From assembly GCA_011524535.1 (NCBI GenBank), contig WTKD01000005.1, positions 1 to 64,000 on the forward strand: a DNA stretch of 64,000 bases, written 5' to 3'. A program made the translations under genes and the position numbers. Source of the stretch: Spirochaetaceae bacterium. GTDB lineage: Bacteria > Spirochaetota > Spirochaetia > WTKD01. The stretch's first letter is position 1, and every line of letters begins with the position of its first letter. Under the pieces are notes generated by a model that saw only the letters and a program-made list of their open reading frames with translations, made no database searches and was not told the DNA's origin. Below, in pieces: positions 1-64,000 of this stretch.

Positions 1-71
1 CCAACTATGGGATTATTGAAACGTAAATCTAGATGCGGACGATATTTTGGACCTGTTTTCTTCCTCGACAC
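1..71 (-). CDS. rpsG: 30S ribosomal protein S7 (uS7), N-terminal fragment
   Basis: Only the first 23 codons lie in the window; the gene continues past base 1. Reading down from a GTG at 69-71 gives a basic start (SRKKTGPKYRP, then FNNPIV) that fits the N-terminus of S7, which binds the 3' domain of 16S rRNA and nucleates assembly of the small-subunit head. An AAAGGGA Shine-Dalgarno sequence sits about seven bases before the GTG, inside the end of rpsL. The four-base gap after rpsL and the conserved rpsL-rpsG order support the call. The fragment alone is too short for a confident family match. Confidence 0.8.
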   Translation of the reverse strand, partial: MSRKKTGPKYRPHLDLRFNNPIV

Positions 72-75
72 TATA

Positions 76-450
76 TTATCCCTTTGGTTTTTTTGCTCCG
101 TATTTTGAGCGCCCCTGCTTTCGATTTGCAACACCAAGCGTGTCTTTTGTTCCACGTATGATGTGATAACGAACACCTGGGAGGTCTTTTACTCGTCCTC
201 CGCGGATAAGAACAACCGAGTGTTCTTGCAGGTTATGACCAATACCAGGGATATACGCATTAACTTCATACCCCGATGTAAGTCGAACCCTTGCTATTTT
301 TCGAAGCGCTGAGTTTGGCTTACGAGGTGTAACCGTCATAACACGGGAACACACACCTTTTCTCTGAGGACTCCCAGAAAGAGCAGGAGTTTTAACTTTA
401 GAAGACACACGTTTACGTCCCTTTCTAATTAATTGGTTTATAGTAGGCAT
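76..450 (-). CDS. rpsL: 30S ribosomal protein S12 (uS12)
   Basis: S12 lies at the decoding centre and controls tRNA selection accuracy. The 124-residue length, the NSALRK block, the GHNLQEHS block and the [13 protein letters not shown] loop are all typical. Residue 43 (counting Met; bases 322-324) is arginine: the usual TPKKPNS block reads TPRKPNS. This corresponds to E. coli K42 or M. tuberculosis K43, where K-to-R is a classical streptomycin-resistance change. The second resistance site, the lysine in GRVKDLP, is unchanged. The gene follows rpoC by 21 bases and is the penultimate gene of the operon visible here. Identification is certain; the resistance meaning is inference. Confidence 0.99.
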
Positions 451-471
451 TTTATCATTTTCACTAATATC

Positions 472-3400
472 CTAATCTTGGTCAATACTTATGCTATATT
501 TGAGAGAATTTATTCTCTCTGTCTCCACACTCCGATTCATTTGAGCCTTTTTTTCCATCTCTTCTGTCATCTTTGTATGTTCATCTGTTAACTTTGCAAT
601 TTGCGAATTAAGATTCTCTCCATTTCGATCGCTAAGGATGGCGTTTCGATATTGTTCAACGCCCGTCCCTGCTGGAATAAGGTTTCCGATGATAACATTT
701 TCTTTTAGCCCATGAAGCGGATCAGAAGCTCCCCTAATGGCAGCATTGGTGAGCACTCGCGTTGTCTCTTGGAAGGAGGCAGCCGAAATGAAGGATTCAA
801 TATTTAGACTCGCTCGAGTAATCCCCTGCAAGGTAGGACGTGCAACCGCCGGCTGTCCTCCTTGACGAACAACCTGATTATTTACATCTCTAAACTGGGT
901 CCGATAGACACGTTGCCCTATAATAAACGAAGTATCACCCGTTTGGACAATTTCAACTTTGCGCATCATTTGTCGTATAATGACACCAATGTGCTTATCA
1001 TTTATTTTCACACCCTGCAATCGGTAAATTTCTTGTATCTCATTGACCAAAAATCGCTGCAAGGCGTTCTCTCCCAGGACAGAAAGTACGTCATGGGCAT
1101 CTACACTGCCATCACAAAGCGCTTCCCCGGCTTTCACCATATCACCCTCACGAACAAACATATGCCTACCCATTGGAATCAAATGTTTGTATTGCTTGCC
1201 AAATTTGTCGGTCACCACTACAGTCCTGCTCCCCTTGACAACCCCACCAATACTAACGACTCCAGTAATTTGAGCCAAAATAGCCACAATTCGAGGATGG
1301 CGGGCTTCGAACAATTCACCAACACGAGGCAGACCACCGGTGATATCTCTTGTTTTCACGCTTTCTCTGAGCATCTTCGCAAGAATAACCCCTTCTTCTA
1401 CTCGAGTGTTCTCCTCTACATTCAAAAAGGCCCCATTAGGCATCGAATAGGTAGCGAGAACATTTCCCTCATCGTCTTCGATAGCGATACGCGGCTGTAG
1501 ATTTTCAACCGATTGATCTGTTATCGTTCTTTCTACTAGACCAGTGTCTGGATTCACCCCTTCGTGCAGTGTTGTTCCCACATAAACATCTATATATTTC
1601 ACCACGCCGCTATACTCACATATAATAGGGTCGCTATAGGGGTCAAATAAAGCGATCACATTCCCCGCTGGAACAAAGTCTCCAACTTTTACATGAAGCT
1701 CTGATCCATTATGCATCTCTACTTCCTGAGGCTGGGCTACCAAATAAAGTTCCTTTTCGGTCACAATAGTGTACGCGTTCTCGGTAGTTGTTATCTTCTT
1801 TCCTTTACGAACGATGATAGGCTGATCCAAAATTACTTTTTGCTTATCTGAAACCAAAACTTCATCTTTCTCTTCTAGCGTAAACGAAGCGAATACACGT
1901 GAAACGGTCAAAGATCCCTTCCTCGTAAACAATCGAGCTCCGTTGTCATGAGCAACCGTGTTACCTTCTACTTTTTGAACATAGGCATCATAATCGAGAT
2001 TAATTTTGTCCTCTTCGGCAGCCTTCATCGCGGCACCACCAATATGGAACGTACGCATAGTAAGCTGTGTACCGGGTTGACCGATCGATTGTGCAGCGAT
2101 GATTCCCACCGCTTCACCTTTTTCTACTGTTTTATTCGTAGCGAGAGTTCTTCCATAACATAGTCGACAAACGCCTTTCTCGGCCTCACATGTGAGCACT
2201 GTGCGAATAAAAACACTTTCTATACCGAGCTCTTCGATTCGCTCAGCTAGTTCATCTGTTATTTCTTGATTTACATCTACGATAAGCTCTGATGTAATCG
2301 GGTGCCAAACACGCTCAAGCGTAAATCGCCCACGAATACGGTCAGCAAGACGCTCTACTATTCCTTCATCTTCTTTCAAAGCGCTCATCTCAATACCGTT
2401 GATCGTTCCACAATCATCCATGCTTATAACTACATCCTGAGCAATATCAACAAGCCTTCGGGTAAGATAGCCTGCATCAGAAGTTTTGAGTGAGGTGTCT
2501 GCCAATCCCTTACGAGCTCCGTTTGTAGATATAAAGAATTCAATAACGGAAAGACCCTCTTTGAAGTTTGAACGAATAGGTAATTCTATAATTTCACCAG
2601 AAGATTTTGCCATCAATCCTCTCATTCCACCAAGCTGTCTCAACTGGTTCTTGCTTCCTCTCGCTCCCGAACTAATCATCTTATAGACTTGATTGAATCC
2701 GTTTTTGTCTTCTTTCAGAACGTCCATTAGCTGCGTTCCGATCTTTTCGCTTGTGCGACTCCACACTTCAACAACCCTGTTATAGCGTTCTTCTGCGGTA
2801 ATCAATCCGTTCTTATACTGTCTGAGCACCTGTTGAACTTCGTCGTTCGCCGCTTGAATAACCTCATCCTTAGAAGAAGGAACAGCAATATCATCCAAAC
2901 CAATGGTACATCCAAAATACGTAGCAAAACGAAACCCTAGCGTTTTTATCTCATCGAGTAGCCTTACGGTCAGATCACAGCCGTGATGCTTATAAGAATA
3001 GGCAATAAGTTCGGTAAGGGATTCTTCTGTAAGTTCTTCGTTAATAAAATCGATGCCATCTGGAATACAGCTGTTAAAATAGACCCTACCGGGAGTGGTT
3101 ACAATTTTTTGACCATCAGAATAATACTCTATCCTTGTGTGATGCTCCACAATATCGTTTTCCAAAGCAAACAATACATCAATCTCAGAGAGAAAGCGTT
3201 TGTCTTCGCCCTTACAGCCTTCACGCATACTCGTTAGATAATTTATCCCCAAAACAATATCCAATGAAGGAACCACAATGGGTTGTCCATTGGCAGGATT
3301 GAGCAAATTTCGAGAAGAAAGCATAAGCATAATGCACTCAATCTGCGCAGCTAGAGTAAGCGGTAAATGGAGCGCCATTTGATCCCCATCAAAATCGGCA

Positions 3401-4740
3401 TTATACGCGTGACACACCAAGGGGTGCAATCGTATCGCCTTCCCAGGAACTAGAACGGGCATGAACACCTGTATACCAAGACTGTGCAATGTAGGCGCTC
3501 TGTTTAACATCACCGGATGATTCTCGACAATCTCATCAAGAACAGCGAAAACCTCAGGAGCTTCTTGTTCAACAAGCATCTTCGCTTTTTTTATATTGAA
3601 CACCACTTCTTCTTCCATAAGTCGCTGTATAATAAAGGGTTTAAACAGCTCAAGCGCCATCTTTACGGGTATCCCACATTGATGTAGTTTCAGCTCAGGA
3701 CCTACAACGATAACCGAACGTCCAGAATAATCCACTCGTTTTCCCAAAAGGTTTTGGCGAAATCTCCCTTGTTTTCCTCGCAATAAATCCGATAACGATC
3801 GCAATGGGCGATTGACCGCGTTCTTGACAACACGTTGTTTTTTTCCGTTGTCAAACAATGCATCTACCGCTTCCTGGAGCATACGTTTTTCATTTCTGAT
3901 GATTATATCTGGTGCATTTAGCGCCATAAGGCGCTTCAAACGATTATTACGATTCACTACCCGTCGATATAAGTCATTCAAGTCAGAAGTAGCAAATCGT
4001 CCTCCATCGAGCTGAACCATCGGGCGAACATCGGGCGGAATAACGGGAAGCACGGTGATTATCATCCAGCTGGTTTTATTGCCAGAATCTCTGAAATCCT
4101 CTGCTATCTCAACTCTTTTCAATAAACGCTTGTCCGTTTTAAGTCCCTTGGCTTCCATTTGATAGCGAAGCTCATCTATCAGTTTTTCTAAATCAAGATC
4201 TTCAAGCAAATCTCTAATTGCAGAAGCTCCCATACCTGCCGCGAAGGACATACCGTATTTTTCACGCATTTCCAGATACTCTTCTTCCAAAAGCACTTCG
4301 CCTTTTTCTAGATCGGTATCTCCAGGATTGGTTACAATGTAGCACTCATAATACAAAACAGATCGCAAATCAGCGACACTCATATCCAAAAGCAAGCCGA
4401 TTCGAGAAGGAACAGCACGATAGAACCATATATGCGCCACAGGAGCGGCAAGCTCGATATGTCCCATGCGTTCTCGTCTTACTCGAAAATGCGTAACCTC
4501 GACACCACAGCGATCACAAACGACCCCTTTGTATCGAACAGATTTAAATTTCCCACAATAACATTCCCATTCCTTGGTCGTTCCAAAAATACGCTCACAA
4601 AACAAACCATCCCGCTCCGGACGTAGGGTTCTGTAGTTTATCGTTTCAGGTTTTTTTACTTCACCATAGCTCCATTCCCTAATTTTTTCGGGAGAAGCAA
4701 GATGTAAATTTATTTGACCAAATTCCTGTAATGATTTCAT
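472..4740 (-). CDS. rpoC: DNA-directed RNA polymerase subunit beta'
   Basis: This 1422-residue protein is the beta' subunit, which forms the clamp and most of the catalytic centre of RNA polymerase. Visible landmarks are the N-terminal zinc ribbon (Cys60, 62, 75, 78), the magnesium-binding NADFDGDQM motif near residue 450, the second cysteine cluster ([11 protein letters not shown]) near 850-861 and the trigger-loop and bridge-helix region ([12 protein letters not shown]) near 890-900. Length matches the undivided bacterial subunit. An AAAGGAG ribosome site precedes the ATG, nine bases after rpoB. A 213-residue open frame on the opposite strand at 862-1500 is a shadow. Confidence 0.99.
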
Positions 4741-4749
4741 AGCACTCCT

Positions 4750-7700
4750 TTAAAACTCTTTTGAATGTTTTGCGAGTATTTCCATGTCGCGTTCTGTTAA
4801 AGGAAGCATTTTTCCCTTTTTGTCCTGTAGAGTTAGGTCTAAACCAAGCCCTCTCAGCTCTTGCACCAACACATTGAACGATTCAGGAACCCCTGGTTCG
4901 CCTGTTTCTTCACCCTTCACAATAGATTCGTATATTTTCGTTCTTCCGTTTATATCATCCGATTTTATCGTTAACAATTCTTGCAATGTGTAGGCAGCCC
5001 CATAAGCCTCAAGTGCCCAAACTTCCATCTCCCCGAAACGCTGTCCTCCAAACTGTGCCTTTCCACCCAAGGGTTGCTGAGTAACCAGGGAATAAGGCCC
5101 CGTAGACCTAGCATGCATTTTGTCATCCACCAGGTGATGGAGTTTCAAAATATACATATAGCCAACGGTTACCTCGTTCTTGAATTTCTCACCGGTTTTC
5201 CCATCGTAAAGGTCTGTTTTAGAGTTTCGCGGTAATCCAGAATTCTCCAATAAATCAGAAATAGATTCTGGAGCAATGGATTCAAACACTGGAGTCGCAT
5301 ACCATTCATCCCTCTCAACAGCTCCCCAAGAAAGTTGCAGCTCGAGCAATTGCCCTATATTCATACGCGAGGGAACTCCAAGTGGGTTCAAACACATTTC
5401 AAGACGCCTACCATCTTCCATAAATGGCATATCTTCTTCTGGAACTATTCGCGCAACAACACCCTTGTTCCCGTGTCGCCCCGCTATCTTGTCACCATCT
5501 TTCAACTTTTGTTTCGTTGCTACAATCACTTTCACAACTCGGACCACACCAGGATTCAAATCATCTCCGTGCAACCGATCCACTTCTTTTACATCTATGA
5601 CGACGCCCTCTATACCATGAGGAATACGCAAGGATGTATCTCGTACCTCACGAGCTTTTTCTCCAAATATTTGATTAAGTAATTTGAACTCCGGCGTGTT
5701 GTCCATGTCAGATTTCGGCGTAACTTTTCCAACAAGTATATCGCCGTAAGATACATAAGCCCCGATACGCACGATTCCCGTTTCGGTAAGGTTCACTCGA
5801 CTTCGTTCAGACGTATTAGGGATGTCAGGTGTGATCGATTCAGGACCAAATTTCGTTTCTCTGACCTCAGTAACAAATTCATGCAAATGTATAGATGTGA
5901 ATCTATCGTCTTTTGCTATGCTTTCCGAAACAAGGATTGCATCCTCAAAATTGTAGCCTTCCCAGGGGATAAATCCTACCAATACATTTTTACCCAAGGA
6001 CAACTCTCCTTGAAATGTAGCTGCGCCGTCCGCAATTATATCGCCTTTACCCACCGTTTGGCCCAAATGCACCAATGGCTTTTCTACACAGCATGTATCT
6101 TGGTTCGTACGGAAATATTTCAATAAATTGTATTTTTGTACATCCCCGGATGCAGAGGTGATTTCTATTTTTGTAGATTCAAGATTTGTAACGGTTCCCG
6201 ACTCTTTCGCCAAACGAACCGTGCCCGAATCGCGCGCTATGGTTTTTTCCATACCCGTGCCAACTCTTGGCGGTTCAGGAAATAACAGAGGAACCGCTTG
6301 TCTCTGCATGTTAGAGCCCATCAATGCACGGTTAGCGTCATCGTGCTCAAGAAAAGGAATAAGAGAAGCGGAAACCGAAATAATTTGACGAGGAGAGACG
6401 TCCATGTACTGAATTTCCTTCGGTGTTTTTGTCGTATATTCTCCTGCGCTTCGAACCGAGACTATATTGCCCGAAAAGCGGTTTTTTTCATCTAGTACAG
6501 CGCTCGCCTGCGCAATATTGTATTTTTCTTCATCACTGGCTGCCAGATATTCTATTTCATCGCTGACTCTGCCCTCCGACACCTTCCGGTAGGGGGTCTC
6601 CAGAAATCCGTATTCATTTACACGCGCATAGCTAGCTAAGGAAACAATCAATCCGATATTCGGACCTTCAGGAGTTTCAATGGGACACATCCTTCCATAA
6701 TGTGTGTAATGCACGTCTCTGATTTCAAAACCGGCTCGTTCTCTTGAGACACCTCCCGGTCCAAGTGCATTCAATCTACGCTTATGCGTCACCGAAGCCA
6801 AGGGGTTCACTTGATCCATAAACTGAGCGAGTTGTGAAACTCCAAAGAAATCTTTTATTGCAGAAACGATGTATTTTATAGCGATTAAATCCTGGGGTTT
6901 TACGGTATCACTTTCTTGCAACTCCATTCTATTTCTAGCAATACGCTCCATATTGGCAAAAGCCGCTTTTAATTGTACTTCAATGAGCTCGCCAACCGAC
7001 CTAACCCGCCTGTTACCAAGATGGTCAATATCGTCTATGTTTTCTTCTTCAACATATACTCGAACAAGATGAACAATAGAATGAATTACGTCTTCTCGAG
7101 TAAGAACACTTACATCGGCCCCAACTCCATGTTCAAATTTTTTATTTAATTTGTGTCTACCGACCCTTCCCAACTCGTACCGTCTTGGAGAAAAGAACAT
7201 CGAAAGTAATTCCCGCTCCGCATTTTCAATAAATCCAGAATCGGATGAATTCAACGACTCGTAGACAATTTCAACCGATTCCTGCTTGCTAAGATCATCC
7301 TGTTCGTTGCTGTCCAGATATTTCGCTTCCTCGAAACTAAAACATTGTAACAGAAGAGTTGAATGTAGTGATTCTTCATGGCGCAAATCGATAACTTCCA
7401 CCTCATGTATCCCTGACGCGACAAGCTCTTCTAATATATGAGGATGCAAATGCTCACCAGAGCGAAGAATTCGTGATTTTTCTTCTCCTTCTCCCGCATA
7501 GTAAGGCAAAACAGAATGATACTGCTCAGCAGCCAGCCTGTCTTCAGCGGTTTTAATAGAAACATGCTTAGTTTTGTAAAAAGCTCGAATGATACTTTCT
7601 CGAGAATCTATCCCTAAGACACGCAAAAAAACTGTAGCTAATATTTTCTTTCTCTTGTCTATTTTGACAAAAATCGCATTTCTCTTTACGTCAACTTCAA

Positions 7701-8232
7701 ACTCTAACCAGGAACCACGATTTGGGATAATTCGAGCAGAACAACTTCCCTTGCTTTTCGAAAAGACTACTCCTGGACTCCGGTGCATCTGATTAACAAC
7801 AACCCGTTCAGCCCCATTAATGAGAAAACCACCTGAATCGGTCATCAATGGAATTTCACCCATGTAGATGTCTTTTTGACGAATTTCCCCCGTTTTTAAA
7901 AACAACAAACTAATTCTTGCCTTGAGAGGTATCGCATGAGTGAACCCTTTTAACCTACACTCTTGCTCGGTATATTTTATATTCTCTTCGTCGAGTATAT
8001 ACCCACCATATTCAAGTCTTAAGTCTCCATTCGGGCTCTCTATCGGAAACACCGAACGGAATACGTTCTCTATACCTTTATTCAGAGGAGGCTGCTTGGC
8101 ACGTAACCGATCACGTTGCAAGAATGACTCGTATGAAGCCACTTGCACATCGAGAAGATTGGGCATTTCAAGAATTTCTTCCCTACCTCTAGTCAACGTT
8201 TTTCTTTCTATAATTTTATATTGATTACGCAT
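4750..8232 (-). CDS. rpoB: DNA-directed RNA polymerase subunit beta
   Basis: The 1160-residue beta subunit pairs with RpoC to form the catalytic cleft and the rifampicin pocket. The rifampicin region is clear ([26 protein letters not shown], then [21 protein letters not shown]). Residue 488 (codon at 6769-6771) aligns by eye with E. coli Ser531 and is asparagine; E. coli N518 is valine here and S522 is alanine. Asn531 is the residue linked to natural rifampicin resistance in Borrelia and Treponema. The C-terminal [13 protein letters not shown] and the clamp-binding [18 protein letters not shown] blocks are normal. An AAGGGGTAAGG ribosome site precedes the ATG, just after an RNA hairpin. Confidence 0.99.
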
Positions 8233-8253
8233 CCTTACCCCTTAAGCACATCA

Positions 8254-8282
8254 CACCCGAAGCAAACAATATGCTCCGAGTG
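8254..8282 (-). promoter_or_regulatory. RNA hairpin in the rplL-rpoB gap
   Basis: Read on the minus strand, an 11-base-pair stem (CACTCGGAGCA with TGCTTCGGGTG, including two G-U pairs) encloses a seven-base loop. It lies between rplL and the rpoB ribosome-binding site and is not followed by a T-run, so it is not a simple terminator. In E. coli the same gap holds an attenuator and an RNase III processing site that set the ratio of ribosomal protein to polymerase; a similar role here is inference. Confidence 0.6.
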
Positions 8283-8315
8283 ATAATTGGACATAAATAT
8301 ATTTTTTGTGTTTGC

Positions 8316-8696
8316 TTATCGTAGCTCAACTACCGCGCCGGCTTCTTCAAGCTGTTTCTTAACTTCTTCTGCTTCTGCTTTCTGAATGTTTTCACGAACA
8401 GGTCTGCCACCTTCTTCAACAAGTTCCTTCGCTTCTTTAAGACCAAGACCAGAAACAACCGCACGAACAGCCTTTATAACCTGTATTTTGTTAGCGCCGT
8501 CCGCAAGGGATTTCAACACCACCGTAAACTCTGTTTTCTCAGCAGCCGCCTCACTAGCAGCAGGAGCAGCAACCGCAACCGGTGCAGCCGCACTTACCCC
8601 AAATTTCTCCTCCATCGCCTTCACAAGGTCGGCGACCTCCAAAACAGTCATATTTGAGACTGCTTCCAAAATGTCATTTTGACTTACTGTTGCCAT
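8316..8696 (-). CDS. rplL: 50S ribosomal protein L7/L12 (bL12)
   Basis: bL12 is the multicopy stalk protein that recruits and activates translation GTPases. The 126-residue protein shows the N-terminal dimerisation helix pair, an Ala/Pro/Val-rich hinge at about residues 36-52, and the C-terminal domain with KTEFTVVLK and the conserved [12 protein letters not shown] helix. The frame is open further upstream, but the ATG at 8694-8696 has an AAAAGGAGA ribosome site and gives the standard N-terminus, so it was chosen. It follows rplJ by 67 bases and precedes the hairpin before rpoB. Confidence 0.98.
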
Positions 8697-8763
8697 ATTA
8701 TCTTCTCCTTTTATTCGACCTCTGTAGCATAACAACTATCGAAGACTACATAGTCTAAAATCC

Positions 8764-9294
8764 TCATTCCTTTTTGTCCTGAACTGCCTTGAGAACATTT
8801 ACCAGGCTTCTGGGTACTGCTTGTAACACACCCACAATGTTGGTAGCGTTGCCATTCATGGCGTTCATAAGCATCGCAAGTAGGACTTCGCGTGAAGGAA
8901 GCTCTGAAATACGGACGAGTTCATCCGCCGCTAGTTTTCCTCCATCTACATAAGCACCCTTAACAGAAAGAGTGGAATCTTTCCCAAACTTAACAAGTTC
9001 TTTTATTCCACCGCTGGGATCTCCAGCAAAAAACGCAACCGCTGTAGGTCCAGCTAGCATATCAGAAGGCGGTTGATATTCGAGTTTATCGAGAGCAATT
9101 TTGCAAAAGTTGTTCTTTACAACCCTGAATACAGCAGATTGCTCACTTAGGCGAGAACGTAAATCGGTCATTTCAGAAACAGACACCCCTCGATAATCAA
9201 CAAATACCGAATGCTTCGATTCTTCAAAAAGTTTATGAAGTTTTTCAACTCTCAACTCTTTTTTCGCTCTATTGTCTTTTATTTCTTGATTCAT
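8764..9294 (-). CDS. rplJ: 50S ribosomal protein L10 (uL10)
   Basis: uL10 is the stalk base: its N-terminal domain binds 23S rRNA with L11 and its C-terminal helix carries L12 dimers. The 176-residue protein shows the family pattern, with VFVDYRGVSVSEM, LRSRLSEQSAVFRVVKN and the GPTAVAFF segment. The open frame runs 21 codons further upstream, but the ATG at 9292-9294 overlaps the rplA stop in an ATGA arrangement and matches the usual N-terminus, which supports translational coupling to rplA. Confidence 0.97.
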   Translation of the reverse strand: MNQEIKDNRAKKELRVEKLHKLFEESKHSVFVDYRGVSVSEMTDLRSRLSEQSAVFRVVKNNFCKIALDKLEYQPPSDMLAGPTAVAFFAGDPSGGIKELVKFGKDSTLSVKGAYVDGGKLAADELVRISELPSREVLLAMLMNAMNGNATNIVGVLQAVPRSLVNVLKAVQDKKE

Positions 9295-9986
9295 TGAGCA
9301 GCCCCTGAAAACAGTGAACTTGATTCGATTTGGACGCCAGCGCCCATAGTCGAACATATGCTCACCTTCTTGACAAATTCACCTTTGTGATCGGAGGGCT
9401 TGCCGCCCACAAGTATATTTAAAAAATGATGTATGTTTTCAAGCAATACAGATTCATTCATGGAAACTTTCCCGACGCCAATATGAACCACTCCTCGCTT
9501 ATCGGCTCTGTACTCTACACGACCCTGTTTAAGTTCCTCTACCGCAGAAGCGACTTCGTTGGTCACCGTTTTTGTTTTTGGGTTTGGCATGAGCCCCCGT
9601 CTTCCCAAAATTGGCCCCAGCTTTCCCACCGATCGCATGAGATTAGGAGTAGACACGGCAACATCAAAGTCAAACCAGCCCCCTTTAATTTTTTCAATCA
9701 GATCTTCAGAACCTACATACGATGCGCCAGCAGATTTGGCAGATTCAGCAGAATCACCCTCTGCAAATACGAGCACCCTCACTTCTTTTCCAAACCTGTG
9801 CGGAAACGTAAGAACATCTCTGACACTTTGATTTGGTTTAACATTTAGCACACAGGCAAGCTCAACGGTTTCATCAAAAGAGGCGTAAGCCGCACTCTTG
9901 ACCATGGAAACAGCCTCAGAAAGCTGATAAGGCGTTGCTTTATCATATTTCTTTACAGATTCCTGATATTTTTTTCCTCTACTCAT
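9291..9986 (-). CDS. rplA: 50S ribosomal protein L1 (uL1)
   Basis: L1 forms the mobile stalk at the E site and in many bacteria represses its own operon by binding a mimic of its rRNA site on the mRNA. The 231-residue length is standard. Conserved stretches include the N-terminal [25 protein letters not shown], the [14 protein letters not shown] signature near residues 130-143 and the C-terminal GAGVQIE. It overlaps both neighbours by ATGA junctions (rplK before it, rplJ after it), so the three are probably translated in a coupled way. Confidence 0.98.
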
Positions 9987-10417
9987 GATTCTACAGTCAC
10001 TCCCATACTCCGCGCAGTGCCGGCTATAATTTTCTCAGCAGATTCTATGTCATTTGCATTAAGATCTTTCATCTTTTGAGTCGCAATGTCACGTAACTGC
10101 GCTTTATTTAGCTCCCCCACTTTAACTTTATGAGGTTCACCAGAAGCTTTTTCCAAATTTAACGCCTTTTTGATAAGAACTGCGGCGGGAGGAGTTTTTA
10201 CTTCAAACGTGAAACTCCTATCTTTTTTCACATATATGATAACAGGAACTATGATCCCCGGCTCCAAAGACCGGGTCGCATCATTAAATTGCTGCACAAA
10301 TTGCGGCGCATTTACTCCATGCGGACCAAGGGTCGAACCTACTGGGGGTGCGGGAGTCGCTCTGCCCGCTGGCACCTGTAATTTAAGAACTTTTGTTACG
10401 TCTGGACCGATTTTCAT
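9983..10417 (-). CDS. rplK: 50S ribosomal protein L11 (uL11)
   Basis: L11 binds the GTPase-associated region of 23S rRNA and is the target area of thiopeptide antibiotics. The 144-residue protein has the N-terminal [20 protein letters not shown] segment, the proline-rich hinge ([11 protein letters not shown]) and the C-terminal RNA-binding domain ending in [10 protein letters not shown]. Its stop overlaps the rplA start by four bases. It lies 44 bases downstream of nusG; I see no separate promoter in that gap. Confidence 0.98.
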
Positions 10418-10461
10418 AATCTTTGCGATGACCTCGTGTGTTGATGATAGTACATCAATTA

Positions 10462-11010
10462 TTAAACTTTTTCAACTTGAGCAAAATCAACCTCAACGGG
10501 GGTGATTCTTCCAAATATACCAACCATAACCCGAAGTTTGGTTTTTTCTTCCTCTATCTCATCAATTGAACCAGTAAACGTTTTAAATGGCCCATCAATG
10601 ATCCGCACCGTCTCACCTTCTGCGAAACGCATTCTGAGGCTGGCACTACTTGCTCGAAGATCCCCAGTTAATGTGAGAAGTGTTCTTACTTCTTCCGAAG
10701 ACAAAGGAGAGGGTTTTTCTTGCCCCGCTCTTCCCACAAAACCCATAACACCATCACACCGTACAATCCTCGAAACAGTCGCTCTCCAGCTATCTCCTAA
10801 ATCAAGCTGAACCAGTATATACCCCGGGAAATACCCTCGAGCTCCTTTTCGTTTTTTTCCATTCCGTATTTCTACAATTTCTTCTTTCGGATATCGAACA
10901 TCGAGGATTGAATTCAGGAGCTCTGGATCTTTTTGGAGCAATTCAAGCCCCTTAAGAACCATACTTTCTTTGCCTACTAAGGCCTGAAGAACATACCAAT
11001 GGCGTGCCAT
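10462..11010 (-). CDS. nusG: Transcription termination/antitermination protein NusG
   Basis: NusG binds the RNA polymerase clamp to reduce pausing, and links polymerase to Rho or the ribosome. The 182-residue protein begins with the family motif ([14 protein letters not shown]), contains the [13 protein letters not shown] core of the NGN domain, and ends with a KOW domain ([19 protein letters not shown]). It starts eight bases after the secE stop, as in most bacteria, and leads into rplK. Confidence 0.98.
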
Positions 11011-11018
11011 GTCAGTAT

Positions 11019-11198
11019 CTAGAATACCAGCCCGCTTCCCAATAGCAGGACATAATCCAATACACCAAAAAACAAGGCGAATAAGACAACCGACACGAGT
11101 ACAACCTTCGTTGAAATGCCGACTTCCTTTCTAGAAGGCCACACTACTTTAGCGAGCTCCACATAGCATTCTCTAAAAAATCTAACTATTCTTTTCAT
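11019..11198 (-). CDS. secE: Preprotein translocase subunit SecE
   Basis: This 59-residue protein is the small essential membrane subunit that clamps SecY in the protein-export channel. It begins MKRIVRFFRECYVELAKVVW and continues with PSRKEV, matching the conserved amphipathic helix (E-L-K-K-V-x-W-P) of single-span SecE proteins. One hydrophobic membrane segment follows at about residues 31-52. The gene lies between tRNA-Trp (24 bases upstream) and nusG, the standard position. The rpmG (L33) gene that some spirochaetes place beside secE is not present in the adjacent gap. Confidence 0.95.
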   Translation of the reverse strand: MKRIVRFFRECYVELAKVVWPSRKEVGISTKVVLVSVVLFALFFGVLDYVLLLGSGLVF

Positions 11199-11222
11199 AC
11201 TTCTTGGCTTCCTCAGCTTTTA

Positions 11223-11295
11223 CAGGTCAGGCAGGATTCGAACCTACAACATCCGGTTTTGGAGACCGGCGCTCTACCATTCGAGCTACTGACCT
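11223..11295 (-). tRNA. tRNA-Trp (CCA anticodon)
   Basis: Read on the minus strand, the sequence folds as a cloverleaf. The acceptor stem is AGGTCAG with CTGACCT, the D arm begins GCTC, the anticodon loop CTCCAAA carries CCA, and the T arm contains GGTTCGAATCC. The discriminator base at 11223 is G, as expected for bacterial tRNA-Trp. The CCA end is not encoded. It lies four bases from tRNA-Thr and 24 bases upstream of secE, so all are probably cotranscribed. Confidence 0.97.
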
Positions 11296-11299
11296 CTTG

Positions 11300-11372
11300 A
11301 GCCCTCGATCGGACTTGAACCGATGACCCCATCCTTACCATGGATGTGCTCTACCGACTGAGCTACAAGGGC
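11300..11372 (-). tRNA. tRNA-Thr (GGT anticodon)
   Basis: The minus strand forms a complete cloverleaf. The acceptor is GCCCTTG with CGAGGGC, the D arm is GCTCAGTCGGTAGAGC, the anticodon stem CATCC/GGATG encloses ATGGTAA with anticodon GGT, and the T arm contains GGTTCAAGTCC. The CCA end is not encoded. It is the first gene of the tRNA-secE-nusG-ribosomal operon. A TAGAAT box (minus strand, 11389-11394) lies 17 bases before its 5' end and could be the -10 element, but I find no convincing -35. Confidence 0.97.
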
Positions 11373-11488
11373 CTTGATAGGCTTGTGAATTCTATGGTAA
11401 CACAGTGCTAAAATTGATACTAGAACCCTACAGAATTTATTGGAAGATTACAAGATATTTTTTAGGTGAGATGCCAAGAACCGGTAGA

Positions 11489-14422
11489 TTAGGTTATGTA
11501 AAACTCATGAGCTCTGGTCTGTAATCGTTTATACCAATAATGTTCCTTCGCAAGGGATAACCTCGCCTCTGAATGGTATATCTGGGATAGCCTTTCCTTA
11601 AAAGCTGTTACCGCTCGACTTAGAAGCGTTTTACCTTCAGCGTTGGATGCACCGCTATTCAATAAGGCTTCTGAACCAAAAAAACAACCCAAGGGTGCGT
11701 AGGGAGATTGCGCTAGGTCTTCAGTGTGCTTCTTGCTAATCTCACTTACTAATATATGAACCGATTCTCCTGGTTCTAGATACGATAGAATCATTGCTCG
11801 AAACATTGCCAGATATGTTGGATAGGAGCTTCGATATTCTGGAATAACAAGTTCAACGGAAGAATTTCCACCAATCGAGTAAGAAAAGAAGCCATTGCCA
11901 ATAGCTGTATAGTCTTCGTATATCTCTTCTACGGCCTTAAAAGCCGAATCGTATTGTCTTTGCATAAAATAGGCTTCCGCCAAAAAGAAAGACCGCTCAC
12001 TAGATGGAGCAAATTGATGTAATCTACTAGCACCTTCGTGAAAATTACCCCTATAGAGTATGCATCGAGCCGCCCACATCGAAAAAAGCGTTTTAGTTTT
12101 CTCATCAACCAATCCTTTGAGAAAAGGAGAGTATGTGGTTAATAATTCATAAGCTAAATCATACCTTCCCAATTCGAATTGAAAGCGCGCTTGCAAAAAT
12201 TGAAAATACAAGGCCCATTCATGTTGCATGGCTGAAAGAGATTTTTCGTGCAATTCTGTGGCTATCTCATATCCAGATTGCAATCTGCCTGTATGAAAAC
12301 TGACCGCACATCTACACTGGCCTACGTATGCATAGGAGGCGAAAAAATTCGTACGTCTTAATAAGTCATAAGCGTATTTAAAATAACTTTCCGCTTCTTT
12401 ATACCGTCTCTTTTGTATAGCAATCCTCCCGAGAATCACATGTGCTCCCGCCGCCGAACGATTGATCCATTGGTTTGATTCAGGATTCTGAAATCCAAGA
12501 ATTTTTTTTACAAAGGACACCGCAACTTCATTTTCCCCTTCATTCAAAAACAAACCAGCCAAGATATTCATTCGAGCCATTTCAAGTATGCTGCCGTCTG
12601 TTGATACTTCTCGTTCTAATTGTCTTCTTAAGGTATGAGATGCAAATGATTCACGCTTGAGCAAAAGGTTTTCGGCCTCAATCATCGAAGATAGAATCTC
12701 CTGTTTCTTTATTTCTAGAAATTTCCCCGATTTCTGGCGAGCTTTTTGGAAATAATCTTTGGCATGCGTCCGCCTATATTCCAAATTCAAAACACCGTTG
12801 TAGAAGTACAGGAGCTCCTGTTGTTCTAAGGATACCGACCCCAGAAATTGACTCAGGAAAAAACCTATCTCAGAAATTTCTCCTGCCTTTATCTTTTTTG
12901 CAAAAAATTGTGCAACTCTTCGTTTTAATTGATCTTTTTGTTTGCCAAATGATTTCTCTATTTCCTGCGCGCTAAATACGCGAACCGTATAATAACCCCC
13001 AGATGTTTTCAAAACAAGCCCCAAATCTGAGAGAATATGTATAAGCGAAGTCACCTGCCCCTGTGTTATATTGTCCCTTTCCAGAACCGCCAACACGTAG
13101 CTCGGAACAGCGTATTTCCTAAGCAACTGTATGAAGAAAAGAATCCTAAGAAAACGTTTTGGAATAAATGAAAGAAATTGTTTTGTTTCTGAAAGATTTC
13201 CTTTGCGCTCTTGAATCCAACCGAGTAAACGCAGCCGGGCTGTCAGATACTGATATACAAGATGTTTTTGAACATGAAAATTCTTTTGCATTAGACGAGC
13301 TGTTACGCTTCCATCTTTACGTAATGCGTGGTACCAGCGAATATTAAGATATTCTCGTACAGAAGGGTCTTGCTCATCGGTATGATAGATAATACGAATA
13401 TCAAACGCTTCATCAATATCATCGAGAAATGAAAAAAACTGTTCTTTCATCGCAGAATCCCATTCTTGATTTCCAAAAATCTGGCATACCAAACATGTCG
13501 TGGTCCCGTATTTATGTATCCTAGACAGGTATTCTCGAGCCAGAATACGTAACGCCTTGGCGCTATCTTGTGCGTATGCGAATACATTTTCGCCATCAAC
13601 TAAATATCCATAGGGATATGCGGACTGCACAGAATCTTCTTCAAATGATCCATCGTCTGAACGCGAAAAGAGATCTCCATGCTTTCCAATTTCAGAACGA
13701 GCCTTCTGTTCACACTCGAAAGCGAGCATTCCTAATGATTTCGTGAATTCTCTCGCCGCAGAGTTCTCATCAATGGTGTAATTTCTGTTTAGGCGAATGC
13801 ATAGTATGTATGAAATAGCTCTAAGCGCCTCTGCAACCACAATTTCATTTCCATCATTATGTTCACCATATACAATGCCATTTAGTCGAGATTGCGACGG
13901 AGCACTCAACCAGGATATTATTACGCGTCTTACGTAACGAATTATTGAATCGCGCGCCACATGCTGTTCAAGAGACGTTTGGTGCATTGCTGATTTAATA
14001 GACCGTAATGTAGAAGCCTGATACTCCTTATCCGGCATATCTACCTGCAAGAGATTGGACACCGAATTTGTAATGAGGATACAGTTTTTTCTGTCTCGCT
14101 TGCTTGTCATTAAAATATGATCATGAAGGGGATTAAATTTTTCATCGATACTGTAATCGAGTAATGCGACGTATCCATCAATACATCGGGCCCATTTTAA
14201 AAACGTTTCTTCCAATACTCCAACCGTAGCCAAAATCTGCTTTGGCTCGTGGACAACCTCTGCGTTAATAGAAAATAATAACCAATCGTGAAATCGTCGG
14301 ACGCGGTGTAATTTGCAAGAAACAGCTGTACGTTGAAATTCCTGACTGAATTTCTCGAACCACTCCTCCTGCAAGAGAGTGTATTGAGTAAAAAATGGAA
14401 TATACAAACTAAAAAAGTACAC
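11489..14422 (-). CDS. Large TPR-like protein of unknown function (977 aa)
   Basis: I do not recognise this protein. The C-terminal half (about residues 520-900) is a run of helical pairs with TPR spacing (for example RRYKEAESYFKYAYDLLRR and YDLAYELLTTYSPFL), so it is probably a solute- or protein-binding scaffold. The N-terminal half has a mixed fold with no Walker A motif, membrane span or signal peptide; a region near 400-490 could be winged-helix-like. This resembles the layout of large TPR regulators of the MalT/STAND kind, but without their ATPase motif. The start is uncertain: the reading frame opens at a GTG with no clear ribosome site. It lies alone between the tRNA genes and a small exported-protein gene. 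Confidence 0.7.
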   Translation of the reverse strand: MYFFSLYIPFFTQYTLLQEEWFEKFSQEFQRTAVSCKLHRVRRFHDWLLFSINAEVVHEPKQILATVGVLEETFLKWARCIDGYVALLDYSIDEKFNPLHDHILMTSKRDRKNCILITNSVSNLLQVDMPDKEYQASTLRSIKSAMHQTSLEQHVARDSIIRYVRRVIISWLSAPSQSRLNGIVYGEHNDGNEIVVAEALRAISYILCIRLNRNYTIDENSAAREFTKSLGMLAFECEQKARSEIGKHGDLFSRSDDGSFEEDSVQSAYPYGYLVDGENVFAYAQDSAKALRILAREYLSRIHKYGTTTCLVCQIFGNQEWDSAMKEQFFSFLDDIDEAFDIRIIYHTDEQDPSVREYLNIRWYHALRKDGSVTARLMQKNFHVQKHLVYQYLTARLRLLGWIQERKGNLSETKQFLSFIPKRFLRILFFIQLLRKYAVPSYVLAVLERDNITQGQVTSLIHILSDLGLVLKTSGGYYTVRVFSAQEIEKSFGKQKDQLKRRVAQFFAKKIKAGEISEIGFFLSQFLGSVSLEQQELLYFYNGVLNLEYRRTHAKDYFQKARQKSGKFLEIKKQEILSSMIEAENLLLKRESFASHTLRRQLEREVSTDGSILEMARMNILAGLFLNEGENEVAVSFVKKILGFQNPESNQWINRSAAGAHVILGRIAIQKRRYKEAESYFKYAYDLLRRTNFFASYAYVGQCRCAVSFHTGRLQSGYEIATELHEKSLSAMQHEWALYFQFLQARFQFELGRYDLAYELLTTYSPFLKGLVDEKTKTLFSMWAARCILYRGNFHEGASRLHQFAPSSERSFFLAEAYFMQRQYDSAFKAVEEIYEDYTAIGNGFFSYSIGGNSSVELVIPEYRSSYPTYLAMFRAMILSYLEPGESVHILVSEISKKHTEDLAQSPYAPLGCFFGSEALLNSGASNAEGKTLLSRAVTAFKERLSQIYHSEARLSLAKEHYWYKRLQTRAHEFYIT

Positions 14423-14595
14423 TACAAAAGAGTTACGGACTAAGAAAACAAATTCTTAATACATACCATAGTCATATGGACATAAAAGGTGTAATGATCT
14501 ATACATTTGCCTTATTTATGTCAAAAGGATTACTACGACATAATTTCATTCTTCTTATACAGCAAATACTGAAAATTGAAAATAAAACAAATATG

Positions 14596-15150
14596 CTATT
14601 CTAGCGATCCCGCATAAGGCTCAAACATTGTACTCCCAACTATATCGTATATACGCCAAACCTCATCGACTTTTTCTACATAGAGACTATAAACTGCATG
14701 AGCTTCCGGTGATTTCAATCGCAATGGGACCATAAAACCTGGCCCTTCTGTGTAGATTTTCCCAACCCTAACGAAGAAATCCTCTGGGGTTTCAGCAAGG
14801 GGTTCCACGTACCATCTAAGTAACGCAATTTCACTTTGTGCGAACAGTTCTTCCAAGGCTTCATATGTATTGTCTTGATATGCTAAAACAAGGCCCGCGA
14901 CATAGGCATCAACAAGTAACAAGATATCACCTTCGCTGCGAGTCGTACTGCGGTCATCCTGTAATATACCCAATACCTCATCTGATGGTAATAACGGGGT
15001 TATAGATCTAAATTTTCCATTTTGCTCTATGTATTCTCCTTCAACTGCGTATTGGGAATTATCAATGACTTCTGGTAGTTCTGAAGGGTTCGGCACTTGT
15101 CCAAACACAAGGCATACGACAAATATGAGCAGTGAAGCAATTATTGTCAC
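14596..15150 (-). CDS. Small exported protein of unknown function
   Basis: The 184-residue protein starts at a GTG and has an N-terminal hydrophobic segment (residues 3-16, ending VFGQ) that looks like a cleavable signal peptide. The rest is acidic and soluble. The C-terminal part (YSLYVEKVDEVWRIYDIVGS) recalls the DUF4878/NTF2-like pattern, in which a small cone-shaped domain ends with a conserved W-R-I. That comparison is tentative. A 173-base gap separates it from the TPR gene and a 231-base region separates it from the divergent outer-membrane operon. Confidence 0.65.
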   Translation of the reverse strand: MTIIASLLIFVVCLVFGQVPNPSELPEVIDNSQYAVEGEYIEQNGKFRSITPLLPSDEVLGILQDDRSTTRSEGDILLLVDAYVAGLVLAYQDNTYEALEELFAQSEIALLRWYVEPLAETPEDFFVRVGKIYTEGPGFMVPLRLKSPEAHAVYSLYVEKVDEVWRIYDIVGSTMFEPYAGSLE

Positions 15151-15330
15151 AAATCATCGTAGCATGTTTACAGGAAATGTATAAGAATAGATACATATCT
15201 TGATGATTCTTAAAAAAAACATGTCAAACTTTTCTATATTTAGGTAATCAAGATTATATAAAAACTAGAACACCACCCTATTTTGTTTTATTGTTTGATT
15301 AAAAAAGCCGACAATTATTCGTTGGTATAT

Positions 15331-15356
15331 ACAATGATTGTGTTTTATATCATTGT
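15331..15356. repeat. Inverted repeat upstream of the outer-membrane operon
   Basis: ACAATGAT and ATCATTGT form a perfect eight-base inverted repeat with a ten-base AT-rich spacer. The repeat ends ten bases before the ribosome-binding site of the first operon gene and overlaps a TATATA box at 15326-15331 that could be part of a promoter. It may be an operator or an mRNA hairpin. There is no T-run to suggest a terminator. Confidence 0.4.
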
Positions 15357-15381
15357 GGCAGCACTCTGGAGGTGATAAACG

Positions 15382-17037
15382 GTGTATACAGTTTTGAGAT
15401 TACTTGTCTTGATAATGCTATTTGTTGTTCCTACAACTACCCTTGTGTTTGGACAGAATAGCCCACAAGATGGTCTTTCTGAAAATACAGAAACAGACGA
15501 GAACTCTCAATTTGATACCAATGAACCGCAAATTATAATTGATGACAGTCTAGAATCTGTTCCCGAGGGAGATGGAACACCTGCGCCAGAGATAGACCCT
15601 CTCTTAATAAAATACAACTACTACTACGACCCTCCTTCTTTCGATGGGCTATTTCATGGGACCTCATTTTTTGGAGATTTGCCCGCAGACCCAGGACTTA
15701 ACTTTGGCATAGGTCTTGGATTCGCAAGCAACACCGGAAGAAACCCAGAGGCCGAGAATTATCAAACTATTCGTTTTCAACTCCAGTACGTGGAAGGTAT
15801 AGCAGCCATCACATTAGATGCACAAATAAAATTCAAGGTAAATTTGACCGAAGACCCGGAGTTCGCGATTGCCACCGAAGAATTCGCAGCTGCAGACACA
15901 TCGGGTCTGATAAAGACCTATTTGCCCATACTACAGGTTCGGTTAAATGAACCCGATGATCTCTCGTATTTGAAAGTTGGTTCTTTGTCAGATATAACCT
16001 TCGGAAATGGGCTTCTTGTTCAGGACTATACCAACAGCCTAGACCTAATCAACCATCGAACTCCAGGGATCTATGGTCGTTTGGATGGAGCTGATTTTAT
16101 GTTTCCATACCTCGGAGGAGAAATTTTGTTCGGTGATATCGCATTCACCGACACCCTCGCTGCCCGGATATTTTCAAAACCTTTTTTAGCCAACAGGAAT
16201 TCATATTTCCGTGAATTTCTTGTGGGAGCCTCGTTTGGTATGGATAGAGGGACATTTTCCACCTTCGATGACATCTTATTCGATTCCCTGCGCGGGGGAG
16301 CAATCCGCTTTATGGTTGGCGGAGATATTCTCTTGCCCCTTATTGCAGAAGAAGATTTCCAGATGGTCATGTATGGAGATTATATCTGGGGTGGCGAAGA
16401 TTCAACGATGGCGCAGCTGGGATTTCAGTTTGAATTCTCTGATCAGACCGATATCGAAATCTTCACAAATTTCTTATTCTTTCAAAGACGAATAGTTCCT
16501 TTTTATTTCAATAGGAATTATCAGCAATACGGTTTAGAACAAACCACTAATGTTACTGGACTCCTTCAAGAAGAATCACGCATTAGATATAAGTGGGAAG
16601 CAAAGGCAAATCTGTTTATTTTAGATAAAAGCATGAAAGTAGGCTTTCTTACAAGACTGCCTTTTTGGTTTTCAGAAGAAATACTAGAACTAGTAGATGG
16701 AATGGATTTTGGACTAGAATTTAAAATTCTCGAAGGAAGACTCCTTGTTTTGAGGGGAATTACCGCTTCTGCCCATTTTTTCAAACAAAGACTTATGACT
16801 TTTTCTGAATTCGGTAATCTTAAAGATACGTTTTTTGGCCTAAAGTTCGGAACAAGGGCTCGTAATATTCAAGTGGAACTGATCATTGAAATGCGTCCAA
16901 AATATGAATTTCTGCAAGATATTATCGACGCCGGCGTAACCCCCTCGCAGACAGATCTTATAAATTACACAGAGCATTTAGAAAGCGAAGCGAACTATAC
17001 TATGTACGTAGGATTACAGGGAGTTATGACATTTTGA
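15382..17037 (+). CDS. Predicted outer-membrane beta-barrel protein
   Basis: The 551-residue protein starts at a GTG five bases after a near-perfect ribosome site (GGAGGTGAT, 15368-15376). Residues 1-24 form a signal peptide ending VFGQ. A short acidic, low-complexity segment follows (about 25-75), and then a long domain of alternating hydrophobic and polar strands rich in Phe, Tyr and Gly, ending in phenylalanine, as outer-membrane barrels do. The middle (YLKVGSLSDITFGNGLLV, DYTNSL, GIYGRLDGADF) resembles a segment of the downstream protein (YLEIFSRQDPIFFRIGL and on), so the two may be paralogues. Its stop overlaps the next start. The specific function is unknown. Confidence 0.75.
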   Translation: MYTVLRLLVLIMLFVVPTTTLVFGQNSPQDGLSENTETDENSQFDTNEPQIIIDDSLESVPEGDGTPAPEIDPLLIKYNYYYDPPSFDGLFHGTSFFGDLPADPGLNFGIGLGFASNTGRNPEAENYQTIRFQLQYVEGIAAITLDAQIKFKVNLTEDPEFAIATEEFAAADTSGLIKTYLPILQVRLNEPDDLSYLKVGSLSDITFGNGLLVQDYTNSLDLINHRTPGIYGRLDGADFMFPYLGGEILFGDIAFTDTLAARIFSKPFLANRNSYFREFLVGASFGMDRGTFSTFDDILFDSLRGGAIRFMVGGDILLPLIAEEDFQMVMYGDYIWGGEDSTMAQLGFQFEFSDQTDIEIFTNFLFFQRRIVPFYFNRNYQQYGLEQTTNVTGLLQEESRIRYKWEAKANLFILDKSMKVGFLTRLPFWFSEEILELVDGMDFGLEFKILEGRLLVLRGITASAHFFKQRLMTFSEFGNLKDTFFGLKFGTRARNIQVELIIEMRPKYEFLQDIIDAGVTPSQTDLINYTEHLESEANYTMYVGLQGVMTF

Positions 17038-19256
17038 GAGCTCCCCTTCCTTTTTTTATAGTCGTTCTATTTCATATATGCTCTCTGGCTTTTTCACAAT
17101 ACGCGATACAATATGTAGATGACTCCGCAAAGGTAGAGATATTGCAAGAGGGCTCCTTCTTAACAGAGGCGCTTGAAGGCACTCCGTTATTTGAACTCGA
17201 TACCATCACCACTCAGGAATCTCAGGTTGAGTTCGCTACAACCAATGGAAACTCTGCACTCGTATTAGATGATAACGCTAGTATTACACTTGCGGAATTC
17301 AGTGACATAGAGCAAATGACCTATTCGCCGGCTATCACACTCACAAAGGGGAAAATCAGAACAATAGTTGCTTCTGATGAAACTCCCCTAGAGATGTCCC
17401 TCGGAACCGCGAGCATTTACTCGGATTCAGGAGAATTTATTGCATGGTATATGGATGATGGATCTATAGAAATAACAGCATATTATGGAACCATCATTAT
17501 CACCGATGAGATATTTGGCATCGATCAAATCATCCCCAATATGAGTTCTATCGTTATAAGAAACGGCATTGTAGAAACCTTAGAAGAAGAACCAATAACT
17601 CTTGCGAGAAAAATGATCGAGATTCCTTTCAGGACACTAGAAATTTCGAACATCCCCGGATATCAAGAGACGTTTTCACCGGAATACCTCGCTGAAATTG
17701 AAAAAGGTGCGGAAGTTGAACTCGTACGTGTCTCAGAAGGAACGATCATCTATGATCCAGAGGAATGGATGCCAACCGTGGATCCTGCGCTTTTTTTCGA
17801 ATCAACGATCGGTAGTCTGACCGTAGGTGAATATTCTTACGGGATCGCGGCCTTGAAGCCGAGTATCAATCTAGAGCGTCTACGTCTGAAGTTGCACCTT
17901 GGGGTAGGAGTAAGAGCAGGAACTGATGCAACTGATTTTCAAAACTGGTATCGGAGCCGGGGTAATTTTGAGTGGGACTTTGGAACCTCCTATTTTGCCA
18001 CCGATCTCCTCACGGGAGTATTCGACCTACTTACAGATTTGTCATTAAAAATTGAGTATCTTGAAATATTTAGCCGCCAAGACCCAATCTTTTTTCGCAT
18101 CGGACTCATCGAGAATATACGCGAGGCGATGGGAACCTTCTACGGAGGGTTTACAAATGCACCCAATTTTCCCATAGCCAAACAGTCGGGTTTGTTTCTC
18201 GATGTCAATCTAGATTACACTGGGTTTAAGTTTTTTACAGAATCTTTCTCTAATGAAAGTCTGTATGGTGGAAGATTCTACTTTCGTCCTGGCGGACGAT
18301 CTATAGCTTCTGCTGAACTTGGTCTCAATTTTTTGGCCGATCTAGGACTAAGCAAGGTAGTGAGAAGTATACCAGATGGCACGCCAGAGGAGCTTACAGA
18401 CACTACAAATCCACTAAGAGCCTACCAAATCGCCAAAAGCTTGAATTTAGGCTATCTTGCCGCTGGTGTTGATATACGACTTCCTGTGGTCTTTCCGACC
18501 ACATCCGAGTTCAACCTTGTGATAGATGGAAATGTTGTGCTTCCATTCACAAACAACGAATTAGGTTTTGTCGTTTCAAATAATTCTGTGTGGGAGCCTA
18601 GCTCTGAATCATTCCCAGGTATTAGTCTTCTCGCCGGATTTGCAGGAACTAGCGACCTCACGGGAGAGGTTATTTTTAACTATTTATTTACTGCTCAATA
18701 CCTAGGTAGTTTGATGCGTCCACAACTACTCGTAAACGAATACGATAGAAATCGTCTATTTCTCATAAATAAACTTGTAGCTATTACAGATACAGATGCT
18801 ACCGGCGCATTTACAGACGAGGAAGCTCTCGCAACCATACGTGATTATTCAATAGGCGCCCGATTTGAAGCAGGGGTCAAAACGAGACCAGGGTTCTCTG
18901 CTCTTTTTACCTATTTCTTACCAGCAAAGGTAAAACCAAACGAAATAACTTTTGAAGGACTCCATGAGATGTACTTGAATATTTCTCTAGAAAGTCCAGA
19001 TTTCTTCTTTAAATTCTCGGTCTACGCAAACCTCTACGATGTCCTGGGCACTCTATCAGGAGTAACCCCCTTCATAAGCGAATATACAGATTTAGGAGCC
19101 ACCTTTGCCATACAACCATATGAATATCTTTCATTTGAAACGCGTATTGCTTTATCCATGCTTGAAGATTTAGAAGGCTTATATATGGCAAACCTGGAAG
19201 AAAACAGAATTAGTAACGGCGGGTCGCTGCTTCTCTTGATTAATATACGTCTTTAA
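17034..19256 (+). CDS. FecR-domain protein with C-terminal predicted beta-barrel
   Basis: Translation probably begins at TTG 17034-17036, overlapping the previous stop, with AGGGAG at 17019-17024 as ribosome site. A signal peptide (residues 1-22, ending AFSQ) is followed by a FecR-like domain at about 35-180, with repeated short strands such as GNSALVLDDNASITL, LTKGKIRTIV and GTASIYSDSGEF. From about residue 260 to the end (740) the sequence switches to barrel-type strands like the upstream protein. FecR domains normally belong to inner-membrane sensors, so this fusion is unusual. The function is unknown; it may link a periplasmic binding module to an outer-membrane pore. Confidence 0.75.
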   Translation: MRAPLPFFIVVLFHICSLAFSQYAIQYVDDSAKVEILQEGSFLTEALEGTPLFELDTITTQESQVEFATTNGNSALVLDDNASITLAEFSDIEQMTYSPAITLTKGKIRTIVASDETPLEMSLGTASIYSDSGEFIAWYMDDGSIEITAYYGTIIITDEIFGIDQIIPNMSSIVIRNGIVETLEEEPITLARKMIEIPFRTLEISNIPGYQETFSPEYLAEIEKGAEVELVRVSEGTIIYDPEEWMPTVDPALFFESTIGSLTVGEYSYGIAALKPSINLERLRLKLHLGVGVRAGTDATDFQNWYRSRGNFEWDFGTSYFATDLLTGVFDLLTDLSLKIEYLEIFSRQDPIFFRIGLIENIREAMGTFYGGFTNAPNFPIAKQSGLFLDVNLDYTGFKFFTESFSNESLYGGRFYFRPGGRSIASAELGLNFLADLGLSKVVRSIPDGTPEELTDTTNPLRAYQIAKSLNLGYLAAGVDIRLPVVFPTTSEFNLVIDGNVVLPFTNNELGFVVSNNSVWEPSSESFPGISLLAGFAGTSDLTGEVIFNYLFTAQYLGSLMRPQLLVNEYDRNRLFLINKLVAITDTDATGAFTDEEALATIRDYSIGARFEAGVKTRPGFSALFTYFLPAKVKPNEITFEGLHEMYLNISLESPDFFFKFSVYANLYDVLGTLSGVTPFISEYTDLGATFAIQPYEYLSFETRIALSMLEDLEGLYMANLEENRISNGGSLLLLINIRL

Positions 19257-19264
19257 ACTTGGAC

Positions 19265-21118
19265 ATGACTACAATAAATAAATTGGGTCTCCACGTCCAA
19301 AGACTGCTCGCAGCCGGAGAAATCATAGAACGCCCTGCCTCAATTGTTCGTGAACTCATAGACAATGCAATAGACGCCAACGCGCATCATATTTCCTTAA
19401 CCCTTGAGCAGGGTGGCTTGAGTCTCATTGTAGTCCAGGATGATGGGGATGGGATGAATAAAGACGATCTGCATCGCTCATACAAACAACATTTCACCTC
19501 AAAACTAGCAGAAATAACCGATTTTGAGACACTGCAATCATTGGGGTTTCGCGGAGAGGCTCTTTCTTCTATCACAAGCGTCAGCAAAACAAGTATTCAA
19601 AGCGGCACGTCAACAAACGAACAATCTCACACTATAGAACTATCGGGTGGAACAATTAGAAAGGAACGCTCTTCTCCTCCTCTTTCGGGAACGATAATAA
19701 CCGTCAGTGAACTGTTCCACCATCTCCCTGCACGAAGAAAATTCATGCGAAGCGCCCGAGTCGAACAACAGTACTGTAAGCAAGTATTTTTTGAAAAAGC
19801 AAGCGCACACCCTGACATACGGTTCTCCCTGGTATCGAATGGTAAATCTCTTTTTCAATTACCACCAGCAAATCTTGTTAAGCGTATAGCACAATCAACA
19901 ACTATGGCTGAAAATGCCTTCTTCTCTACTCCAGTGATCGATTCATGGTTTCAAGCCGACATTATCGCCTCATTTCCCCAATTTCATCGAAAAGATCGAA
20001 GTCAAATCCATATATACGTGAACCAACGAAAAATAAAGCATTTTGGACTTACTCAAGCGATAGAATACGCCGCAAGGAGCGTTATCCCAGGCGGTTTATT
20101 TCCAATAGCTAGAATTTTCCTCACAATACAACCGTCAATGGTAGATGTGAATGTACATCCCGCAAAACAAGAAGTAAGAATAAAAAATATACAGTACATC
20201 CATCATCGACTATCTACAGCATTACAACGTGCATACGAGGCCAGAATGTCATTACACCAGTCTCCCTTGGATCTCAACAACAACAATTTACCCTCTTCCT
20301 TACTTGATTCATCTTCTTCTACTGAGCAACCCCGCACTTACACATTTTTCTCATCGGAACCCCCACATCCTATCTCCGAGCCTGAATTTCAGAACTTTGT
20401 CACCGATTCATCTCCTCACGCATATTCTGGACAATCCAGCTCCACGACAAAAATCATGACGGGGGCAGAAACAACACAAGGAGGGCCCTTTCTTTCTACC
20501 CAACTCAATAACCAGAAAAATATTTCGTATGCGCACCTAGCTGATTCCCAAAAACAAGCATCTAGTTTTCGAGCAGTATATATCATGCAAATATACAAAA
20601 AATACTTGATATGCATGATCAATGGGATATGCACCGTCGTAGATCAACACGCTGCACATGAGCGCCTGCTATATAATGAGTTTCGAGAAAACCAGGACAT
20701 TCAAGAACTCACCACTGTAATACCTATCACAAACGATGAAGAACAAATGTCGTATCTCACATCAATCCAAAAGGAACTTCTCTCTGCCCGTTTCCAGATA
20801 ATTACCCGCGATGGAGAGATGCATCTAGCTAGCCTCCCATCTATTCTTGCCCCTCAAGCACAAAAAATAGCTGCTACGCTGCCGAAAAAACCTCTCCAAG
20901 AATATATTCGAACTCTGTATGCACAACTGGCTTGTTCTCGCGCCATAAAGGCGGGCGATATAATTCCTCCTAAAAAAGCACAAGAACTAATTGAGAAAAT
21001 AGCAGAAACACAAGAAACAAGATGTCCTCATGGACGCCCCGTCTTGTTCTCTCTTTCTGAAACCACACTCGATAGACGTCTCGGACGTTGCGTTAGCTCC
21101 GAAATGATGCAAGAATAA
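19265..21118 (+). CDS. mutL: DNA mismatch repair protein MutL
   Basis: MutL couples mismatch recognition by MutS to strand removal. The N-terminal GHKL ATPase is clear: LLAAGEIIERPASIVRELID carries the catalytic Glu30, followed by Asn34, then DDGDGM and GFRGEALSS. The C-terminal half has a nuclease-type DQHA motif at 460-463 with Glu466, plus ACSRAIKAGD and CPHGRP, so this is the endonuclease class that works without MutH. In the DQHA(X)2E(X)4E pattern the last Glu is Asn471, with Glu472 next to it. An ATG at 19265 gives the standard N-terminus; a TTG six bases upstream is possible. It follows the barrel gene by eight bases. Confidence 0.95.
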   Translation: MTTINKLGLHVQRLLAAGEIIERPASIVRELIDNAIDANAHHISLTLEQGGLSLIVVQDDGDGMNKDDLHRSYKQHFTSKLAEITDFETLQSLGFRGEALSSITSVSKTSIQSGTSTNEQSHTIELSGGTIRKERSSPPLSGTIITVSELFHHLPARRKFMRSARVEQQYCKQVFFEKASAHPDIRFSLVSNGKSLFQLPPANLVKRIAQSTTMAENAFFSTPVIDSWFQADIIASFPQFHRKDRSQIHIYVNQRKIKHFGLTQAIEYAARSVIPGGLFPIARIFLTIQPSMVDVNVHPAKQEVRIKNIQYIHHRLSTALQRAYEARMSLHQSPLDLNNNNLPSSLLDSSSSTEQPRTYTFFSSEPPHPISEPEFQNFVTDSSPHAYSGQSSSTTKIMTGAETTQGGPFLSTQLNNQKNISYAHLADSQKQASSFRAVYIMQIYKKYLICMINGICTVVDQHAAHERLLYNEFRENQDIQELTTVIPITNDEEQMSYLTSIQKELLSARFQIITRDGEMHLASLPSILAPQAQKIAATLPKKPLQEYIRTLYAQLACSRAIKAGDIIPPKKAQELIEKIAETQETRCPHGRPVLFSLSETTLDRRLGRCVSSEMMQE

Positions 21119-21137
21119 TATTCCTTGAGAGTATTTT

Positions 21138-21797
21138 ATGAAAGTTTTATGTATATCTGATGAAATCGACCCCCTCATCTATTCCCCCAACGCTAAAGAG
21201 CGATTACGCGATATAGATTTCGTCATTAGCGCTGGTGATTTACCCATGGAATACCTTGGTTTCATATGTTCTATGACATGTACCCCTTTGTACTTTGTTT
21301 TTGGAAACCACAACCTTAAATATCTCAAACAATTCAACAAGAGCAACCAGAATAATCCGTTTAGAATTAGTTCTGAAATTCATTCTCAAAATACTTTTGG
21401 TGCGAATTATATAAATAAACGATGCATACGTCATGAAGACCTACTTATCACAGGTTTGGGGGGTTGCAAGAAATATAACCACGGGAAAAACCAATTTACC
21501 GAATGGCAAATGCTTTTTCGTATGTTATCTTTGCTCCCACGACTATTCATAAATAAGTTGTTGTATGGGCGATTTGTTGATATATTCGTAACACATGCAC
21601 CCCCGCGGGGAATCAATGATAGAGACGATCCTTGCCATCAGGGATTTGTTTGTTTTCGCTGGTTTATCAAATTGTTTCAACCAAGATATATGATGCATGG
21701 CCATGTGCACTTGTATGAAGACCCCAATAAAAGAAAGACTATCTGGGAAAACTGCGAAGTGATTAACGTTTTTCAGAGTCATACGATGCACTTATAA
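21138..21797 (+). CDS. Calcineurin-like metallophosphoesterase
   Basis: The 219-residue protein has the metallophosphoesterase signature in order: an N-terminal strand with a D at position 8, SAGDLP near 31-36, FGNHN near 54-58, THAPPRG near 154-160 and GHVH near 193-196. These provide the two-metal site. Such enzymes split phosphodiesters or phosphomonoesters; the substrate cannot be inferred. Asp-to-Glu variation in the first block (SDEIDP in place of DxH) is worth noting. The start has a GAGAGT ribosome site 20 bases after mutL, and a ParB-like gene follows at 19 bases. Confidence 0.8.
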   Translation: MKVLCISDEIDPLIYSPNAKERLRDIDFVISAGDLPMEYLGFICSMTCTPLYFVFGNHNLKYLKQFNKSNQNNPFRISSEIHSQNTFGANYINKRCIRHEDLLITGLGGCKKYNHGKNQFTEWQMLFRMLSLLPRLFINKLLYGRFVDIFVTHAPPRGINDRDDPCHQGFVCFRWFIKLFQPRYMMHGHVHLYEDPNKRKTIWENCEVINVFQSHTMHL

Positions 21798-21815
21798 TTC
21801 GTAGAGGAATATCAT

Positions 21816-22763
21816 ATGAAAGATGACCTTATTCGACAAACAGCAAATGAAGATTTTTCTCGGGCTCGGGCAAAAGAATTTAGACACAGACTATTTAGTT
21901 TGTTTAGCCCTGAACAAACAAAACTATTGCAGCTCGATGAAGTAAAATCTATTGTTAAGCCATTGGCTGAAATATACCAAGGAGTTCAGGTTGTTCCCAT
22001 TCACAAAATCATTGGATCAGAAGGACGATTTCAGGACTTCAATAAAATATTTTTACCCAAAAAACACTACCTACGCTCACGATGGACTAGTCTTGATCAA
22101 GCTTTTTTAAAACAAGTAATATTGCCACCTGTGCACCTGTATGAAATTGGAGGAATATATTTTGTGCGAGATGGAAATCATCGTGTGTCTGTGGCAAGAC
22201 AAATGGGGCAGCAAGAAATTGATGCCGTAATAATCTCTTTACGCACCGAATTGCAATTGGATGTTACCACAACGATCGCAAAACTCCGTTCCCAGGTGAT
22301 AAAACTTGAAGAAAAAGCATTCCACAATGCAACCGGTTTTTCAGAAATATTCCCAGATTACCAACTACATTTCACCAATGTAGGGCGCTATCAAGTAATT
22401 ACGGAAAGACTGAAAATGCATGAACAATGGATGATAACCCAGATTTCACAGGAGAATTTTACATTCCGCAGTGTTATTACAGATTGGTTTGGAAACGTTT
22501 TTTTCAAAATAGTCGAAATAATTCGGGATGAATCCCTCTTGGTATTGTTTCCAAAAAAGACCGAGGCCGATGTTGCTCTTTGGATTATCGAGCATCGTTC
22601 ATTGTTAGTAGAAAACCACCAAGTCGAACCTTCTGTCGCTGACACCGTGGCCTCCTATCTTTTGACATTTAGGAAGAAAATATCAAGAACTTTGTTCAGA
22701 ACCCTTGTCTCATTCACAAGAAAATCGCTGTTATTTCTGAAAAGGTTATTCAAACGTAATTAG
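21816..22763 (+). CDS. ParB/Srx-fold domain protein of unknown function
   Basis: The 315-residue protein has a central block (VHLYEIGGIYFVRDGNHRVSVA is split here as VHLYEIGGIYFV then RDGNHRVSVA) at about residues 108-130. The DGNHR-x-x-VA core resembles the ParB/sulfiredoxin fold used in ParB CTPases and related nucleotide-dependent enzymes. No DNA-binding helix-turn-helix typical of chromosomal ParB is obvious. The C-terminus (about 285-315) is very basic and hydrophobic and might touch membrane or nucleic acid. A GAGGAAT ribosome site precedes the ATG. It ends the operon that begins at 15382. Function is not known. Confidence 0.65.
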   Translation: MKDDLIRQTANEDFSRARAKEFRHRLFSLFSPEQTKLLQLDEVKSIVKPLAEIYQGVQVVPIHKIIGSEGRFQDFNKIFLPKKHYLRSRWTSLDQAFLKQVILPPVHLYEIGGIYFVRDGNHRVSVARQMGQQEIDAVIISLRTELQLDVTTTIAKLRSQVIKLEEKAFHNATGFSEIFPDYQLHFTNVGRYQVITERLKMHEQWMITQISQENFTFRSVITDWFGNVFFKIVEIIRDESLLVLFPKKTEADVALWIIEHRSLLVENHQVEPSVADTVASYLLTFRKKISRTLFRTLVSFTRKSLLFLKRLFKRN

Positions 22764-22794
22764 TTTCAAGAAAATATTCTTCATTGGCTTTGCG

Positions 22795-23445
22795 TCAATA
22801 GGAAATGAAATAAGGACCACTCATAAGAGAGCGTTCTCGATATCTCGCAAAAAGATATATGGGATGTATTTGATATAGCGATTCATCGAGCGATATTTTG
22901 CCTGAAGATAATCGAGTTAAGCCAATGATTTTAGAATCTCCCTCAAGAGCATATATGTAGACATCCGTAAGTATGCTATTTAAAGTCCAATTATTATCTC
23001 CATCAGATTCGATGGTTGGAACCAAGCTCTGAAAGTCAATATCAGAATCTGAAATGGGAAATACGCGAGAGTCGATATTTAATGCCTTATCGGAAATGTC
23101 AACTCGGTATTTTCCTTTCGGAAAAAAATCCGATTCTGGACCAACTATTTTTACATGTCCCACATGTTCATATGAGCCCAGCACATTCTTCACCCACTCG
23201 AATTCGGTAAACCGCCACTCTAGCTCTTCATCAACCATGGTGAGAACAATTTCTTCTATATCGTCAATACCATCTTTGTCGGAAAAAGTAAGCCACAAAC
23301 TCAGCTCTTCTGCATACGAGCCAGCGGCTGGATTAACAAATGATTTTAATTCGTAAGTAAATCTATTTATGACTGGAGTGGAATTACTGCATCCCATATT
23401 CATAAAAAGAAATGAAAGGAAGAAAAACAACCATGTTTTTCTCAT
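22795..23445 (-). CDS. Predicted lipoprotein of unknown function
   Basis: The ATG at 23443-23445 gives a 216-residue protein beginning MRKTWLFFFLSFLFMNMGCS, a lipoprotein signal with the acylated cysteine at residue 19. The frame is open upstream, but this start has a GAGAGA site and places the lipobox correctly. The mature part looks like an all-beta domain with an acidic loop (FSDKDGIDDIEEIVLTMVDE), which suggests calcium-like or surface binding, but no family is recognised. It begins 16 bases after the rpsU stop and may be cotranscribed with it. Confidence 0.7.
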   Translation of the reverse strand: MRKTWLFFFLSFLFMNMGCSNSTPVINRFTYELKSFVNPAAGSYAEELSLWLTFSDKDGIDDIEEIVLTMVDEELEWRFTEFEWVKNVLGSYEHVGHVKIVGPESDFFPKGKYRVDISDKALNIDSRVFPISDSDIDFQSLVPTIESDGDNNWTLNSILTDVYIYALEGDSKIIGLTRLSSGKISLDESLYQIHPIYLFARYRERSLMSGPYFISY

Positions 23446-23461
23446 GGTCTCTCTCGATATG

Positions 23462-23665
23462 TCACCTAGGAGAAAAATATCTTTTCGCCCTTCTAAGTCT
23501 CTTTCGAACAAGTGCTTTTTTAAGTCTATGTCGAACTATGGCAGGCTTTTCGTAAAATTCTCTTTTTTTCCATTCTCGGACAATCCCCTCACGTTCAACC
23601 ATACGCTTGAAACGCTTCAGGGCTCTTTCAACTTGAGCCTGGTCATCAATTACTACCCTAGCGAT
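23462..23665 (-). CDS. rpsU: 30S ribosomal protein S21 (bS21) with ATC start
   Basis: The minus strand encodes a very basic 67-residue protein (ARVVIDDQAQVERALKRFKR, then EREGIVREWKKREFYEKP) that matches bS21, which sits beside the anti-Shine-Dalgarno end of 16S rRNA. No ATG, GTG or TTG exists at its N-terminus. An in-frame TAG lies two codons upstream, and the codon in the start position is ATC (23663-23665). A perfect GGAGG lies seven bases before it. The first in-frame ATG is codon 22, which would remove a conserved third of the protein. Start at ATC is therefore the simplest reading, unless there is a sequencing error. Confidence 0.9.
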   Translation of the reverse strand: MARVVIDDQAQVERALKRFKRMVEREGIVREWKKREFYEKPAIVRHRLKKALVRKRLRRAKRYFSPR

Positions 23666-23672
23666 ATTCTAA

Positions 23673-23677
23673 CCTCC
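23673..23677 (-). promoter_or_regulatory. Strong Shine-Dalgarno sequence of rpsU
   Basis: GGAGG on the minus strand, seven bases before the ATC codon. It is the ideal distance from ATC and decides the start. bS21 itself lies near the anti-Shine-Dalgarno on the ribosome, so a strong site in front of a weak start codon may form a feedback loop; that is inference. Confidence 0.8.
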
Positions 23678-23697
23678 TCATTAAATAGTCAAACTAC

Positions 23698-23726
23698 ATT
23701 TAATCAGAACATGACCATACTGTCAA
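23698..23726 (-). promoter_or_regulatory. Probable promoter of rpsU
   Basis: A consensus TTGACA (minus strand, 23721-23726) and TTAAAT (23698-23703) are separated by 17 bases. The -35 box abuts the recJ stop codon. Transcription would start near 23691 and leave a leader of about 25 bases with the GGAGG site. Confidence 0.55.
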
Positions 23727-25823
23727 TTACCTAAGAACCTTGTGTATCTTGAGTTGTATGGTTTCTTGACTTCGATAAACATTCAGAGAAATATCACACA
23801 GTACCCCCACTACCCTTTGTGGAAGGAGTGCTCTTGTTGCTTCTTCTTCAGCATTCCAATACACTGCATTCCATTTATAGCCTCCTCCCTCCACTGTCAG
23901 GAGCAAATGCTGATTACGGTCTCCGCGATATTTCACATCCACTACGGTCAATTCATCGATCTGGAACAATGGATTACGAAATTCTTTACCAAATGGGCGA
24001 CATTCCGCCAGGACTTGCATGATATCCGGGGTTAGATTCTCCTGCGATAAAATGCAATCGGGATCATCCTTAGTAGGTGGAGATTCCAATATCAATTCGT
24101 ATTTTATATATCTTTCCATCGCCGCAAGCAGGGAATCGAGCTGCTTTGTGTATAGCGAAAACCCTCCAGCTGCGCGATGCCCCCCCCATCCTATCAAATA
24201 GGAGGAGAATTGCTCTAAAAATTTCGGAGTGTCAAACATATCGATACTCCGGACCGAACCAGTGCTCTCTACATCTCCTATCGATATGCAAATACAAGGC
24301 CGACTATGCGCTTCTGCATATCTATTCGCTACAATGCCTGTGATTCCTCGGTGTATTGATTCCCCAGTAACAATTATACATTTGTTGTCTAGTGATTGGA
24401 GGCTTTCTGTCGCATCCGTATAATGTTTCTTCATCGCAAATTCGTACAACGTTTTTCTCTTTTTGTTCAGCGTGCTCATCGATGCAAGTAATCTCTTTTT
24501 CTCCACCAATTCGGTATTATCAAGGAAAAATTTGACGGTTATCCCCGCCTTTCCCATTCTTCCCGATGAATTAAGCGTAGGGATCAGTGTCCATGGGAGC
24601 CTAAGTTCATCCAATGGTAATTCAATAAGCTTTTTTTCGTACAATAAGCCTATTGCTTCCCGTGCTTGCCGGGTGAGCATTCCCAGACCATGATGCAATA
24701 ATATTCGATTTTCATCTCTAAGATCGACCAGATCAGCAATGAGTGCAAGGGCCGTAAGATCGAGGGTGTTGATAAAGGCTTGCCTTGCACTTTCTTCTGA
24801 TTGAAACGAATGGAACGTATATAAGGCATGAATCATATCAATTTCTTCAAATTGATCGATGTATCTCTTAGAGCGCGTGTGGGCAAGGAGTTCACCAATG
24901 CTTAATCGCGAAAATTCTGTCATGCTTTGTTTCATTTCTTTCTGCAGAGAAACAACAGGCTGCTTTTTATGAGCCTGAAGGACAGCCAACATATGGGTCT
25001 GTTGTTCTTCATTGTACACAACCACAGCATCAACTCGTTGATAGGCCTGAAGTAACGCGGCATCCGGAGAGTCCAAATCATATACCCCATGTAGGCGTTC
25101 TTGAACGACTCCATAACACAATCGATATGCTGCATATAGATGTATTCCATTACCGGGTGCGGAATGGAACAGTAGGATCTCTTTTGTAAAGAATTCACTT
25201 CTATTGAGGTGATAGGCGAATACGAGCTTTGAGACAAGCGCGCAAGCACATGTCTGAGCACAGGGATATACTGAGCCTTCAATTTTTGGATTGATGATGG
25301 CATGAGCCCTTGGTAACTCGCTTCGCAAATCGTGGTGATCGATAACGACAACGAATAATCCATGAGATCGCGCGTACTCTATCTCTTCTAGTTGTGTTGA
25401 ACCACAGTCAACGGCAAATATACCATCTATTCCTGATTCAATCGCTGTTTGTATATGCTCTTTGCTCATACCATACCGGTCGTTCTCTTCAGGTACACAG
25501 TACTGAGTATGTATGCCACATGCGCGTAAAAAATTTACAAGTAAGGCTGTGCTCGTGACTCCGTCCACGTCTTTGTCCCCAAAAACCATGACGGACCCTT
25601 GTTTTTTTTCAATGGCATCGATGACATCCAGAGCTTTGTGCATATCGGGTAATAGGAATGGATTGTGTACATAATGTAAATGTTTTTTCTCCATGAAAAA
25701 CTTGACTTGATTGGGGTTTGTGATTCCCTTTCTGATGAGCAATTCTGCGAGCACAGGGTTACATTGATATCGATCGATGAACTCTTGTATATCTTGGGAG
25801 AGAAGTAAAGTGGAATCACTCAC
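23727..25823 (-). CDS. recJ: Single-stranded-DNA-specific exonuclease RecJ
   Basis: RecJ degrades single-stranded DNA 5' to 3' in recombination and mismatch repair; it is a DHH-superfamily phosphoesterase. The 698-residue protein shows motif I (GDKDVDGVTSTALL, about residues 81-94), motif II (FAVDCGS), the DHH block (VVVIDHHD near 160) and the DHHA1 motif (GWGGHRAAGGFSL). The family usually has an aromatic residue or alanine where Lys83 stands here. It starts at a GTG three bases after the phosphorylase stop, with GAGGAAT upstream, so the two genes form one operon. Confidence 0.93.
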   Translation of the reverse strand: MSDSTLLLSQDIQEFIDRYQCNPVLAELLIRKGITNPNQVKFFMEKKHLHYVHNPFLLPDMHKALDVIDAIEKKQGSVMVFGDKDVDGVTSTALLVNFLRACGIHTQYCVPEENDRYGMSKEHIQTAIESGIDGIFAVDCGSTQLEEIEYARSHGLFVVVIDHHDLRSELPRAHAIINPKIEGSVYPCAQTCACALVSKLVFAYHLNRSEFFTKEILLFHSAPGNGIHLYAAYRLCYGVVQERLHGVYDLDSPDAALLQAYQRVDAVVVYNEEQQTHMLAVLQAHKKQPVVSLQKEMKQSMTEFSRLSIGELLAHTRSKRYIDQFEEIDMIHALYTFHSFQSEESARQAFINTLDLTALALIADLVDLRDENRILLHHGLGMLTRQAREAIGLLYEKKLIELPLDELRLPWTLIPTLNSSGRMGKAGITVKFFLDNTELVEKKRLLASMSTLNKKRKTLYEFAMKKHYTDATESLQSLDNKCIIVTGESIHRGITGIVANRYAEAHSRPCICISIGDVESTGSVRSIDMFDTPKFLEQFSSYLIGWGGHRAAGGFSLYTKQLDSLLAAMERYIKYELILESPPTKDDPDCILSQENLTPDIMQVLAECRPFGKEFRNPLFQIDELTVVDVKYRGDRNQHLLLTVEGGGYKWNAVYWNAEEEATRALLPQRVVGVLCDISLNVYRSQETIQLKIHKVLR

Positions 25824-25826
25824 TGT

Positions 25827-27134
25827 TTATAATTCCTCAAATACGATGTTCTGTTTTTCGGGAGCATTTTTATCATATGTAATGGCAGAACGTATTGCGT
25901 GAGCATCTGACTTATTGAGGGGACGTTCGGTCCAAACAGTAGCCACAACATCTTTCTTCACTTCAGATCCCACACCGACATGTAATTCCAAACCAACATA
26001 CGGTAGAATGGTATCCTCGGTTTTTTGGCGCCCTGCTCCATAATTACGCAATGTGTTTGCAATAGATAAAGCATCGATATCTACCACATACCCTTCACAG
26101 TCCGAACGTAATTCTGTTTTGTTCAAACTACGCTTTGTCCCCACCTGTGTTTGTAGAAGTTCTACATCGCCACCTTGAAGGGAAACGTTATCGAGAAAGG
26201 CTCTGTAGGCACTCCCATCGATAAGGACTTGTCTGAGTTTCTGTTTAATATCTTTCGGTTTTTGTTCGGGGTAGGCTAGGCGTACCGCATGCACGCACAA
26301 TGCAATACTTAAATCTACAAGTCCTGTGCTCAGTGGATGAATGTCTCTCTGTGGGTCTAAAATCGAAATGCATTCTTCGATCTCCAAGAAATTGCCAACC
26401 GCATACCCCAAAGGTGCATCCATATTTGTAATCAAAGCACCTATGGATTTTCCCATCGCTCTACCCGTTTCCAACAAGGCTTTTCCAAGGTTTCGTGCAT
26501 CATCGATTGTTTTCATGAAAGCACCTTTACCGCATTTCACATCCAGTACAAGGTGTTCGCACCCTTCAGCGAATTTTTTTGAAAGAATACTCGAACAAAT
26601 GAGCGGGATAGATTCTACCGTTGCCGTCGCATCGCGTAATGCATACATTTTCTTATCCGCAGGAGCAACCGAATCAGTTTGTCCCATCATTGCGTATCCA
26701 GTTTTTTCTACGATAGTGACAAATTGTTCCTCGGTGAGAGAGGTATTGTAATTCGGTATCGAATCGAGCTTATCGAGCGTCCCTCCCGTATGGCCAAGAG
26801 AACGACCACTTATCATTGGGACACGGAAATCAGTTGCAGCAAGTATAGGAGCCAGAATGATAGACACCTTATCTCCAACCCCTCCTGTAGAATGTTTATC
26901 CACCAATGGCCTTCCATTAGGAAATTCGATCGTGTTCCCCGATCCTATCATGGCCTGGGTAAGGGCCGCACGTTCGCCGCTGTTCATACCCTTGAACAAC
27001 ACTGCCATGAGAAATGCCGACATCTGGTAGTCAGGAATAACACCCTTTGTGTAGTCTTGGACGATCTCAAAAATCGTGTCCTTCGACAAAACACCCCCGT
27101 CCCTCTTTTTACTTATAGATGAAAGAAAATTCAT
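25827..27134 (-). CDS. deoA: Pyrimidine-nucleoside (thymidine) phosphorylase
   Basis: The enzyme splits thymidine or uridine with phosphate to give the base and (deoxy)ribose-1-phosphate. The family signature is intact: KKRDGGVLS near the N-terminus, DKHSTGGVGDKVS (about 79-91) and GRSLGHTGGTLDKL (about 110-123). The 435-residue length is normal. It may be the broad pyrimidine enzyme (pdp) and not strictly thymidine-specific; sequence reading cannot separate them. It is divergent from a deoxyribonucleotidase gene 19 bases away, and it is followed directly by recJ. Confidence 0.93.
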   Translation of the reverse strand: MNFLSSISKKRDGGVLSKDTIFEIVQDYTKGVIPDYQMSAFLMAVLFKGMNSGERAALTQAMIGSGNTIEFPNGRPLVDKHSTGGVGDKVSIILAPILAATDFRVPMISGRSLGHTGGTLDKLDSIPNYNTSLTEEQFVTIVEKTGYAMMGQTDSVAPADKKMYALRDATATVESIPLICSSILSKKFAEGCEHLVLDVKCGKGAFMKTIDDARNLGKALLETGRAMGKSIGALITNMDAPLGYAVGNFLEIEECISILDPQRDIHPLSTGLVDLSIALCVHAVRLAYPEQKPKDIKQKLRQVLIDGSAYRAFLDNVSLQGGDVELLQTQVGTKRSLNKTELRSDCEGYVVDIDALSIANTLRNYGAGRQKTEDTILPYVGLELHVGVGSEVKKDVVATVWTERPLNKSDAHAIRSAITYDKNAPEKQNIVFEEL

Positions 27135-27138
27135 TCTG

Positions 27139-27144
27139 TATAAT
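27139..27144 (+). promoter_or_regulatory. -10 box of the deoxyribonucleotidase gene
   Basis: A perfect TATAAT ends ten bases before the ATG at 27154, which puts the likely transcription start at about 27151 and leaves a leader of only about three bases. I find no good -35 at the proper distance (it would fall in the deoA start region). There is no Shine-Dalgarno site before the ATG. Confidence 0.4.
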
Positions 27145-27153
27145 CTTTATGAT

Positions 27154-27717
27154 ATGCATCTCAGTATACAAGCCAATGCGTTATATTTTCAATCCCATCG
27201 CCTATTCGTCGATCTTGATGGAGTTCTTGTCGATTTTGAAGGAGGGGTAGAACAGGCATTAGGGCGTACCGTTGATTCTTTTCATCCGCGTAATGAACTT
27301 TGGAAATCGGTTTCTGCTATACCTGAATTTTATGCGAACCTCCCTTGGACGAGTGATGGAAAATTCCTCTGGTCTGCAGTAAAGAACCTATGTCCATCGA
27401 TCCTGACCGGCGTACCTAGAGGGAATTGGGCCGAGCCACAAAAACGAGCATGGTGTCGCAAAAATATTGGAGAAGATATTGAAGTGTTTGTCTGTCTTTC
27501 TAGCGAAAAGAGCGCTGTTGCTTCCGGGGTTTGTGACGGAGAATTGACACCCATTCTCATCGATGACAGGAACTCCCTCAGAGAAGGATGGGAGCATATT
27601 GGTGGTATATTCATACACCATCGAAATACAGAAGAAAGTCTACAAGAGCTACAGAGCCATCTCAAGCAATACATTCATAACACCGACCGAGACGCAAGAA
27701 CACTTTTCAACGAATAA
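27154..27717 (+). CDS. 5'(3')-deoxyribonucleotidase-like HAD protein
   Basis: The 187-residue protein carries the HAD aspartate motif FVDLDGVLVDFEGG at about 18-31 and a late ILIDDRNSL motif at about 137-145, typical of NT5C-type phosphatases that remove phosphate from pyrimidine deoxynucleoside monophosphates. The first ATG is at 27154; an in-frame ATG 26 codons upstream would run into the deoA start region and was rejected. It is divergent from deoA, which would use the thymidine or deoxyuridine it makes. Its last 43 bases overlap the end of recO on the other strand. Confidence 0.85.
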   Translation: MHLSIQANALYFQSHRLFVDLDGVLVDFEGGVEQALGRTVDSFHPRNELWKSVSAIPEFYANLPWTSDGKFLWSAVKNLCPSILTGVPRGNWAEPQKRAWCRKNIGEDIEVFVCLSSEKSAVASGVCDGELTPILIDDRNSLREGWEHIGGIFIHHRNTEESLQELQSHLKQYIHNTDRDARTLFNE

Positions 27718-28409
27718 CCGAGTGTTTCTTCGAGTATTTTTTTTATGATTTTCCAAGCTTCTCTATACCCAGCCTCACTAAAACTTTCTTGTTTCATGGT
27801 TTCGATATGCTGATATGTACAGGCAAAAAGAATTGCAGCGCATTCTGAAGAAATGGCGATAGAAGAAGCCGATTTTTCATCCTCAAATTCAAGCTGACTA
27901 ACATTAAAAAATCGCGCATTCACCTCAATAGCGGGTCTGATTCCCATAAAACCAAACAATCTCCACATAAAAAGAACATGAATAAGTAACGCTCTGCTCT
28001 GCTCGGAGCTAATCAGTCTATAATACGCTCTATCCAACAAACGAAGCGTCTGTTCGTTTCCTTCTATCCCTCGCTGCATCACACAAATACATTCCGCCCA
28101 AATTGAAATAATATGCAATTGCACCACCGACAGTACAAACTCATCGGTATACTCGAAGGGTTTGCACTCAACAATACGCGGAATAGAAGGGCGAAAATCA
28201 ATCAATACCTCACATTGTTGAAAAAACCTTGTTATAGGCCTCAGTTTTGATGTGTTCTTTTGCGCTCCATATGCGACCGCGCGAATCACTCCATACTCAG
28301 CAAGAAAAAGCGTGATATTTGCATGAATCTCTTGCATGGTGTCAACACGTAGCACATATCCATGTGATTGACCGATGTTTTTGGAATGTTCTAATCTTGA
28401 TCTCTCCAT
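27675..28409 (-). CDS. recO: DNA repair protein RecO
   Basis: RecO helps RecR load RecA onto single-stranded gaps. The 244-residue protein has the N-terminal OB-type domain (GYVLRVDTMQEIHANITLF, then GVIRAVAYGAQKNTS) and the helical C-terminal region. No zinc-cysteine set is obvious, which is common outside Proteobacteria and Thermus. It starts 13 bases from the divergent lon gene. Its end overlaps the tail of the convergent nucleotidase gene. RecO is weakly conserved, so the call rests mainly on the N-terminal pattern and length. Confidence 0.82.
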   Translation of the reverse strand: MERSRLEHSKNIGQSHGYVLRVDTMQEIHANITLFLAEYGVIRAVAYGAQKNTSKLRPITRFFQQCEVLIDFRPSIPRIVECKPFEYTDEFVLSVVQLHIISIWAECICVMQRGIEGNEQTLRLLDRAYYRLISSEQSRALLIHVLFMWRLFGFMGIRPAIEVNARFFNVSQLEFEDEKSASSIAISSECAAILFACTYQHIETMKQESFSEAGYREAWKIIKKILEETLGYSLKSVLASRSVL

Positions 28410-28417
28410 GTTATACT
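28389..28417 (+). promoter_or_regulatory. Probable promoter of lon
   Basis: TATACT at 28412-28417 is a clear -10 box. A weak TTCTAA (28389-28394) stands 17 bases upstream. Only five A bases separate the -10 from the ATG, so transcription would start at or next to the start codon. An in-frame TAA just before the ATG excludes an upstream start. Confidence 0.5.
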
Positions 28418-28422
28418 AAAAA

Positions 28423-30777
28423 ATGCCCGACAAAAACATAATTATACCTGTTGATCAAGTATTACCCAACAAAATTCCAATAATTGTGCTCCAGGGAAAA
28501 CCAATTTTCCCAGGTGTTTTTTCTCCGGTATTGCTTACTCAAAAACAGGATATCGATGCTACCGATTTCTCACAGGAACACGCAAGCAACCATATCGGAT
28601 TCCTCCTTACAAAGGAACAGGGAAATCCATCACCAGATATCACAAACCTGTATGAAACCGGAACCGTTGCAAAAATTGTAAAAAAAGTAAATCTTCCCGA
28701 CGATGGCTACAATATATTCATTTCCACGGTGAAAAGATTTAGCGTCAGGCGTTTCATCCCTCCACTGAATCAAAATTCCGTGCTATCCGCAATAGTCGAC
28801 TATGTCGATGAAAAATCCGAAAATACTGAGGAAACTAGGGCGCTTACTCGGGCACTCATCGCCGAAATGAAAGTCATATCGGAAGATAACCCTCTCTTTT
28901 CTGAAGAAGTAAGACTGAACATGGTTAATATCGACCAGCCAGGAAGGATTGCAGATTTCATTGCATCAATTTTGAACATTGATCGCAAAGCACAACAAGA
29001 AGTTCTGGAAACACTGGATATACACAAACGTATCGAGAAAGTCCTATTGCATATAAAGAAAGAGCAAGAATTACTTCGTATCCAAAAAAGAATACAAGGC
29101 CAAATAAACGAGAAAATAGAAAAAAACAAAAGAGAATTTTTTCTAAGGGAACAACTAAAAGAAATTCAAAACGAACTTGGTATTCGAAAAGACGGAAAAC
29201 ATTCAGAAATAGATACATTCAGAAAGAAGATAGATGCACTGAAATTATCCGATGAAATCAAAAAACAAGTCGATTCTGAATTAGAAAAATTCTCGATGTT
29301 GGAAACAAATAACCCCGAATATTCGATGCAAAGAAACTATCTTGATTTGATTACACGATTACCGTGGAATTCCGAGCCTCCGAAAATGCCAACTCTGAAG
29401 CGTGCAATATCGATTCTCAATCGAGATCATTATGGTCTTGAGGATGTGAAAGAACGCATAACGGAATTTCTGGCGGTAAAAATCAAAAAAAATGATTCTC
29501 GAGGCTCTATAATCTGTCTTCTCGGACCTCCTGGGGTTGGGAAAACATCTATTGGAAAATCAATTGCAGCAGCCCTTGGTAGGAGCTTTTTTCGATTTTC
29601 TGTTGGTGGCATGCGAGATGAAGCAGAAATAAAAGGACATCGAAGAACCTATATTGGTGCCATGCCCGGCAAGATACTTCAAGGACTAAAACAGTCTAAG
29701 AGTAAACACGCTGTATTTATGATAGATGAAGTAGATAAACTTGGAGCTAGTTATCAAGGGGACCCCTCTTCTGCCCTGCTTGAAGTCCTCGACCCCGAGC
29801 AAAATCTAGACTTTCGTGATCATTATCTCGATTTACCCTTTGATTTATCACAAGTGATTTTTGTTGTAACCGCTAATACCTCTGACTCAATCCCCGGTCC
29901 TCTACTCGACCGAATGGAAATCATACGCCTGTCTGGATATGTTGAACCTGAAAAAGTGCAAATCGCAAGAAAATATCTCGTTCCGAAATCTATAAAAGAA
30001 CATGGGCTCCAACAAAAAGATGTCATCTATACGCAAAAAGCTTTGAAAATCCTAGCAAGCCAATACGCCCGTGAGGCTGGCGTCCGTACTCTCGAGAAAC
30101 TTCTTAACAGAATCCATAGAAAATTGGTTTTCTCCATCGTCTCAGAATCCCTGTCGACCCCAGTTACCATTGATGTTGAAGATGTTAAGAAATACCTCGG
30201 AAAACCCTATTTTTCACTCGAGACAACAACAAAAATAACACGTCCAGGGATTGCGATAGGACTTGCATGGACCGCGTATGGCGGAGAGGTTCTTATCATA
30301 GAGGCATTAAGATTTGAGAGTAGCGGCGGGATAAAATTAACGGGGCAGCTAGGTGATGTTATGAAAGAATCAGCGGCTATTGCATTGTCGTATGTCCGAT
30401 CTATCGCCACAGATTATAACATTGATACATCAATCTTCGATCAATCCACCATACACCTCCATATCCCAGCCGGGGCAACTCCCAAGGATGGTCCCTCGGC
30501 AGGCATTACTATGACAACCGCTCTCTTGTCTCTCCTCACACATAAAAAAATAAAACGATCCTATGCCATGACTGGCGAATTATCGCTTACCGGTGAGGTC
30601 TTACCCATCGGTGGGCTTCGCGAAAAAATTATTGCGGCAAAACGATATGGGATTAAACATATCATCGCACCTAGGAAAAATGAACTAGATGTAGAAGAAA
30701 TACAAGAACGTGTGAGAAAAGGGGTATCTATCCATTTTGTTGACACCATGGATGATGTAATACGCCTCGTGTTCTAA
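28423..30777 (+). CDS. lon: ATP-dependent Lon protease
   Basis: Lon unfolds and degrades damaged and regulatory proteins in the cytoplasm. The 784-residue protein has the N-terminal substrate domain, a coiled-coil linker near 220-290 and an AAA+ module (GPPGVGKT at 368-375, then FMIDEVDKLG). Its peptidase domain carries the catalytic dyad Ser692 (PKDGPSAGIT) and Lys735 (GGLREKI), spaced 43 residues apart as in E. coli. No Shine-Dalgarno site precedes the ATG, and the promoter -10 is five bases away. The VanY-like gene follows after six bases. Confidence 0.98.
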   Translation: MPDKNIIIPVDQVLPNKIPIIVLQGKPIFPGVFSPVLLTQKQDIDATDFSQEHASNHIGFLLTKEQGNPSPDITNLYETGTVAKIVKKVNLPDDGYNIFISTVKRFSVRRFIPPLNQNSVLSAIVDYVDEKSENTEETRALTRALIAEMKVISEDNPLFSEEVRLNMVNIDQPGRIADFIASILNIDRKAQQEVLETLDIHKRIEKVLLHIKKEQELLRIQKRIQGQINEKIEKNKREFFLREQLKEIQNELGIRKDGKHSEIDTFRKKIDALKLSDEIKKQVDSELEKFSMLETNNPEYSMQRNYLDLITRLPWNSEPPKMPTLKRAISILNRDHYGLEDVKERITEFLAVKIKKNDSRGSIICLLGPPGVGKTSIGKSIAAALGRSFFRFSVGGMRDEAEIKGHRRTYIGAMPGKILQGLKQSKSKHAVFMIDEVDKLGASYQGDPSSALLEVLDPEQNLDFRDHYLDLPFDLSQVIFVVTANTSDSIPGPLLDRMEIIRLSGYVEPEKVQIARKYLVPKSIKEHGLQQKDVIYTQKALKILASQYAREAGVRTLEKLLNRIHRKLVFSIVSESLSTPVTIDVEDVKKYLGKPYFSLETTTKITRPGIAIGLAWTAYGGEVLIIEALRFESSGGIKLTGQLGDVMKESAAIALSYVRSIATDYNIDTSIFDQSTIHLHIPAGATPKDGPSAGITMTTALLSLLTHKKIKRSYAMTGELSLTGEVLPIGGLREKIIAAKRYGIKHIIAPRKNELDVEEIQERVRKGVSIHFVDTMDDVIRLVF

Positions 30778-30783
30778 ATAGTT

Positions 30784-31650
30784 ATGTGTAGCGTACATCT
30801 AAAAAAGAATAGAATTGGTCAATGTGCTTCTTCGCGGGTCTCTATTTTGCTAGGGTTGCTTGTATTGATTCCTAGCCTGTTTGGGTGTGTGAGAGAGGTT
30901 GAACAAATTTCTGAAACCCCAGAACAAACAGAAGAACCAAGAACGGCCCAGGAAATAGTCACGGATGTACTCAAGGCATATCCTCAGTCTTTTAAAAATA
31001 CTGCTCTCGATGCCATCGAAGAATTTTCTCCACTAGCCATACAACTGGCGCAACAGGGTCCCCCTTCCCTGCGATTTATAGACAAGTCTAACCCCCTGCC
31101 CCTCGACTATACTCCAAAGCACCTTGTGAAATTAAAAGACGTCCCTTCTCTACACATTTCAAGGGATACACTCGAAGGAACCCCCGAAGCCGTGGATGCA
31201 CTTACAAGTATGAGCAATGCCATGGATAAGGAAGGAATCACGCTATTGGTTTCATCGGCCTATAGGACTATTGCCTACCAAAACTGGCTGTATGAACGAT
31301 CGCTTTCGCTCTATGGATTCACAGAGACTGCCATGAGCGTTGCCCCACCGGGAAGCAGTGAACATCATTTGGGAACCGTTTTCGATTTTGGAGACATTAC
31401 CCCTGCGTTCGCCGATACCCCCGCAAGCGCATGGCTTGTGGAAAATGCCCACAACTACGGTTTTTTGATCACATACCCTGAAGCATCGTCATGGCTGACT
31501 GGCTATATGTATGAACCATGGCATTATCGATTTGTGGGGATCGAAGCAGCCCAATTCGCTCATACCTATTTTGATGGGGTTGCCTGGTATACTCTTAAAT
31601 TTCTCACAGAACTGTCTGAGCATTCTATTATTCACAGCGCCACCCCCTAG
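30784..31650 (+). CDS. D,D-carboxypeptidase (VanY/M15) lipoprotein
   Basis: The 288-residue protein has an N-terminal basic and hydrophobic segment ending SLFGC (Cys35), a likely lipobox, and a catalytic domain of the M15 family: SSAYRT near 157-162, GSSEHHLGTVFDFG near 197-210 and EPWHYRFVG near 246-254. These carry the zinc ligands (His, Asp, His) of VanY-type D-alanyl-D-alanine carboxypeptidases, which trim peptidoglycan peptides. It is probably anchored in the periplasm. It follows lon by six bases. Confidence 0.85.
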   Translation: MCSVHLKKNRIGQCASSRVSILLGLLVLIPSLFGCVREVEQISETPEQTEEPRTAQEIVTDVLKAYPQSFKNTALDAIEEFSPLAIQLAQQGPPSLRFIDKSNPLPLDYTPKHLVKLKDVPSLHISRDTLEGTPEAVDALTSMSNAMDKEGITLLVSSAYRTIAYQNWLYERSLSLYGFTETAMSVAPPGSSEHHLGTVFDFGDITPAFADTPASAWLVENAHNYGFLITYPEASSWLTGYMYEPWHYRFVGIEAAQFAHTYFDGVAWYTLKFLTELSEHSIIHSATP

Positions 31651-31711
31651 ACGCAAAAAAATTCAATCAACGTTTCAGTACTCGGTTGGCATCCTAAGGA
31701 TATGATTCATC

Positions 31712-31740
31712 TTGAAGAAGTAGCACCATACACGCATACT
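31712..31740 (+). promoter_or_regulatory. Possible promoter of the DUF1015 gene
   Basis: TTGAAG (31712-31717) and CATACT (31735-31740) are 17 bases apart, with the ATG at 31752. Transcription would start near 31747 and leave a very short leader without Shine-Dalgarno. Both boxes have four of six consensus bases. Confidence 0.35.
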
Positions 31741-31751
31741 GTGTTAGATAT

Positions 31752-33002
31752 ATGACATATGATTCTCTAGCTCGATGGGGAGTAAACGTACCCGAAATTC
31801 TATTACCTAATAAGAATGTTGATCTTTCTCGTTGGGCGGTAATTGCCTGTGATCAACACACCGCAAACATACGGTATTGGAAGGAAGTTGAGTCTCTAGT
31901 AAAAGATTCTCCCTCAACCCTCAATCTTATCCACCCCGAAATATACCTTGAAGACACTTCGAGAAAAGAACTTGTACACAAGACGATGGAGTCTTATGTT
32001 GAGCAAAGAATTGTTCATTCCATCGGTCATCGACTAGTATTTATCGAACGGACCGTACACAACAAAATTCGAAAAGGGTTATTGATGTCTATTGACCTCG
32101 AAAAATATGATTTCGTCGAGGGAACCCAGCTTCCAATACGATCCAGTGAAGAAACCATCCTTGAACGTTTGAATTCTCGTATCTCTGTGAAAGAAGACGC
32201 CTTACTTGAACTAAGTCATGTGCTAATGCTCATCAATGATGAAAAGAATGCACTCTTTGAGAATATCGAATCATACAAACAAGAAACGGTATTCGACACC
32301 GATTTGATGCTTGGAGGGGGGCATATTGCGGGGTATGCACTTGCAGATTCTTTTCTTGGTCATATGAACGATACGCTAAGCAAATTAGAAGAGAGTAGTT
32401 CACCATTTTTCATTGTAGGTGATGGCAACCATAATCTTGCAGCGGCAAAAAAAATCTGGGAAAACAAAAAGAAATCTGGAGTGCGATCAAATGATCCAGC
32501 TCGCTGGGCCTTGGTAGAACTGGTTAATGTCTATGATGAAGCCCTCACGCTCGAACCCATAGCGCGAATGGTTTTGAACCAAGATGAAAATGAATTACTC
32601 GACTTCTTAGAATCATCGGCCATGAAGATCGACAAACGTAATCTCTCAGATGCAGCAAAAGATAGCATACCAACTAATGAAAGCGTCATAGAGTCGATGA
32701 GCTATTCTGCCGCTTGTATCTGGAATTCACCCACAGCGACTCAGACTGTCTGGAATGTAGAGAATGCCTTAAAAAACCTCTCAAAAAGAAATCCTTCCAT
32801 GGAAATCGCCTATATTCATGGTACATCCGAAGCACGTCTACTCGCAAAGAAATTTAATGGAATTGTTATTCTCCTACCGAGCATACCGCGTGGACAATTA
32901 TTTCCTGCTGTCCAACGCTTTGGAAACCTTCCGAATAAAGCATTTTCATTGGGACAAGCAGAAGAAAAGCGTTACTACCTCGAAATGCGAGCCCTTAGAT
33001 AA
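31752..33002 (+). CDS. DUF1015 family protein
   Basis: The 416-residue protein matches the DUF1015 family, common in spirochaetes and clostridia, in length and blocks: WAVIACDQHTANIRYW near residues 26-41, FFIVGDGNHNLAAAKK near 218-233, and the late histidine-rich turn (IAYIHGTSEA) near 354-363. The DGNH block resembles the ParB/Srx fold, and a related archaeal-type group contains a free-serine kinase; whether this one is a kinase is unknown. The gene ends exactly where the convergent membrane-protein gene ends, with no spacer. Confidence 0.8.
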   Translation: MTYDSLARWGVNVPEILLPNKNVDLSRWAVIACDQHTANIRYWKEVESLVKDSPSTLNLIHPEIYLEDTSRKELVHKTMESYVEQRIVHSIGHRLVFIERTVHNKIRKGLLMSIDLEKYDFVEGTQLPIRSSEETILERLNSRISVKEDALLELSHVLMLINDEKNALFENIESYKQETVFDTDLMLGGGHIAGYALADSFLGHMNDTLSKLEESSSPFFIVGDGNHNLAAAKKIWENKKKSGVRSNDPARWALVELVNVYDEALTLEPIARMVLNQDENELLDFLESSAMKIDKRNLSDAAKDSIPTNESVIESMSYSAACIWNSPTATQTVWNVENALKNLSKRNPSMEIAYIHGTSEARLLAKKFNGIVILLPSIPRGQLFPAVQRFGNLPNKAFSLGQAEEKRYYLEMRALR

Positions 33003-33479
33003 TCAAGATATTTTTGTTTCAGATGGGTTAGCGATGGAAATATCTTCTCGTGGAACCGATAGGCTGGCTTCTACACGCTTGCTTCGCTCCTCGACAATGC
33101 ATAGCACAACAAAAACAAGAATACTCGAAATCCAAAATACATTCTGCAGTAACAATCGATAACTCGTGTGGGGCTTAGATATGGAAACTGCGTTTGGAAG
33201 AGGATGAAAGACCTTACCTTGGTCGTATAAGTGAGGAAACACCCGAGCCGATTCTTCAACTACACCGAAAGAAACTATCTCATCAAACAACATACTGTCG
33301 ATATCCTGTCTTATTTGTTCAGTAACTGTTCCTATTTGCTCGATTTCACGCTCAAGAGAAAAGATTTGCACACGGATATCTTCTCGGTTCCAATATCCAT
33401 AGACATCCAAAAATAGCCCAAGTAGCAACCGAATGCATAACCCTGCAATCAAAGAACATATCAAAAAGCGTGAATACAC
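33003..33479 (-). CDS. Membrane protein with coiled coil, FtsB-like layout
   Basis: The 158-residue protein has a membrane span at about 5-28, an acidic coiled-coil region near 36-65 (REDIRVQIFSLEREIEQI), and a second span near 112-130. The N-terminal half resembles FtsB/DivIC septum proteins, but the second span does not. The first codon is a GTG at 33477-33479 with no ribosome site, and a -10-like GATAAT ends two bases before it. The true start may therefore be a TTG a few codons inside. The identity is not established. Confidence 0.5.
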   Translation of the reverse strand: MYSRFLICSLIAGLCIRLLLGLFLDVYGYWNREDIRVQIFSLEREIEQIGTVTEQIRQDIDSMLFDEIVSFGVVEESARVFPHLYDQGKVFHPLPNAVSISKPHTSYRLLLQNVFWISSILVFVVLCIVEERSKRVEASLSVPREDISIANPSETKIS

Positions 33480-33528
33480 AGATTATCTTCGGTGTAATAC
33501 TGCACAATGTAGAGGAAATAAGTATCTT

Positions 33529-34935
33529 GTGAAGATACCAAAGTTCCGACATACTATTGCTAGGGTGTCTAACACTAAGCAAAATCAAGCAATAGATCAA
33601 AAGGATCTTGGAAAATATGGAGTCTGGTTGAATGATGATTTATCCGAAAAAAATCCCTATATTCAAGAAGCAGAAGAGGAATTAGTCACAACCAAAAGTG
33701 TTCTCGATGACGTTCAATTAGAAAATCTAGAGACTGCTTTTGACACTGACCCCATACCACAAGATGAACACGTATCATTGAAGACTTCAGACGAGTATGC
33801 CGATATCCCTACTGAGGAATTTATGCAGTCATCCAATATTTCATCTTCTGAAGAGTTACTCTCTGATGTGGTCCCAGACCTTTCTGAACTTTCGACTTCT
33901 ACCACTGAAATAAAAAAAGAACTTGAATCTTTGAGAGAAGAAGTAGAACGTTTGACGCTCGCCGTCGCTTCAATGTCGGTACACACCAAGCACGTAACCA
34001 TAGCAGATACACAACAAGGCCCTGGGGGATTCTTTGAGTACGACTCAAACGACGAAAAAATTGCGCTTACTAACAATGAACTTGATAACATATTCAAAAC
34101 TTCTGATATAATAGAATCCGAAAACCTTCTATCTTCTGACGATGAAGTCGCTAATATTGTCTCTCCTTCTGATAATCAAGAACCTAGCCTTTCTGCCGAA
34201 CAAACCGACCAATTAGGTTCGTCTGGAGAATTCTTTGATTATTCCTCTGGTAATAATGAACCAATAGTAATGAACAATCTAGAAGAACTGGTGCCAGAAA
34301 ATATCTCTGAAGACGTTCCTCAAGACGTAATTTCTGACTCTATTGCTACAGAATTACAGAATGAACCCAATGAATCCAAGACAGATGATGATTCTACTGT
34401 CCTTTCTGATATTATTGAAGAAGAAACCCCTATTGAATCGACATTTCAGGAAGAAAATCTTGAGAACCCTTCTACGTTTTCAGATGATTCCTCCACTGAA
34501 AGTTTTCAAGAAGGTGACTGGCTTGAACATCCAGAACCTCTCGAAAATATGGAAACTATTCCTGCCTTTGATGATATGCATGAAGTGGATCCAGACGCAC
34601 TCAATGTAGAATCCTTCCAAGAAACAGAAGTTAGCACTATTGACGAACCTTTTTCGGAAAATTCTACCATGCTATCCCAAGCTATTAATGCAACAAATTC
34701 ACTTCCAAAAACCTCTGAGGACCCGATAGACCTTGATGAATTGAACTATGAACTCAGCGATCCCGTTCCCGACGCTGTCTCCAACACCATTAGTGAAGAA
34801 ACCAAAGACTCCCTCAATGACATACTGGCTTTGATTACCGACTTAAATAGGGATTACCCCGAAATATTCAGTAATGTCATCAGTGGAAGCAAAAAAAAGG
34901 CTATCGAACACATATCATCTTTGTTGAACGACTAA
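33529..34935 (+). CDS. Acidic low-complexity protein of unknown function
   Basis: The protein is very rich in Glu, Asp, Ser and Asn. The likely start is the GTG at 33529-33531, preceded by GAGGA; an ATG at 33433 would overlap the opposite gene. Seen from the GTG (468 residues), a short basic N-terminus is followed by a coiled coil near 123-149 (STTEIKKELESLREEVERLT). Two similar segments follow, near 166-190 (GGFFEYDSNDEKIALTNNEL) and 230-253 (SGEFFDYSSGNNEPI, then MNNLEEL). A short C-terminal helical region ends the protein. I do not recognise a family. It directly precedes two Maf genes, one base apart from the first, which suggests a scaffold or accessory role in that system. Confidence 0.65.
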   Translation: MKIPKFRHTIARVSNTKQNQAIDQKDLGKYGVWLNDDLSEKNPYIQEAEEELVTTKSVLDDVQLENLETAFDTDPIPQDEHVSLKTSDEYADIPTEEFMQSSNISSSEELLSDVVPDLSELSTSTTEIKKELESLREEVERLTLAVASMSVHTKHVTIADTQQGPGGFFEYDSNDEKIALTNNELDNIFKTSDIIESENLLSSDDEVANIVSPSDNQEPSLSAEQTDQLGSSGEFFDYSSGNNEPIVMNNLEELVPENISEDVPQDVISDSIATELQNEPNESKTDDDSTVLSDIIEEETPIESTFQEENLENPSTFSDDSSTESFQEGDWLEHPEPLENMETIPAFDDMHEVDPDALNVESFQETEVSTIDEPFSENSTMLSQAINATNSLPKTSEDPIDLDELNYELSDPVPDAVSNTISEETKDSLNDILALITDLNRDYPEIFSNVISGSKKKAIEHISSLLND

Positions 34936-34936
34936 C

Positions 34937-36400
34937 GTGTTCAATGCGACAGATTTCTTTCAATCCAGAGACAAAAAACAAAACGCCTGTCTCCTTGGTA
35001 CGACCCTCCACTCTCGATACGATATCGAAAAAGAATGTAAACGTTTTTTGACATCAAACAATGTTGAACAATCCAGCACTATTCTTATCGTTGGGGATTG
35101 TTTTCATCATATTGCAAATACTTGCAATAAAATGTTTCCCGATATTCTTTGCTATTCGATCGTCCCTGATGCCGTGTTTACTAAATTCGTGAGTTCACGA
35201 AAAAATACCATCATGGTAGATACTAGCAAATATACGGGTAAAAAAGTGCAGAATATGGTGCACTCTTGTCTCCTTTCAAAAATTGATGACTCTTCCATCG
35301 GAAAACTGCTCGTTCTTGAATGGCTTCCTTCTAAGCAAATATTTCCAGCAGTTCACGCCGCCATACACGATGGTATTACTCATTTTCTTCAACAATTAAA
35401 AACCAATATCTCTACAACTGCATATTTTGGTAGCATGTGGATTCGAAATACCATCAAAAATATACTTTCACTACGCACCATTGTGAAACCAAAAAACTCA
35501 TTGCCCTATGTCTGTATTTGCGCCCCCGGCCCATCGCTCAAAAAAACAATGCAATCACTGCCTGCAAATATCCCAGTGTTGGCCTGCGCTGCTGCTACGT
35601 CCTGCCTTCCGCAAAAGCCACATATCTTTGCAACAATACATACAGATGCCGGGTACTGGGCAAAAAGGCATGTAAAAAATACCTATGGAGCTTTTGCGCA
35701 TCCCATGCAAGCTGCCTGTGTTCATGAGAAAGAAACTCTGGCAATACACCAAAATTCCTTTGTTGATTCTCTTTTCTTACTAGAATCTTATGCTGCAAGA
35801 ATCCCAGAACATGGAAGTGTCCTAGGATCCGCCATATATTATGCATCTACTCTGACGGATGGACCAATATATCTTCTTGGAGCAGATCTTTCATTTCTTA
35901 AAAACAGATTACACGAAAAAAATTATGTCCTTGACTGTATCCGTTCCCAATCTTCTCGCCGACTTTCTTACCCTGACGCAGTCGATTATGCGTACAACGC
36001 TCATCATAGCTATGACAGTCATGGAAAAAGGGTCACTCAGGCTCTACGTCTGTTTGCCGATTCGCTCTCCTTGTTTCCAAAAACAATAATGCAGCGACTT
36101 TTTTTTGTTGACTCGCTTCCTCCTGCTAAGGTCAACACCATAAGCGCAAAAGAATGCAAGAAACGTATCAGCACGCGATATCATGTTCACTATTCTAAGA
36201 CTAATCAATCGATGCACACAAATCGGCAACGAGTCGTGAAAGGAATACAAACCATGCTGACAATTGCTGAAAATTCAGGGGACAAAAGATTCACCATGCT
36301 ACAATTACATCTGATTCCCCATATGATTAACTACTCAGAGGGCAAGCGAAAACACTCGATGATAAAAAAAATACAAACCCTTCAACAGCGCTACTTGTGA
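34937..36400 (+). CDS. Maf-like DUF115 (MptE-fold) glycosyltransferase-type protein, first copy
   Basis: The 487-residue protein begins at a GTG one base after the acidic protein gene. It has the DUF115 core used by motility accessory factors that attach nonulosonic-acid sugars to flagellins: the CICAPGPSLKKTMQSLP nucleotide-binding loop near residues 194-210, the HTDAGYW block near 235-241 and LLGADLSF near 313-320. The N-terminal third is divergent. Flagellin modification is an inference from family and spirochaete biology; no flagellin gene is nearby. Its stop overlaps the next GTG start. Confidence 0.82.
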   Translation: MFNATDFFQSRDKKQNACLLGTTLHSRYDIEKECKRFLTSNNVEQSSTILIVGDCFHHIANTCNKMFPDILCYSIVPDAVFTKFVSSRKNTIMVDTSKYTGKKVQNMVHSCLLSKIDDSSIGKLLVLEWLPSKQIFPAVHAAIHDGITHFLQQLKTNISTTAYFGSMWIRNTIKNILSLRTIVKPKNSLPYVCICAPGPSLKKTMQSLPANIPVLACAAATSCLPQKPHIFATIHTDAGYWAKRHVKNTYGAFAHPMQAACVHEKETLAIHQNSFVDSLFLLESYAARIPEHGSVLGSAIYYASTLTDGPIYLLGADLSFLKNRLHEKNYVLDCIRSQSSRRLSYPDAVDYAYNAHHSYDSHGKRVTQALRLFADSLSLFPKTIMQRLFFVDSLPPAKVNTISAKECKKRISTRYHVHYSKTNQSMHTNRQRVVKGIQTMLTIAENSGDKRFTMLQLHLIPHMINYSEGKRKHSMIKKIQTLQQRYL

Positions 36401-38091
36401 ATTATCTAAAAGAAAATCTAGACGTACTTTCAAAGCATTTTCCATACATTGCAACAGCCCTGGCACCGAAAATTCAGGAACATAATAAACCCTTAGAATC
36501 GGCTTTCTTCGCAGAGTCTACTAGGGTGTCGGTGCCGACATATGGGTACAAATATTTCGACAAAGAACCCCCGCAAGTACGAGAAAAAAAAGTATATTTT
36601 CATTCGCGCATAAACCCAATACAAGAAGCACAGAGAATCGCACATCAACTTTCGGGAATAACATCGCTCGTTCATATCGGAATGGGGAGCCTAGCCTATC
36701 TCACTGAATTGTTGTCTATTTCTACACTTGATCAGTGCATACTCATAGAACCTTCGATGGATTTCATGTTCTTTGCATTACAGAACGATTGTTACCATAC
36801 GGTCATTACCGATACGAGAATATCAATAATCACCCCACCAATCGCTAAAAAATCAGACTCTCAATTGTTTCTGTATTCGGTCGCAGAGTATTTAGAGCAA
36901 CATCTCGTTCCCCTATTCACTCCGCATATTGCAATGCGCACATTGCACAACAGATCCGTATTTCAATCTGAGTTAACGGAACGTCTCATATCGCTGTGTT
37001 CAAATATTTTACATCAAAAAACATCGGAACATTCAATCATGCAACATTTTGGAAGGCGGTGGCAAAAAAATATAATCACAAACTGCGCCCGAAGTAGTAA
37101 ATCATCGATCACAAAACTCCCTTATAAAAAGAACGCTATCTTACTAGGAGCTGGGCCTGGTGTAAAAATATTTCTTTCTCTCGTACAACAGAAGAAATTG
37201 GATACACAAAAATATTCTATAATAGCAACCGACAGCGTTCTCCCTACACTTATGAAATCGGCTTGCCCGATAGACTTTGTTTGCGCAAATGATCCACAGG
37301 TCTATTCCTATCTTCACGGATATGCAGGCTATCCAGGATATCCATGGTATTTTTTTTCTTTGTCCTCATATGTGCCACCTCGTCTGCAAAAAGACCATTG
37401 CGCTATGCTATTCGTAGCGGGTCCGCACCCTCTTGAGCGATATATCTGCAAAAATAATGCTGCATTACTTCGCATTCCTCGGTATGGAAGTAATGTATCA
37501 TCTTTTGCCGCTATCATGGCAAAGGTTTTTGGACTGAATATAACCCATGTGTTTGGATGCGATTTTTCCTATCCCGCGGGTACACGCTATGCCAAAGAAA
37601 CATATACCCAGGTATTTGATTTTTGGCAATCAAATCGCTTAAAATTCCTTGATACACAGTCCGTTCATCGATTATCCTCCGAAGGAGCTAGCATCTCTTT
37701 CGAAAACTCTATGCCTAGATACCACACTAAAAGACTTTCAGAGTACAAACAAGAATTTACAACGTTGCTATCAAATGACTCTGATGTCCTCGGTGTAGAA
37801 TTTTCCGAATACGATTTCAGCAAATACGAACTTAGAGAGTTACAAGCTTCTCAATCTTTCCGCTCTTCTCTACTCGATCTACAGAACATTTTTTCGGATT
37901 TTGCAGCCAGCACCACGATTAACAAAGTCGAACCAGCTGTTAGGGCATGCATACCGTTTGCCACACATCTTCTAGCAACCTCCAGAGATACTACAAATGC
38001 AGAAAACCATCATCACCGTATAGAACTCGCCCTCAAATCTGCAATAACACTTACAAAAGATTATATTGCTCACACATTGGCCGATAGATAG
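36397..38091 (+). CDS. Maf-like DUF115 (MptE-fold) glycosyltransferase-type protein, second copy
   Basis: The 564-residue protein starts at a GTG that overlaps the previous stop (GTGA), so translation is coupled. It has the same core: AILLGAGPGVKIFLSLVQ near 247-264, FVCANDPQVYSYLHGYAG near 290-307 and HVFGCDFSYPAGTRYAKETY near 384-403. It differs enough from the first copy to suggest an old duplication and different acceptor or donor substrates. It is followed after three bases by a membrane protein with a degenerate GGDEF domain. Confidence 0.82.
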   Translation: MNYLKENLDVLSKHFPYIATALAPKIQEHNKPLESAFFAESTRVSVPTYGYKYFDKEPPQVREKKVYFHSRINPIQEAQRIAHQLSGITSLVHIGMGSLAYLTELLSISTLDQCILIEPSMDFMFFALQNDCYHTVITDTRISIITPPIAKKSDSQLFLYSVAEYLEQHLVPLFTPHIAMRTLHNRSVFQSELTERLISLCSNILHQKTSEHSIMQHFGRRWQKNIITNCARSSKSSITKLPYKKNAILLGAGPGVKIFLSLVQQKKLDTQKYSIIATDSVLPTLMKSACPIDFVCANDPQVYSYLHGYAGYPGYPWYFFSLSSYVPPRLQKDHCAMLFVAGPHPLERYICKNNAALLRIPRYGSNVSSFAAIMAKVFGLNITHVFGCDFSYPAGTRYAKETYTQVFDFWQSNRLKFLDTQSVHRLSSEGASISFENSMPRYHTKRLSEYKQEFTTLLSNDSDVLGVEFSEYDFSKYELRELQASQSFRSSLLDLQNIFSDFAASTTINKVEPAVRACIPFATHLLATSRDTTNAENHHHRIELALKSAITLTKDYIAHTLADR

Positions 38092-38094
38092 AGC

Positions 38095-39693
38095 ATGGGA
38101 AATATCAGATCTTTCATACCTATATTCGTTGTCGTTGGTATAATATTCTGCGCCCTAACCGTCTTTATCCGGGTATACATGAACCGAAATGCCGGAGTGG
38201 AAGAATTCAGAAATTCTCAACTACTTTTTTCGGAAGAAATGAAGCAAGTGCTTTCAAAATCTTCGAACAGCGAAGATTATGCAACAACAATAAAAAATTA
38301 CATAGAAGCAGACCCACGAAGAATAGCCATGTCCTTCTCCAATGATTCTGGAGAAACCCTCTATCTCTTATCAAAACGCAACACCCTCGTTGAAACGATC
38401 AGCAGTAACCCAACATTAAAGAATATAGATCAAAATCTGATCTTTATTCCAGAAAATTTCTATACTCTCCGAGGCGAGGTGTATTCCATACTTGGTGCCT
38501 ACGAACCAGTGAATAACGTCCTATTTCTTACCTATGTTCGCGATGCGATACTTCTCGCTGCTGCGGTTCTCTGTCTTGCGTGTTTGTATTATTTTGTTTC
38601 CATTATAAGAACAGCAAATCAATACTATTCAAAAAACAAAACAAACCAAGAAAATCAATCTTCTCCCATAGCTCCATCAAATCCGGCGATGCAACAAAAT
38701 TCCTTTCACTCCATCCCTTCAGAAGAAAATTCTATTCACACATCAGCAAAAATATCACAATTGCAAGAATTTCAAAATAGGCACAGCGCACCAGAGGAAT
38801 CATCAAACGAAGATAATCCTGTGGTTATGGCAGAAGAAAATTATCAATCACGTACAACAAGCGAAGCTACTCCATCCAGCAATTTCGAAGTAGAAAATAA
38901 CAAACAAGGGCCCATCGAGAAAGATAACGCATACCAAACAACTGATAGTACTCGTGCAGAAACTCCAAGGGAATGGGAAAAAGTTGAAAGCCACTCTCAA
39001 GATGATTATGCAGAAAGTGGCAACACGAGTGGACTCAATCTTCCGGTCTTTTCTCCCACTCGAAAAAATAAAGAGGAGAAAAAGATAGAGCCTCATCTGC
39101 CAGAAGAAGTTCTTGAAAAAGCAAATCTAAAGTCTGAAATTCCTTCCCAGGAACCACTTACGCACCCTAGCACGATCAAATCGAAAGATGACGCACTCGC
39201 TTTATTAGAGGTAGAACTCTATAGAACCATCCAAACCCAGGTCGATCTTATTATTATGCACGTTGAAACATCTAACGATGCAAAAAACAACATTCATAGT
39301 CTGACAGAATTACTCCAAGATGTGCCTCCCAATAAAAATCTATTTTGTCAATACGATAGGGCTGTATTGATACTCTTACCCAACATGAGTGTTCATGATG
39401 CACAAGAGCATGCAGAACACCTAGCAGAAAATATAAAAGACACCTACGATATCGACACCACTTTTGCGATTACTCAGGTCAGCGGGCGCACTGTTTCACC
39501 AGCAGAAATATTGCAAGAAACAGAGGAAATTGCCGCAATAGCAAAGCAGAAACAGCGAAATGTTCTTGCCTTCTTACCCGATAAAGAAAAATATCACAAA
39601 TTGAAAGATGGTCCAGAAGAGAAGGAAAACATTCCAGTAGGTATTCCTTCTCCCGACACTGCGATTGAAATCACAAAGAATTTAATGGACTAG
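38095..39693 (+). CDS. Two-span membrane protein with degenerate GGDEF domain
   Basis: The 532-residue protein has membrane spans near 8-27 and 148-170 flanking an extracytoplasmic domain of about 120 residues. A long polar linker (about 180-350) leads to a C-terminal domain (about 365-500) with the outline of a GGDEF fold: VDLIIMHVETS, AVLILLPNMSVHDAQEHAEH, then TFAITQVSGR, and AIAKQKQRNVLAF at the end. The signature GGDEF loop is replaced by QYDRAV, so diguanylate cyclase activity is very unlikely. It may be a receptor or an inactive regulatory module. It is the last gene of the Maf operon. Confidence 0.7.
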   Translation: MGNIRSFIPIFVVVGIIFCALTVFIRVYMNRNAGVEEFRNSQLLFSEEMKQVLSKSSNSEDYATTIKNYIEADPRRIAMSFSNDSGETLYLLSKRNTLVETISSNPTLKNIDQNLIFIPENFYTLRGEVYSILGAYEPVNNVLFLTYVRDAILLAAAVLCLACLYYFVSIIRTANQYYSKNKTNQENQSSPIAPSNPAMQQNSFHSIPSEENSIHTSAKISQLQEFQNRHSAPEESSNEDNPVVMAEENYQSRTTSEATPSSNFEVENNKQGPIEKDNAYQTTDSTRAETPREWEKVESHSQDDYAESGNTSGLNLPVFSPTRKNKEEKKIEPHLPEEVLEKANLKSEIPSQEPLTHPSTIKSKDDALALLEVELYRTIQTQVDLIIMHVETSNDAKNNIHSLTELLQDVPPNKNLFCQYDRAVLILLPNMSVHDAQEHAEHLAENIKDTYDIDTTFAITQVSGRTVSPAEILQETEEIAAIAKQKQRNVLAFLPDKEKYHKLKDGPEEKENIPVGIPSPDTAIEITKNLMD

Positions 39694-39720
39694 ATATCTG
39701 GATTGATTCTCTATTGATTT

Positions 39721-40626
39721 CTATTCCACGAAATATGAACGGTCTCTAGCAAGTCGTTCTTGGATTGCTGGAGCAAGGACAAATAGAAATTCGTTACGCA
39801 ATCCAGAGGGTCTAGCATATGCGGTATCAGAATCATCTCTCGAATACAAAATCGTTTCGAAAACAGCTCCTGTCTGCACCCGTACGCTCACCCGCAAAAT
39901 TTCATTTTCTTCTGAAATTTCTTGAGAAACGGGGACTAATTCACTTGCTTCCAAATTGAAAAAGGTGCGAACATAGGCATTACTTACATCTGAGATTGCT
40001 GGGTCCATTTCATCAAGATACCAAGCAGGCAAATCACCAACAATACTACGTGAAAGAATAAACTCATTGCTCCCATTAGAAACAACCACCTGCACCACTT
40101 CATCCCTATCTGGTCGGATATTTTCTGGATACAACCGAAGATCTTGCCAATATTGAACACTCTGCCGAAAATAGAAATCAAGTTTGTTGTTTGTTTTGAG
40201 TACGTTTTCAGAGTCATTGAGAACGGCGTATAGGTACGGTGAACCCGATACCCGATTCCCCAATTCCAACTGTATAGGTTCTCTTTGATCAATATCGATA
40301 ACTATCGTTCTTTCGGGGCGCAATCCATAAGAATCGTTTCTATTTCCAACCGAACCAATATCTTTGGCAGCCTGCAAATCTTCGATCAGTCCTATTATTC
40401 TATCTTCTCGGGCTGGTAATGTTTCGAAGGTCCAAATGGCTTCTTCTTGTTGTAGAAGAGTATCACCCAAAGAGATAGAAACAATTTCTTGTGTTTCGGG
40501 TAATACAATCAATGGTCGTGCCTTTCTACGCCTTGCCTGTGCCTCTGGTGCAACATATAGACCAATAGCCCACGTTAATAGCAGTATCCCGCATGCACAT
40601 GCAAGAACAATTATTCTTTTGTTCAT
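39721..40626 (-). CDS. DUF4340 family exported protein
   Basis: The 301-residue protein has an N-terminal membrane anchor (about 6-26) and then the repeated beta units of DUF4340 (LVLPETQEIVSISLGD-type units, near 40-55, and RTIVIDIDQREPIQLELGNRV near 106-126 given here in part as IDIDQREPIQLELGN). DUF4340 proteins are usually encoded beside GldG-type ABC transporters, as here. The ATG overlaps the GldG stop (ATGA), so the four genes form a unit: ATPase, permease, GldG, DUF4340. The role in transport is unknown. Confidence 0.82.
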   Translation of the reverse strand: MNKRIIVLACACGILLLTWAIGLYVAPEAQARRRKARPLIVLPETQEIVSISLGDTLLQQEEAIWTFETLPAREDRIIGLIEDLQAAKDIGSVGNRNDSYGLRPERTIVIDIDQREPIQLELGNRVSGSPYLYAVLNDSENVLKTNNKLDFYFRQSVQYWQDLRLYPENIRPDRDEVVQVVVSNGSNEFILSRSIVGDLPAWYLDEMDPAISDVSNAYVRTFFNLEASELVPVSQEISEENEILRVSVRVQTGAVFETILYSRDDSDTAYARPSGLRNEFLFVLAPAIQERLARDRSYFVE

Positions 40627-42185
40627 CGTTGTGTATTTCTTCTCCTCTTAATCATCAAAATAACGCCAATCAAGGCAACTCCAAGAGGTAGTACCAGCAT
40701 ATTAAACCATCGAACCATCCATCTGAAGGTATTTTCAAGCTGAGGGTCTTGGATTTTGTCCAAGGCGCGAGGGCGAATATTTCTCGTTCTGATAGAAAGC
40801 AAATCTTCATCATTGCCGAGCCATGTGATCGAATTCATCGCAAAGTCAAAGTTGTACCCGGCGTTTGTCACTCGAAAAACATCAAGTATACTATCCACAT
40901 CGCTCAGAACTATGAAACGCGCTGAATCGGTCGTCTTAAGTATATTTTCCTCGGAACTATTTTCTGGAATCGATAGGGAGTCGTTGTAGGAGAGCGGGCC
41001 TTGGTACGCGAGAGAAACCGTGTATAACCCTTTTGTTTCTAGTTCATTCTGACGGAATAGATATTCTTCTTGGGGATCCAAAATGAATTCATCTTGCATC
41101 AACCATGCTTCATCCGTGGTATTCATCAACGTTTCGGCGTATGGGTCCAAAACATCATCTACATATATTGGGCTCGCCCAAAAAAGATCGAACCCTCCAA
41201 ATCGGGAAGTAGTTGGATGTTCCTCATTAACTGTGTTACCGACCACTACCCAATGTGGATATGGTACGAACTGTGGCAATCGATTCGCGGATGTCTGCAA
41301 CACCGCTCTGTTGTTCTCATCCAAAATTAATTCCTGACCCACTCGTACCCCATAATGTTCGAGCAAAGAATGTATTGGGGAAGTATTGGGAGTTCCAATA
41401 TACCCCCCTGAATTGGGATCAATGCGTACGGATACCCCATTAATTGCAAAAAATGCAGAGCCTCCCTGCATCAAAAATTGATCCACATAAAAAGCTGTAT
41501 TCGCTCCAAATTCGGGGGAATCTAGTATTACCAATGTATCGATGGCAGGCTGTATCGGTTCATTGTGACCCACAATCTCAACCCTGTACTCGTTTTGTAA
41601 GACCTGGTACAAGACCTGAGCAGAACCGAATACATCCTGATTACCTTGCATAAATGCGTTTCTTCCCGCAAGAATGCCAACCACTACCTCGTCTTCTTCT
41701 ATTAATTGGTGCAATGTCGAACTGATCTGGTATTCCAATGTTGCCGTTTCAATTACGAAGGGAAGGATTCTATTTTCTGAACGATATCGGACAACTATCC
41801 CTGAATAAATGATTGCATAACTCGTTGCGTCACGTTCGGTTACTTCTATCTGCCTTGGCGCTATACCGAGCGCCTCTACCTCATCCACGATCCCTTCTTT
41901 TGCTGGGTCTAAAACATCAATCAAGACATTTCCTCTCGCGAATGCCGCGTATTCATCCAATAAATCGATGATTTGTTCTGTTTCAGGGCGTATGGCGCGC
42001 AATTTGTCAGAGAGATAATAGTCTATGTATACGGTCTCCTCTATTTTTTCTACAAGATTTTTTGACGCCGGAGACACACTATTCGCCTGAGTAGTTGTTA
42101 TATCTATACGTACAAAATACTGCACACTGTTTAGGGCAATGAGCACCAATAAAACCATTGCCAGCACATACTGTAATTTCTTCAT
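40623..42185 (-). CDS. GldG-like ABC transporter auxiliary protein
   Basis: The 520-residue protein has an N-terminal span (about 4-24), a large extracytoplasmic domain and a C-terminal span near 490-512. The domain begins with the sugar-phosphatase-like GldG pattern (TTTQANSVSPASKNLVEKIE, and the conserved DYYLSDKLR) and an ABC_transp_aux region (VGILAGRNAFM, DTLVILDSPEFG). It accompanies the adjacent permease and ATPase. In Flavobacterium such genes are linked to gliding, but most homologues elsewhere have no known substrate. It overlaps the permease stop by four bases. Confidence 0.88.
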   Translation of the reverse strand: MKKLQYVLAMVLLVLIALNSVQYFVRIDITTTQANSVSPASKNLVEKIEETVYIDYYLSDKLRAIRPETEQIIDLLDEYAAFARGNVLIDVLDPAKEGIVDEVEALGIAPRQIEVTERDATSYAIIYSGIVVRYRSENRILPFVIETATLEYQISSTLHQLIEEDEVVVGILAGRNAFMQGNQDVFGSAQVLYQVLQNEYRVEIVGHNEPIQPAIDTLVILDSPEFGANTAFYVDQFLMQGGSAFFAINGVSVRIDPNSGGYIGTPNTSPIHSLLEHYGVRVGQELILDENNRAVLQTSANRLPQFVPYPHWVVVGNTVNEEHPTTSRFGGFDLFWASPIYVDDVLDPYAETLMNTTDEAWLMQDEFILDPQEEYLFRQNELETKGLYTVSLAYQGPLSYNDSLSIPENSSEENILKTTDSARFIVLSDVDSILDVFRVTNAGYNFDFAMNSITWLGNDEDLLSIRTRNIRPRALDKIQDPQLENTFRWMVRWFNMLVLPLGVALIGVILMIKRRRNTQR

Positions 42186-42901
42186 TGGCTCTCCTTCCGT
42201 TTTTCGATCGTGTATACAGTGAGGATAAGCGAACCTACGATAATGACCAAAAAGTAAATAATATCACGAGTATCTATCAACCCTTTTAGCATTGAAGAGT
42301 AATGCGAATTAAAAGAAATATAACTAAAAAATCTCGATAGCAGTTCTGGCAGTGCTACAAATTGCGAAACATTACCAATTAAGGTGAAGAAACAAAGCCA
42401 CAGAACAGAAATAATAAAAGCCGAAATCTGATTGGTTGCTAAAGAAGATATACAGGTTCCAATTCCAATCCCTGCAGCAGCAACAAATAGCACCGCAAGA
42501 TATTCACCGATTAATTCACCAATCTCAAACACACCAAATACCGACACACTTATTGGAATACTGATGGTCAATGCAAGCATAATACAAAAAAGAATGAAGG
42601 CCCCAAGAAACTTTCCTATGACAAGGTCCACGGTTCTGTAGGGCAACGTAATCAACAACTCGTAACTGCCTTGTTTCCTTTCTTCCGCCCAGGTCCGCAT
42701 TGTGATAGATGGAAGTAGGAACACAAAAATTATGGGCATCAATCCAAAATAGCCCCGTAAGGACGCAATATTTGATACAAAAAAATTCTGAAAAATGAAA
42801 AAAAGCACCGATTGAATAACCAAAAAAAAGGTCATTGTTATGTATGCAATTGGGGAGCTAAAATACTGTTTAACTTCCTTCTGAATCAGTGATCTGATCA
42901 T
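42182..42901 (-). CDS. ABC-2 type permease (GldF-like)
   Basis: The 239-residue protein has about six hydrophobic membrane spans and the N-terminal amphipathic start (MIRSLIQKEVKQYFSSPIAY) of ABC-2 permeases. The MRTWAEERKQGSYELLITLP segment near 67-86 is the family's conserved cytoplasmic loop. A GGAGG ribosome site precedes the ATG even though the start overlaps the ATPase gene by 32 bases. Together with the ATPase and GldG-like protein it forms an export system for an unknown substrate. Confidence 0.92.
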   Translation of the reverse strand: MIRSLIQKEVKQYFSSPIAYITMTFFLVIQSVLFFIFQNFFVSNIASLRGYFGLMPIIFVFLLPSITMRTWAEERKQGSYELLITLPYRTVDLVIGKFLGAFILFCIMLALTISIPISVSVFGVFEIGELIGEYLAVLFVAAAGIGIGTCISSLATNQISAFIISVLWLCFFTLIGNVSQFVALPELLSRFFSYISFNSHYSSMLKGLIDTRDIIYFLVIIVGSLILTVYTIEKRKESQ

Positions 42902-43823
42902 TGGTTCCTCCTGTAAGTTTCACAAAAACATCCTCCACACTTGATTTATGGGGTGTTAACCCAAGCAACTTCAAATTTTCCTCGCAGGTAAAATCAAAAA
43001 TACTCGCTTCAAGGTCCTTACCCGAACGCACTTCTACTTTATGTCTCTTTTTCTCTGCGCCATGATCCACAACTTCCAGTACATTGGGCAATGCTCTCAA
43101 TCGAGAAAATCCATCCTTGGTCAATGTTCCAAGAAATTCGATAGAGTATTGATAAGCAGCTCCTCCATAGGTGCGCAAATCATTCATGGAGCCTGACGCT
43201 ACAATTTTTCCCTGATTCATAATAAGCGCTTTTTCACAAAGCGCTTCGACCTCTTGCATGATATGCGTGGACAAAATAACCGTTTTTGTTTTTCCAAGCT
43301 CTTTTATATACCCGCGTATGTCAATAAGTTGTAGAGGGTCTAGTCCGCTAGTAGGTTCATCTAATATCAGGACGGCTGGATCGTGTACCGTTGCTTGTGC
43401 AAGACCAACGCGTTGGCGATATCCCTTTGAAAGATCACCTATTCTCCTATATTTCATCTCGGATAGACCACAATGCGACAAAGCTTCTTCTATCCGCTCC
43501 GTATTACGATCCAAAGAACGTGCATTAGCAATAAAGGTGAGATACTCAAACACGGATAGATCTGGATACAAAGGAAGAGATTCGGGCACATACCCAATCC
43601 GCTTTCTTGCCTCAACGCTATCTTTGACTACATCCACAGAATCAACGAAGGCCCTACCTTCATTCGGATGGTGAAAACCAGTCAAAACCCGAATAAGCGA
43701 TGTTTTTCCAGCTCCATTGGGTCCCAATAACCCTACAATGGATCCAGATTCGACCTGCAATGATACATCATCGACCGCAACAATGTTTCCATATCGTTTT
43801 GAAATGTTTTTTACATCAATCAT
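42870..43823 (-). CDS. ABC transporter ATP-binding protein (GldA-like)
   Basis: The 317-residue ATPase shows Walker A GPNGAGKT at 34-41, the signature LSKGYRQRVGLAQA near 130-143, Walker B LILDEPTSGLDP near 151-162, and the H-loop in STHIMQEVE. The start at ATG 43821-43823 has GAGGAAG before it; a second in-frame ATG five codons upstream lacks a good site. The C-terminal extension after about residue 220 is typical of ABC-2 partners. It overlaps the permease gene by 32 bases. Confidence 0.95.
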   Translation of the reverse strand: MIDVKNISKRYGNIVAVDDVSLQVESGSIVGLLGPNGAGKTSLIRVLTGFHHPNEGRAFVDSVDVVKDSVEARKRIGYVPESLPLYPDLSVFEYLTFIANARSLDRNTERIEEALSHCGLSEMKYRRIGDLSKGYRQRVGLAQATVHDPAVLILDEPTSGLDPLQLIDIRGYIKELGKTKTVILSTHIMQEVEALCEKALIMNQGKIVASGSMNDLRTYGGAAYQYSIEFLGTLTKDGFSRLRALPNVLEVVDHGAEKKRHKVEVRSGKDLEASIFDFTCEENLKLLGLTPHKSSVEDVFVKLTGGTNDQITDSEGS

Positions 43824-43913
43824 ATCTTCCTCTAACACTCACTATACTCTATTCTGATGATTTCCGAGTGATAGTCCTTTACTATATAAACTCAATTATT
43901 CCCATTTGGTTTC

Positions 43914-44852
43914 TTATTCTTCATATGGAATTGGTATATGCATGCCATCTTTCAACGAATAAGTTTCCGGAAATATACTCCGAGCTTCGCGTTCGAGTAA
44001 ACGTATCTGATGGTCTGTATATCGAGGACTAAAATGGGTTATCCCCATTTTTTTTATGCCTCCGGCTTTCTTTGCAATTGTTGCCGCTTCCATAGCCGTC
44101 ATATGTTGTTTTTCTTCAGCAGATTGAGCATGTTCATTTGTAAACATTCCTTCGCAGACAAAAACATCAGAACCTGCGACTTCTTTCTGTATTCTCTCGA
44201 TGGGCCGTGTGTCGGTTACAAATGAGAATTTCCGACCAGGGCGAGGTTTTCCAAGAACTTGTTCGGGTGTAATTACCTTTCCATCCTCTAAAACTACGTT
44301 CCTACCTTTTTGAAGAGCTGACCACAGTTCACCCCTTGGAACTTTCAATGCCTCAGCATTTTCAGGACTAAAAGAACCTGGACGTAGTAATTCTTCGAGG
44401 GTGTATCCAACGCACATACGCGAATGCTTCAACGCAAAAGATCTAATCCGATATTGCTCGGTCTCCCAGACAACCGTATTCAAATTATTCGGATCGAGTT
44501 CTTTTATCACGATTTTATAATTGATATACATTGCCAGTATTGATCGATTTTGTTCTATATACTCCTCAATTCGTGGCGGGCCGATTACGTAGAGTGGAGC
44601 GCTCCTATCAACCTGAGAGGAAAGCATCAACATACCCAGTAATCCAGTTATGTGATCAGCATGGGTATGAGTAATAAGTATCGCTGATATTTTCTTCCAT
44701 TTCAAATTCAATGTGCGGAGCGACATCTGGGTGCCTTCACCGCAATCAAAAAGAAAAAATTCGCCATCACGGCGCAACAACACAGATGACAGATATCTGT
44801 TCGGTAGCGGTATACTCCCGCCAGTCCCCAATACAAACAACTCAAGATTCAT
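43914..44852 (-). CDS. rnz: Ribonuclease Z
   Basis: RNase Z cuts the 3' trailer of tRNA precursors. This fits a genome in which, in this window, CCA ends are not encoded in the tRNA genes. The 312-residue protein has the metallo-beta-lactamase core with HTHADH at residues 62-67 (metal ligands His62, His64, Asp66, His67), the N-terminal LGTGGSIPLPNRYLSSVL, and the later FVTDTRP, the CEGMF histidine-region start and the THFSPRY block. The start is four bases after the fabV stop with no ribosome site, which suggests coupling. Confidence 0.95.
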   Translation of the reverse strand: MNLELFVLGTGGSIPLPNRYLSSVLLRRDGEFFLFDCGEGTQMSLRTLNLKWKKISAILITHTHADHITGLLGMLMLSSQVDRSAPLYVIGPPRIEEYIEQNRSILAMYINYKIVIKELDPNNLNTVVWETEQYRIRSFALKHSRMCVGYTLEELLRPGSFSPENAEALKVPRGELWSALQKGRNVVLEDGKVITPEQVLGKPRPGRKFSFVTDTRPIERIQKEVAGSDVFVCEGMFTNEHAQSAEEKQHMTAMEAATIAKKAGGIKKMGITHFSPRYTDHQIRLLEREARSIFPETYSLKDGMHIPIPYEE

Positions 44853-44855
44853 TGG

Positions 44856-46016
44856 TTATCGTACAGCCTGCAAATCTACGTCTAAGGAGTAATCTATGGA
44901 AGGGTATCCGAATCCATGCATGTGCAAAAACTCGGTGTATACGCCATCTATATCTCCTATTTCCGACAAGGGAAGATCCCCGATTGTTTTCCATTTCTCA
45001 GCAACTATTTCTTGAACGTCTGGAGACATTTCCCAATCATCCATACGTATACGATTGTGTTCATCAACGGGTATATCCGAACCAGAATACAATTTTTCAC
45101 GCAGCAATCGATCCATTTGACCAACGCATTCTTCGTGTGTGTTCTTTGATTTCATCACCCTATACAAAAGAGAAAGATACAAGGGAACAGAAGGAATAAC
45201 CGAACTTGCACGGGTGACCACCGCCTTATTAACGGACACGAAAGCCTTACCCGAAAGATTCGTCATAGAAGTCTCTATCGCCTTTGCACGACTTTCCAAG
45301 TCTTCTTTTGCACGACCTATGGTACCATTTCGGTATAAATCCTTAGTAACCTCTGGTCCTATATATGAATAAGCAAGCGTCAGCGCCTGTGGAGAGAGAA
45401 CCCCCGCCTCTAATAAGGCTCTAATCCATAGCTCCCAATCTTCACCGCCCATAACCTTGATCGTATGTTCGATTTCTTCATCGGTGGCCGGTTCAACGTG
45501 TATCTGCGTCAAATTACCCAGAATGTCCACACCCTGCGACGTATAGGGTGAGCCGATGGGCTTCAATGCCGATGTATACCGTACCCCCGAATCCGGGTCG
45601 ATACGCACACCGGAAGCAAGGCTATATATCACCAAATCCACGGTGCCCATTGTTTTTTTTATTTCATCAATAGCCGCCTGTTTGCATTCGTGTGAAAACG
45701 CATCCATATTGAGTGTGGTTGCTTGCGGCTCTACAGCTTCTCGATAATACAAATCTGCATACCATCCCGCAGATCCCGTTCTTTTCCCCGTTGGTGCTTT
45801 TTCATACGCAACACCAAGGGTTTTTGCTCCGGATCCAAGATGTGCTGCAATCCTGGTCGCCAGTCCGTACCCAGTAGAACACCCAATAACCAACACATTC
45901 TTCGGTCCTAAGAAGCGATCCTTTTTCTTAACCGCAGAAACCGCTTTTTGCACATACAAACCACACCCCTTGGGATGTGCATTAATGCAAATATTATTTC
46001 GAATCATTTCTTTCAT
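44856..46016 (-). CDS. fabV: Trans-2-enoyl-ACP/CoA reductase FabV
   Basis: FabV reduces enoyl-ACP (or enoyl-CoA) with NADH in the last step of fatty acid elongation and is naturally insensitive to triclosan. The nucleotide loop IGCSTGYGLATRIAAHLGSG near 43-62, the AYEKAPTGKRTGSAGWY region, and the active-site Tyr-x8-Lys (YSYIGPEVTK near 223-232) are intact. The Treponema denticola homologue (TER) is the best-studied spirochaete member. A start at ATG 46014-46016 gives 386 residues; the frame is open to 46085. It is followed by rnz. Confidence 0.95.
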   Translation of the reverse strand: MKEMIRNNICINAHPKGCGLYVQKAVSAVKKKDRFLGPKNVLVIGCSTGYGLATRIAAHLGSGAKTLGVAYEKAPTGKRTGSAGWYADLYYREAVEPQATTLNMDAFSHECKQAAIDEIKKTMGTVDLVIYSLASGVRIDPDSGVRYTSALKPIGSPYTSQGVDILGNLTQIHVEPATDEEIEHTIKVMGGEDWELWIRALLEAGVLSPQALTLAYSYIGPEVTKDLYRNGTIGRAKEDLESRAKAIETSMTNLSGKAFVSVNKAVVTRASSVIPSVPLYLSLLYRVMKSKNTHEECVGQMDRLLREKLYSGSDIPVDEHNRIRMDDWEMSPDVQEIVAEKWKTIGDLPLSEIGDIDGVYTEFLHMHGFGYPSIDYSLDVDLQAVR

Positions 46017-46038
46017 AGTCTTTACTCGCTTGTTTTCC

Positions 46039-46067
46039 ACATTACAGCAAACAAATCTCTGAGGCAA
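46039..46067 (-). promoter_or_regulatory. Probable promoter of fabV
   Basis: On the minus strand TTGCCT (46062-46067) and TAATGT (46039-46044) are separated by 17 bases. The start site would be near 46032, giving a leader of about 16 bases with no Shine-Dalgarno site. Confidence 0.45.
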
Positions 46068-46159
46068 GCAGACCCACGTGCACAAATATGTCTGGCTTTC
46101 GCACCAACGTATAGCAATACAACTCCCCCTGCTCTCTACTCTCCTTGCAAATTTTGACC

Positions 46160-46165
46160 TATAAT
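46160..46165 (+). promoter_or_regulatory. Possible -10 box of hisD
   Basis: A perfect TATAAT stands 48 bases before the hisD ATG. No -35 box is found at 16-18 bases. The leader would be about 40 bases and carries a good Shine-Dalgarno site (TAGGAG, 46202-46207). Confidence 0.35.
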
Positions 46166-46213
46166 CATGTGTATATCGAGGACAAAATCCCCGACGAGTT
46201 TTAGGAGCATACC

Positions 46214-47503
46214 ATGCAGATCATTGATTGGAATCGAGCAACCGAAGAAGAAAAAAGCAGACTCTTTTCTAGACCCTCTATTGATTTATCAAAAAAACTA
46301 AAAAATGATGTGGAAACCATCGTCTTGGATATAGCAGATCGGGGCGACAAGGCTCTCTTCGAATACGCACTTCGTTTTGATGGTGTTGATTTTAAAAAAA
46401 CGAACATGGTTGTTACCTCTCAAGAAATAGCACAAGCGTACAAATATCTGGACCCGGTCCTTATCCAAGCACTCCATTCCGTCATTGATATTGTGTCTTC
46501 GTTCACCGAGACAGATCTATCCAGCAAAAGGGATATCTCTACAAACCCACACCCGGGATTATCCGTACGCACGATAACATCGCCCATTCCATCGTGCGCC
46601 CTATACGTACCATTTGGAAAAGGAAGTTTCCCCTCTATGGTCTATATGCAAGGAATTCCAGCCCAAGCAGCCGGTGTGCCATTCATACATTTTACAATTC
46701 CTCCTGACAAGAACGGTGCCATAGACCCAGCTTGCCTAGTTGCAGCCCATATGTGCGGGATAGAATCGATATATAAACTCGGTGGTGCCCACGCGATAGC
46801 TGCGTTTGCCCATGGAACGCAAACGGTTCCAAAGGTTGCAAAAATTCTTGGTCCCGGTAGCACCGTGGTGAGTCTTGCAAAACAACTGGTTTCTTCTCTG
46901 TGCGACACGGGTAGCTATACTGGCCCATCAGAGTCATGCATCATTTGCGATGCACAGGCAGATCCAGAAGCCCTCGCGGGTAATCTGCTCATCGAAGCAG
47001 AACACGGCCCCGATTCCCTCGCAGTGCTTATATCATCCGATAGGCACGTCCTAGAAGCATGCATTCCAATTGTAGTATCTCTTATCGACAAGACACCCGA
47101 ACCAAGACAATCCTATCTGCGCAAAGTTATAAAAAATTCATTCATTCTCGTCGATTCACTTGAAACTGCCTGTACCGTGTGCACTATATACGCACCGGAA
47201 CACCTCCAATTGCAGATTGATGACCCGGAATCGCTCATTCCATATATACACAATGCAGGTGAAATTCTTATTGGAGAAAAAACCCCCTTTAGCCTGGCAA
47301 ATTATGCCGGAGGAACCAGCGCTGTTTTGCCCACTTCCGGCTTTTCAAAAAGCAATTCAGCATTGTCGGTTCACGATTTCCGCAGAGTAACCGCAATAGT
47401 AGAAGCCTCTCCAGAAAAAACAAAAGAACTACGCCAGCACACAAAGATTCTCGCTCAATACGAAGGATTTCATCATCATGCCCGCATCTTCGACACCTTC
47501 TAA
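46214..47503 (+). CDS. hisD: Histidinol dehydrogenase
   Basis: HisD carries out the last two steps of histidine synthesis, oxidising histidinol to histidine with two NAD. The 429-residue length and the signatures GGAHAIAAFAHGTQTVPKV, EAEHGPDSLAV and APEHLQLQI with active-site Glu-His and zinc ligands are typical. A TTAGGAG ribosome site lies seven bases before the ATG. No other his gene is in this window, so the pathway is split across the genome. It overlaps folC by 26 bases. Confidence 0.97.
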   Translation: MQIIDWNRATEEEKSRLFSRPSIDLSKKLKNDVETIVLDIADRGDKALFEYALRFDGVDFKKTNMVVTSQEIAQAYKYLDPVLIQALHSVIDIVSSFTETDLSSKRDISTNPHPGLSVRTITSPIPSCALYVPFGKGSFPSMVYMQGIPAQAAGVPFIHFTIPPDKNGAIDPACLVAAHMCGIESIYKLGGAHAIAAFAHGTQTVPKVAKILGPGSTVVSLAKQLVSSLCDTGSYTGPSESCIICDAQADPEALAGNLLIEAEHGPDSLAVLISSDRHVLEACIPIVVSLIDKTPEPRQSYLRKVIKNSFILVDSLETACTVCTIYAPEHLQLQIDDPESLIPYIHNAGEILIGEKTPFSLANYAGGTSAVLPTSGFSKSNSALSVHDFRRVTAIVEASPEKTKELRQHTKILAQYEGFHHHARIFDTF

Positions 47504-48896
47504 ATTGTTTGAACAATTCGAGAAACTCTGCGAATCCTTCACCAAATACCTCTATTTTGAAAGAACCCCTGTTGATCAAAAAGAATACAAACTTGAACGC
47601 ATGCGTATCCTGTTGGCTGCATGCAGAAACCCTCAGAATAGCATCCCTATTATCCATATTGCGGGATCAAAAGGAAAAGGGTCCACAACTATATTGATTG
47701 AATCGCTACTGAGTGCTGGCGGATACCGAACCGGGCGTTTTACCTCTCCTCATATACACCATTACAGAGAGCGGTTTTATGTATCCAATGTACCGCAGAT
47801 CGAATATGCACACAGTTTGCTGGAAGTTACAAGAGAAGCAGAACATATAGGACAAACATGCACCGAAAAAGCAGGATCGCCCACAATGTTCGAATTACTC
47901 ACTCTAACGGCGTTCCTGCTATTTGAACGGCTACAATGCGATATTGCTGTTATTGAAACGGGTCTCGGGGGTAGGTTGGATACAACAAATGTGGTAGATC
48001 CAATACTTAGTGTTATCACCCATCTGGAGCTAGAGCACACGGAAATCCTTGGCAATACAATAGAATCCATTGCGGCAGAAAAGGCCGGTATCATAAAAAA
48101 GAAGGTGCCCGTGATATCGAGTAAGCAAGAAGAAAATGCACGCATTGTTCTTGAGAAAAGAGCAAAGGATATGCAATCTCCATGGATATACCTACCAGAC
48201 ATATGTGCGATTTCGAATCTATCTATTCGCAAAAATGGTATGGAATTTTCAGCGCATATGAAGCAATTGTCTCAGGAGCATATTTCTCATCATACTATGT
48301 TCGAACATACAACGGAGCACCTATCTTCTCCGACAACGAATCATGGAACTACCGAATTTGATATACACAGTCCATTGCTCGGAGAAGCCCATTCAAAAAA
48401 CATCTGCCTCGCTCTCGCATCCTTGCACATTCTTGGCGCTCCTCTACCCCAGCATACGATACAAGAAACATTGAAAAATACACATATTCCCGGGAGAATG
48501 CAACGAATAGACTATAATCTTTTTGTTGATGCCGCTCACACACCCCATTCGATCTCCAATGCAATCGAAACCATGGCAATCATCGCCCCTGAAGGATTTA
48601 CTGTTTTACTTGGCTGTGTGGAGGGTAAGAAAAGTGATCAAATAGCACTGAATATTCGTCACCCAAGCATACATCGTGTAATTATTACCGATCCCATCAT
48701 CAGGGCATCCGATGCAAAGAACCTCATTGCAGAATGCACCAAACACTTTATCATCCATGAATACATACCAGAAGCCCGTGATGCGCTCAAGATTCTAAAA
48801 AAACACCAATCGCCCATCTTGTGTATTGGGTCATTTTTCTTATTAGCCGCCATTGCAGATATAATCTACCCCGAATCAATCTCAGTATCTGACTAA
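47478..48896 (+). CDS. folC: Folylpolyglutamate/dihydrofolate synthase
   Basis: FolC adds glutamate to folates, which keeps them in the cell. The 472-residue protein has the P-loop GSKGKGSTT near residues 60-68, the SPHIHHYRERF block near 90-100, the VIETGLGGRLDTTN block near 157-170, and HLELEHTEILGNT near 180-192. A GAAGGAT ribosome site is inside the hisD end, ten bases before the ATG, so the 26-base overlap looks like normal coupling. It may be bifunctional (dihydrofolate synthase), which cannot be separated by reading. Confidence 0.95.
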   Translation: MPASSTPSKLFEQFEKLCESFTKYLYFERTPVDQKEYKLERMRILLAACRNPQNSIPIIHIAGSKGKGSTTILIESLLSAGGYRTGRFTSPHIHHYRERFYVSNVPQIEYAHSLLEVTREAEHIGQTCTEKAGSPTMFELLTLTAFLLFERLQCDIAVIETGLGGRLDTTNVVDPILSVITHLELEHTEILGNTIESIAAEKAGIIKKKVPVISSKQEENARIVLEKRAKDMQSPWIYLPDICAISNLSIRKNGMEFSAHMKQLSQEHISHHTMFEHTTEHLSSPTTNHGTTEFDIHSPLLGEAHSKNICLALASLHILGAPLPQHTIQETLKNTHIPGRMQRIDYNLFVDAAHTPHSISNAIETMAIIAPEGFTVLLGCVEGKKSDQIALNIRHPSIHRVIITDPIIRASDAKNLIAECTKHFIIHEYIPEARDALKILKKHQSPILCIGSFFLLAAIADIIYPESISVSD

Positions 48897-48937
48897 GCGA
48901 CGTACAGCAACCCCCTATACATGCGTTAGAATAATAC

Positions 48938-50329
48938 ATGACGTTGAACTGGAAGGAAATAGATAAGATTGTTGAAGAGATTTCTCCTCAAGGAGCCCAA
49001 ATACAAGAATGCATCCAGAGTAATATCCATTCGATATATCTACAATGCTACAAGAAACGTGAATTTTGGATACGTTTCCAGCTTTCTCAACCACTGATAG
49101 GCATATGTGAAGACAAAAAACCAAGCAAACCCGACTACGCACAGAGGTTTCAGACGTTCTTGCGTGCAAATATAAAGAACTCCTATATCGAAACATTCAA
49201 TCAATACGGAAAGGAACGAGTTATCGAACTGGTCTGTGTACGCAAGAATAAGCGATTAACATGTATCATTCCATTATGGGCGGGAAAAGCAAACTTCATT
49301 GTCTGTGACGAAAACCTCCTCATCCTGGAAGCTTGTTATCGAAAACCTCAACAGGGAGTTATTGCTGGAGCAACATATTCATTTCCAAAACAATCGGAAT
49401 CTATACCTGCCAAAGATATTCGCCCCCATGACCCTCCCCTTTCGAAATATATAGCGACACGCATTAGAAAATTAGAATCAGAAAAAAAAGCTTCTGAGCG
49501 CATACAAATAGAAAATAATATAAACAAGCAATTGACATACCGACAATCGTTAATCACAAAAAAAGAACGACAAATTCCAAGCGAAGAACATATAACGCAC
49601 GAAATATATCTTGGTAATATGCTCCTCATGCATCGAGCAGACTGGCATCCTGGATTAGAAACACTAGAAGCCTATGATCCAGAAAGTCAGACAAAAATCT
49701 CCATTCCTTTGGATGCCCATCTGTCATTCAAAAAAAACACCGAGGCATACTTTAATCGTTCAAGAAAACTGAAAAGTAAGCAAAAAAACCTTTCTTTGCA
49801 GATAACAACACTCAAAAAAGAAATAGAAGCCCTGCACAAAGACATGGAACAGATAAAAGATATGCCTGCCACGCATATACCGAAAAAATATCAAGGACAG
49901 AAACAGCCTCCCAGACAACCAAAAAAATCTCCTACATATAGCGGAAAAAGATATAAAATTGAGGGATTCGATGTATACGTAGGAAGGGATGCCCAACAAA
50001 ATGAAAAGCTTATCAGAAATATCGCACGAGGAAACGATATTTGGCTCCACGCAAGGGATTTTCCTGGAAGCCATGTCATTGTAAAAAGAGCATCGAGGCA
50101 AAACCCAATCCCAAAGAAAATTCTTTCTATAGCAGCACAAATCGCCTTATTCTTTAGCAAGGGACGCAATAATGGCCGTGGGGATGTGTATATGTGCGCA
50201 GTAAAACATCTAAGGAAGAAAAAACATGGTGTTTTTGGCCAATATATACCTCACCACGAAGAAAATATTTTTGTATCCATATCTGACATTACCTCATTAC
50301 TTACAGATATACATACACAGGGGATTTAG
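48938..50329 (+). CDS. NFACT-family protein (RqcH-like, short form)
   Basis: The 463-residue protein matches the NFACT family: an N-terminal NFACT-N part (about 1-175), a long coiled coil (about 185-330), and a C-terminal NFACT-R domain (GFDVYVGRDAQQNEKL near 344-359, then GNDIWLHARDFPGSHV and GRGDVYMC). RqcH family members add alanine tails to stalled nascent chains on 50S subunits. This copy is about 100 residues shorter than B. subtilis RqcH, and the Asp-Arg pair important there reads Glu-Arg here (GKERVIELV), by my alignment. Tailing activity is therefore uncertain. A TAGAAT box lies five bases before the ATG. Confidence 0.85.
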   Translation: MTLNWKEIDKIVEEISPQGAQIQECIQSNIHSIYLQCYKKREFWIRFQLSQPLIGICEDKKPSKPDYAQRFQTFLRANIKNSYIETFNQYGKERVIELVCVRKNKRLTCIIPLWAGKANFIVCDENLLILEACYRKPQQGVIAGATYSFPKQSESIPAKDIRPHDPPLSKYIATRIRKLESEKKASERIQIENNINKQLTYRQSLITKKERQIPSEEHITHEIYLGNMLLMHRADWHPGLETLEAYDPESQTKISIPLDAHLSFKKNTEAYFNRSRKLKSKQKNLSLQITTLKKEIEALHKDMEQIKDMPATHIPKKYQGQKQPPRQPKKSPTYSGKRYKIEGFDVYVGRDAQQNEKLIRNIARGNDIWLHARDFPGSHVIVKRASRQNPIPKKILSIAAQIALFFSKGRNNGRGDVYMCAVKHLRKKKHGVFGQYIPHHEENIFVSISDITSLLTDIHTQGI

Positions 50330-50342
50330 GCCGGTCATACAT

Positions 50343-50370
50343 TTGACCCTTGACTATATATTTATATAAT
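50343..50370 (+). promoter_or_regulatory. Promoter of the DbpA-like gene
   Basis: TTGACC (50343-50348) and a perfect TATAAT (50365-50370) have a 16-base spacer. A second TTGACT at 50350-50355 is too close to the -10 to serve. The predicted transcription start is near 50377, four bases before the ATG at 50381, with no Shine-Dalgarno site. Confidence 0.65.
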
Positions 50371-50380
50371 CTGTAAGTAC

Positions 50381-50860
50381 ATGGAGAATCAAAAACAACC
50401 GCAGTCACCTACACGATTCACGGATAGAACACAACAGTTGAAAGCAATTATTCGTGATATCAAGGAACATGTAAACCCAAATGAGATAAACGCAATGCGT
50501 AGGATTTTTCGATCGGCGGTTCCATTGTCCTATCGTTCATATGTGGCGGCATATTTCTTGATGTATGGAACATTGGAATCGAGAAATCTTCCGACCGAGT
50601 CAGGAACATTCAAAAAGCTTTTTATTAATGCCGGACGTATACATCGTCTTAGCGCATCCTATCTTAAAAAAGTGATTTGTGAGGTAGCATCCCTAGACAA
50701 CACAAACGTTGGACGGATATCTATATTCCGGACCTATACATTCGTGGAAATCGAAGAATCAAAAGCTAATAAGGTCATAAAATCAGTATCAGGTCATCGA
50801 ACGGCAAAAGGAAAACAGCTCCAAGTGAGTGTAGCAAAAAAAAGTGACGCAAAATCCTGA
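50381..50860 (+). CDS. DbpA-like RNA-binding domain protein
   Basis: The 159-residue protein ends in a domain (IFRTYTFVEIEESKANKVIK, then SGHRTAKGKQLQVSVAK) that resembles the RNA-recognition domain at the C-terminus of DbpA/CsdA-type DEAD-box helicases. No helicase motif is present. The N-terminal helical part (LKAIIRDIKEHVNPNEINAM) has no clear parallel. The protein probably binds structured RNA, perhaps rRNA; it stands just before infA. It has a strong promoter a few bases upstream and no ribosome site. Confidence 0.75.
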   Translation: MENQKQPQSPTRFTDRTQQLKAIIRDIKEHVNPNEINAMRRIFRSAVPLSYRSYVAAYFLMYGTLESRNLPTESGTFKKLFINAGRIHRLSASYLKKVICEVASLDNTNVGRISIFRTYTFVEIEESKANKVIKSVSGHRTAKGKQLQVSVAKKSDAKS

Positions 50861-50881
50861 CCTTACGTTGATACAAAAGTA

Positions 50882-50911
50882 TTGACAGTTAGAGATATTT
50901 GATGGTACAGT
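50882..50911 (+). promoter_or_regulatory. Promoter of infA
   Basis: A consensus TTGACA (50882-50887) and TACAGT (50906-50911) are separated by 18 bases. The ATG of infA is only nine bases after the -10, so the leader would be about two or three bases long. Confidence 0.6.
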
Positions 50912-50920
50912 GCCGAGAAC

Positions 50921-51139
50921 ATGTCTAAAGAAGATGCCATAGAGGTTATAGGGACGGTAAAAGAATCTCTTCCCAACACAACGTTTAGAGTTGAGTTAGA
51001 GAACGGACACGAGGTGCTGACCCACCTTGCTGGAAAACTCAGACGTCACTATATTCGTATTGTTCCGGGTGACCGAGTGAAAATTGCAATATCTCCGTAC
51101 GACCTAAGTCGTGGCAGAATTATCTACCGAGAAAACTAA
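50921..51139 (+). CDS. infA: Translation initiation factor IF-1
   Basis: IF-1 occupies the A site of the 30S subunit during initiation and is essential. The 72-residue protein is a canonical S1-type OB fold ([45 protein letters not shown]). It is transcribed from its own promoter with almost no leader and no Shine-Dalgarno site, which is notable for a factor that itself acts at initiation. It converges with the bat operon end, 23 bases away. Confidence 0.97.
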
Positions 51140-51162
51140 TACTTCGGTGAGCTACCAAGCTT

Positions 51163-51873
51163 CTATTCAAACTCTTCATGTTCCTGAAATAATAATGCCG
51201 ATTGGTGAATCCAGCCAGATAGTTCTGAGCCATTTGTAACTCGAATATAATCTTCGAACTTTTCATGAGTATAAAGAACCGTTCCTGGTTTTATAGCAAT
51301 CCGATTTTGAGAATCCTTGCTGGGTATACGCGCTATTGATGCATCGAGCCGATAGACTACGTCGAAATCTACCCGCTCTATGCTACGGGCCAAAAAGAAA
51401 TAAATAGCGAAGCAGACAAATAGCCCCCCGCACACAAACAATCCTATTTTTGTCTGAGATCTTTTCTTTCCGAACACAAAAAGAACCAGTAACAAGCACA
51501 ATATAACCCAACAGCAAAGCATACCCAAATAAGCGATATCTGATGACAAAAACCAAGGGATTTCTACCTGCTGTTCTAATCCAAATTCAGACTCGATTTG
51601 GGCCAATTGCTCACGATAGAGCGTACTCGTTGGGGCATATCTGACCGCCTTATGAAAATAATACACTGTTTCCACAGGATTCATGGCGTAGGCGCGGAAA
51701 CCTTTCATATACAAAAATGCACTGCTTGTTGAGTTCTCGGTGAGTAATGTCTGTATCTCGTCATTATCAAGTGATTCCAACTCGGAAAACGTCATTGAAT
51801 CATGCATAAGCACACAGCCAATGCTTATTGTACACATGAATAGGCTCACAAATAATACAACTCTATTTTTCAC
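51163..51873 (-). CDS. batE: BatE-like TPR/SH3 membrane protein
   Basis: The 236-residue protein has a signal or anchor segment (1-20, ending SIGC, a possible lipobox), a short TPR-like helix pair (SSAFLYMKGFRAYAMNP, near 50-66), two membrane spans (about 113-132 and 143-162), and a C-terminal SH3-type domain (GTVLYTHEKFEDYIRV, SGWIHQSALL). This is the layout of Bacteroides BatE. It ends the operon. Its function within Bat systems is unknown. Confidence 0.72.
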   Translation of the reverse strand: MKNRVVLFVSLFMCTISIGCVLMHDSMTFSELESLDNDEIQTLLTENSTSSAFLYMKGFRAYAMNPVETVYYFHKAVRYAPTSTLYREQLAQIESEFGLEQQVEIPWFLSSDIAYLGMLCCWVILCLLLVLFVFGKKRSQTKIGLFVCGGLFVCFAIYFFLARSIERVDFDVVYRLDASIARIPSKDSQNRIAIKPGTVLYTHEKFEDYIRVTNGSELSGWIHQSALLFQEHEEFE

Positions 51874-52861
51874 GTGAATTCCTATCCAAAATGATAATTG
51901 TGACCGAAACCCCGATACCGAGTGGAAGAAACAAACACAATAGAATTATGCTTGGTTGATACATAAGATCGCGAAACGGTCTAACAGCTGCTACATCCGA
52001 GTCTGAAAATTCTCCACCAAATACTAGCTGGATATCTTCAACGTCCTTTTGAACCTGGAAGAGGATTTCACCTCCTTGCTGTTGTACATATTCGCCGGTC
52101 ATCGAATCAAATACAATGAAATTCGGAAGTTCTATAGTATATGCATCAGCCGATCTGCTAGAGACTTCATACTGAATGATCCTATTTCCCTGATACCCTA
52201 GGACGCTAGTTTCGGCATCGTGCCGGTCATCTAGCAAGGCGATTGTTGCAAGGCTGGATGTAGGTCCAGGGTAATTGATAAAAGGAATATTTCCTTCACC
52301 TGAGAAGGTAACGGTAATGGTTGCTGTTTCACCTGGTTTTATCCGCGTTTTGTCTATGACATATGAAAACCCCAAGGAACCTATCCCGTGTACTTCTCGC
52401 GGCAAAGAACGTACCAAGACGGTTTTCTCAACAGAACGATAGGTATTTTCTCCAAGGGTGACTTCAGATAGAGGAAAGGTCAATGCCCCCTCGCGTCCGG
52501 GTGTTAACAAAAAGGCGGCAATAGGAATAGAATACGAAATTCCACCAGGGTCATTATTTTCCTTGATTTCGCCCACTCCATACACTTCCTCAAAAATACT
52601 GTCTGCGGGAATACCAATGTCTATATTCTCTGGAAATTCCAGCATAGCATGCTTTTCCAAAACCAAAGAATACAACACACTCTGTCCAGCATATAATTCG
52701 TTCGGGCCAAGCCATTTCAAAGAAGTTTGCGATCCTGTAGCAAAAAATTCTTCTAGATAAAATTCTTGAGCTTGTATGAATACACACAAGGGAAGAAACA
52801 AAAACAACCCAATGTACAAACATACGCGCCAGCTGCATATACTCATCCTGCTACCAGTCAT
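51863..52861 (-). CDS. batD: BatD-like protein (short)
   Basis: The 332-residue protein has an N-terminal signal peptide (to about residue 31), a run of beta-sandwich segments of the BatD type (LYAGQSVLYSLVLEKHA, KPGETATITVTFSG-like near 180) and a C-terminal membrane span near 305-325. BatD in Bacteroides and Leptospira is normally 500-600 residues, so this one is about half to two-thirds length. The first ATG overlaps the batC end by 11 bases; a second at 52844-52846 is possible. Confidence 0.75.
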   Translation of the reverse strand: MTGSRMSICSWRVCLYIGLFLFLPLCVFIQAQEFYLEEFFATGSQTSLKWLGPNELYAGQSVLYSLVLEKHAMLEFPENIDIGIPADSIFEEVYGVGEIKENNDPGGISYSIPIAAFLLTPGREGALTFPLSEVTLGENTYRSVEKTVLVRSLPREVHGIGSLGFSYVIDKTRIKPGETATITVTFSGEGNIPFINYPGPTSSLATIALLDDRHDAETSVLGYQGNRIIQYEVSSRSADAYTIELPNFIVFDSMTGEYVQQQGGEILFQVQKDVEDIQLVFGGEFSDSDVAAVRPFRDLMYQPSIILLCLFLPLGIGVSVTIIILDRNSREK

Positions 52862-53429
52862 TCATATCTACTCTGGCATCACTCGTTGAACGCTCAATTT
52901 TCGTTTGTTCGATACGTTGCACATAGTCCAAAACTCTTGCATACTCACTCTTATCCTGTGTTACACTCACCTGCGGGATCTGTGGATCCAGCTCATTTGA
53001 AATTCTACCGTGGGTTAATTCCAGCATTTTTTTTATTTCGATATCGTGTCCATGTATGCGCACTGCCTGTTTTAACAATGAATAGGCCTTCGTATAATTT
53101 CCTTCTTGATAATATAACACCCCATCATTGAACAAGGAACGTGCAGCCAAGTTCTCGTTGCTACTAGTCGCCGAGATACGCCAAGCCTCGTGTGCCGCAT
53201 TCGCTTCTCCAAGGGCAATATAGACCAACCCTAAATTGTAGGAAACAAAGGGGTTTTCAGCCTCATCGGCTCGTAAAAATTGTTGCAAGGCTTCAGAAAA
53301 TTTTCCACTGGTATAGAGTGAATTCCCACGTAAAAAATGATAATACGAATTACTGCCATTGCATCCCATCAAAAAAAATGAAACGATCGATAGATATCCA
53401 CACAAAGAAAAAAATCTATATTTTTGCAT
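52851..53429 (-). CDS. batC: BatC-like TPR lipoprotein
   Basis: The 192-residue protein begins with a lipoprotein signal (to Cys23 in FFLMGCN) and has three TPR-like repeats (GKFSEALQQFLRADEA, NPFVSYNLGLVYIALGEANA, and GNYTKAYSLLKQAV). BatC is the TPR partner of BatB in Bacteroides. The ATG at 53427-53429 has GGTGAG at a good distance; an in-frame ATG four codons upstream lacks it. It precedes batD with an 11-base overlap. Confidence 0.78.
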   Translation of the reverse strand: MQKYRFFSLCGYLSIVSFFLMGCNGSNSYYHFLRGNSLYTSGKFSEALQQFLRADEAENPFVSYNLGLVYIALGEANAAHEAWRISATSSNENLAARSLFNDGVLYYQEGNYTKAYSLLKQAVRIHGHDIEIKKMLELTHGRISNELDPQIPQVSVTQDKSEYARVLDYVQRIEQTKIERSTSDARVDMNDW

Positions 53430-53468
53430 ATTACTCACCATTTAGGTGTACAGTTGCTGCTCCAGCAA

Positions 53469-54446
53469 CTACTGTTTCCATGGTATTGTTCCAATCCACA
53501 AAATACCAGCAAAACACATAAGAGCAATACTCACAAACAATCTATACCGTGCTGCACTCACTTTTTCAATAGATTGATCTGTATTGCGAAACTCTTGCAA
53601 GAAGGAAACGATGCGAAGAAAACTCTCTTCTGTTCCCCCACTGAGAAACAAACCATTGGTTGCCGCTGCAATCGATTTTAATAGTTTTGGATTCGCCTTT
53701 GAGATGACAACATCCCCACTGCTAGTGTTAATGAGTGTTCCTTCGTCTGTTTTTATAGTACTTCCTTCTGTTGAACCAACCGCAACGAGTATAAATGTTT
53801 TACCGCTATTTTTTGCCTTCTGAATTGCGACCGACTCTTGTCCATTTACCAATTCACCATCACTCAATACAATAATTACCTTATTACGGTTGCTGGGAAA
53901 TGATGCACTATTTGAAGCAATTTCTATACCCCTGGCTACATTGCTACCTGGGGCAGACATAAGATTTGGGTCAATCAATTGCATTGCCCGCTGCAAGGAT
54001 AACTGATCTTGGGTAAGCGGCACGAGTAGAATCGCATCGCCCTTAAAGACACTCAAGGAATACCAAAGATCGGGGAAATAATTTACTATACTGCGTATCA
54101 ATACCTGCGAATATTGTAGACGTGTAGGATATACATCGTCTGCGAGCATGCTATTAGATACGTCCAGTAAAAAACTAACTTCAACTCCATTCTTTTCTCT
54201 CGATACAGTTTTGCTTCCTTGATAAACATCCGCATAGGCAAACACAAGCGATGCCATCATTACTAGCAACAAGAAACTCGGAAGAATCAATTTCACACCC
54301 AGTAAAACCCTTTGTCTCTGCATCCATTGTTTTCCACACAAAAATATAGCCTGTTTTATCGTTGAGCGGTATATAAAAATCAAGATGAAAACAAGAGGTA
54401 TGAGGAGAACCAACAGCCAGAGTGCATCTCTATACGCGATCACCAT
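53469..54446 (-). CDS. batB: BatB, VWA-domain membrane protein
   Basis: The 325-residue protein has two N-terminal spans (about 8-28 and 51-72), a von Willebrand A domain with the MIDAS motif DVSNSM (near 95-100), the conserved Thr and SDGE segments, and a C-terminal span near 303-322. It is the VWA partner of BatA. Its start overlaps the batA stop by seven bases. Confidence 0.88.
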   Translation of the reverse strand: MVIAYRDALWLLVLLIPLVFILIFIYRSTIKQAIFLCGKQWMQRQRVLLGVKLILPSFLLLVMMASLVFAYADVYQGSKTVSREKNGVEVSFLLDVSNSMLADDVYPTRLQYSQVLIRSIVNYFPDLWYSLSVFKGDAILLVPLTQDQLSLQRAMQLIDPNLMSAPGSNVARGIEIASNSASFPSNRNKVIIVLSDGELVNGQESVAIQKAKNSGKTFILVAVGSTEGSTIKTDEGTLINTSSGDVVISKANPKLLKSIAAATNGLFLSGGTEESFLRIVSFLQEFRNTDQSIEKVSAARYRLFVSIALMCFAGILWIGTIPWKQ

Positions 54447-55447
54447 ACGAACGACTCCCGTAAAAACACTTTTCGAATAATCAAATCAACACAAAATAGG
54501 ATCATAATGAGTAATAAGCATTCTCGATATATAGGTCGGGATTCTGCGATATAACGATATTCGTTTTTGGTCTCACTTTTACTCTCTATTGTTAAGAAAG
54601 CCTGCTCGAGAGAGGCTACATTGTTAACAGCATAGAAATCACCACCCGTTTGCTCCGCTATCTCCTGCAAAAGAACGGGATCATAGGAGTCAGCGATCAT
54701 CCCTTGTAACCCAACACCGTCTTCTCCTCCTTCAATATTCACCGGGACACTCTCATTTGTACCAATCCCAATAGAATGGAGTACTATTCCGTACGATGCT
54801 GCAATTTCACTGGCATAGATAGAACTATATTCACCGCTATTCTGTTTCCCATCCGTTAGAACAATCAGTATCTTTTCATCGCTGCCACCGCTTCTTAAAT
54901 ACAAAATGCCATGCAAAATACCCATCCCCAGGGAGGTTGCATCTCCCAATGTGAGGAGCGGCACTTCCTCCAATGTCCGAGAAAAATAATCATAATCGAG
55001 TGTTGGCGGTACCCGCAACACCGTTTCAGTTGCAAAACCAACCAATCCGATTGCTTCCGTTGTCCTGTTCTTAACAAAATTCTGTATTACTTTTTTCGCT
55101 ATTTCGAAACGAGAAAGAGACCCTGCATCCAATGCCCCCATACTCGGCGACTCATCCAATACAACAATGATCTCCGATCCTTGGGTTGTGTATACTTGTT
55201 CACGCCTCGTTATGGCTGGATCTGCCAATAAACATACCAATAAAATAACCGCTATCCAGCGGCATAACGATGCCCCTCTGTGCAGAAGGCGAGCAAAAAT
55301 CAGGCTAGGACGATACGGTTGGGTCGGGTACAGCGATATTGCGCAGGGAAAATCACTACCAGCGCTCCTACCCGTATAACTCAGATACATCGCAAATACA
55401 ATAAGGAAAAATAATAACAAATAGATAGGTTCATTGAATACTATCAC
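54440..55447 (-). CDS. batA: BatA, VWA-domain membrane protein
   Basis: The 335-residue protein has an N-terminal span (about 7-23), a second near 60-80, a VWA domain with MIDAS motif DESPSMG (near 103-109) and LTDGKQNSG (near 200), and a C-terminal span near 308-327. In Bacteroides, bat mutants have lower tolerance to oxygen; in Leptospira biflexa deletion gave no clear oxidative phenotype, so the true job is still open. It overlaps the upstream gene by 17 bases. Confidence 0.88.
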   Translation of the reverse strand: MIVFNEPIYLLLFFLIVFAMYLSYTGRSAGSDFPCAISLYPTQPYRPSLIFARLLHRGASLCRWIAVILLVCLLADPAITRREQVYTTQGSEIIVVLDESPSMGALDAGSLSRFEIAKKVIQNFVKNRTTEAIGLVGFATETVLRVPPTLDYDYFSRTLEEVPLLTLGDATSLGMGILHGILYLRSGGSDEKILIVLTDGKQNSGEYSSIYASEIAASYGIVLHSIGIGTNESVPVNIEGGEDGVGLQGMIADSYDPVLLQEIAEQTGGDFYAVNNVASLEQAFLTIESKSETKNEYRYIAESRPIYRECLLLIMILFCVDLIIRKVFLRESFVW

Positions 55448-56339
55448 GAGAATATACCATACGCTCCATAGATGCTGATTTTTTTACGAAATACTCCAGC
55501 TCGGTGCGAACTGCGCGCAATTCGACCTCGGTATACACCTCCCCGGCGTACATAACCTTGTCTGCACGTTCCAATAAGGTTTGCATACAGTCATGAGCTT
55601 CTTTTTCCATCGCAAAAGATTTAAAACTATGAGCTAATTCACTCCTTGTCGCAGAATCTAGGGTCGGATGGTACGCCTTAGCCAATATGAAACGAATGAA
55701 CTCTGATATGCTCCTAAATAGAGTCATTTGATCATCAACAGAAAACAACTTCGTGATGACTTTATACTTTCTGCGCATTCCATACCATTCCTGTAATTGT
55801 TTGTATAACTTAACGAGAGAAATAGTACGTAAAAATTTTACGCCGTATCGTGTTGCAAATACAATAATGCCCAATGCAATCAATAAACCAATCCCATATA
55901 CCAATGTTCGGGGATACAAAATAAGCCCCTTGAATAGGGTCGGTTGGTCGGTTACAGATGGCAATATCGAAGAAATTACCGTCGACTGTCCTCGAATCGT
56001 GTGCGGCCCTACTATCATCGGAGGAATCACAACCGTTCCTGCCCTGTATGCAACAAATATGATCTCCACTACGGTCTGATTTCCACGTCCTTGGTAAGAT
56101 GTTCCTATTATTTCTCCCCAATCGATTTCTTCACTCAGCCGTACCTCATAGCCCTCTTGGTTGAATCCCACATCCAGTACGAGTTGCATAATCGCCTCAT
56201 CTCCCACATAAATAACATCAGGGATGATTTTCACAAACCGCGCCGGGATTTCATCTGCTTGAAGCTCATGCACGGTAAGACCAAAAAAAACGAGTAGTAG
56301 TTTCAAAAAAAATAGAGATTTACCCGCGTTACTGTACAT
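55431..56339 (-). CDS. Bat-operon membrane protein (DUF4381-type position)
   Basis: The 302-residue protein has a signal peptide (to about residue 29), an extracytoplasmic beta-rich region resembling a BatD fragment (GDEAIMQLVLDVGFNQEGYE), a membrane span near 146-165, and a cytoplasmic helical tail. In other bat operons the gene between the DUF58 gene and batA encodes a small membrane protein of the DUF4381 kind; this fits by position and layout, not by a clear signature. It overlaps the DUF58 gene by 11 bases. Confidence 0.65.
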   Translation of the reverse strand: MYSNAGKSLFFLKLLLVFFGLTVHELQADEIPARFVKIIPDVIYVGDEAIMQLVLDVGFNQEGYEVRLSEEIDWGEIIGTSYQGRGNQTVVEIIFVAYRAGTVVIPPMIVGPHTIRGQSTVISSILPSVTDQPTLFKGLILYPRTLVYGIGLLIALGIIVFATRYGVKFLRTISLVKLYKQLQEWYGMRRKYKVITKLFSVDDQMTLFRSISEFIRFILAKAYHPTLDSATRSELAHSFKSFAMEKEAHDCMQTLLERADKVMYAGEVYTEVELRAVRTELEYFVKKSASMERMVYSRDSIQ

Positions 56340-57198
56340 TTCTTCGAAAAAACCTCAGCAAAACTTCCATAGGATCTTCATCGCCTCCTAGGCTAACGTA
56401 CAAAACTCCAAGCTTTGTGCATGTTTTGATCCATTGTTGATGCTTTTTATTCCAATATTCTTGCATACCTTGGCGATAATGTATCGATCCAGTAAAAAGA
56501 TGCGTTTTCACACTCGTCTCGGAGTCAATGATTGGTATCGTGCCTACGTTTGATAATTTTCCAAGAACGTCATCATTTATTTTTATGGCGATAACCGTGT
56601 GCTTTTTTACCAACAAACTGAGATCACGCTCGTATTGTTCTGTCTTAAAATCAGAAATAATGACGCAAACACCCCGCTTTTTCAGAAAACGATTTGTCAT
56701 CCGAAGTGCTTTGTCGAGGCGTGTCCCTGCGTTTTTTTTCGAAAGTTTCTCAAACAAGGACACTATATTAAGTATATGTCTATAATCTTTTCGTGGAGGA
56801 TAAAATTTTTCGATTGCATCCCCAAAAAACAGAGCTCCAACTTTATCACTATTGCTGCACGCAGCAAGTGCCAACAGTGTTAGGACCTGGGATGTAATTT
56901 CGATGGTTTGGGTCTCTCCGTGAGAAAAAAATATCGATGCGGAAATATCTACGATGAAAAAGAGCGTTACCTCGCGTTCTTCTTTGAATACTTTTGTATG
57001 AGGGATTTGCCTTCGCGCAGTCACGTTCCAATCCATGAGCCGTACGGGGTCACCGTAACTGTATTCTCGGGTCTCGTCGAACTCAACCCCTCTCCCTCTA
57101 AAAATGGATCTATAGTTTCCCGCGATGATACCGCGTACCATTCGTTCTGCCAACAAAAACAATCGTCTTAATTTTGGGTTTTTTGCTAGCAACCGCAT
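56329..57198 (-). CDS. DUF58 domain protein
   Basis: The 289-residue protein has the DUF58 signature near the N-terminus (FRGRGVEFDETREYSYGDPV, then LMDWNVTARR) and a VWA-like half (LFFIVDISASIFF near 80-92) with an incomplete MIDAS. DUF58 proteins are usually encoded with MoxR ATPases and are thought to be their partners in assembling or activating complexes with VWA proteins. It follows moxR by seven bases. Confidence 0.92.
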   Translation of the reverse strand: MRLLAKNPKLRRLFLLAERMVRGIIAGNYRSIFRGRGVEFDETREYSYGDPVRLMDWNVTARRQIPHTKVFKEEREVTLFFIVDISASIFFSHGETQTIEITSQVLTLLALAACSNSDKVGALFFGDAIEKFYPPRKDYRHILNIVSLFEKLSKKNAGTRLDKALRMTNRFLKKRGVCVIISDFKTEQYERDLSLLVKKHTVIAIKINDDVLGKLSNVGTIPIIDSETSVKTHLFTGSIHYRQGMQEYWNKKHQQWIKTCTKLGVLYVSLGGDEDPMEVLLRFFRRNVQ

Positions 57199-57205
57199 GT
57201 TGTTC

Positions 57206-58192
57206 CTAGGGTAAAGCTATCGAAGCAAGAATTTTTTCAAGTATTTCGTCAACACTGAGCCCTTCTGCCTCAGCTTCATAAGAAAGCACTATTCTGTGTC
57301 GTAGGACGGATCGTGCAACACTTTTTACATCTTCAGGGAGAACATAATTCCGCTTATTGTAGATAGCTTGGACTCGGGCACAACGTATAAGCGCTAGCGA
57401 GGCCCTGGGCGAGGCACCAAATTCTATCAATCTTGCAAACAGTCCTTGTTTATGTTCGCTTGGGCGGGTCAAATTTACCACTTGTACAGCATACTGTGCC
57501 ACGCGATCATCCACATGGATCCCTTCCAAGATTCTCTGTACCTGCAAGATCGTATTAGTGCTTACCACTTTCTGGATACGCTGAGGGTTTTCTATCGCAT
57601 GTTTTTTAATGATGGCCATCTCTTCCTCTTCACTCGGATAGCCAATCGTCAGTTTCATAACAAATCGATCGAGTTCTGCCTCGGGTAACACATAGGTTCC
57701 TTCCTGTTCGATAGGGTTTTGAGAAGCAAGTACAAAAAACGGATCGGGAAGGATCAATGTCTGCGTCCCGATGCTCACCTGACCTTCTTCCATTGCCTCA
57801 AGTAATGCAGCTTGGACCTTTGCTGGAGCACGATTGATTTCGTCCGCGAGGACGATGTTTGAGAATATTGGCCCTCTGCGAATAATAAAATCTGTTTTTT
57901 CCGGTCGATACATCATCCCGCCGGTAATATCAGCAGGGAGTAAGTCCGGCGTAAACTGTATTCTAGAAAAACTTGCATCTATCGTCTGGGCAATAGATTT
58001 AATAATCATCGTCTTTGCAAGTCCCGGCGCCCCCTCAAGCAGCACATGTCCTTTCACAAGTAATCCAATAATCAGTCCCCGCACAATATGTTTCTGACCA
58101 ACAATGTATTTTTGTATCTCGGTTTCAAGGAGAGACAACATCTCCGATGTTTGTTCTATATCTTTTTGAGGAATGCTTCCGTATGCGTTCAT
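57206..58192 (-). CDS. moxR: MoxR-type AAA+ ATPase
   Basis: The 328-residue ATPase has Walker A GAPGLAKT at 54-61, the TPDLLPADITGG block, Walker B VLADEINRAPAKVQAALLEAM, and sensor ASQNPIEQEGTYVLPEAELDRF; these are standard for MoxR. MoxR proteins are chaperone-like and act with VWA partners. An ATG at 58190-58192 lies one base after the argJ stop and was chosen; two upstream ATGs would overlap argJ by up to 82 bases. It is the second gene of an operon headed by argJ. Confidence 0.94.
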   Translation of the reverse strand: MNAYGSIPQKDIEQTSEMLSLLETEIQKYIVGQKHIVRGLIIGLLVKGHVLLEGAPGLAKTMIIKSIAQTIDASFSRIQFTPDLLPADITGGMMYRPEKTDFIIRRGPIFSNIVLADEINRAPAKVQAALLEAMEEGQVSIGTQTLILPDPFFVLASQNPIEQEGTYVLPEAELDRFVMKLTIGYPSEEEEMAIIKKHAIENPQRIQKVVSTNTILQVQRILEGIHVDDRVAQYAVQVVNLTRPSEHKQGLFARLIEFGASPRASLALIRCARVQAIYNKRNYVLPEDVKSVARSVLRHRIVLSYEAEAEGLSVDEILEKILASIALP

Positions 58193-58193
58193 G

Positions 58194-59459
58194 TCAGGAT
58201 CGGTACTCTGCATTAATACTAACATATTCTTGAGATAAATCAGACCCGATGATCTGCGCTTGTTCATCTCCAGCATCCAAATCTATAACTATATCCACAT
58301 TCCCCTTGTTTTCGGGAAAAGCAAGAGTCGAATCCTGTTGCATGGATCTAAGATAGTCACCTAGTTTCTTTTCAAGTGTTTGATTTAACAGGGTTTTTCC
58401 CTCTTGAAAAACCAATGTCTCTCCCAAAAACACGCTGGTGTTATGCACCAAGGCTTGGTCTTCGGTCGATTTTCCTATCGCCATGAGAATCCTACCAACA
58501 TTTGGATCGTTTCCATATATTGCAGATTTTACAAGTAGTGAATTTGCCACTCCACGAGATATTTGCCTCGCAATCTCTGTAGACGGAGCCCTTTTTGTGG
58601 TTACTTTTATAACATGTGTCGTACCTTCACCATTTTGTACAATATCGGTAGCCATCTTCTGTGACATAGCCTCCAAAGCGGAAAAAAAGGTGTTTTCATC
58701 AACTCCATGGTAACGATTAGAACTAAGGAATAACACGGAATCACTCGTACTCGTGTCGGAATCTATTGATATGGTGTTAAAACTCTTGGACGCTGATTCG
58801 ACTAGCATGGTTTGCATGCTTTCTCTTGGTAATGCGACGTCCGTAAAAATAAACACCAGCATCGTAGCCATATTTGGCTCAACCATTCCCGCTCCCTTGG
58901 CCACCATGCATATACTACTACCATCATCAAAACTATGTCGTAATAATTTTGGATACCGATCGGTGGTCTTTATTGCCTGAGCAAAATCGAGAACATCGTG
59001 ATTTTCTGCCAAAGATAGGGCGCGAATAGTTGTATTCATTTCATCAACGGGCAACCTCCAACCAATAATTCCCGTTGAAATCGATAGGCATTCTTCGCGG
59101 GGAACTTCCAATAAGGTTCCAACCGATTCTGTGATCGACTCAGCATCGGCATAGCCCGTGCCAACCAGTACGTTTGAAAGGCAATTATTGACATGTATAG
59201 CGCGCCAATTCTTTTCCTTCATGCGCTCACGCAAAAGTATGATCGACGCTCCAGGAAAAGCATTTTTTGTTGTAATAGCAGCAAAAGAAGGGGTTGATTC
59301 TTTAAGATACACAAGGCTACCCGATAAACTGTACACATGCTCTCCTCCTTTCTCTCTCGGAGAAAAAGAAAGGCGATAGGTTTGACAATGAAACCCACGA
59401 GGCCACAGTGATATTGTGCGTAGATGCTCTAAATATGCAGCCTCAGAATTATAGACCAT
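58194..59459 (-). CDS. argJ: Bifunctional ornithine acetyltransferase / N-acetylglutamate synthase
   Basis: ArgJ makes acetylglutamate and moves the acetyl group from acetylornithine to glutamate in arginine synthesis. The 421-residue protein has the self-cleavage site with its catalytic threonine in KGAGMVEPNMATML (near residue 198), the SFNTISIDSDTSTSDS block and GNDPNVGRILMAIGKS. The chain is cut before Thr into two subunits. It starts with an ATG six bases after a strong -10 and has no leader. Its placement ahead of moxR and the bat genes ties an amino-acid gene to that operon. Confidence 0.96.
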   Translation of the reverse strand: MVYNSEAAYLEHLRTISLWPRGFHCQTYRLSFSPREKGGEHVYSLSGSLVYLKESTPSFAAITTKNAFPGASIILLRERMKEKNWRAIHVNNCLSNVLVGTGYADAESITESVGTLLEVPREECLSISTGIIGWRLPVDEMNTTIRALSLAENHDVLDFAQAIKTTDRYPKLLRHSFDDGSSICMVAKGAGMVEPNMATMLVFIFTDVALPRESMQTMLVESASKSFNTISIDSDTSTSDSVLFLSSNRYHGVDENTFFSALEAMSQKMATDIVQNGEGTTHVIKVTTKRAPSTEIARQISRGVANSLLVKSAIYGNDPNVGRILMAIGKSTEDQALVHNTSVFLGETLVFQEGKTLLNQTLEKKLGDYLRSMQQDSTLAFPENKGNVDIVIDLDAGDEQAQIIGSDLSQEYVSINAEYRS

Positions 59460-59465
59460 GCATTA

Positions 59466-59494
59466 GTTATACAGCAAGAAGCAAGCGAACTCAA
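59466..59494 (-). promoter_or_regulatory. Promoter of argJ and the bat operon (leaderless)
   Basis: On the minus strand TTGAGT (59489-59494) and TATAAC (59466-59471) are 17 bases apart. Six bases (TAATGC) then lead to the ATG, so transcription should start at, or within a base of, the A of the start codon. Confidence 0.7.
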
Positions 59495-59579
59495 GCTCAG
59501 ATGTTTTTTGGTATCTATGATCATAGATTATATGCTGGCACATCAGGTTTTTCATTATATCGCCAGACGTACTGTTCGG

Positions 59580-59607
59580 TTGTCATTGTATTACTAGTTG
59601 GTATACT
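59580..59607 (+). promoter_or_regulatory. Probable promoter of the SMUG1 gene
   Basis: TTGTCA (59580-59585) and TATACT (59602-59607) are 16 bases apart. The transcription start would be near 59614, about 15 bases before the ATG at 59629, with no Shine-Dalgarno site in between. Confidence 0.55.
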
Positions 59608-59628
59608 GGATTAATAGCCTTACTCATC

Positions 59629-60378
59629 ATGGATATTTCGCTTCTCTCATCTATATTTTCTCAGCAATCTGATGATCTATCCGCATGTAATTATGCTCCC
59701 TATAAGGTATACAATCCACTTGTATACGCGCGCGAACCCTTTGAGCGCTATTTACAACAATCAAAAGGAGCCTCTATTGAAACCATCTATTTCGGTATGA
59801 ATCCAGGCCCTTGGGGAATGGCTCAGACGGGAGTACCCTTTGGAGAAATAGAATCGGTTACCCAGTGGATGGGAATTTCTGGAAAAATAGATATGCCGGA
59901 AGCCCCCATCGAAAAACGTCCTATCCTGGGATATGCAGCTACCCGTCGGGAGGTGAGTGGTATGCGATTATGGAATCTTTTTAAAGAACTGTATGGAGAG
60001 GCTCCCCGATTCTTCAGAAAAAGCACAGTACTAAATTATTGTCCCTTATTATTTTTTGACGAATCGACCAAGAACATAACCCCAGCCACACTCCCAAAAC
60101 AGATACGTTCAGCCGTTGAACTCATTTGTGATAACACTCTTTCTAAAATCATACGATTGCTGGATCCAAAAAATTGCGTTGCTATTGGCAGATACGTAGA
60201 AAAGCGACTTCTTTCCATCCTAGGCCTCGAAAAGAAGCCAAAAGAATATAGCGATACGAATGAGCCATCTATCTTTCATATTCCCCATCCAAGTCCTGCA
60301 AACCCACAGGCAAACAGAGATTGGTCGAGTCAATGCAAGATAATTCTGGCTGATATACTACCACAGCAGTCATTGTAA
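59629..60378 (+). CDS. SMUG1-type uracil-DNA glycosylase
   Basis: SMUG1 removes uracil and oxidised pyrimidines such as 5-hydroxymethyluracil from DNA in base excision repair. The 249-residue protein has both catalytic motifs: GMNPGPWGMAQTGVPFG at about 56-72 (with the catalytic asparagine of the G-M-N-P-G loop) and HPSPANPQANRDW near 223-235. SMUG1 is typical of vertebrates but occurs in scattered bacteria. It is monocistronic, and its end is 17 bases from the convergent nuclease-like gene. Confidence 0.94.
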   Translation: MDISLLSSIFSQQSDDLSACNYAPYKVYNPLVYAREPFERYLQQSKGASIETIYFGMNPGPWGMAQTGVPFGEIESVTQWMGISGKIDMPEAPIEKRPILGYAATRREVSGMRLWNLFKELYGEAPRFFRKSTVLNYCPLLFFDESTKNITPATLPKQIRSAVELICDNTLSKIIRLLDPKNCVAIGRYVEKRLLSILGLEKKPKEYSDTNEPSIFHIPHPSPANPQANRDWSSQCKIILADILPQQSL

Positions 60379-60395
60379 ATTTCTCTACAGACGAA

Positions 60396-61421
60396 TTAAT
60401 CTCTCTCTATGCGTTTCTTTCTCAAGACAAGCAAGGCTGGGAAATGATCGGAATATCCGCGAAGTCCCGGATTTCGATGCCACGATCGTGGAGCACCCTC
60501 ACGCGTAACCATATCACCGGTGAACATGTATTCCCCCTCCACAATTTCGTATAGATCTAACATCGTATGCGAAAGAAAAATTCCATCTATATGACTCCAT
60601 TCGCCATCATACCAATAACTTCCTGGATCACTCGAACCAAAAGGAGTAACAAAGAATACATCCGATAAAAATTTGCCCCTTGTATAGTCTTCTACGGATT
60701 GCGAAACCGCGATGCCATGCACAAGTGGAATTCCCTTTTTATCCCAGTCTATCAAGGGCATAAATGCACCCGATGTCTCGGTAAAATCTTCGTTATAATC
60801 ACCAAGTATTACGATCGATTCTGTCCCAGACCGGAACAGTTCCCGTGCGCGCGAATATGCAAGGCTTGCCTGCTCCGCACGGATATGAGCCGATTTCTCG
60901 CCATCCCGCTTGGATTTCCAATGGTTAACCAAAAAAGCGATCCTTTCTTCGTCCACCAATATATGCGCCTCGAGTATCCCTCGAATACTCGTCCCTCCAT
61001 GCACATATAGCGAATGTTCATAAATAGCCTCTATTGGATAGCGAGACAATATACCCGTTTGTATTGCAGAATTGGGAAAATTACTCACAGACATATACCG
61101 ATACGGTCCATGATCAAGAAGGTCTCCCAAATCTTTTAGTACTTTTATATTTTCGATTTCTTGCAAGGAAATAATATCCGCATCCATCATATCAAGCACC
61201 GCGACAATACGAGCACGTTTCTCTTGGTACAAAACCTGATTCCAGTCCTTCCCAGGAAGAAATATAGGATATTCGGTTCCATTGTGTTCCGCATCAAATA
61301 AATTTTCTACGTTATAACTGACTATTCGAAGGTAATCTTTTTGACCAAGGGAACAGGCGGAACAAAAACAAAATACCCCTCCTAAACACACCATAAACCA
61401 AAATACATGCACACGCTTCAT
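60396..61421 (-). CDS. Lipoprotein of the endonuclease/exonuclease/phosphatase family
   Basis: The ATG at 61419-61421 gives 341 residues. The N-terminal signal ends in FCSACS, with a probable acylated cysteine near residue 23. The catalytic domain has the family motifs YNVENLFD, ISLQEIENI, LVNHWKSKRDG, LGDYNEDF and a late GYSDHFPALLV, the magnesium and His-Asp set of DNase I-like enzymes. It may cut nucleic acid or a phosphodiester outside the inner membrane; the substrate is unknown. An alternative start lies five codons upstream. Confidence 0.87.
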   Translation of the reverse strand: MKRVHVFWFMVCLGGVFCFCSACSLGQKDYLRIVSYNVENLFDAEHNGTEYPIFLPGKDWNQVLYQEKRARIVAVLDMMDADIISLQEIENIKVLKDLGDLLDHGPYRYMSVSNFPNSAIQTGILSRYPIEAIYEHSLYVHGGTSIRGILEAHILVDEERIAFLVNHWKSKRDGEKSAHIRAEQASLAYSRARELFRSGTESIVILGDYNEDFTETSGAFMPLIDWDKKGIPLVHGIAVSQSVEDYTRGKFLSDVFFVTPFGSSDPGSYWYDGEWSHIDGIFLSHTMLDLYEIVEGEYMFTGDMVTREGAPRSWHRNPGLRGYSDHFPALLVLRKKRIERD

Positions 61422-61522
61422 AGATGTATGACGCACACAGAATTAGATGCACGTTACTCAAAGACTATTGAACTTATCTTAGAAATCCATGCCTACTGAC
61501 ATATATTGCGCGATGAAAAGCC

Positions 61523-62116
61523 TTATAGATCTAATTCACTTCTGTTAGAAACAATGCGACTGATGAGACCATATTCCAATGCTTCTTTTGCATTCATCCA
61601 ATAATCTCTGTCGGTATCAATACAAACTTTTTCAAAGGGTTGCCCCGTTGAATCGGCGATAAGTCTGTTGAGTTTTTCTTTTGTCTTTTCTATTTCTTTT
61701 GCATGAATTTCGATGTCGGTTGCCACCCCGCGAAGCCCCGTCAATGGCTGATGTATAAGGAAGCGAGAATTTGGTAACCCAACGCGTTTTTCCGGATTTC
61801 CAGTTAAGAGAATGAGTGCGGCCGCACTTGCGATCAACCCCATACCAAGTAGATATACCGGTGGAGATACAAATCTGATCATATCGTAGATTGCAAATCC
61901 TGCATCTACATCACCCCCAGGCGAATCAATGAGTACAAGGATAGGTTTCTTTTTGTCATCGGACTCGAGGACCAATAATTTATTTACCGCTTGTTCTGCT
62001 AACTCATGATTTATTTCACCAGAAATAAATAGCGTTCTTGTCTTGAGAGATTTCTCAAGAAGAGAATCAGTCTTTGCCTTGCCTTGTTCTGCACTATATT
62101 CATCTAGAATTTTCAT
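61523..62116 (-). CDS. clpP: ATP-dependent Clp protease proteolytic subunit
   Basis: ClpP forms the barrel chamber that degrades proteins fed by Clp ATPases. The 197-residue protein has the catalytic triad Ser97 (GLIASAAAL), His122 (RFLIHQPL) and Asp171 (DTDRDYWM), at exactly the E. coli mature numbering. Chamber residues (LVLIDSPGGDVDAG) are normal. An upstream ATG at 62161 would add a hydrophobic segment and lie inside the promoter, so it was rejected. The chosen ATG is seven bases after the -10. Alanines replace the usual Met-Gly after Ser97, which suggests a divergent ClpP type. Confidence 0.93.
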   Translation of the reverse strand: MKILDEYSAEQGKAKTDSLLEKSLKTRTLFISGEINHELAEQAVNKLLVLESDDKKKPILVLIDSPGGDVDAGFAIYDMIRFVSPPVYLLGMGLIASAAALILLTGNPEKRVGLPNSRFLIHQPLTGLRGVATDIEIHAKEIEKTKEKLNRLIADSTGQPFEKVCIDTDRDYWMNAKEALEYGLISRIVSNRSELDL

Positions 62117-62122
62117 ATACGC

Positions 62123-62128
62123 TATGAT
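62123..62128 (+). promoter_or_regulatory. -10 box of era, overlapping the clpP -10
   Basis: TATGAT on the plus strand overlaps the opposite-strand TATCAT almost exactly, giving a symmetric CTATGATAG core. Era transcription would start near 62135, about 11 bases before its ATG at 62146. A weak TTCATC (62099-62104) is the best -35 candidate. Confidence 0.45.
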
Positions 62129-62152
62129 AGGTAGAAAAAGCAGTAATGCCAA
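62124..62152 (-). promoter_or_regulatory. Promoter of clpP (leaderless)
   Basis: On the minus strand TTGGCA (62147-62152) and TATCAT (62124-62129) are 17 bases apart, five of six consensus bases each. Seven bases then separate the -10 from the ATG at 62116, which places the transcription start at about the start codon. The -35 falls in the first codons of era. Confidence 0.7.
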
Positions 62153-63051
62153 GAAAAACATTCCGTGCAGGCTTCATTACATTGATCGGGAGACCTTCAA
62201 CTGGGAAGTCTACGTTCCTGAACGAAGTGTTGGACCAGAAGGTATCCATTGTATCACCCTATCCCCAATCGACTCGAAATCTAATTCGAGGCATTCATAA
62301 TCTTGAAAACGGACAACTGGTATTTGTGGACACACCCGGATTCCATTTGTCGAACAAGCGTTTCAACAAGCGCCTCACCTCGCTTCTCTACCACGCCCTC
62401 GACTCTGTAGACTTGCAGCTATATTTTGTCGATGCAACACGAAAACTGGGAACAGAAGATGAGCAGATCCAAAAACTCATCGAAGGAAATAATACACCCA
62501 GCATTGTAATAATAAACAAATGTGACATAGCCCCCCCGGAAAAAATTATTAACCTCCAGAAATATTTCAAAGAAAAGGATTGGGTAAAAGAAATATTTGC
62601 AATCAGCGCTCTAACACATGGCGGTATCCCAAATCTTCTGAGTCATATTGAAAATGCCCTTCCTATCCACCCTCCCTACTATCCCGACACGGTGTATACC
62701 GACCAACATCCATCGTTGCGTATCACCGAAATTATACGCCACACATGCTGGGAAAATTTCAAACAAGAAATTCCTTATGCATTGTATGTCGAAATAGAAA
62801 AAAGCCTCGTACATAAGGACGATAACAATGAAATTACATCGGTTGATCTTGATGTGATTATTTATGTAGACAGCAAAAGTCATATTCCAATCGTAGTGGG
62901 CAAAAAGGGTAGCCAAATAAAAAAGCTTCGCGAATCGAGTTCAAAAATATTGAAAAATGTATTCCCCTATCCTATCGAACTACATCTCCAATGCAAACAA
63001 AAGCCAAAATGGCGAACAAATTCAGCCGTGTTGAATAAAACCATCTATTGA
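62146..63051 (+). CDS. era: GTPase Era
   Basis: Era is a GTPase needed for late maturation of the 30S subunit and 16S rRNA 3' end. The 301-residue protein has G1 GRPSTGKST at 15-23, G3 DTPGFH near 62-67, G4 NKCD near 123-126, and a G5-like SALTHGG. The C-terminal KH domain carries VVGKKGSQIKKLRESS near 251-266, which binds the GAUCACCUCC stretch of 16S rRNA in other bacteria. The leader has no clear ribosome site. It is divergent from clpP by 29 bases and converges with rpiA. Confidence 0.97.
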   Translation: MPRKTFRAGFITLIGRPSTGKSTFLNEVLDQKVSIVSPYPQSTRNLIRGIHNLENGQLVFVDTPGFHLSNKRFNKRLTSLLYHALDSVDLQLYFVDATRKLGTEDEQIQKLIEGNNTPSIVIINKCDIAPPEKIINLQKYFKEKDWVKEIFAISALTHGGIPNLLSHIENALPIHPPYYPDTVYTDQHPSLRITEIIRHTCWENFKQEIPYALYVEIEKSLVHKDDNNEITSVDLDVIIYVDSKSHIPIVVGKKGSQIKKLRESSSKILKNVFPYPIELHLQCKQKPKWRTNSAVLNKTIY

Positions 63052-63070
63052 TATCTTGTGGCAAAGGGTA

Positions 63071-63787
63071 TCACCAAGAAATTTTTCTTGCTTCTGTGTT
63101 TGTTCCGTTGTGCACTAAATACGTGTAACTTCTTTCCACGAACAATCCGTGCGCAAGAACATAGGGTTCATTTGACAACAGAGTCGCCAGCCGTTTTGGA
63201 TCTTTGATCGTATCGTATTGTATGTCGAGTATGACAGCTGCGTTTTCGGTGCGAGCTGGTCCAAATATCCTATCTCCACGCCGCAATGTTATCGCTTTTT
63301 TCTCACACCCAACGAGCTTTGAAAGGGAATCTATAGCAATGGTAACCGAGTAAGGAGGAACTTCCACCGGTAATGGGACGGTCAGACTGTCTATTTCTTT
63401 TTCATCGGTGATAAGAATAAGGTATTCTGTCGATACCTGTGCAAGTATTTTTTCCCTCAGCAGAGCTCCCCCACCTCCCTTGATCATCGCTCCACGAGCA
63501 TCGATTTGATCCGCACCATCGACGGTAAGGTCGAGGCATACATCATTGGGTTCGATTTGTTCCAATGAGCAAACCGGCAATTGCAAGGCAGTGCATCTGT
63601 GGAGCGTATCTTCACTGGTTACAAAAAACGTACAATCGTGAAGATCATTAATACGCTGAGACAATGCTTTCAGAAAATATGCCACCGTGCTGCCAGTGCC
63701 AAGTCCGATCCGCATACCGTTTGACACATATGAATCGCATGCGTAACTAGCAAGAAAGTTCTTTTTATCTTCAATTAATGTCGACAT
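63071..63787 (-). CDS. rpiA: Ribose-5-phosphate isomerase A
   Basis: RpiA interconverts ribose-5-phosphate and ribulose-5-phosphate in the pentose phosphate pathway. The 238-residue protein has the family blocks GLGTGSTVAYFLKAL (about 28-42), DLTVDGADQID (about 86-96), the active-site IKGGGGALLREKI (about 100-112) with its catalytic Glu, and GDRIFGPART near the C-terminus. It begins four bases after the lysS stop, so it is probably coupled to lysS on the same transcript. Confidence 0.96.
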   Translation of the reverse strand: MSTLIEDKKNFLASYACDSYVSNGMRIGLGTGSTVAYFLKALSQRINDLHDCTFFVTSEDTLHRCTALQLPVCSLEQIEPNDVCLDLTVDGADQIDARGAMIKGGGGALLREKILAQVSTEYLILITDEKEIDSLTVPLPVEVPPYSVTIAIDSLSKLVGCEKKAITLRRGDRIFGPARTENAAVILDIQYDTIKDPKRLATLLSNEPYVLAHGLFVERSYTYLVHNGTNTEARKISW

Positions 63788-63791
63788 TGCT

Positions 63792-64000
63792 TTATTCCGC
63801 GCGTTGCAGAAGGGTCAATATCTTCTCTTTACCCAAAAGTTCCATAAATCCCGCCAGTCGTGGCCCTTGGTCACGTCCTATCAAATACTGATACAAACCA
63901 ACACATAATTGTTTTATCGGTACTTCACAATCAGCACTTATTCGATGCAATAATTCGGTGTATCGCTTGGTTACTAACCCATCCGCTTCGTCTTCTAATA
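63792..64000 (-). CDS. lysS: Lysyl-tRNA synthetase, class I, C-terminal end
   Basis: The gene enters from beyond base 64000. The last 68 codons or so are in view and end with the stop at 63792-63794. The C-terminal sequence CVGLYQYLIGRDQGPRLAGF followed by MELLGKEKIL matches the end of the class I enzymes (archaeal type), which spirochaetes use in place of the common class II LysRS. The conserved G-x-x-x-GPR-x-x-x-F pattern supports this. The catalytic domain (HIGH and KMSKS) is outside the window. The stop is four bases before rpiA. Confidence 0.82.
   Translation of the reverse strand, partial: LEDEADGLVTKRYTELLHRISADCEVPIKQLCVGLYQYLIGRDQGPRLAGFMELLGKEKILTLLQRAE

Follow-up and report, generated by a model that had tools for sequence, protein, structure and literature searches.

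The window, a 64,000-nt stretch of contig WTKD01000005.1 from a Spirochaetaceae bacterium (assembly GCA_011524535.1), carries a string of nine minus-strand genes in which argJ comes first and MoxR/Bat genes follow, as an earlier note on this DNA had described (Table 1). Neighbouring genes overlap or are separated by gaps of at most 27 nt, and the position of argJ at the head is conserved. By Pfam, the components that define a MoxR/Bat cluster (MoxR ATPase, DUF58, VWA, TPR and BatD) are encoded co-directionally here, BatD being barely above its cut-off. The likeliest start of moxR, judged by homology, is the ATG at 58192, just past the argJ stop codon, in a reading frame that is open from 58276.

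Table 1. Genes and promoter-like features of the argJ-moxR-bat locus (window coordinates)
Feature	Coordinates	Strand	Remarks
Palindrome ATCTATGATCATAGAT	59513..59528	.	perfect, 16 bp; over P2 start region; possible operator
P2, ATGAAA-17-TATAAT	59527..59555	-	-10 to ATG 67 nt; predicted leader about 60 nt
P1 -35 element, TTGAGT	59489..59494	-	read from sequence; class EM-fit consensus CTTG[A/C]A[A/C]
P1 -10 element, TATAAC	59466..59471	-	first T 12 nt before start codon
argJ start codon, ATG	59457..59459	-	read from sequence; transcription start predicted at A59459
argJ	58194..59459	-	421 aa; PF01960
moxR	57206..58192	-	AAA+ ATPase; PF07726
DUF58 protein gene	56329..57198	-	PF01882
302-aa protein gene	55431..56339	-	no family above curated cut-off
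VWA protein gene	54440..55447	-	BatA/BatB-like
VWA protein gene	53469..54446	-	BatA/BatB-like
TPR protein gene	52851..53441	-	BatC-like
BatD-like protein gene	51863..52861	-	PF13584; 24.5 bits, cut-off 24.1
236-aa protein gene	51163..51873	-	last gene of string; no Pfam match

The order of these genes is widely kept within the class: 91 of 108 loci have moxR downstream of argJ on the same strand at a distance of at most 300 nt (mostly within 60 nt), and a DUF58 gene is present in 100 of the 129 loci examined. The short gaps and conserved order make it likely that the nine genes are co-transcribed. The string resembles that of Leptospira biflexa, where moxR and the bat genes form one co-directional string, although we did not find argJ described at its head in that study (PMC3557215). 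The same work, using qRT-PCR, suggested additional independent promoters inside the L. biflexa bat cluster, and this calls for caution over the claim of a nine-gene operon. We found no description of argJ-moxR linkage in the searchable literature.

The argJ start region and the source genome

Directly before argJ, the earlier note had read TTGAGT, 17 bases, TATAAC, six bases and ATG, with no Shine-Dalgarno (SD) sequence, and had predicted a leaderless mRNA. The layout on the minus strand agrees with this to the base (P1; spacer 59488-59472, then TAATGC at 59465-59460), and no AGGAGG-like run occurs in the 20 bases that precede the ATG. The start codon itself is well constrained: an in-frame TAA (59465-59463) two codons upstream excludes a longer frame, no alternative ATG, GTG or TTG start was found upstream of the conserved PRGF motif, and ArgJ relatives align from residues 1-3.

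The 17-nt spacing of the P1 hexamers lies within the sigma-70 range of 16-18 nt. The element matches the sigma-70 consensus at 9 of 12 bases, with C in place of T at position 6 of the -10, the base that standard -10 elements conserve best; for this reason it does not appear in a consensus promoter scan, which in the region as a whole returned 19 sites where 26.7 were expected, that is, at or below chance. As in TA-led genes, a -10-like box places its first T at -12 (TATAAC, -12 to -7), but the C at position 6 departs from a strict TANNNT pattern. Rfam gave no RNA element at the argJ start site. Taken alone P1 is thus modest and unremarkable, more than chance would give, yet in need of relatives to settle it.

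The source genome (1.42 Mb in 14 contigs, of which 1.17 Mb was examined as stretches) places P1 in a wider setting. Within the 1.17 Mb, TANNNT boxes are enriched at precisely 11 nt ahead of well-defined starts (22 versus about 9 nearby), and sites scoring at least as highly as that of argJ occur at an offset of 5 nt in 35 of 954 genes (3.7%) and at an offset of 6 nt in 15 (1.6%), with about 6 genes expected in each case; the chance rate for a P1-like score at a given offset is about 0.6% of genes. The excess at offsets 5 and 6, together with that of TANNNT boxes, indicates a real minority of leaderless starts in this genome, argJ among them. SD motifs are in use there too; the assembly contains no 16S gene from which an anti-SD sequence might be read. 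The closest relatives found share no more than about 44% protein identity, so that conservation within the organism's own lineage cannot be read base by base.

Conservation of the argJ promoter across the class

We gathered argJ and its upstream DNA from the class, the named relatives being Spirochaetia/Spirochaetales assemblies and most of them metagenome assemblies; Leptospira falls outside the class sampled here. Start codons in the relatives were set by rule from protein landmarks, independently of any promoter, and removal of similar upstream sequences left 98 non-redundant regions. This removal, together with counting by family, lessened the effect of kinship among genomes. With generic sigma-70 matrices, untrained on these data, the best site in 73.5% of the 98 argJ upstream regions fell 5-9 nt ahead of the start codon, compared with 9.8% in shuffled sequences and 17% in other genes of the argJ loci. 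An SD motif precedes 13% of class argJ genes as against 58% of neighbouring genes.

An unsupervised expectation-maximisation (EM) fit to the same 98 regions, with a flat distance prior over 0-44 nt, returned a two-part consensus, CTTG[A/C]A[A/C]-17 or 18-TATAA[T/A/C]-6 to 8 nt-ATG, with spacers of 17 nt (67%) or 18 nt (30%). The fitted distance is 5-9 nt in 77 of the 98, an offset of 6 nt being commonest (33/98), and the argJ of the window ranks 25th of 98 and fits the trained model. Position 6 of the -10 is itself degenerate across the class (T 0.41, A 0.25, C 0.24), which lowers the promoter score of P1 but leaves the family-level case intact. Since many relatives carry the same TATAAC variant (for example L007, L039, L185, L190, L199 and L200), the objection to its C at position 6 is answered. 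An RpoH-like promoter, prompted by the CTTGAAA-type -35, was considered and set aside, as the spacing and the -10 suit a sigma-70 type.

The two-part form of the signal also bears on whether the A/T-rich block before the argJ ATG might be a translational element, unstructured or bound by ribosomal protein S1, on a leadered mRNA and no promoter at all. The upstream A/T bias of non-SD genes has been discussed as a sign of leaderless promoters or, alternatively, of S1 sites (PMC5397173). However, in nearly all the fitted sites a TTG-type -35 and TATAA are separated by 17 or 18 nt, and an S1 site requires neither a second block nor a fixed spacing; we regard this explanation as very unlikely.

A site of at least 4 bits is found in 79% of 105 class argJ loci compared with 7.4% of shuffles; sites occur in one or more members of 26 of the 30 families and in a majority of members in 22. 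The columns flanking the two promoter blocks hold nearly zero information, which argues that the motif does not reflect mere relatedness. SD motifs and sites tend to exclude one another, an SD occurring in 6 of 86 argJ loci with a site and in 9 of 22 without (Fisher p = 0.0003). Where the argJ start is displaced upstream by 2-6 codons, as in eight loci (L011, L024, L168, L171, L208, L212, L236 and L250), the promoter is still 5-7 nt away. Several exceptions look SD-led on inspection (L005, L021, L180, L183, L192 and L246), as would be expected of a gene that switches between modes. The start codon is ATG in the window and in 90 of 105 relatives.

The proposal of a leaderless argJ mRNA thus gains support on three sides: a strongly conserved bipartite promoter whose spacing to the start codon is fixed, the loss of SD motifs, and a promoter that follows the start codon when it is displaced. 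On this comparative evidence the predicted leaderless arrangement of argJ is inherited and not a chance match. That P1 is fortuitous, the argJ of the window having lost an ancestral leaderless start, would be consistent with its incomplete consensus, its lack of T at position 6 and its offset of 6 nt, whereas the genome's own peak is at 5; but an offset of 6 nt is just what class argJ genes favour, a match of this score and offset would arise by chance at only the low rate given above, and the window's argJ has no SD to take the place of P1. This is extremely improbable.

The argJ loci that lack an adjacent moxR are informative, as 11 of 16 keep the leaderless promoter by the same site test; the trait is therefore one of argJ, with no specific tie to the MoxR/Bat genes. 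The predicted leaderless promoter is at the head of a conserved argJ-moxR-bat string. Other genomes of the class carry a shorter type of ArgJ, in which the match begins only at about residue 50 and whose gene lies directly behind argC (examples are L281, L283, L286 and L291); this is a second lineage of ArgJ, encoded in another gene context.

A distal candidate promoter, P2, lies further upstream and outscores P1 (10.1 versus 7.1 bits), with a perfect TATAAT. Its start region is covered by the palindrome ATCTATGATCATAGAT, which occurs in a single copy in the window, even at 2 mismatches, in the intergenic region between argJ and a uracil-DNA glycosylase-like gene. It could thus be argued that argJ is transcribed mainly from P2, perhaps under a regulator bound at the palindrome, with P1 as a minor or second start. 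In 107 relatives, however, the sites found 35-125 nt upstream score no higher than those of shuffled sequences (mean 4.96 versus 4.91), and scores of at least 9 bits at this distance are found in 5% of relatives and 4% of shuffles, a background at which a P2-like score is expected by chance in about one region in 20-25. P2 as a promoter conserved over the class is ruled out by this lack of excess; transcription chiefly from P2 would also leave the proximal motif of the 26 families unexplained, and the resulting leader, about 60 nt long, would lack an SD. We consider it unlikely as the main source of argJ mRNA, though P2 may be a second, lineage-specific start. The divergent gene (59629-60378), of the uracil-DNA glycosylase superfamily, has a TG-extended, promoter-like site, TTGTCA-16-TATACT (59580-59607), about 21 nt before its own ATG.

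We therefore propose, as highly probable, that a sigma-70-type promoter joined directly to the start codon drives argJ transcription, in a leaderless and inherited arrangement that heads the gene string. RNA polymerase would use TTGAGT-17-TATAAC and begin at A59459 or no more than about two bases from it. The argJ mRNA would then have neither an SD nor a usable 5′ leader, and the ribosome would have to initiate at a 5′-terminal AUG, presumably by 70S-type initiation. As leader of the co-directional argJ-moxR-bat string, argJ would probably be co-transcribed with it as far as the last bat gene. The arrangement would be inherited in most families of the class, within a gene-specific set that includes pyrG and era.

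argJ within a set of predicted leaderless genes

Four further families were tested across the class. For era, taken as a control (L252-L280), a start-proximal site is present in 63-70% of loci (put more broadly, about 50-70%) and an SD in 19%. For pyrG, picked from the source genome's own list, these values are 88% of 26 class loci and 12%, the sites often being TTGACA-like with TATAAT or ATAAT about 8 nt before the ATG (L141:3204-4814 in the source genome; L360-L387 elsewhere). A site in the source genome had suggested a leaderless rplU as well; over the class this is ruled out, as 0 of 27 rplU genes have a start-proximal site and 78% have an SD. The fourth family, argC, has sites in 8-12% and an SD in 83%. 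The argC match in the source genome (G000 contig C5:90852-91847) is above cut-off but contains an internal TAA, reflecting either a broken gene or an assembly error.

Thus argJ is not a unique case, since era and pyrG share its arrangement; and since rplU and argC are SD-led, the leaderless state is gene-specific and heritable over the class. By these comparisons, argJ is a member of a heritable set of predicted leaderless genes together with pyrG and era.

Leaderless genes are already known as a kind. In a survey by Zheng et al. (2011, PMC3160421), TA-led genes across bacteria have a -10-like box whose first T is about 12 bp before the start and have no SD, and among spirochaetes leaderless genes were counted in 6 of 18 genomes (mean 3.9%). 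The argJ gene is like these in its first T at -12 and its lack of an SD, but differs in that the class argJ -10 is often without the final T of TANNNT. That survey counts per genome, and we found neither argJ nor a class-wide, gene-specific spirochaete set in its main text. In Leptospira interrogans, differential RNA-seq detected leaders shorter than 10 nt on about 440 mRNAs, which is experimental proof of leaderless mRNAs within the phylum, with argJ unnamed in the main text of that report (PMC5243855). Experiments in Deinococcus-Thermus support leaderless expression driven by a -10 element that directly adjoins the ORF (PMC12340547); this is another phylum, and class argJ genes conserve a clear -35 as well. 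The searchable literature yielded no report of a leaderless argJ, nor of such class-wide, gene-specific conservation of leaderless starts.

Leaderless genes are usually tallied per genome, whereas here the argJ promoter would have stayed fused to the start codon in most of the families sampled, although the surrounding DNA has been randomised; a few other genes behave alike, rplU and argC being SD-led. Whether selection favours leaderless translation in each gene separately, or the trait is simply passed down, thereby becomes a question open to test. The result also supplies a usable list of those spirochaete genes in which no 5′-UTR should be expected. Initiation by 70S particles on leaderless mRNAs, and its link to stress, have been reviewed (PMC9031893 and PMC8138138). 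More speculatively, and this we consider unlikely, the class might keep a fixed core of genes (at least pyrG, argJ and era) on leaderless mRNAs by selection, as a translational regulon that is preferentially read when stress alters initiation factors or ribosomes, into which argJ would bring the MoxR/Bat genes.

In the source genome, about 80 genes have a strong start-proximal promoter and are without an SD, a number that includes chance matches; among them, judged by N-terminal sequence only, are genes for elongation factor G-like, ParA-type ATPase-like and PTS enzyme I-like proteins.
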